A program made the position numbers and the translations under genes. The notes under the pieces were generated by a model, which was given only the letters and a program-made list of their open reading frames with translations, ran no database searches and was not told the origin of the DNA. A DNA stretch of 38,254 nt. Source: a candidate division TM6 bacterium UASB124 (lineage in GTDB: Bacteria; Babelota; Babeliae; Babelales; RVW-14). Below are positions 1 through 38,254 of this stretch, piece by piece. Each line of letters starts with the position of its first letter. Positions within the stretch are counted from its first letter, which is position 1. Location: assembly GCA_945897315.1 (NCBI GenBank), contig CAMDFF010000008.1, positions 1-38,254 on the forward strand, written 5' to 3'.

Positions 1-142
1 AAATATAAATCAGTGGTCAGATCTTGAAATTGAGGACATTGAGGCGATGATGAACCATACGCCGCGTAAAATTTTAGAGTATTCTACCCCATTTGAGGTA
101 TTTAACAGGCAAAAACCAGGCTGTTGCACTTGAAACTAGAAT
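1..142 (+). mobile_element. IS30-family insertion sequence, right end (partial)
   Basis: This is the 3' end of an IS30-like element: the last 43 codons of the transposase followed by a terminal inverted repeat at 118-142 (AGGCTGTTGCACTTGAAACT, then AGAAT). The inverted repeat matches in reverse complement the left end of the element at 37971-37994, both sharing ATTCTAG and AAGTGCAACA. IS30-family ends typically carry a GCAACA core. The transposase stop codon (131-133) lies inside the repeat. The outer boundary is inferred from where similarity to the other end stops. Confidence 0.8.
2..133 (+). CDS. IS30-family transposase, C-terminal fragment
   Basis: The frame is open from the window edge to TGA at 131-133 and gives 43 residues. 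It contains MMNHTPRKILEYSTPFEVFN, which fits the conserved C-terminal end of the IS30 DDE transposase (N-x-RPRK-x-L-x-Y-x-TP-x-E-x-F). The catalytic DDE residues lie upstream of the window, so whether the full gene is intact cannot be seen. It has the same orientation as the transposase start at 38040. Confidence 0.85.
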   Translation, partial: NINQWSDLEIEDIEAMMNHTPRKILEYSTPFEVFNRQKPGCCT

Positions 143-275
143 CTATCAAGGCCCATAGAAGAGGGAATGTTTTATTTTATTTTTGCCCAAGAAGTTAATT
201 ATTGACAAATTGCAACTAAATAAAATAGTCTCAAGGTGGATATAATATTACAAAAATAAACAAATGGAGAATCTT

Positions 276-1196
276 ATGGCATGTAAGAAAAACACGTTGT
301 TGTTTGCATTTACTCTCAGTTGTATGGGTGGTGCAATGCATGCAGCTACAGGGTCAGAAGCAGAGCCGATACCGGCTGCCTTGCAATCGCCGATCAATAT
401 TGATCATAGCAAAATCAAGATACAAGAAAGAAATTTGCCTGATATTCAATTTAATTACCCTGGCGCAATGCAGTTCGATCTGTCATTTACGGGGCATACT
501 ATTCAGGCAACTGTCAGTAAAACCGATGCTCATGGCAATGATCAAATAGCATCTATTGGCTTTAAAAATGATGAAGCAAGTACCGCTAAAAAGTATAATC
601 TTGTGCAAATTCATATGCATGCTCCCAGTGAACATATGATTGATCATAAGCGTTATCCGCTTGAGTGGCATTTTGTGCATCAAAATCCTGATGACAAAAG
701 TCGCTTAGTGATTGGTGTTTTTATGGAAGATGGAGAGCAAACTACCCCGGCGTATCGAACATTACTTGATACGTTGCGAGAGAATGTAACGGAACAAAAT
801 GAAAATGATCATACGCCACATGCGCTTGGTAGCTGTTCGTTTTCGCCACGGGCATTGATTCCAGAGGATCAGCGTTGCTGGCGCTATGATGGGTCATTAA
901 CTTCCAAGCCATATACCCCCGTTTATTGGTGCGTGGTCAGAGCAAAGACTACCATTGATCAAGAAGACCTAGAGAATTTATTTATAGCAATGCAGGTGAA
1001 TACCCGTGGGCTGCAAGAAGTTGGTAATCGTGAAGTGCTGTTTGATATGCTGAGTGATAATCCAAAGATTGCAGCGGGTCAAACAAGCAATTCAGTGTCT
1101 AAGCTAGTAACTCCAGCTCCTGTGAAGTTTGCGCCTCGTCATCGTGGATATCGTGGTAGGTCCTATCGTCATTCGCTTAGGCGTGGCGAAGTTTAA
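276..1196 (+). CDS. Alpha-class carbonic anhydrase, exported
   Basis: Zinc enzyme interconverting CO2 and bicarbonate, probably periplasmic. An N-terminal signal peptide ends near AMHA/A. The family signature SPINI follows, and the three zinc histidines are visible in QIHMHAPSEH (two) and EWHFVH (one), about residues 113, 115 and 132 from this start. The C-terminus is an Arg-rich tail (RHRGYRGRSYRHSLRR) beyond the usual domain. I chose ATG 276 because GGAG sits 6 nt upstream; an in-frame ATG at 264 has no ribosome binding site and overlaps that Shine-Dalgarno. Upstream, TTGACA (202-207) and TATAAT (241-246) are present but not at normal spacing to each other, so the promoter is uncertain. The gene stands alone and ends at a strong bidirectional hairpin. 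Confidence 0.93.
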   Translation: MACKKNTLLFAFTLSCMGGAMHAATGSEAEPIPAALQSPINIDHSKIKIQERNLPDIQFNYPGAMQFDLSFTGHTIQATVSKTDAHGNDQIASIGFKNDEASTAKKYNLVQIHMHAPSEHMIDHKRYPLEWHFVHQNPDDKSRLVIGVFMEDGEQTTPAYRTLLDTLRENVTEQNENDHTPHALGSCSFSPRALIPEDQRCWRYDGSLTSKPYTPVYWCVVRAKTTIDQEDLENLFIAMQVNTRGLQEVGNREVLFDMLSDNPKIAAGQTSNSVSKLVTPAPVKFAPRHRGYRGRSYRHSLRRGEV

Positions 1197-1230
1197 GAAT
1201 AGGGTTGTTTTAGCCAGTAGTGATATTTTT

Positions 1231-1264
1231 AAAGAGCCCCCTATTGTCCTAGGGGGCTCTTTTG
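1231..1264. terminator. Bidirectional rho-independent terminator
   Basis: The stem AAAGAGCCCCCTA pairs with TAGGGGGCTCTTT around a 6-nt loop. It has a T run on the plus side and A/T-rich sequence on the minus side. It lies between the convergent carbonic anhydrase and photolyase genes and can serve both. Confidence 0.88.
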
Positions 1265-1297
1265 CTGAGAACTACGTGTGCAATATCGATATAGCAA

Positions 1298-2662
1298 TTA
1301 TTTATAGCTTTTAAACAGCTCAATTGCTTGCTTGCTCATTACCGCATGGTCAACCATTGGCTTTGGGTACGGGCTGCCAGGTTGGACTGATGTTTTGTGC
1401 CATTCGTGAATGTGAGCAGGTGAGAGCTTGCTGAGTTCTGGTACCCACTGTTTGATGTAGCGGCAATCAGGGTCATATTCTTTTTGTTGTAGCCATGGGT
1501 TGAAAATACGAAAATAGGGTTGCGAATCGCATCCCGTTGATGCTGCCCATTGCCAGTTGCCGTTGTTTACTGCTGGGTCATAATCGACCAATTTTATAGC
1601 AAAATATTGTTCGCCCATGCGCCAGTCCATGAGCAGATCTTTTACCAAAAATGAAGCAACAATCATGCGGACGCGGTTATGCATCCAGCCTGTTGCATTG
1701 AGCTGTCGCATGCCAGCGTCAATGATCGGAAACCCCGTTGTGCCCGTGCACCAGCGGCTAAATTTGCGGAGATTATGCTCCCACGTAATATTTTCGTATT
1801 TTTGGTTAAAAGCGTGACCAAATACGTGCGGGTTATGGAATGCGATGTGTGTGAAAAAATCGCGCCAGTAGAGCTGCCTCACCAAGGGGTGCTCTTTGCC
1901 GAGTGCAAGTGCAATCGCGTGATATGCTTCACGAATTGAGCAGGTACCAAATTTGAGGTGCGCGGCAAGGCCCGTTGTCCCGTTAATAGCGGGGACATTA
2001 CGCTCTTGCTCATAGTTTGTATAGCGGTCAAGATGCGCTAGGATTTTTTTAGCATGCGTGCGGCCGCCGTGTGCAAAAATCTGCTCGTTGCGCTCTTCTA
2101 AAATATCTTTTACTTCAGCTCTTGTTTGGCTGATGCTTCCGTAGTTTGTGTGTTTGTTTTGCTTTGGCGTAGCAATTGGCAATCGAGAAGCGTTATTGAA
2201 GTATGGTGTAAATATACTGTAGGGCGTTCCATCAGTTTTGAGGGTTGCTTCTGGCGTATTGAGCAGTGCATCATGATATGCATGAAAGCTGACATCACGT
2301 TTAGCGCAAATGCCAGCGAGTGTTTTATCACGCTTAATACTGAAAGGCGTGTAGTCGTTGTTTACAAACACTGCCTGGAGGTCATTTTCTTTGATGAGCG
2401 TTGTCACAACATCTGCAGGTTTTCCATAGAATAGGTGCAATTTCCCGCCTTTTTCTTCAAGCTGTTGAGCAAGGTCGTCAAGAGAGTCCATCATGAACTG
2501 GATTGCATTATTGCTTTTGTATCTGTTTTCATTTGAGATCTGGTCGGGGTCGAAAATAAAACAGGGAACAACACGCTCAGATTGTTCTAGCGCAGCGAGG
2601 AGTGCGGTGTTGTCGGTAAGACGTAAATCACGACGAAAAATAAATAAAGATGTTGTCAGCAT
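1298..2662 (-). CDS. phr: Deoxyribodipyrimidine photolyase (class I CPD)
   Basis: Light-driven repair of cyclobutane pyrimidine dimers using FAD. The N-terminus has the Rossmann-like photolyase start (LFIFRRDLRLTDNTAL). The C-terminal FAD-binding part is complete, with TGFPIIDAGMRQLNATGWMHNR, LVKDLLMDWRMGEQYF, DYDPAVNNGNWQWAASTG and RIFNPWLQQKEYDP. The length of 454 aa is normal for the family. No clear Shine-Dalgarno precedes the ATG. It is monocistronic and converges on the carbonic anhydrase gene. A cryptochrome is less likely because the WxxS and asparagine-rich FAD loop fit bacterial class I photolyases, but sequence motifs alone cannot exclude it. Confidence 0.95.
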   Translation of the reverse strand: MLTTSLFIFRRDLRLTDNTALLAALEQSERVVPCFIFDPDQISNENRYKSNNAIQFMMDSLDDLAQQLEEKGGKLHLFYGKPADVVTTLIKENDLQAVFVNNDYTPFSIKRDKTLAGICAKRDVSFHAYHDALLNTPEATLKTDGTPYSIFTPYFNNASRLPIATPKQNKHTNYGSISQTRAEVKDILEERNEQIFAHGGRTHAKKILAHLDRYTNYEQERNVPAINGTTGLAAHLKFGTCSIREAYHAIALALGKEHPLVRQLYWRDFFTHIAFHNPHVFGHAFNQKYENITWEHNLRKFSRWCTGTTGFPIIDAGMRQLNATGWMHNRVRMIVASFLVKDLLMDWRMGEQYFAIKLVDYDPAVNNGNWQWAASTGCDSQPYFRIFNPWLQQKEYDPDCRYIKQWVPELSKLSPAHIHEWHKTSVQPGSPYPKPMVDHAVMSKQAIELFKSYK

Positions 2663-2708
2663 AATGATAGTACCGGTTTTGATTACTTGTGATAGTTTGA
2701 TCTCTTCT

Positions 2709-2738
2709 TGACCAGTGGAATTTGGTAGTGTTATAACA
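2709..2738 (+). promoter_or_regulatory. Sigma70-type promoter for the outer membrane protein gene
   Basis: TTGACC (2709-2714) and TATAAC (2733-2738) are separated by 18 bp. Each matches 5 of 6 consensus bases. The start codon at 2778 is about 40 nt downstream. Confidence 0.6.
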
Positions 2739-2777
2739 CGTTTGTATTTTTATTGCATGAAGTAAGGAGATTTGTAC

Positions 2778-4373
2778 ATGACTTTTATTAAGGCGTTTTT
2801 CTATCGCCTCTTGCTGGTTACCGGAATTATGGCACTTTTACCCACAGTAATAATTGCCATCCCTCTTAATAATATTTACGATCCACAGCCCCTTTATAAT
2901 TATCACTGCACTGATAAAGTGTACAAAAAACGCAGCGGTCGTGAGTTTCGTTTTCATATTTCGCCTTTTTATCAGCATGCAAATACTGCGCGCAATAAAG
3001 ATGGAAAAAAAGTAGCCGGTGGCGATCGCCTTGGTCCATGGAACTTTTTTGGGCTCTTTTTTGATGGGCGTGTTGGGGTTGGCGATACAACCCTAGCGAG
3101 CAAGGCATTTAATAGTGATAATTATCCTAAGTTGTATGAGGCTCAACAGGCTGTTGGAAATATTACTACTGTTGTCAATAATGATGCTGCAGTAATTATT
3201 AATATAGCTGGAGCACCGTTATTGGATGGAGCTACTCCAGCTGTTTCACCGTATCGCTTAGGGACTAGAGCATCGACTGCTGCATACACAGCAAATGTTT
3301 TAGGTGATATGACGTTTAAGCCTCAATTTGAAAAATTACAGCCAGATTTTGCTTTAGTTTCAGTGCCTACGCGCTATGAAAAAATTGGGGTACGAGTTCA
3401 AATGAATTTTGATATGGGCATGGGTCTTGGTATTTCAGTTCGTGGTGGTGCGGTTGAGATCAAAAATAAGCCCAGAGGTTTTGGGTATGATTCGAAAATA
3501 GCCGCTGATCTTGGGTTAGCGTCTCTATCAGACATGCCTGCCTACACCCCAAATGATCAATCAAAGGCCGATGCGCAAGCTTTTAATGATAATCTTCTGT
3601 CGGCCAAGGCTCTTGGAAAAATTGGCAAAGAGCTGAATTATAACACATCGGGGTTTCATGTAACGTCACCCGAAGATGTGCATACGCAGGTCTATTGGCA
3701 TGCAGCCATACCCTGTCGCGACAAAAGCGGCGATGTTGGGGTCACCGTTGTCCCCTATGTTGGGTTTGGCGCATGGATTCCACTCTCTGAAAAATTTGAC
3801 ACCAATAATGCTTTTGCGGTGCCTGTTAGTAATCGGCAACAAAGTTTTGGCGCCACAGCTGATTTTTCACTGGGGTTTGATTTTCCTGTCTTGCCATCAT
3901 CAAAATCTGGCAAAGAATCACTAGGCATAAGTTTTGGGGGTGGCGGGTTACTTTTTGATGCTGACACACAAACTAACCAGCGCTTCCCGTCAAGTGATAC
4001 GCAAGTTGGTTTGATTCCTTGGACAGTTGGCAGTGTACGCTGTGCGCCAGGGGGGACCTGGTACCTGAACGCATCGCTTAAAGCCGAAGAGTTTGTTGAG
4101 GGGTTGTCGGTGTATACGGACTTTTGTTACACCCAGCACGAGCAAGATACGATCTCTGTGAGTGATAGTAATTCTGGCAAACAGGCACTATTCCAGGAAG
4201 GGGTTGCTCAGACCCAGGATGACTCAGGCTGGAAGAACCAGCAAGTAAGCGTTGGGTTTAACTATGCAATTACCCCTACTATTGCCTTTAGTGCGGCTGC
4301 GCAAGGACACATTAGTGGGGTGCGCGTGCACCGAACAGTGACTATTCTGGGTGGGCTTACCGTTACATTTTGA
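2778..4373 (+). CDS. Outer membrane beta-barrel protein, unknown role
   Basis: A 531-residue exported protein. It begins with a signal peptide (hydrophobic stretch about residues 8-27) and then reads as alternating hydrophobic/polar strands rich in Gly, Asn and aromatics. It ends in a C-terminal Phe within LGGLTVTF, the usual signal for BAM-dependent outer membrane insertion. I do not recognise a specific family, and a porin-like or structural surface protein is possible. ATG 2778 is chosen because AAGGAGA (2764-2770) lies 7 nt upstream; a TTG at 2772 is in frame but too close. Its TGA stop overlaps the -35 box of the next transcription unit. Confidence 0.7.
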   Translation: MTFIKAFFYRLLLVTGIMALLPTVIIAIPLNNIYDPQPLYNYHCTDKVYKKRSGREFRFHISPFYQHANTARNKDGKKVAGGDRLGPWNFFGLFFDGRVGVGDTTLASKAFNSDNYPKLYEAQQAVGNITTVVNNDAAVIINIAGAPLLDGATPAVSPYRLGTRASTAAYTANVLGDMTFKPQFEKLQPDFALVSVPTRYEKIGVRVQMNFDMGMGLGISVRGGAVEIKNKPRGFGYDSKIAADLGLASLSDMPAYTPNDQSKADAQAFNDNLLSAKALGKIGKELNYNTSGFHVTSPEDVHTQVYWHAAIPCRDKSGDVGVTVVPYVGFGAWIPLSEKFDTNNAFAVPVSNRQQSFGATADFSLGFDFPVLPSSKSGKESLGISFGGGGLLFDADTQTNQRFPSSDTQVGLIPWTVGSVRCAPGGTWYLNASLKAEEFVEGLSVYTDFCYTQHEQDTISVSDSNSGKQALFQEGVAQTQDDSGWKNQQVSVGFNYAITPTIAFSAAAQGHISGVRVHRTVTILGGLTVTF

Positions 4374-4398
4374 CAATTGGTCTGGAATGCTTTAAAAT
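4370..4398 (+). promoter_or_regulatory. Strong sigma70-type promoter for the rpsU-rbfA-kdsD-pilD unit
   Basis: A perfect TTGACA (4370-4375), 17-bp spacer and TAAAAT (4393-4398). The -35 box includes the stop codon of the upstream outer membrane protein gene. The rpsU start codon is 61 nt after the -10 box. Confidence 0.75.
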
Positions 4399-4458
4399 AA
4401 TGGTCTAGTAAAGAGTTTACCTACTTTTTCCCATTGCAAAAGGCGGAGTTTGGTTCCT

Positions 4459-4671
4459 ATGGCCAAGAAAAAATTTAATATTGAAATTCAGGTTACTGGT
4501 AACCTAGAAAAAAGCCTTAAACAGTTTAAGAAGAAACTTGAGCGCGAAGGCGTCTCACGCGATATGAAGCGTCAAGTGTACTTCGAGCCGCCAACACAGA
4601 AAAAACGCAAACGGCTTATGCGTGCTGTAAAAAATAACATGATTAAGATGTACGAGAGCCAACTCTCTTAA
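4459..4671 (+). CDS. rpsU: Small ribosomal subunit protein bS21
   Basis: Short, highly basic protein of 70 residues with the bS21 pattern: a first segment ending KKKLEREGVSRDMKR and a basic tail with PPTQKKRKR. It binds the 30S subunit and aids initiation. ATG 4459 is preceded by GGAG at 4445-4448; the in-frame TTG at 4450 would overlap that site. It is the first gene after a strong promoter and is followed 18 nt later by rbfA, so this is a translation-linked unit. Confidence 0.9.
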   Translation: MAKKKFNIEIQVTGNLEKSLKQFKKKLEREGVSRDMKRQVYFEPPTQKKRKRLMRAVKNNMIKMYESQLS

Positions 4672-4689
4672 AATAGGCTCTTTAGCTAC

Positions 4690-5094
4690 ATGTCACAATC
4701 AAATGTTTATGAAGTAAAGAGGGAGCGTCGTAAGTCCCTCTTTCTTCAAGAGTTTTCCTTTTTGTTCCAAGAGCTTTTACGAGAAGAGCCATCGCTCATC
4801 GATGTGTTTGTCTCAAAAATAGATTTGTCTAACGACACCGGCATTTGCTACATCTATTTTTCAGCAATCAGGGAGCCTGGTGAAGAAGTCTTCAACACAG
4901 CTCTTGCAACGCTCAAGCTGTATCGGCCATCGTTACGCAAAGCTTTTGCCAGCCGTATTAAAACGCGGTATGCGCCCGATTTGATCTTTGTTTATGACAA
5001 AGCCAAAGAGAAAGAGCGTCGCATTAACGAGCTGCTTGATAAAGTCTCTGATGAGTTACATCCTGACGGTAGACCTCCGGTGGACGATAACTAG
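4690..5094 (+). CDS. rbfA: 30S ribosome-binding factor RbfA
   Basis: KH-like protein needed for 16S rRNA 5'-end maturation and 30S assembly. Recognised from size (134 aa) and layout: basic N-terminus (VKRERRKSLFLQEFSFLFQE), a central SKIDLSNDTGICYIYFSAI strand region matching the V-S-x-D family core, and a C-terminal helix (APDLIFVYDKAKEKERRINE). It sits between rpsU and kdsD on the same strand. The N-terminal region is somewhat divergent, so the family call is firm but not certain. Confidence 0.8.
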   Translation: MSQSNVYEVKRERRKSLFLQEFSFLFQELLREEPSLIDVFVSKIDLSNDTGICYIYFSAIREPGEEVFNTALATLKLYRPSLRKAFASRIKTRYAPDLIFVYDKAKEKERRINELLDKVSDELHPDGRPPVDDN

Positions 5095-5105
5095 CAGGGA
5101 GCATA

Positions 5106-6119
5106 ATGAGCGTCGAACACATTACTGTTGTTCCAGGTGTAAAAGATAGGCACCACGCTCACATTGTTTCTGCAGGGCTTGCCTCGGTGATTCAAGCTGA
5201 GGCAGAAGCACTTCTTTTGCTTAGTAAAAATATACCTGCCGATGCGAATGTCTTGGTACAGCTAATTCTTGCAGTCAGTGGCAAAGTTGTTTTCTCTGGT
5301 ATAGGCAAGTCAGGCCTTATTGCCAAGAAGATCGTTGCCACGTTTTCAAGTCTTGGTATTCCATCGTTCTTTCTTCATCCCACCGAAGCGGTGCATGGCG
5401 ACCTTGGTGCTGTGCAAGCAGGTGATATTTTTATAGCCATTTCAAAAAGTGGTACTGGCTGGGAATTTGAATATATTTTACCAGTTCTACGCTCACAAGG
5501 GGTTCACACAACGCTTATGTGTTGCCATCGTGGTAACATTGCTGAGCTTGTTGATCTGGTCATGGTCTTGCCGTTCAACCAAGAAGCTTGTGTACTGGGT
5601 CTAGCACCAACCAGTAGCTCAACGCTCATGCTTGCTTTTGGTGATGCTCTTGCTGTTGTGGTGAGCAGCCAGCGCCATTTTTCGCGACAAGCATTTGCCC
5701 GTAACCACCCAGCTGGTGCGCTTGGCAAAAAATTACTTCTTACTGTTCGCTCATTTATGCTGACCGGTGATCATTTACCGTTGCTCAGCTCAGGTACTTT
5801 GTTTCAAGAGGTGCTGGTTCACATCACTGCAAAAAAATGCGGGATGGGTATTGTTATAGACGACAATCTTCAGATTCTGGGTGTTGTCACTGACGGTGAT
5901 TTACGCCGTGCTTGCGATGAGGGTCCGGTGGTATTCCAAAAGAATGCCCTTGAAATTGCTACAAAAAAACCAAAAGTTATCTCGCCAGGTATGCTGGCCT
6001 ATGTTGCATTGCAAATGATGGAAGATTTTCATATTACTGCGCTCGTCGTGGTTGAACATGAGCGCGTGGTTGGCTTGGTTCATATTCATGATTTAGTGAA
6101 AGCAGGAATTACAACATGA
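5106..6119 (+). CDS. kdsD: D-arabinose 5-phosphate isomerase (KpsF/GutQ family)
   Basis: Converts ribulose 5-phosphate to arabinose 5-phosphate, the first committed step toward Kdo and hence lipopolysaccharide. The SIS sugar-isomerase domain (about residues 35-190) shows FSGIGKSGLIAKKIVATFSS, SLGIPSFFLHPTEAVHGDLG and ISKSGTGWEFE. Two CBS domains follow (about 205-335). AGGGAG precedes the ATG with good spacing. The stop codon overlaps the next start by 4 nt (ATGA), so translation is probably coupled with the prepilin peptidase gene. This is the best evidence in the window for an LPS-bearing outer membrane. Confidence 0.92.
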   Translation: MSVEHITVVPGVKDRHHAHIVSAGLASVIQAEAEALLLLSKNIPADANVLVQLILAVSGKVVFSGIGKSGLIAKKIVATFSSLGIPSFFLHPTEAVHGDLGAVQAGDIFIAISKSGTGWEFEYILPVLRSQGVHTTLMCCHRGNIAELVDLVMVLPFNQEACVLGLAPTSSSTLMLAFGDALAVVVSSQRHFSRQAFARNHPAGALGKKLLLTVRSFMLTGDHLPLLSSGTLFQEVLVHITAKKCGMGIVIDDNLQILGVVTDGDLRRACDEGPVVFQKNALEIATKKPKVISPGMLAYVALQMMEDFHITALVVVEHERVVGLVHIHDLVKAGITT

Positions 6120-6874
6120 TTCAAACTATTGTTTTTATCTTTGGTCTGTGTTGGGGGTCATTTCTCAATGTCCTGGCAACACGTGTTTTGCACCACCGCT
6201 CTTTCTTTGTGCATCGTTCATATTGCCCGTCATGCAAGAATACACTTGCTTGGTATGATAATATTCCACTGCTCTCGTTCATTTTTCTTAAGGGGCAGTG
6301 TCGATCGTGCAAAGAGCCAATTTCGTGGTTATATCCAGCAACAGAACTTACGACAGCGTTACTCGCTGTTGGTTTATATAATAATTATTCAGAGCCATAC
6401 GCTTATGCAGCGTATGGCCTTTTTTTTACGGGGCTTCTTGCCGCAACCCGTACTGATCTTGAGGCGATGCTCATTCCGCAACTGTTTAGTCTTGGGCTTA
6501 TTCCTGTTGGGCTGATGGCTGCGTGGTTGGGCATTATTGAGATATCGCTGTTGGAAAGTATGCTTGGTGCATTGTGCGGCTATGGTATTTTATGGGCGAT
6601 AGCAAAAACTTTTTTATTGCTCACGAAGCGTGAAGGCATGGGCGCAGGCGATTATGATTTGCTTGCAGGTATTGGTGCTTGGATTGGACCCATAGGGGTA
6701 TGGTTAACACTGATGATTGCTTCATGTTCGGGCATGCTGCTTGGTGCTACATATTTGTATCGCAGCAAAAAAGGGCGGAATGTACGTATTCCCTTTGGAC
6801 CCTTTCTTGCACTTGGTGCTATTGGCTATCTGTTTTTTCGCACATGGCTCTTGTCTTTGTTTAGCGTTTCGTGA
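6116..6874 (+). CDS. pilD: Prepilin peptidase (A24 aspartic protease)
   Basis: Cleaves and N-methylates type IV prepilins and pseudopilins in the inner membrane. The N-terminal domain carries GSFLNV and two CxxC pairs (CPSC and CRSC), which mark the bifunctional leader peptidase/methylase form. The catalytic aspartates are visible in RTDLEAMLIP and in GAGDYDLLAGIG (the GxGD motif). Several membrane helices fill the rest. The length of 252 aa is usual. It overlaps kdsD by 4 nt. A pilin gene is convergent directly downstream; the ATPase and secretin are elsewhere in the window. Confidence 0.93.
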   Translation: MIQTIVFIFGLCWGSFLNVLATRVLHHRSFFVHRSYCPSCKNTLAWYDNIPLLSFIFLKGQCRSCKEPISWLYPATELTTALLAVGLYNNYSEPYAYAAYGLFFTGLLAATRTDLEAMLIPQLFSLGLIPVGLMAAWLGIIEISLLESMLGALCGYGILWAIAKTFLLLTKREGMGAGDYDLLAGIGAWIGPIGVWLTLMIASCSGMLLGATYLYRSKKGRNVRIPFGPFLALGAIGYLFFRTWLLSLFSVS

Positions 6875-6924
6875 TAAGGTGGCGGATGATATATTCTGGC
6901 GGAAAAAGGAGCCAGGAGAGAGAA

Positions 6925-6964
6925 ATATATTATGGTCCTCTGCATGCAGCGGACCATAATATAT
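6925..6964. terminator. 40-bp near-perfect palindrome between convergent genes
   Basis: A 14-bp perfect stem (6925-6938 with 6951-6964), and the internal 12 nt contain another palindrome, CTGCATGCAG. Only one mismatched pair breaks the whole 40-bp symmetry. It lies between pilD (plus) and the pilin gene (minus). There is no clear T run on either side, so intrinsic termination is inferred from position and may instead rely on mRNA 3'-end protection. Confidence 0.55.
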
Positions 6965-6973
6965 GGTTAGCTG

Positions 6974-7453
6974 CTAATCTATCCCATTAGTAACATGTTT
7001 TATCTGACGTGTATCACTAATACTCCACACATCCATACTACTATTTTTACCACTGACATTGCCGGCTGCGGCAGCAGTAAAATTATTTGCATCGGCAGCT
7101 GTTTGGCCAAGTGCATCGCTACCAGCGCGTAGCTTGCCTGTGAAAAAATGTATCCCTTCTTGGGCCCCATCATTATTAAATCCATAGGTGTAGTAAAAGT
7201 TTTGTTCTCCTGTTTCGCTGTATCCAGCTGGTTTCCAGCCAAGGCTATCTGGTCCTGATAGAGCTGTGGTATATTTCCCATGTTGCGCAAAATAGGCTTG
7301 TTCTGCTGTGTGTAGCGATGCCAAATTCATAGCGACTTCTGCCTGATATGCTTTGGCTTTGTATTTGAACAGGTGCGGAATTCCAAGCGCTGCAAGAAAG
7401 GCTATGATTGTCACGACAATCATTAACTCAATTAACGTAAACCCCTTGTTCAT
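6974..7453 (-). CDS. Type IV pilin / pseudopilin (PilA/GspG-like)
   Basis: A short basic leader MNKG is followed by FTLIELMIVVTIIAFLAALG. This is the class III signal cleaved by prepilin peptidase after Gly, with Phe at +1 and Glu at +5. The hydrophobic helix is followed by an extended helix (AKAYQAEVAMNLASLHTAEQ) and a globular C-terminal part; total 159 aa. ATG 7453 is chosen because GGGGGGAG lies just upstream and the leader is then of canonical length; the longer frame to 7504 adds an implausible N-terminus. No paired C-terminal cysteines of major type IVa pilins are seen, so a pseudopilin is equally possible. Confidence 0.9.
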   Translation of the reverse strand: MNKGFTLIELMIVVTIIAFLAALGIPHLFKYKAKAYQAEVAMNLASLHTAEQAYFAQHGKYTTALSGPDSLGWKPAGYSETGEQNFYYTYGFNNDGAQEGIHFFTGKLRAGSDALGQTAADANNFTAAAAGNVSGKNSSMDVWSISDTRQIKHVTNGID

Positions 7454-7704
7454 TGTTGCTCCCCCCAAGGATTTGAACAGTAGTAATTTTCTTAATAATG
7501 CCATAGTTCTACGCCTAGGCGCAATATTTCTAGAATGAGTGAGTTTATGGCTGGCTTGCCCAGAGGGTTTTATACAAGGATCTATATGATATCTTTGCTA
7601 AAAACTACTATTATTACAAAAGTTAAGACTAGCTGGAAACATTGACTAGTGCGCGACATAGTACTGGCATGCTTGGTAATCATTGCTGGTAGCACTTATC
7701 CAGA

Positions 7705-7724
7705 GGGTGTAGGGGAAGGGTGGG
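7705..7724 (+). other. Canonical G-quadruplex motif
   Basis: Four G runs with short loops: GGG-N4-GGGG-N2-GGG-N1-GGG. This meets the usual G3+N1-7 rule on the plus strand. It lies about 70-90 bp upstream of the candidate promoter for the 7857 operon. A related but three-run G block occurs at 36683-36701. Confidence 0.6.
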
Positions 7725-7786
7725 TATTTGCTCAGAAAGGCCTAGCTGTGAGCATTTTGGAGTGTTTTTCTAGAGGGAATTGTTTC

Positions 7787-7814
7787 TTTACATTGTGCTA
7801 CAATCAAGTATCAT
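7787..7814 (+). promoter_or_regulatory. Candidate promoter for the membrane protein-pot operon
   Basis: TTTACA (7787-7792) and TATCAT (7809-7814) are 16 bp apart, each 5 of 6 matches to consensus. The start codon follows 43 nt later. No better pair was found closer to the gene. Confidence 0.45.
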
Positions 7815-7856
7815 AAAACCCTTGTCTTAGAGCCATTTTTACTTGAAAGGAAGCCA

Positions 7857-8543
7857 ATGGACGATATGCATCATGCAGGTCCTCACGAACATGGAACCCT
7901 GGAACACCACCATACTGTGCTAAATGAAATTTTTTGCCATTTACCGTACGCCATCTTTTCTGTTGCCTTGAGCATGATCATGATGAGCCTACTTTCGTTT
8001 TTGCCAACGGGAGAGCAATATGGTGAGGCTTGTTATCGCCTTTTCCATAATTTTCACTTTTTGCACATCTTGTTTGCCGCGACTGGAACGATGTTAACGT
8101 TTCGTCGTTATTCGAAGAATATCCTTCTTGGTCTAGCGGTTGGTTTTTTTGTGCCACTTGTTTTTTGTACTTTTTCTGATGCCGTGCTTCCTTACTTGGG
8201 TGGTCGTATGTTGCAGCTTGATATGCATTTTCATTGGTGCATGTTTTCGCATCTTGATACGGTATTACCATTTTTGTTGGTTGGCATGCTTAACGGCTGG
8301 GTAATGAGTATGCACGGCAAGACCTTGAGTATGTTTTACTCAATAGGCTTTCACGTAATGCATATTTTTATTAGTGCAATGGCATCGCTGTTGTACCTAG
8401 TAAGTTTTGGTTTTAGTGATTGGTGGAGCTGTATGGGCGTTGTGTTTCTCTTTAAGATTGTAGCGGTTCTTATTCCGTGTACACTTTCTGATATTGTTGT
8501 GCCAATGCTATTTGCTCGGATAAAGAAACATTCTGCAGAGTAA
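7857..8543 (+). CDS. His-rich multipass membrane protein, unknown function
   Basis: A 228-residue protein I do not recognise. The N-terminus is rich in histidine (MHHAGPHEHGTLEHHH), which could bind metal. It is followed by about six hydrophobic segments (near residues 32-50, 65-82, 87-108, 133-150, 158-182 and 192-215). Further His-rich patches occur at FHNFHFLH and DMHFHWCMFSHLD, at or near helix ends. AAAGGA lies 7 nt before the ATG. The potA start is only 25 nt after its stop, so it is very probably cotranscribed with the polyamine transporter genes. A metal or polyamine-related transport accessory role is a guess from context. Confidence 0.6.
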   Translation: MDDMHHAGPHEHGTLEHHHTVLNEIFCHLPYAIFSVALSMIMMSLLSFLPTGEQYGEACYRLFHNFHFLHILFAATGTMLTFRRYSKNILLGLAVGFFVPLVFCTFSDAVLPYLGGRMLQLDMHFHWCMFSHLDTVLPFLLVGMLNGWVMSMHGKTLSMFYSIGFHVMHIFISAMASLLYLVSFGFSDWWSCMGVVFLFKIVAVLIPCTLSDIVVPMLFARIKKHSAE

Positions 8544-8568
8544 AAAACCCTGCCTGAATAGGAGTTAC

Positions 8569-9660
8569 ATGAAATCGATCCGTTTTGAACGTGTGTCTAA
8601 GTCATATCAAGGTGAATTAATTATCGATAATCTTAACTTGGAGATTAAAGCAGGCCATTTTTTCGCGCTGCTTGGTCCAAGTGGGTGCGGTAAAACTACA
8701 ATTTTACGTCTTATTGCAGGCTTAGAGACGGTTGATTCCGGGCGAATTTTTCTAGGCGACCAAGAAATTACGCATGTTCCCATTCACGAACGCAAAATTA
8801 ATACTGTCTTTCAACAGTACGCACTGTTTCCACACTTGTCAGTTTTTGAAAATGTTGCCTATAGTATGCGTGTGAAGCGATTTTCAACTGATATGATTAA
8901 TGCAAAAGTTGCGGATGCGCTTAAAATGGTACGTCTTTCTGGATTTGAAAGTAAATATCCACGCAACCTTTCTGGTGGTCAACAGCAGCGTGTTGCCCTT
9001 GCTCGTGCGCTTGTAGCAGAGCCTGATGTATTGCTGCTTGATGAGCCTTTGGCTGCTCTTGATCTTAAGCTTAAAGAAGAGATGTTGACTGAGTTGAATC
9101 AGCTGCAAGACAAGGTTAAAACAACATTTGTTTATGTAACGCATGATCAATTTGAAGCCCTGACGGTTGCTGACCAAATGGCGATTATGAGCCCGCAGGG
9201 CGATATTGAGCAACAAGGGACACCTAAAGAAATTTATGAATTTCCGGTTTCATGCTTTGTTGCTAATTTCGTTGGAAATACGAATATCATTGAAGGTCGT
9301 TTGCATATCAGCGATAAAACGTATCAAATTGAAGTTGAAGGCTTGGGGCTTTTTCAAGTTTATACCCCTAGCGAAAAATTATGGATGATTCCTGGATGCC
9401 GCTTATTTATGAGTGTTCGTCCAGAGAAGGTGCTGATTACAAAGAAGCCTCGCGAAGGTTTTTCTAATCATTTGCAGGGCAAAGTGACCGACATAATCTA
9501 TTATGGTCGTTCAACACAGTATCGTGTGCGCTTACAAAATGGGCAGCATCTGCTGGTCTTTGAGCAAAATGAAGAGCATTTCCCCCAAGAAATCATTGAC
9601 TGGGATGACGACGTGCACTTGTACTTCCAAAAAGAGAATGTCGTTTTGTTGGAGCACTAA
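8569..9660 (+). CDS. potA: Spermidine/putrescine-type ABC transporter ATPase PotA
   Basis: ATP-hydrolysing subunit of a polyamine importer. Walker A is GPSGCGKTT (residues 36-44), the Q-loop region is FQQYALFPHLSVFEN, the signature is NLSGGQQQRVALARAL, Walker B is LLLDEP with D-loop ALD, and the switch is YVTHD. A C-terminal TOBE-like domain (about 285-363) is present, as in PotA and related importers. The length of 363 aa fits. AGGAG precedes the start. The stop codon abuts the potB ATG without any gap. Substrate choice rests on the order potABCD and the PotD-like proteins downstream. Confidence 0.92.
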   Translation: MKSIRFERVSKSYQGELIIDNLNLEIKAGHFFALLGPSGCGKTTILRLIAGLETVDSGRIFLGDQEITHVPIHERKINTVFQQYALFPHLSVFENVAYSMRVKRFSTDMINAKVADALKMVRLSGFESKYPRNLSGGQQQRVALARALVAEPDVLLLDEPLAALDLKLKEEMLTELNQLQDKVKTTFVYVTHDQFEALTVADQMAIMSPQGDIEQQGTPKEIYEFPVSCFVANFVGNTNIIEGRLHISDKTYQIEVEGLGLFQVYTPSEKLWMIPGCRLFMSVRPEKVLITKKPREGFSNHLQGKVTDIIYYGRSTQYRVRLQNGQHLLVFEQNEEHFPQEIIDWDDDVHLYFQKENVVLLEH

Positions 9661-10587
9661 ATGAGCATAAAGGCTTTACGTAAAATTTTTGCCGAAGAGT
9701 TATCGTTTGTTTTTTCTTGTCCAGCAATATTGTGGCAGTGTGTCTTTTTGTATGTGCCATTTGTTTTGTTAGCTGCCTACAGCGTTATTGATTGCAATGA
9801 GACAACGGGGACATATTTCTTTAGTTTTGCTTACTATCGAGAAATTTTTACTTCGCTTTATATTCAAATTATTTTTCGATCGTTTCTTTTGGCAGCTATA
9901 ACAGCTGCGATTTGTTTTGCTATAGCTTATCCTGTTGCATATTTCTTAGCACTTAAAGTACCAAAGCGATTTAAAACGTTATTGCTTTTTACGCTTATTT
10001 TCCCTTCGTGGACAAGCTTAATAGTGCAAGTCTATGCGTGGTTTTTCTTGCTAGAAAAAAATGGCATCATTAGCTCAACGTTGCGCTTTCTTCATGTTAT
10101 CTCTCCATCACAGCATTTGCTAAATAATTACTTTACGATTGTTCTTGGAATGGTCTCTTGCTATTTGCCATTCATGATTTTACCAATCTATGCGGTACTT
10201 GAAAAAATGGACAGTTATTATCTTGAGTCGTCAGCTGATTTGGGCGCAAATCGAGTTGAGACATTTCGTCGTGTTATTTTTCCGATGTCACTACCAGGCG
10301 TATATGCTGGTATTATGTTAGTTTTTATTCCATCGTTTGGTGAGTTTGCAATCCCAACGTTGCTTGGTGGTTCAAAATATGTATTTTGGGGGTCAGTTAT
10401 CGTTGATAAATTTCTTCGTTCACGTGATTGGCGCCTTGGTGCTGCTCTGGCTATTGTTGGCATTATGCTGCCAGTTATACTCATGGGCCTGGTATATGTT
10501 GCAAGAAAAGCACACAGCTATTGGGTAATGCGTAGAAGCAAGCAGTATGCTGATTATTTGTCTGCTCATAAAGAATTATGGGGTTAA
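9661..10587 (+). CDS. potB: Polyamine ABC transporter permease PotB
   Basis: Inner membrane permease of the PotB type, 308 aa with about six transmembrane helices. The binding-protein-dependent transport signature is seen at ESSADLGANRVETFRRVIFPMSLPG (EAA loop with the conserved Gly), which docks to PotA. It starts directly after the potA stop codon, indicating translational coupling. The partner permease potC follows 4 nt later. Confidence 0.92.
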   Translation: MSIKALRKIFAEELSFVFSCPAILWQCVFLYVPFVLLAAYSVIDCNETTGTYFFSFAYYREIFTSLYIQIIFRSFLLAAITAAICFAIAYPVAYFLALKVPKRFKTLLLFTLIFPSWTSLIVQVYAWFFLLEKNGIISSTLRFLHVISPSQHLLNNYFTIVLGMVSCYLPFMILPIYAVLEKMDSYYLESSADLGANRVETFRRVIFPMSLPGVYAGIMLVFIPSFGEFAIPTLLGGSKYVFWGSVIVDKFLRSRDWRLGAALAIVGIMLPVILMGLVYVARKAHSYWVMRRSKQYADYLSAHKELWG

Positions 10588-10591
10588 AATC

Positions 10592-11389
10592 ATGGTTGAA
10601 AACAAAAAATATCTAGGGCAGTTTGTTCTGCCTATTATTGTTGCCGCAGCTTACTTATTCTTATATTTGCCAATTTTCGTATTGGTTCTTTTTTCATTTA
10701 ACAATACAAGTTTCTCCGTCTCTTGGGGAGGGTTTTCACTGCGGTGGTATGAGAAATTAATCAACTCGCCAGAGATTTTAAACGCCTTGCAGGCTTCGCT
10801 TGTCGTGGCGGTATCGACAACTTTTTTAAGTCTTTTAATTGGTACATGTTTTATTGTTGCAAGCCGGTGGGGAGGGCGTACATCGTTCTTTTCTAGTTTG
10901 TTTTATATTAATATTCTGTTGCCAGAAATTGTACTTGCAATAGGCATTTTAAGCATTTTTACTTTTTTCCAAATTCCCTTAGGGTATGGCAGTTTAATTG
11001 CTGGTCATACATTACTTGGGCTTGGCTTTGTAATTCCTATCGTGAGAGCACGTTTTGTTGAGCTTGATCCAGTATTGACTGAGGCATCACTTGATATGGG
11101 CGCGACCTATTGGCAGACATTTACAAAGGTTATGATACCTTTGTTAATGCCTTCATTAGTTGCATCAGGGTTATTAGTATTTACCCTTTCTATGGATGAT
11201 TTCCTCATCTCATTTTTCTGTTCAGGTCCAACGGTACAAACACTGTCGGTATATGTCTACTCAATGATTCGTACTGGTGTTGATCCTATGATTAATGCAA
11301 TATCAACATGCTTTTTAGTTGTAAGCAGTATGCTTGTGTTTCTCTTGTGTTCGCTTAAAATTGTCGATCAGGTACTTGGACATGATTGA
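10592..11389 (+). CDS. potC: Polyamine ABC transporter permease PotC
   Basis: Second permease, 265 aa. An N-terminal helix is followed by LFSFNNTSFSVSWGGFSLRWYEKL, typical of PotC, and the EAA loop is EASLDMGATYWQTFTKVMIPLLMP. About six helices in total. ATG 10592 is chosen because GGGG at 10580-10583 is well spaced; an in-frame start at 10547 would run far into potB. The 3' end overlaps the next gene by 8 nt. Confidence 0.92.
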   Translation: MVENKKYLGQFVLPIIVAAAYLFLYLPIFVLVLFSFNNTSFSVSWGGFSLRWYEKLINSPEILNALQASLVVAVSTTFLSLLIGTCFIVASRWGGRTSFFSSLFYINILLPEIVLAIGILSIFTFFQIPLGYGSLIAGHTLLGLGFVIPIVRARFVELDPVLTEASLDMGATYWQTFTKVMIPLLMPSLVASGLLVFTLSMDDFLISFFCSGPTVQTLSVYVYSMIRTGVDPMINAISTCFLVVSSMLVFLLCSLKIVDQVLGHD

Positions 11390-12518
11390 GCAAATAGCCG
11401 TATTATTGGGATGTGGTGATCGCGCAAGGCGACGTATTTTTATTGTATTTTTCTACTTATGCATACTAGCTAGCTTTCTGTATTTGCCACTCTTGTTTGA
11501 TCAATTCCGCAGTCAAAAAACATTGAATGTATATGCGTTTACAGAGACGTTTAGCCCTGAATCACTTGAACTGTTTGAGGAAAAAACAGGGATCAAGGTA
11601 AATATGACATATGCTGAGCTTGACGAAGAGATTGGGGCAAAGTTTTCTATTAATGGAGGGCTTGGTTATGATGTGGTTAATGTATCAGATTTTATGGTTC
11701 ATTATCTCAGTAGTAAGAGCTATCTGCAGAAGCTGGATAAAAATCTTCTTGCAAATATATCGCATCTAGATGCTCGTCTCATGAATCAGGCATATGATGT
11801 GGGCAATGCCTATTCTGTTCCTCATAAATGGTTTATGTATGGGCTTATTTATGATACGAAATTTTTTAAGCAATCGCCAGATCAAATGAGTCTTAAAATG
11901 GTGTTTGAAAATCCTGCACAACTGCATGCAAAGGGTCTTGTCCCGGCTCCTTATCGTGTATGCATGATTGATTCTCCGTTGGATGCGTATTTTTTATCAA
12001 TGCTCTATACCTTTAACCGTTGTAATCATTTTACCCCATCAGAGCTTGCAGTTATTGCTGATAGCTTAATCAAGCAGAAACAATGGGTTGAGTGCTATTC
12101 ATTATATTCAGTGGAATATTTTCTTTTATCTGGAATTATTCCAATAGCTCTTTCTTCTAGTAATTTTATGCGTAAAATTTGGGAAGTAAGCGATCGTTAT
12201 GAATTTGCTATTCCAGAAGAAGGAGGCATTTTGGTCATTGAAAACCTCGTTGTTCCACAAACAAGCAAAAAATGTGAGCTGGCGCATCAGTTTATTAATT
12301 TTATGCTCTCAGATGAAATAGCGAATCTTAACAGTCAAACATATGGCTGGACATCAGCAAATTGTGCTGCGCAGAAGGAGCTTGATGCAGAATACAAAGA
12401 CAAGCAGTCGCATTTATTTCCTGATGCACGTATATTTAAGCGGTTACATATTCCGCTTTTGACGCCACATGCTCGTAAACGTGTAGATAGTGCATGGCTT
12501 CGAGTTTGTTTCGCCTAG
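11382..12518 (+). CDS. potD: PotD-like solute-binding protein, copy 1, membrane-anchored
   Basis: Extracytoplasmic binding protein of the spermidine/putrescine type, 378 aa. The mature part opens with LNVYAFTETFSPESLELFEE and KTGIKVNMTY, the family start. The N-terminus has a basic patch (RARRR) and one long hydrophobic helix (about residues 19-38) with no signal peptidase site or lipobox, so it is probably an uncleaved inner-membrane anchor. ATG 11382 overlaps the potC stop by 8 nt; the frame extends upstream inside potC but has no ribosome site. It is clearly paralogous to the next gene along its whole length. Confidence 0.85.
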   Translation: MIEQIAVLLGCGDRARRRIFIVFFYLCILASFLYLPLLFDQFRSQKTLNVYAFTETFSPESLELFEEKTGIKVNMTYAELDEEIGAKFSINGGLGYDVVNVSDFMVHYLSSKSYLQKLDKNLLANISHLDARLMNQAYDVGNAYSVPHKWFMYGLIYDTKFFKQSPDQMSLKMVFENPAQLHAKGLVPAPYRVCMIDSPLDAYFLSMLYTFNRCNHFTPSELAVIADSLIKQKQWVECYSLYSVEYFLLSGIIPIALSSSNFMRKIWEVSDRYEFAIPEEGGILVIENLVVPQTSKKCELAHQFINFMLSDEIANLNSQTYGWTSANCAAQKELDAEYKDKQSHLFPDARIFKRLHIPLLTPHARKRVDSAWLRVCFA

Positions 12519-12540
12519 GGTTGGCTTTGAAGGTGATATC

Positions 12541-13674
12541 ATGAATCGATATACTATAATCAAAAAAACATTTTTAAAAACGACTATACAGAAAATTGTG
12601 ATTATGAGCTTTTATGTAGCTATTATTGCATTTTTTTTATACCTCCCCATTATTTTGGATATTTTTAGTGCGCAAGGGGCTTTGAGCGTATGTGTTTTTT
12701 CAGAAACCTTTACGCAAGAATCTATTGAATTGTTTGAGAAAGAGACCGGCATTAAAGTTAATCTAACCTACGTAGAAATGGATGAGCTTTTATACGCCAA
12801 GTTTCGTATGAATGGTGCTGCTGGCTACGATGTAGTAAATATTTCTGATTATGTTGTGCAAGGTGTTTCTGGGCAGGGCCAACTAGCCCGAATAGACAAG
12901 GCAGTCGTCACCAGTATGGCCGGTATAAATCCCAATTTGCGGGGCTTGGTATATGATCCAGACAATCAATACTCTGTGCCTCATAAGTGGTATGTTTATG
13001 GTTTGGTTTATGACACGCTCTTTTTTAATAAAACCCCTGATGAGATGTCGCTTCGCTATATTTTTAATTCACCAAGCTCTTTGCTAGAGCAGCATGTAGT
13101 GCCTAGCACGTATAAAATATGCATGTTGGATGATGCGCGTGATGCTCTCTTTATGACGACTATTTATTCTTTGCATAAAGTTGCAGGTCTTACTGCTAGT
13201 GATATTGCAATAGCAAAAGGGCTCTTGGTTCAACAAAAAAGCTGGGTTGAGGCGTATACATTACATAGTGTTGAGTATTTTCTTTTAGCTGGTATAACGC
13301 CCATAGCTTTGATGTCTAGTAATTATATGCGTAAAATATACGCTATTAGTGATCGTTATGAGTTTGCAATTCCCAAGGAGGGTAGCATGCTTATAGTAGA
13401 AAACTTGGCTATTCCAAAGACTAGTAAAAAAGTTCATTTGGCACAGCAGTTTATTAATTTTATGCTTCGTGATGATATAGCAGCACTTAATAGTGAGGCT
13501 TATGGCTTTAATTCAGCCAATAAGCATGCAAGTGAAAAGCTAGACGAATCGCTACGAAATAATAGACACTTGTTTCCTGATACATCGATGTTTAAGCGAC
13601 TACATATTCCGCTATTGCCCATATCACAGCGCCAAGCTGTTGAAGATATGTGGCTTGAGGTGAGTTTTTCTTAA
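12541..13674 (+). CDS. potD: PotD-like solute-binding protein, copy 2, membrane-anchored
   Basis: Tandem paralogue of the preceding gene, 377 aa. It has the same N-terminal anchor pattern (IVIMSFYVAIIAFFLYLPII) and the same landmarks: TGIKVNLTY, GYDVVNISDY, YSVPHKWYVYGLVYD, SNYMRKIYAISDRYEFAIP and HLFPDTSMFKRLHIPLLP. ATG 12541 is chosen because a GAAGG-type site precedes it and copy 1 ends at 12518. Divergence is spread along the protein, so the duplication is old and the copies may bind different polyamines. The signal peptidase gene follows after 11 nt. Confidence 0.85.
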   Translation: MNRYTIIKKTFLKTTIQKIVIMSFYVAIIAFFLYLPIILDIFSAQGALSVCVFSETFTQESIELFEKETGIKVNLTYVEMDELLYAKFRMNGAAGYDVVNISDYVVQGVSGQGQLARIDKAVVTSMAGINPNLRGLVYDPDNQYSVPHKWYVYGLVYDTLFFNKTPDEMSLRYIFNSPSSLLEQHVVPSTYKICMLDDARDALFMTTIYSLHKVAGLTASDIAIAKGLLVQQKSWVEAYTLHSVEYFLLAGITPIALMSSNYMRKIYAISDRYEFAIPKEGSMLIVENLAIPKTSKKVHLAQQFINFMLRDDIAALNSEAYGFNSANKHASEKLDESLRNNRHLFPDTSMFKRLHIPLLPISQRQAVEDMWLEVSFS

Positions 13675-13685
13675 GGGGATACAGC

Positions 13686-14897
13686 ATGAAAACAGTACAA
13701 GACAAAGCAAAGGCGCTGAGCGATTTATATTGCTCTCGCCGTCAGGGTTTTAAGCAGACGATTGCAAATTTGCGTGCGTTAACGCCATGGGGAACGAATA
13801 AATTGCGCAATAAAGGTCAGGCGTTGTTTGACGAGGCTGAGCGTTTGTACCATGAAATTACCAAAGGGATGATAGGGACAGCTGAGGGTGGCATGACAAA
13901 TGCTATTGTGCGTAGGCGCTGTCGTAGGCTTAAAAAAGTCTATAAAGCATTGCATGAGATGAGTAAGCCTTGGTGGCGGCAATGGATCGAGGCGGTAGGG
14001 ATCGCACTCTTTTTGGCGCTGTTTTTGCGTAACTTTGTTTTTGGTTTGTACCATGTGCCATCAGAATCAGCTGAGACAACTATTTTAGTAGGAGATCGCA
14101 TTTGGGGCAACAAAATGGCCTACTTCTTTAATACGGTGAAGCGTGGAGAGTTGGTTATTTTTGATGACCCACAATTTGATATAGATCGTTCCAGCACCTT
14201 GCATTATTATTGGCAGCGATATGTTGGCTTACCTGTTCCATTGTTTGGTTTGAAAGCAGGGCCTGCAAATTGGGTTAAACGTGTGATTGCTGCTCCAGGT
14301 GATACCATTGAAGGTCGTGTTGAAAATGGGAAAACTGTTGTGTATCTTAATGGAAAGCTACTTGAAGAGCCCTATGTTAACCGGTTACCACTGATTCATA
14401 TGCAGCGTGAGCATGGGTTCATTTCGCTTCAATCCTTTGGGCCATTTATGATTCCAGATTTTTTAAAAAAAGGTAAGCGGATTGTTCGTCGATCATTTGA
14501 TATACGTTATGCACCAGAAGAGCAGCCATATTATAAAATAAGCCCAGAAGATATTATACAAAACCCATTAACGGGTAAGCCTATTTTTGATGAAGCATAT
14601 ACGCCAACCATGCGTGACTATCACGGTAGTATTGCGGATGAATTTGGGCCGTTTGTCGTACCTGCGGGCAAATATTGGGTGATGGGCGATAATCGTAAAA
14701 ATAGCGGTGATAGTCGTATGTGGCTATTTTTAGACGAAGAGCTTATTCATGGTCGGGCAAGCGTCATTATTCACTCATTAGATAGTGATGAAGCTTTCTG
14801 GGTATTTGATTTACTTAAGCATCCAATTGATTTTTGGACGCGGATTATGCGTTGGAATCGTTTTGGTATGGTACTTAAGAGCGCTGATATTAAATAA
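13686..14897 (+). CDS. lepB: Signal peptidase I, copy 1, with long N-terminal extension
   Basis: Membrane-bound serine protease that removes Sec signal peptides. A cytoplasmic extension of about 95 residues, basic and helical, precedes one transmembrane helix (about 101-118). The catalytic Ser is Ser128 in VPSESAETTILVGDRIWG, and the general-base Lys is Lys198 in VKRVIAAPGDTIEG. Box E is GDNRKNSGDSRMW. The serine box departs from the usual SGSMxPTL, with Glu for Gly, Ala for Met and Thr for Pro. AAGGGG precedes the ATG. It is the last gene before the hairpin at 14919, so it belongs to the pot transcription unit. Confidence 0.92.
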   Translation: MKTVQDKAKALSDLYCSRRQGFKQTIANLRALTPWGTNKLRNKGQALFDEAERLYHEITKGMIGTAEGGMTNAIVRRRCRRLKKVYKALHEMSKPWWRQWIEAVGIALFLALFLRNFVFGLYHVPSESAETTILVGDRIWGNKMAYFFNTVKRGELVIFDDPQFDIDRSSTLHYYWQRYVGLPVPLFGLKAGPANWVKRVIAAPGDTIEGRVENGKTVVYLNGKLLEEPYVNRLPLIHMQREHGFISLQSFGPFMIPDFLKKGKRIVRRSFDIRYAPEEQPYYKISPEDIIQNPLTGKPIFDEAYTPTMRDYHGSIADEFGPFVVPAGKYWVMGDNRKNSGDSRMWLFLDEELIHGRASVIIHSLDSDEAFWVFDLLKHPIDFWTRIMRWNRFGMVLKSADIK

Positions 14898-14918
14898 TCA
14901 TTTATGTGTAATTTTCTA

Positions 14919-14948
14919 GGAGCTGCATTCGTGCAGCTCCACTTTTAG
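14919..14948 (+). terminator. Hairpin terminator after lepB copy 1
   Basis: A 9-bp perfect stem GGAGCTGCA / TGCAGCTCC closes a TTCG tetraloop and is followed by ACTTTTAG, a short T run. It separates the pot-lepB unit from the second lepB. It may be leaky given the weak T run. Confidence 0.7.
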
Positions 14949-14972
14949 AGTACAAAAGAGATAATAACGCGC

Positions 14973-15965
14973 ATGAACATTATTCAAGAAAAAATGAAAA
15001 CGTTGATTGGTCGGTGTCGTACACTAGGCAAGTCGCGTTGGTGGCAATGGGTTGAGACAATTTTTGTTCCAATTCTTTTAATTCTTTTCATTCGTAATCA
15101 GCCAGTTTTCGGCTGGTATCAAGTTCCTTCTGGGTCTGCTGAGCCAAACCTTTTAGTTGGAGATCGTATTTGGGGGAATAGACTTGCATATCGATATTCC
15201 GCTATCAAACGTGGAGATCTTGTCATCTTTGATGATCCCTATTTCGTCTATGAACAAGCAGGTACCTTTAAGTATTATTGGCAACGGTATGTTGGATTGC
15301 CAATGCCAATGCTTGGTCTTGGTTCTGGTGCAGATAACTGGGTGAAACGTGTTATTGCAGTGCCAGGAGACACAATAGAAGGTCGCATAGAAAATGGGAA
15401 AACTGCTGTATTTTTGAACGGTAAGAAATTAGTTGAGCTATATGTAAACAGGATGCCTCTTATTTATGCTGAAAAAAAATATGGCATTATTCCATCTGAT
15501 CAGCTTGGGTACATAGCTGTCCCAGATTTTTTATGCTATAAGTCACGCTTTAATAAATACACATTTAATCCCGCTTGTCCGCTTGATCAGCAACCATATT
15601 ATCAATTAAAATCAGAAGAAATTATAAAAAGTCCGTTGACAGGTGGGCCTATACTTGAGTACGCATATTCTCCAATATTGCGAGATGAGTATGGCTCTAC
15701 AGTTGATGAATTTGGACCGTTTATGTTGCCCCCAGGTAAGTACTGGGTGATGGGCGATAATCGGAAAAATAGCGGTGATAGTCGCATGTGGCTATTCTTG
15801 GATGAAAAAAATATTCACGGACGTGCGGCACTGATTATGTATTCTTTAGATAGCCAAGAGGCGTTTTGGTTTATTGATTTGATTAAGCATCCATTAGATT
15901 TTTGGCTGAAAATTATACGGTGGAGTCGCTGCGGCAAATTATTACCAGATGTTGAAGTTAAATAA
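14973..15965 (+). CDS. lepB: Signal peptidase I, copy 2
   Basis: 330-residue paralogue of the preceding signal peptidase without the long N-terminal extension. One transmembrane helix (about 27-42) is followed by catalytic Ser55 in VPSGSAEPNLLVGDR and Lys125 in VKRVIAVPGDTIEG. Box E GDNRKNSGDSRMW is identical to copy 1. The Met after the catalytic Ser is again Ala. Both copies have an insertion between the Lys box and box E. It is followed 8 nt later by the MNT gene with AAGGAG between, so it shares a transcript with the MNT/HEPN pair and probably metG. Confidence 0.92.
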   Translation: MNIIQEKMKTLIGRCRTLGKSRWWQWVETIFVPILLILFIRNQPVFGWYQVPSGSAEPNLLVGDRIWGNRLAYRYSAIKRGDLVIFDDPYFVYEQAGTFKYYWQRYVGLPMPMLGLGSGADNWVKRVIAVPGDTIEGRIENGKTAVFLNGKKLVELYVNRMPLIYAEKKYGIIPSDQLGYIAVPDFLCYKSRFNKYTFNPACPLDQQPYYQLKSEEIIKSPLTGGPILEYAYSPILRDEYGSTVDEFGPFMLPPGKYWVMGDNRKNSGDSRMWLFLDEKNIHGRAALIMYSLDSQEAFWFIDLIKHPLDFWLKIIRWSRCGKLLPDVEVK

Positions 15966-15973
15966 GGAGAGCT

Positions 15974-16273
15974 ATGTTTAATGATGGTTTGAAATCTGAA
16001 GAAAGAGCAAAAATTATTCGTTTAATAAAAGCAGTTGTTCCGGACGCGGAGATCTATTTGTACGGATCACGTGCGCGTGGAACTTATCACCATGGCTCAG
16101 ATATTGATATTGCCCTCAAAGGTAAAGGTCTTACGCGATATGATGCTGGGGAGGTTCGACAGGTATTAGAATCCATTTGGTTGCCATATGGATTTGATGT
16201 TGTTGCGCTTGATGCCATTGGAGAAAAATTATATCAAGTTATTAAAGATGAGTTAGTGCCATGGATCAATTAA
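15974..16273 (+). CDS. mntA: MNT-type nucleotidyltransferase (MntA-like antitoxin)
   Basis: A minimal nucleotidyltransferase of 99 aa with GSRARG (residues 31-36) and SDIDIAL, whose aspartates 43 and 45 bind metal. Family knowledge: paired MntA proteins AMPylate and neutralise HEPN toxins. It overlaps the downstream HEPN-like gene by 13 nt, as expected of a two-gene module. AAGGAG lies 5 nt before the ATG. The toxin-antitoxin role is inferred from pairing; an older annotation would be DNA polymerase beta-like nucleotidyltransferase. Confidence 0.85.
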   Translation: MFNDGLKSEERAKIIRLIKAVVPDAEIYLYGSRARGTYHHGSDIDIALKGKGLTRYDAGEVRQVLESIWLPYGFDVVALDAIGEKLYQVIKDELVPWIN

Positions 16274-16683
16274 GTATTAAAAAACAGCAATTAGAAGATG
16301 CCTTGGCTTCATTGCCTGAAATTCTTGCGTTGGTAGAAAATGCACCTAAAATATACGTGTTTCCACTACAACAGGCGGCTATACAACGGTTTGAGTGTTG
16401 CTATGATGTGTTTTGGAAGAGTATAAAAACTTTTTTAGTGCGTAATTATGGGATTGTCATCGCAAGCCCAAGAGGAGTATTTTCTGAATTTGAAAAAACG
16501 GAGCTAATTTCATCTACAGAATTTACACAACTTATGAAAATGAATGAAGATCGCAATTTATCTACCCATACGTACCACGAAGATACAGCTATGGATATTT
16601 TTTGCGCAATTCCTACACACTACAAGCTTATGCGGGATTTAACAACACGAATGAGCAATAACAATAAAGAAGAACAACTATGA
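16261..16683 (+). CDS. hepT: HEPN-like protein, nucleotidyltransferase partner (HI0074 type)
   Basis: 140-residue all-helical protein matching the nucleotidyltransferase substrate-binding family (HI0074-like). The putative RNase motif R-x4-H is present as RNLSTH (Arg98, His103), with Tyr at the second position after His. It overlaps MntA upstream by 13 nt and metG downstream by 4 nt (ATGA), so three proteins are translationally linked. In this subgroup toxicity is less well established than in HepT proper, so toxin function is uncertain. No other defence genes are adjacent. Confidence 0.8.
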   Translation: MDQLSIKKQQLEDALASLPEILALVENAPKIYVFPLQQAAIQRFECCYDVFWKSIKTFLVRNYGIVIASPRGVFSEFEKTELISSTEFTQLMKMNEDRNLSTHTYHEDTAMDIFCAIPTHYKLMRDLTTRMSNNNKEEQL

Positions 16684-18635
16684 AAAAAACATACTATATT
16701 ACGACCCCAATTTATTATCCAAATGCAAAGCCACACCTTGGCACTCTTTACTCAACTCTTTTGGCAGATATTGCTGCTCGTTGGCATAAACTACTGCTGG
16801 GCAACGATACATTTATGTTGACCGGTACCGATGAGCATGGGCAAAAAATTCAAGAAAAAGCGGAATCAGTTAACATGACTCCTAAGGCATTTGTTGACAG
16901 CATTGTGCCGACTTACCAGCAGCTTTGGCAGCTTTATGGGATTGATTATTCACGATTTATTCGTACAACAGATGTGGACCATGAGCATGGCGTAACTGAA
17001 TGGATTAAGCGCTTAATTAAGCAAGGGGATATCTATAAAGGCTCATATGAAGGTTGGTATTGTGTGCCTGACGAGACCTTTGTGAATATTGGTAGCGATC
17101 CTCTGGTTGATTCTTCTGGCGCATATTTGTGTCCAACGTGTAAGCGTGGACTCAAGCAACTTTCTGAAGAGAGTTATTCGTTTAAGCTTTCTGCATATGA
17201 AGAGAAACTTTTAGCTTTTTACGAAGCAAATCCTGATTTTATTACTCCTAAAGAGCGCTTGCATGAAGTTATCTCTTTTGTGAAATCAGGACTCAAAGAT
17301 CTGAGCTTGTCTCGCAAAACAATTACCTGGGGAATTCCGTTTCCTGGCGATCCTGATCATGTGGTATATGTCTGGGCTGATGCGCTTAACAACTATTTAA
17401 CAGGTGTTGGGTATGAGGCAGCAGATCCTCTTTCTGTTGCGTTATTTGCTCGTTGTTGGCCTGCCGATGCACATGTTATGGCAAAAGATATTGTTCGTTT
17501 TCATGCTGTTTACTGGCCCGCATTTTTAATGGCATCTGGTCTGCCACTGCCTAAAAAATTAGTTGTTCATGGGTATATTTTGGCGGGTGAAGCAAAAATG
17601 TCCAAGTCTCTAGGCAATACGCTGGATCCATATAAATTAGCTGACTGGTACGGTACAGAGCAGATTCGTTATTATTTGGCACGTCAAATGGCAATTACGC
17701 ATGATGGTACTTTCGACCTCAAAGATCTGGAAGATCGTTTGAATGCTGATCTTGCAAATAGCCTTGGTAATTTACTTAATCGCATTACCACGTTGGCGGT
17801 TAGTAATAGTTATACCAGTGTTCAAGCACCAGCCACTTTGGAAGTTCGATCAGAAGCGCTTAAAATTCGTACTGTAGAGGCGTATCGCTTGATGGCGGAT
17901 GAAATGGAAAAGCATTTCTATCATACGGCACTGGCGGAAGCGTGGAAGCTTATTGCAGCAGTGAATGGTTATGTGCATGACTTGCAGCCATGGAAATTGG
18001 CAAAAGAAAACCGTACATTATTTGAAGAATGTATTGCCGTTTCATGCAATTCTTTGCGTGTCATTGGGCTTGTGCTCTGGCCGGTAATGCCAATAAAAAT
18101 GCAAGAGCTACTTGCTTCTCTTGGTGTTACTATTGCCTGGGGTTTTAACTATGACGAGCAGCTCCGGCATGATGCATGGGACCATACGTTTGCTCTAACA
18201 AAGACAGAAAAGATTTTATTTGTGCGCCCGGAATCTCATTTACATGAAATTGAGCAATCGCCAGAAAAAGTAGCTGCTGTTGCAGCACCTACTGTAGTGC
18301 CTATAGATGAAGAAATTGGCATTGAAGATGTAGCCAAGCTGCATTTGGTTGTTGGAACGATTACGGCTTGTGAGCCAGTCCCAAAATCGGATAAATTACT
18401 GTGCTTGCAAGTAGATGCAGGGGAGTATGGTAAGCGCCAAATACTTTCTGGGGTAGCCAAAGACCTTAAGCCAGAAGAGCTTGTTGGTCGCCAAGGTATT
18501 TTTGTGGCCAATCTTAAACCACGCAAAATGGCAGGTATGCTTTCTGAGGGTATGATGCTTTATGCCTATGATGCTGATGGGAAAAATAAACTTGCTACAG
18601 CTGATGGTGCAGCAAATGGCCAACGAGTGAAATAA
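16680..18635 (+). CDS. metG: Methionyl-tRNA synthetase with C-terminal tRNA-binding domain
   Basis: Charges tRNA-Met. The class I signature HIGH appears as PHLG (residues 18-21) and KMSKS as AKMSKSLGNT (near residue 306). The zinc-knuckle region is degenerate: only LCPTCKRG keeps a CxxC, while the first pair reads YCVPDE. A C-terminal OB-fold tRNA-binding domain (about 548-651) contains LVVGTITACEPVPKSDKL and LKPRKMAGMLSEGM, which promotes dimerisation and tRNA binding. Length 651 aa is normal. The start overlaps the HEPN stop by 4 nt, an unusual arrangement for an essential gene. Confidence 0.96.
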   Translation: MKKTYYITTPIYYPNAKPHLGTLYSTLLADIAARWHKLLLGNDTFMLTGTDEHGQKIQEKAESVNMTPKAFVDSIVPTYQQLWQLYGIDYSRFIRTTDVDHEHGVTEWIKRLIKQGDIYKGSYEGWYCVPDETFVNIGSDPLVDSSGAYLCPTCKRGLKQLSEESYSFKLSAYEEKLLAFYEANPDFITPKERLHEVISFVKSGLKDLSLSRKTITWGIPFPGDPDHVVYVWADALNNYLTGVGYEAADPLSVALFARCWPADAHVMAKDIVRFHAVYWPAFLMASGLPLPKKLVVHGYILAGEAKMSKSLGNTLDPYKLADWYGTEQIRYYLARQMAITHDGTFDLKDLEDRLNADLANSLGNLLNRITTLAVSNSYTSVQAPATLEVRSEALKIRTVEAYRLMADEMEKHFYHTALAEAWKLIAAVNGYVHDLQPWKLAKENRTLFEECIAVSCNSLRVIGLVLWPVMPIKMQELLASLGVTIAWGFNYDEQLRHDAWDHTFALTKTEKILFVRPESHLHEIEQSPEKVAAVAAPTVVPIDEEIGIEDVAKLHLVVGTITACEPVPKSDKLLCLQVDAGEYGKRQILSGVAKDLKPEELVGRQGIFVANLKPRKMAGMLSEGMMLYAYDADGKNKLATADGAANGQRVK

Positions 18636-18638
18636 AAA

Positions 18639-18690
18639 CATAGAGACGTTAGTTACTTGCGGTTGTTGGTAACTAACGTCTCTATGAAAA
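18639..18690. terminator. Bidirectional hairpin terminator between metG and laccase-domain gene
   Basis: An 18-bp perfect stem (18639-18656 with 18669-18686) around a 12-nt loop. A-rich sequence on the left and AAAATT on the right give short U runs for both strands. The two flanking genes converge on it. Confidence 0.85.
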
Positions 18691-18697
18691 TTCTTGG

Positions 18698-19537
18698 TTA
18701 CTCTAACCACGCAATAGTTGCTTGCGTATTATATAAATTCTTATCAGTGCTGCGGCGGTACGAGTGGTACTCATGGTTGCAAATAGTGCAGATGTTGTTT
18801 GAGATATCAATATTTTTTTCATCAACACCTGCAGCACGTAATTGTTGCAGATTGAGCTTAGCATTATTAAAAAATAGCTTCCCGTTGCGTTTTATGATTA
18901 ATCCCCGCTCTTCCACCCCTTCTGGGCGTGGTTCGACAAGCTCACCATGAGCGGGAGTCGATTCTGCAATTAAATCTTCAGTTGCCGCTCTTCCTGATCC
19001 TGTCGAAGGACGAGCCCATAGGGCGAAGGGAGAGCGGATGTTGAGCGTTTGTTCTAGCGAAGTGATAAAATCATCTTTAATCTCATAGCAGCAGGCGCCT
19101 CCAGCAGGGCCAAAAAAAACAAGTAGCTTGCTCATATCGATATCAAAATCAGCGACAAGTTGTTGCGCGACTATTGTTCCAATCCCAGCAACTGACCCTC
19201 GCCAGCCAGCATGAGCAACGGCGATAACATGTTTGTCTGGGGCGTAAAAAACGAGTGGTAAGCAGTCAGCCGTGTGCACCCCAATAGCAATGTTGCGCTC
19301 GCTTGTGATTAAAAAATCGCCATCATGTGATTTGTAATCAATGATGATTGGTTGTGCTTGAGGTCGTTTAGCAACTATGCGCCCTGCAGTGCCATGTACT
19401 TGATTGTCTACGGTTAGTTGAGAAATGTTGAGGTTGGTGGCAATGTCTTCAAGTGATGCAATAAAAGCCGCACTGTTTTTAAAACTGATAGGAAAATCGG
19501 CAGCTTTGCCGAAAAATAAGCGAAGAGAGCTTTGCAT
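18698..19537 (-). CDS. pgeF: Laccase-domain protein (YfiH/LACC1 family) with repeat-encoded insert
   Basis: Cytoplasmic metal-dependent enzyme of the YfiH/PgeF family, known variously as polyphenol oxidase-like, purine nucleoside phosphorylase and peptidoglycan-editing factor. Metal ligands are His48 in VDNQVHG, Cys92 in HTADCLPLVF and His109 in VAHAGWRGS. The end carries the family SYRR. Between SPFALWA and the conserved region near KRNGKLFFN lies an extra segment of about 35 residues containing RPSTGSGR and AHGELVEPR. These are translations of a widespread palindromic repeat (18927-19017). The frame stays open, so the protein may still be made. It follows the mutY-like gene by 24 nt on the same strand. 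Confidence 0.9.
   Translation of the reverse strand: MQSSLRLFFGKAADFPISFKNSAAFIASLEDIATNLNISQLTVDNQVHGTAGRIVAKRPQAQPIIIDYKSHDGDFLITSERNIAIGVHTADCLPLVFYAPDKHVIAVAHAGWRGSVAGIGTIVAQQLVADFDIDMSKLLVFFGPAGGACCYEIKDDFITSLEQTLNIRSPFALWARPSTGSGRAATEDLIAESTPAHGELVEPRPEGVEERGLIIKRNGKLFFNNAKLNLQQLRAAGVDEKNIDISNNICTICNHEYHSYRRSTDKNLYNTQATIAWLE
18927..19017. repeat. Inverted pair of REP-like palindromic repeats inside a gene
   Basis: Two inverted half-units lie within the laccase-domain gene. One contains TTCGACAAGCTCACCATGAG (18932-18951). The other contains CCTGTCGAAGGACGAGC (18999-19015), whose complement begins GCTCGTCCTTCGACAGG. I know this sequence class as a dispersed palindrome whose translations often read STGSGR and GELVEPR in unrelated proteins. 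No other copy was seen in this window. Confidence 0.8.
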
Positions 19538-19561
19538 CGTTACTCTTTCAATAGTATAAAA

Positions 19562-20449
19562 TTAAGGAAGGGAGAGAAGTCCGTTATTATTCTTAACAAA
19601 GCCTTCATGCTTTAAATCGGTAAGAATTTTTTCTACTCGCGCAGATTCTTTGCCTAGGTGTGCAGATAACATGGCCATTGGTATTCCAGGCTGGTCAAGC
19701 AGTGCTTGTAAGATCATGCCTCGCACTTGTCGGTCTGAACCTTCGAATGCAGATTGTTTGGCATAGTGTGTGCTGAGTCTGCTGACATTACCAACTGTTT
19801 TTTTGAGCATAACGCCGTAGTCCATGAGCGCGTAGTACCAAGACTTTGGATCTGCTTGATCGACTGCTGCCGTAACAAATGGCTCGAGCATTGCATCGCT
19901 AACAGCGGTATGATGTTTAAAGAAAAAGTAGATAAATACCGTGCGCACATTAGTTTCAATAAATGAAACTGGTGCGTTACATGCATATGTTACGATTGAT
20001 CGAGCGGTTGCTTTGCCAATACTGGGAAATGTTTCTAGCGTGGCTATATCGATTGGCAATCTACCATTGTGCTGAGTTACTACTAGCTGTGCAATTTTTT
20101 GTAGAGCTAATGCTCGTCTGTTATACCCCAGTCCTTTCCATAACCGAATAATGTCAGAAATGGGTGCATTGGCTAGCGTTGCAAAATCAGGGAACCTCTC
20201 GACAAAGGCTTCAAACTTTCCAGTAACACGTGAGGTTGAAGTTTGTTGGAGCATAATCTCAGACACGGTAACAAAGTAAGGGCTCGTAATGCGACGCCAG
20301 ATAAAATCACGTTTATGATATTTGTAGTAATGTAAAATAATGGCCTGAAATGAAGCCAGAGTATTATTGCTGCATTGCTCTGACGCTTGTAGCGCAAAAA
20401 AGTTTTCTATTAATGCGTTATGCTGGTCTTGATTAAATAGTGTATTCAT
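19562..20449 (-). CDS. mutY: MutY-like A/G mismatch adenine glycosylase without iron-sulphur cluster
   Basis: HhH-GPD base-excision glycosylase, probably removing A opposite 8-oxoG. The MutY catalytic Glu is Glu64 in SEIMLQQTS, and the helix-hairpin-helix is in ETFPSIGKATARSIVTYAC. The position of the second catalytic Asp (DGNV in E. coli) reads FIETNVRTVF, so Glu replaces Asp. The four C-terminal cysteines for the [4Fe-4S] cluster are absent, and HYAKQSAFEGSDRQVRG stands there instead. The C-terminal NUDIX-like domain is replaced by a short winged-helix-like tail. Length 295 aa. Upstream gene of the laccase-domain pair. Substrate specificity is inferred. Confidence 0.85.
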   Translation of the reverse strand: MNTLFNQDQHNALIENFFALQASEQCSNNTLASFQAIILHYYKYHKRDFIWRRITSPYFVTVSEIMLQQTSTSRVTGKFEAFVERFPDFATLANAPISDIIRLWKGLGYNRRALALQKIAQLVVTQHNGRLPIDIATLETFPSIGKATARSIVTYACNAPVSFIETNVRTVFIYFFFKHHTAVSDAMLEPFVTAAVDQADPKSWYYALMDYGVMLKKTVGNVSRLSTHYAKQSAFEGSDRQVRGMILQALLDQPGIPMAMLSAHLGKESARVEKILTDLKHEGFVKNNNGLLSLP

Positions 20450-20487
20450 GATGATAGTAATATATCTTTTGTTGTCTTAATAGTCAT

Positions 20488-20538
20488 GGGGGGGGGACTT
20501 ACCGAAATCTTTTTTTTTAGCATACTATAGCAAGTATG
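20488..20538 (+). promoter_or_regulatory. Homopolymer tracts and small inverted repeat upstream of EamA gene
   Basis: G9 (20488-20496) and T9 (20510-20518) tracts are followed by CATACT-N6-AGTATG (20521-20538), a 6-bp inverted repeat that overlaps a possible -10 (TACTAT). The start codon is at 20561. The layout suggests an operator at a promoter, with tracts that could vary in length by slippage. Function is inference. Confidence 0.4.
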
Positions 20539-20560
20539 TTTTAGAAAGGGTTATACATTC

Positions 20561-21457
20561 ATGATTTTATCCGCGTTTATTGGTTTTGCAGCTATTGCTA
20601 GCGCTATTGTTGTTAACAAAATGATACTCCAGCAGTTGCCTCTTGTTTTTTATGTTGGGCTGAGGTCATTGCTTGCTGGGGCCATATTGTATCTTTATGC
20701 AAGGCGAGCTACACATCGTTTTTCACGAGAGTATTTGCGTGTTGATTTGCGGTCATTGTTATTTGTTGCGGTATTAACAACGCTTGTTCCTTCACTTCTT
20801 AAGGCCTATGCAATTAAATATATGTTTGCATCAAAGGCTGCATTAATTGGTAGTCTTGATCCATTTATGACTGCTTTCTATGCCTATGTGTTGTTTCATG
20901 AACGCCTTACTAAGCGCAAGCTGCTTGGGATTCTGATAGCATTTGCGGGTGCCATGGCATTGTGCTTAAGTGCATCACCAGTGGAGCCGTCACTGCATGC
21001 TTTTTTGTGTTTTTCGCTCCCTGAATTAGCAGCATTTGGAGCAGTTGCGTTAAGTCGTCTTGGCTGGCTTGTTGCACAGCGGTTACTTAAGCAAGAACGC
21101 TACTCTCCCATTGAGCTTAATGCTGTTACTATGATGTTTTCTGGCTTGATGGGGTTGACCATCGCAGCATTCCTAGAAGATGGTATTTCGTACACAGCTC
21201 TTGCTCATCCAGCGCTGTTGGGTCTCATAGCTTATAGTGTTCTTGTTGGTAATGTTTTTGGATTTACTTCCTACGGCTATGCCCTCAAGCGCTATTCTGC
21301 CAGCTTTGCTTCTTTGCTTGGCTTTTCTACACCGGTTTTTATCACTATTTTCAGTTGGCTTTTGCTCTCTGAACGCTTAACCCTTCCGGTTGCGCTGTCT
21401 GGATGTATTATCTTCGCTGGGGTATACGTATTCTATCGTGAAGAGCTACGTGGATAG
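20561..21457 (+). CDS. EamA/DMT-superfamily transporter
   Basis: 298-residue inner membrane protein with about ten hydrophobic helices in two repeated halves, the drug/metabolite transporter fold. Motifs include LRSLLAGAILYLYARR, YAIKYMFASKAALIGSLDPF with LFHERLTKRKLLGILIAFAG in the first half, and SLLGFSTPVFITIFSWLLLSERLTLP in the second. The substrate cannot be read from sequence; relatives export or import amino acids, nucleosides or sugars. It stands alone. Its upstream region contains G9 and T9 tracts. Confidence 0.9.
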   Translation: MILSAFIGFAAIASAIVVNKMILQQLPLVFYVGLRSLLAGAILYLYARRATHRFSREYLRVDLRSLLFVAVLTTLVPSLLKAYAIKYMFASKAALIGSLDPFMTAFYAYVLFHERLTKRKLLGILIAFAGAMALCLSASPVEPSLHAFLCFSLPELAAFGAVALSRLGWLVAQRLLKQERYSPIELNAVTMMFSGLMGLTIAAFLEDGISYTALAHPALLGLIAYSVLVGNVFGFTSYGYALKRYSASFASLLGFSTPVFITIFSWLLLSERLTLPVALSGCIIFAGVYVFYREELRG

Positions 21458-21514
21458 CTTGCTATAGTGTTTTTGTCTTCTGGCAGGGGTGAAGTGGCGA
21501 AAAATCCATTTTAA

Positions 21515-21523
21515 TGGTATACT
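21515..21523 (+). promoter_or_regulatory. Extended -10 promoter for hemerythrin-like gene
   Basis: TGGTATACT fits an extended -10 (TGnTATAAT, hexamer 5 of 6). No good -35 box is seen upstream, as is common for extended -10 promoters. The start codon is 70 nt downstream. Confidence 0.45.
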
Positions 21524-21593
21524 GCCCTCTTTCCCCATAATTATGTTTTCCCTCATGCCATAGAGCAGAGTATTTGCAAGTGGAAGGTTTTGT

Positions 21594-22247
21594 ATGCGCT
21601 ATAAGCTTTATCGAGAGCATAAATATATCAGTTGCGCGGTTAACGATGTTGTTAGGCTGATTGCAAAAACGGATTTTACGAGTCTAACTGAAACAGAAAA
21701 AGTCACAAAAGCTCTTCAAGGGCTTTGGGCTGTTCTTGCTTGGCATTCTCAATACGAAGATGAAATTTTGCATCCCATGCTATCACAAAAGGGTGTTTAT
21801 TCTTACGCACAGCTTGAAGCGGACCATCTTGAAAATAAACAAAAAATCATCGCTATCGATAATCTACTTATTGCGATTACAGAGAGCTCAAATGCTGAAG
21901 ATCAGATAGAGTTTGGATGTCAGTTATACCTTAGGTTTAGAAAGTTTTCTGCTGAAAACTTAGAGCACCTTGATTTGGAAGAAGTGCTTTTGTTGCCAGA
22001 ATTTCATAGATTCTATAGCGATTCAGAATTGCGAGATGCAGAATTTGAAGTTTATAAATCGATGTCAATAGAGCATATGATTCATGCGATTAAAACAATG
22101 TTTTCTTATATGAATAGGCAAGATCGTTTCGTTATTTTAAATGATATTAAAATATGCGATGCTGTACGATTTGCAGCTTTATGGCAAGCCATTCAGATAG
22201 ATATTGAACCTGCAGAACGAGCAGATTTGGCACACAAATTAAGTTAA
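21594..22247 (+). CDS. Hemerythrin-like HHE-domain protein
   Basis: 217-residue helical cytoplasmic protein. The spacing of metal ligands matches hemerythrin HHE domains: His9 in REHKY, His51 and Glu55 in WHSQYEDE, His78 in EADHLENK, and His125 with Glu129 in LEHLDLEE. These would bind a di-iron centre used for oxygen or NO sensing or iron handling. The C-terminal 70 residues do not match anything I recognise. GGAAGG precedes the ATG by 7 nt. It is monocistronic and ends at a strong hairpin. The precise role is unknown. Confidence 0.8.
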   Translation: MRYKLYREHKYISCAVNDVVRLIAKTDFTSLTETEKVTKALQGLWAVLAWHSQYEDEILHPMLSQKGVYSYAQLEADHLENKQKIIAIDNLLIAITESSNAEDQIEFGCQLYLRFRKFSAENLEHLDLEEVLLLPEFHRFYSDSELRDAEFEVYKSMSIEHMIHAIKTMFSYMNRQDRFVILNDIKICDAVRFAALWQAIQIDIEPAERADLAHKLS

Positions 22248-22252
22248 TTTTT

Positions 22253-22305
22253 TAACAAGAAAAATCCCCCGGTAATTATAAACTACCGGGGGATTTTTCT
22301 TGTTA
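22253..22305. terminator. Bidirectional rho-independent terminator
   Basis: A 22-bp perfect stem (22253-22274 with 22284-22305) with a CCCCCGG/CCGGGGG core and A/T tracts on both arms, giving a U run for each strand. It lies between the convergent hemerythrin-like and ankyrin genes. Confidence 0.92.
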
Positions 22306-22320
22306 AAATCTAAAAAATGC

Positions 22321-23124
22321 TTAATCCGCTTCTTCTAAAACTGCGTTAACAGCATTAATAGCTGCGGCCTCTTGGCGTGCTAATTGAGCAACTAATTTTT
22401 TTCGTACAGAGTCTCTGTGCTGCAAAGAGCTACATAAATGCATGGTAGGGGTAACTACTGCTCCGTAAGATATCAGCAATTCAATTATTTCTGAATCACA
22501 ACCCCTTTTAGAGCAGGCTAGATACAGTGGTGAAATGCCTGCATTATCGGGAATATCAAGATTAATATGATGTTCTGCACTATAAGAAAGCAGTCTCGAA
22601 ACGACTGAAAAGCTATTGTTTATAACAGCTTGGTGTAGAAAATTTCTCCCATTATCATCACATTGATCAGGTTGCTCATTGCGATCAAGTGCCATTTGTA
22701 CAGCAAAAACATTAGAGCTCTGAACGGCATTGCTTAGCGAGAGGTTGAGCCGAATAGCATGACGAGCCTGTTTTATTAAGTCTTCAGGGACTTGGTACAT
22801 GCCTGAAGCATCTTCTGGGAGTTGGAGGGTTCCATTGAATATTTCACGCGCAATGAACAAACGTGTTTTTTTGATAGTGCGTGTTTCTGTTCCTGGCAGC
22901 ACTATTTTAGCTTTAATAGCTTTAAGTGGATCGCGAACAATTGTGCTAAATGGTGATTGGCACGTGCGAGCAAGATTTTTTTGATCGCGGAGTGTTAAAA
23001 AAGAGCTTATCGCATTAATAGTATCAGGTCCCAAAATGCATACTTTATTAGCGGCATTAACAACGTGATAGCAGGTAATTGCTAGGATCAGTGAAGCGAT
23101 GACTGTTTTATTTGTTTGTTTCAT
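22321..23124 (-). CDS. Exported F-box-like / ankyrin-repeat protein
   Basis: 267 aa. A Sec signal peptide (hydrophobic TVIASLILAITCYHVV, cleavage near VNA/A) is followed by a stretch resembling a eukaryotic F-box: ILGPDTINAISSFLTLRDQK then NLARTC. Two or three ankyrin repeats follow around residues 135-225 (NFLHQAVINNSFSVVSRLL; SPLYLACSKRGCDSEIIELL). The likely role is a host-directed effector that recruits a target through ankyrins and a Skp1-type host ubiquitin ligase through the F-box; this is inference from domain types. ATG 23124 is used, though GTG 23127 is directly in front. Its upstream region does not clearly share the motif found before the other members. Confidence 0.75.
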   Translation of the reverse strand: MKQTNKTVIASLILAITCYHVVNAANKVCILGPDTINAISSFLTLRDQKNLARTCQSPFSTIVRDPLKAIKAKIVLPGTETRTIKKTRLFIAREIFNGTLQLPEDASGMYQVPEDLIKQARHAIRLNLSLSNAVQSSNVFAVQMALDRNEQPDQCDDNGRNFLHQAVINNSFSVVSRLLSYSAEHHINLDIPDNAGISPLYLACSKRGCDSEIIELLISYGAVVTPTMHLCSSLQHRDSVRKKLVAQLARQEAAAINAVNAVLEEAD

Positions 23125-23257
23125 CACGAAGATGTCCTGCTATTTTTTGAGCCCTGTATTATTTTAAGCTATGCAATTTTAGCTATAAACTGTTCTAAGG
23201 CAAGTAAATCTTTAAATAGCCCAAAAACATGCATTTTGAGTAAGACAATTGGATATC

Positions 23258-23377
23258 TTAGGCGGAAGTGTATTAATAGCTCCTTGGGAAACGGGCATCG
23301 ATTAGCCATAGTGACAGATGACTAATCGATGCCTTGCTTGAGCTACCGCCTAATCACATGGATTGAGTAATAGGCGG
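23258..23377. other. Structured element downstream of ftsZ with nested and alternative stems
   Basis: Nested complementary pairs are TTAGGCGG/CCGCCTAA (23258-23265, 23346-23353), TAGCTC/GAGCTA (23277-23282, 23340-23345) and GGCATCGATTAG/CTAATCGATGCC (23294-23305, 23322-23333). A third copy of TAGGCGG at 23371-23377 can pair with the same CCGCCTA, forming an exclusive alternative. It lies between the ftsZ stop and the ankyrin gene upstream region. It may be a terminator, a regulatory RNA structure or a small palindromic repeat. Confidence 0.6.
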
Positions 23378-23390
23378 AAAGAAAAGTTGA

Positions 23391-24644
23391 TTATTCATCA
23401 TGTGATTGTGCTGACTGTTCTGCGGCTTTTTTCCGCATGAACGTTGGAGTATCGAGATTATCCATGTCGAATGATTCTTCAATAGGTGCAGTATATCCGG
23501 CAGCTGAGGTTGCGCCGGTGATCATGGTCATAGTTGGTGCAGTAACGACCTCAGGAATAGCAACTTCAAGAATGAATACTGGCTCTGGTGAGGCTGGTGC
23601 TACGTATTCAATGACGGCAGGGGTGATAGTTTGTGCGGTCGTGATAATAACGGGTGCTGCAATAGCAGGCACAGACTGTTCAAGGCCGGTAGCAATTACA
23701 GTGACACAAATTTCATCGCCTAGTGATTTATCAATTACCGATCCCATAATAATATTTGCTTCAGGGTTGACCATGTCGTATACCATTGAAGCAGCCTCAT
23801 TGATCTCTTGCAGCTCAAGGTCCTCGTTACCTGTAATATTAATCAGCACGCCCCTTGCTCCATGGATACTAGCGCTTTCTAGTAGTGGCGAACTGATGGC
23901 ACGCATTGCTGCTTGTCGCGCTCGGTCTGGTCCTGATGCGCGGCCTGTACCCATAATAGCCATGCCGGTGTCTTTCATGATTGTGCGTACATCAGCAAAA
24001 TCAACATTGATGTGGCCAGCTCGTGTGATGATGTCTGAGATGCCTTTAATTGCTTGTTTCAAAATATCATTCGAAAGTGCAAAGGCGTTGAGCATCGATA
24101 TTTTGGGGTCAGCATTTTCCAGAAGCTTTTGATTGGGGACAACGATGAGTGTATCAACGGTGCCTTTTATAGTATTAAACGCATCTTCAGCATGTTTAGC
24201 GCGGCGCTTCCCTTCAAAAGAAAAGGGCTTTGTCACAACACCAACAGTCAAGATACCCATCTCTCGTGCGGCTTGTGCAATAATTGGCAATGCTCCCGAG
24301 CCAGTGCCACCACCAAGGCCAGCAGTAACAAAAAGAATGTCGGTGTTGTCGAGCAAATCTTTGATGGCATCAATATCTTCTTCTGCTGCACGGCGGCCAA
24401 TTTCTGGGTTTGACCCTGCGCCAAGGCCTTTAGTGATTTTTTTGCCTAGCTGTACCTTATTGCGCGCTGGGGACTGGTGTAATGCCTGTGCATCAGTATT
24501 TGCGACAATAAATGATATTGCTTCCATATCGCCGCTATTAATCATGCTATTGACAGCATTGCTGCCAGCCCCGCCTACACCGAGTACCTTTAAGTTTACT
24601 CCCGCGCTGTTGAACTCTTCTTCAAGATTTATTATTTCGAACAT
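23391..24644 (-). CDS. ftsZ: Cell division protein FtsZ
   Basis: Tubulin-like GTPase forming the Z ring. The GTP-binding region shows LGVGGAGSNAVNSM, NTDAQAL and the signature GGGTGSG (residues 111-117), with TKPFSFEGKRR after it. A variable Ala/Thr/Pro-rich linker leads to the C-terminal peptide DNLDTPTFMRKKAAE, which binds FtsA. Total 417 aa. AAGGAG lies 2 nt before ATG 24647 and 5 nt before ATG 24644, so the second Met is preferred. It follows ftsA after 9 nt. No peptidoglycan synthesis genes are adjacent, so the usual dcw cluster is reduced to ftsQAZ. Confidence 0.96.
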   Translation of the reverse strand: MFEIINLEEEFNSAGVNLKVLGVGGAGSNAVNSMINSGDMEAISFIVANTDAQALHQSPARNKVQLGKKITKGLGAGSNPEIGRRAAEEDIDAIKDLLDNTDILFVTAGLGGGTGSGALPIIAQAAREMGILTVGVVTKPFSFEGKRRAKHAEDAFNTIKGTVDTLIVVPNQKLLENADPKISMLNAFALSNDILKQAIKGISDIITRAGHINVDFADVRTIMKDTGMAIMGTGRASGPDRARQAAMRAISSPLLESASIHGARGVLINITGNEDLELQEINEAASMVYDMVNPEANIIMGSVIDKSLGDEICVTVIATGLEQSVPAIAAPVIITTAQTITPAVIEYVAPASPEPVFILEVAIPEVVTAPTMTMITGATSAAGYTAPIEESFDMDNLDTPTFMRKKAAEQSAQSHDE

Positions 24645-24653
24645 CATTACTCC

Positions 24654-38254: not shown

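Follow-up and report, generated by a model that had tools for sequence, protein, structure and literature searches.

An in-frame inverted pair of palindromic repeats, probably REPIN-like, in a yfiH-type gene of a Dependentiae bacterium

The 38,254-nt stretch of DNA analysed here (the window) belongs to contig C8 of a 1.257-Mb genome (G000; 49 contigs, 95% complete) from the order Babeliales of the phylum Dependentiae (TM6). Positions 18698-19537 of its minus strand hold an open reading frame for a 279-aa protein of the YfiH/YlmD type, as indicated by a Pfam Cu-oxidase_4 match (PF02578, E = 2.6e-42) and by a predicted fold that resembles the solved YfiH/YlmD structures in structure comparison. 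Inside this gene lies a 133-bp segment (18905-19037, minus strand; approximately residues 168-211) composed of two palindromic units in inverted orientation and, between them, a 30-nt AT-rich spacer (18955-18984, minus strand; 37% GC) coding for approximately ATEDLIAEST. GC content is 58% in the insert compared with 42% in the remainder of yfiH. An earlier note on this DNA had described an inverted palindromic pair at 18927-19017, placed in frame between conserved blocks of the protein. The pair is indeed present and the placement is borne out, with the reading frame open through the insert and the Pfam match running across it; the units, however, extend from 18905 to 19037, as each has another hairpin and is closed by a CCGCTC/GAGCGG stem, both outside the narrower interval.

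Alignment with YfiH homologues from 29 relatives, a check the note had proposed, showed the segment to be missing in the congener G001 (the nearest relative of G000 in the comparison set) and in most other relatives. The block running from FGPAGG via CTICN to YRR spans 122 aa in G000 and 78 aa in G001, and measures 75-81 aa in 27 of the 29 relatives, the exceptions being G007 (99 aa) and G043 (89 aa). The G000 protein therefore carries 43-44 extra residues (129-132 bp), rather than the roughly 35 estimated before, and the site in G001 is empty at the DNA level as well. That the segment is an ancestral part of YfiH, retained in G000 and lost elsewhere, is improbable. An older insertion lost in G001 is conceivable, given that G007, a member of a different genus, harbors, at the corresponding YfiH loop (locus L003), two palindromes from a related subfamily, likewise in reverse-then-forward order. 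However, the loop is short in G001 and 26 other relatives, and the G007 units differ from those of G000 (GTTCG outer stems, TAGTCGAA loop) and share no long match with them outside the repeat motifs. An assembly or binning artefact in this metagenome-derived genome is barely credible: repeats attract misassembly and the genome is split into 49 contigs, but both flanks of the insert belong to one yfiH gene in one frame, and the unit family recurs in the independent assemblies G001, G003 and G073 as well as in frame in other genes.

Structure prediction, which the note had also suggested, yielded an AlphaFold2 model of YfiH (based on the alignment of relatives) with a mean pLDDT of 88.6 and values of 90 or more around the insert, dropping to 47-55 only at residues ~171-200. 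As expected for a floppy loop, the insert is thus modeled with low confidence and is predicted to form an unstructured excursion between a helix and a strand.

Elsewhere in the window, reading the sequence only, we noted two adjacent, similar frames that follow an ABC transporter operon and resemble a duplicated pair of periplasmic polyamine-binding proteins (11334-13674), two similar signal-peptidase-like genes side by side, the longer with an extra N-terminal part (13686-15965), and four ankyrin-repeat-like secreted proteins (22321-23127, 29110-30069, 32044-33021 and 36763-38022) of a kind typical of host-associated bacteria.

The two units at yfiH share one architecture. Parsed into helices, unit 2 (50 nt; 18905-18954, minus strand) reads CCGCTC-ATGG-TGAGCTTGTCGAA-CCACG-CCC AGAA GGGG-TGGAA-GAGCGG and unit 1 (53 nt; 18985-19037, plus strand) reads CCGCTC-TTCC-TGATCCTGTCGAA-GGACGA-GCCC ATA GGGC-GAAGGGA-GAGCGG. 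A covariance model scores them at 62.4 bits (E = 5e-15) and 60.4 bits (E = 2e-14), respectively, both being members of its own training set, and finds exactly these two units in the window. The conserved core of unit 2, TTCGACAAGCTCAC (18932-18945, plus strand), is the reverse of TGAGCTTGTCGAA; that of unit 1, TTCGACAGGATCAG, lies at 18994-19007 on the minus strand. A search for exact cores returned 19 in G000, compared with none for a reversed-pattern control. Within the window, the 25-nt core occurs once at up to three mismatches (0.00 expected from shuffles), and the inverted arms 18927-18954 and 18985-19012 are 75% complementary.

Across the 64 copies from G000 and G001 from which the unit definition was built, an outer CCGCTC/GAGCGG stem encloses two small hairpins, giving a length of 49-56 nt, or ~71-76 nt when one further hairpin is present. 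In hairpin 1, a stem of 3 bp carries the conserved loop TGAGCYTGTCGAA; the sequence of hairpin 2 varies (CCCC/GGGG, GGCCC/GGGCC, GTCC/GGAC or GCCC/GGGC by per-unit parsing). This secondary structure is supported by compensatory changes. In a sequence-only alignment, which covered the outer stem and hairpin 1, standard pairs occupied 95% of cells as opposed to 31-52% when slid, and 41 double-change cells were observed against 10.9 in shuffles; hairpin 1 showed exchanges of T-A/C-G/G-C at its base and of CC-GG/GG-CC higher up, and the foot of the outer stem showed C-G/T-A. For hairpin 2, compensatory support comes from per-unit parsing and from a structure-fitted alignment, which agrees with this helix. 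Single-strand DNA folding returned the three-helix shape directly for the unit at 18985-19037 (-13.9 kcal/mol, z = -3.1), and some copies do not beat their own shuffles. At E ≤ 1, no Rfam 15 family matched the units at the 19 loci searched.

A genome search, the remaining check proposed in the note, revealed ~40 copies in G000; at E ≤ 0.001 the covariance model called 37 units there and 49 in G001. Looser relatives of the unit are scattered over 28 of 101 Babeliales genomes, with 50 in G003, 54 in G073, 30 in G031 and 27 in G023. All 12 pairs of neighboring units (≤300 bp apart) in G000 and 17 of the 18 such pairs in G001 were inverted (29 of 30 together), mostly with spacers of 13-136 nt, and 24 of 41 G000 units sit in such inverted pairs. 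Direct flanking repeats of 2-9 nt were no commoner than expected by chance, i.e. target site duplications are absent, and neither a GTAG nor a CGTC tag was found within 6 nt of either end of any of 59 units. In six G000 copies, a second palindrome sits at one identical point in the loop of hairpin 1. These composite units, with a nested palindrome of approximately CCTGCCATTCGTAGCCACCTGGGCGTAGTATGG, map to L033:758-842, L040:695-782, L045:856-941 and 2697-2781, L192:810-896 and L193:857-942, and look as if palindromes nest in each other's loops. A triple nest at L036:838-971 is still in frame in a GH3/NamZ protein, which holds a second unit nearby.

Copies nested at a single point inside other copies, inverted neighbors suggestive of template switching and the lack of a detectable transposase would all fit a spread through recombination, gene conversion or replication slippage between hairpins, with no transposase involved. 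Slippage alone, however, leaves unexplained the scattered, unrelated sites with clean empty orthologous counterparts, as at mnmA (see below), and we regard this route as unlikely. A further proposal, that these are strict REPINs on whose inverted pairs a Y1 tyrosine transposase of the RAYT type acts or did so until recently, is rather doubtful. Inverted pairs with diverse spacers, hairpin units and missing target duplications do match REPINs as described (PMC8049555), but a search for the Y1 transposase family PF01797 gave no match in the 95% complete G000, as opposed to matches in five control genomes, nor in four other motif-rich genomes (G001, G004, G023 and G031), which together with G000 hold 19-76 core motifs each. 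Moreover, across 49 genomes the presence of Y1 does not track the number of core motifs, and the units bear no GTAG tag. Assignments to RAYT-REPINs or tagged REPs were set aside on these tests (no Y1, no tags).

The presence and absence of copies differ between the two congeners, and the elements have therefore moved or been deleted since these split; differences between genera likewise support mobility. By analogy with IS200/REP systems, the hairpins, inverted pairing, nesting in loops and absence of target duplications would fit transfer of a single strand in folded form.

The insertion at yfiH is one of many within genes. By count, approximately 15 of ~42 G000 units are gene-interior, ~5 terminal and the remainder intergenic, in a survey that covered the stretches around copies rather than the whole genome, such that gene-disrupting copies could have been missed. 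The ~15 interior units are in frame within larger ORFs, mostly of recognized families: besides yfiH, the hosts comprise pepA, mnmA, trmD, uppP (a pair), a HAS-barrel protein (a pair), GH3/NamZ (two units), two glycosyltransferases and a HAMP-HisKA kinase. Further units occur in leader regions, such as those of a TolC-like protein and a pseudopilin, and the in-frame hosts of G001 include mnmG and lnt (the latter by a sub-threshold Pfam match only); trmD, the TolC-like protein, the pseudopilin and the G001 genes were named from sequence, not by a family scan. In the pseudopilin-like proteins of both congeners (L033:924-978 in G000; L070 in G001), units occupy the N-terminal leader just ahead of the prepilin motif, and orthologous surface-protein-like genes (L197 in G000, L201 in G001) each have one in their N-terminal leader.

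For yfiH, mnmA, uppP and pepA, the insert was mapped against relatives. In mnmA, 26 residues (78 bp) are unique to G000 and adjoin sequence that is 95% identical in G001, and the AlphaFold2 model of MnmA renders them as a loop of pLDDT 35-53 between two strands. The insert lengths of yfiH and mnmA do not equal a whole number of units, and their exact ends are blurred. The uppP insert is missing in most relatives, and G004 (L266) carries one with the same core in the same loop; in pepA the loop concerned is variable, and G000 exceeds G001 by a net ~10 residues. That G007 (in YfiH) and G004 (in UppP) hold related palindromes in the loop used by G000 reflects either repeated exploitation of tolerant loops or insertions that are old and shared. 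G007 also has a ~50-residue insert containing STSSGQA in mnmA, at a site different from that in G000, and in G023 a unit lies close to the start of a protein whose sequence resembles arginyl-tRNA synthetase. One glycosyltransferase site is filled in frame in both G000, where the copy is decayed (27 bits), and G001, which shows that a copy can stay in frame once lineages have separated.

How can so many genes accommodate the unit? Five different unit frames are used among the host genes (yielding HPELVE, LSLSK, RQAQGER, FDKLR and STSSGRA), one frame always holds the TGA of the core, and the unit has 64% GC compared with 42% in the window. Coding adaptation of the unit was ruled out: on average 3.73 of six frames are open per unit, fewer than the 4.31 in dinucleotide shuffles. 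The idea that the insert encodes a selected peptide, be it a functional loop or a host-interaction tag, might draw on the glycosyltransferase unit kept in frame in both congeners. Yet the five frames give unrelated peptides in different genes, the frames of the unit as a whole are no more open than in shuffles, the G000 glycosyltransferase copy is decayed and disorder is predicted for the inserts, all of which renders selection for a peptide very improbable. The simplest account is blind insertion followed by survival of those copies that leave the protein working, aided by the high GC content of the unit; gene-breaking copies would mostly be lost. The inserted peptide is probably near-neutral and devoid of function, and the decorated proteins are presumably still translated and active.

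Relatives of the repeat are found well beyond Dependentiae. The note had described the family as known from unrelated bacteria, and among the matches listed, the core plus outer-stem pattern indeed occurs in Sphingomonadales, Chloroflexota (SAR202, Dehalococcoidia), Acidobacteria, Syntrophaceae and Myxococcales in addition to Dependentiae. Covariance scores reach at most ~52 bits in other phyla and up to 74 bits in this genus, which alone has units of this shape at 60-74 bits; judged by these sequence scores, the core is widespread and the three-helix shape reaches its fullest form in this genus. Given this restriction, the scatter over 28 of 101 Babeliales genomes and the scores of ~50 bits in other phyla, recent transfer is no more likely than long residence and evolution specific to the lineage. 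Of the note's suggestion of mobility or transfer, the former is supported by the differences among congeners and genera and the latter, as a recent event, is not supported; the distribution neither shows nor excludes inter-phylum transfer. The letters of the core were not found in the text of 5.39 million published papers, a search that consensus sequences printed only in figures would escape.

In our best reading, the elements are REPIN/RPE-like (RPE, Rickettsia palindromic element) and non-autonomous; they insert at many sites, and copies in frame survive where the loop is presumably exposed. At yfiH, we accordingly favor, with a probability of roughly 0.78, a REPIN-like inverted pair of a non-autonomous palindromic repeat, inserted after the split from the congener by a family that spreads without regard to reading frame and whose copies survive in loops. 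In spreading to new sites, copies would very often land beside an existing one and point the other way; at times they would nest inside another palindrome's loop. Movement would most likely proceed as a folded single strand that is copied or joined by a putative trans-acting enzyme. Insertion would be blind to the reading frame, and open-frame copies in an exposed loop would survive because the GC-rich unit leaves three to four of six frames free of stops and the added peptide forms a floppy loop. More tentatively, Dependentiae might possess a palindromic mobile-element class of their own. Such elements would move without a RAYT, through either an enzyme not yet described or a joining of hairpins linked to replication. 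They would grow by nesting inside the loops of older palindromes and, in separate genera, extend the same protein loops time and again; the class would be an independent counterpart of the RPE system.

Rickettsia and Wolbachia are the best-known hosts of palindromes placed in frame in conserved proteins, and REPs inside genes have been encountered in other bacteria. Dependentiae add a second lineage of intracellular type with genome-wide in-frame palindromes. Close empty sites, a covarying unit, nested copies and recurrently used loops make the mechanism of insertion, its tolerance and decay testable by comparison. For annotation, a warning follows: in predicted proteins of many phyla, a palindromic repeat can be the source of peptides such as HPELVEG, STSSGRA, FDKLR and RQAQGER.

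Among known systems, DDE-type MITEs are likewise non-autonomous and have terminal inverted repeats; the Dependentiae units differ from them by the missing target site duplication. REPINs consist of two inverted units and a variable spacer (PMC8049555), an arrangement mirrored here (29 of 30 neighboring pairs inverted, spacers variable), whereas the Dependentiae genome lacks a RAYT/Y1 transposase and the GTAG tag, and its unit is more complex. The GTAG- and CGTC-tagged REPs of Di Nocera et al. 2013 (PMC3733652) have a single stem of 6-13 bp with a 2-5 nt loop; intragenic copies code for 20-80 aa in many species, and the CGTC group is also without a dedicated transposase. They share with the present repeats the dispersal of small palindromes, inverted dimers and intragenic copies in known genes, and are set apart from them by the tags (0 of 59 units here) and by the 12-13 nt conserved loop and further hairpin of the Dependentiae unit.

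RPEs (Ogata et al.; reviewed in PMC2229807 and PMC3767692) have a reported size of 105-146 bp, a range that includes the 133-bp pair at yfiH. Compared by behavior and description rather than by sequence, the two systems have much in common: small palindromes are scattered in a reduced genome of intracellular type, in frame in conserved proteins. RPE inserts lie in solvent-exposed or predicted loops, and the inserts here fall in low-confidence loops of the AlphaFold2 models of YfiH and MnmA. In both systems, related elements occupy the same or neighboring sites in orthologues and recur in several unrelated conserved genes (here yfiH, mnmA, trmD, pepA, uppP, GH3, glycosyltransferases, a histidine kinase and a HAS-barrel protein). 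The RPE-like behavior proposed in the earlier note therefore holds in its in-frame insert, empty congener site and predicted disordered loop, and in the same behavior in many G000 genes. The differences are the phylum and the building block, a Dependentiae unit of ~50 nt built from two hairpins inside an outer stem, of which 133 bp represents a pair. In sum, the Dependentiae repeats function like RPEs and the intragenic REPs of PMC3733652, with a more elaborate unit.
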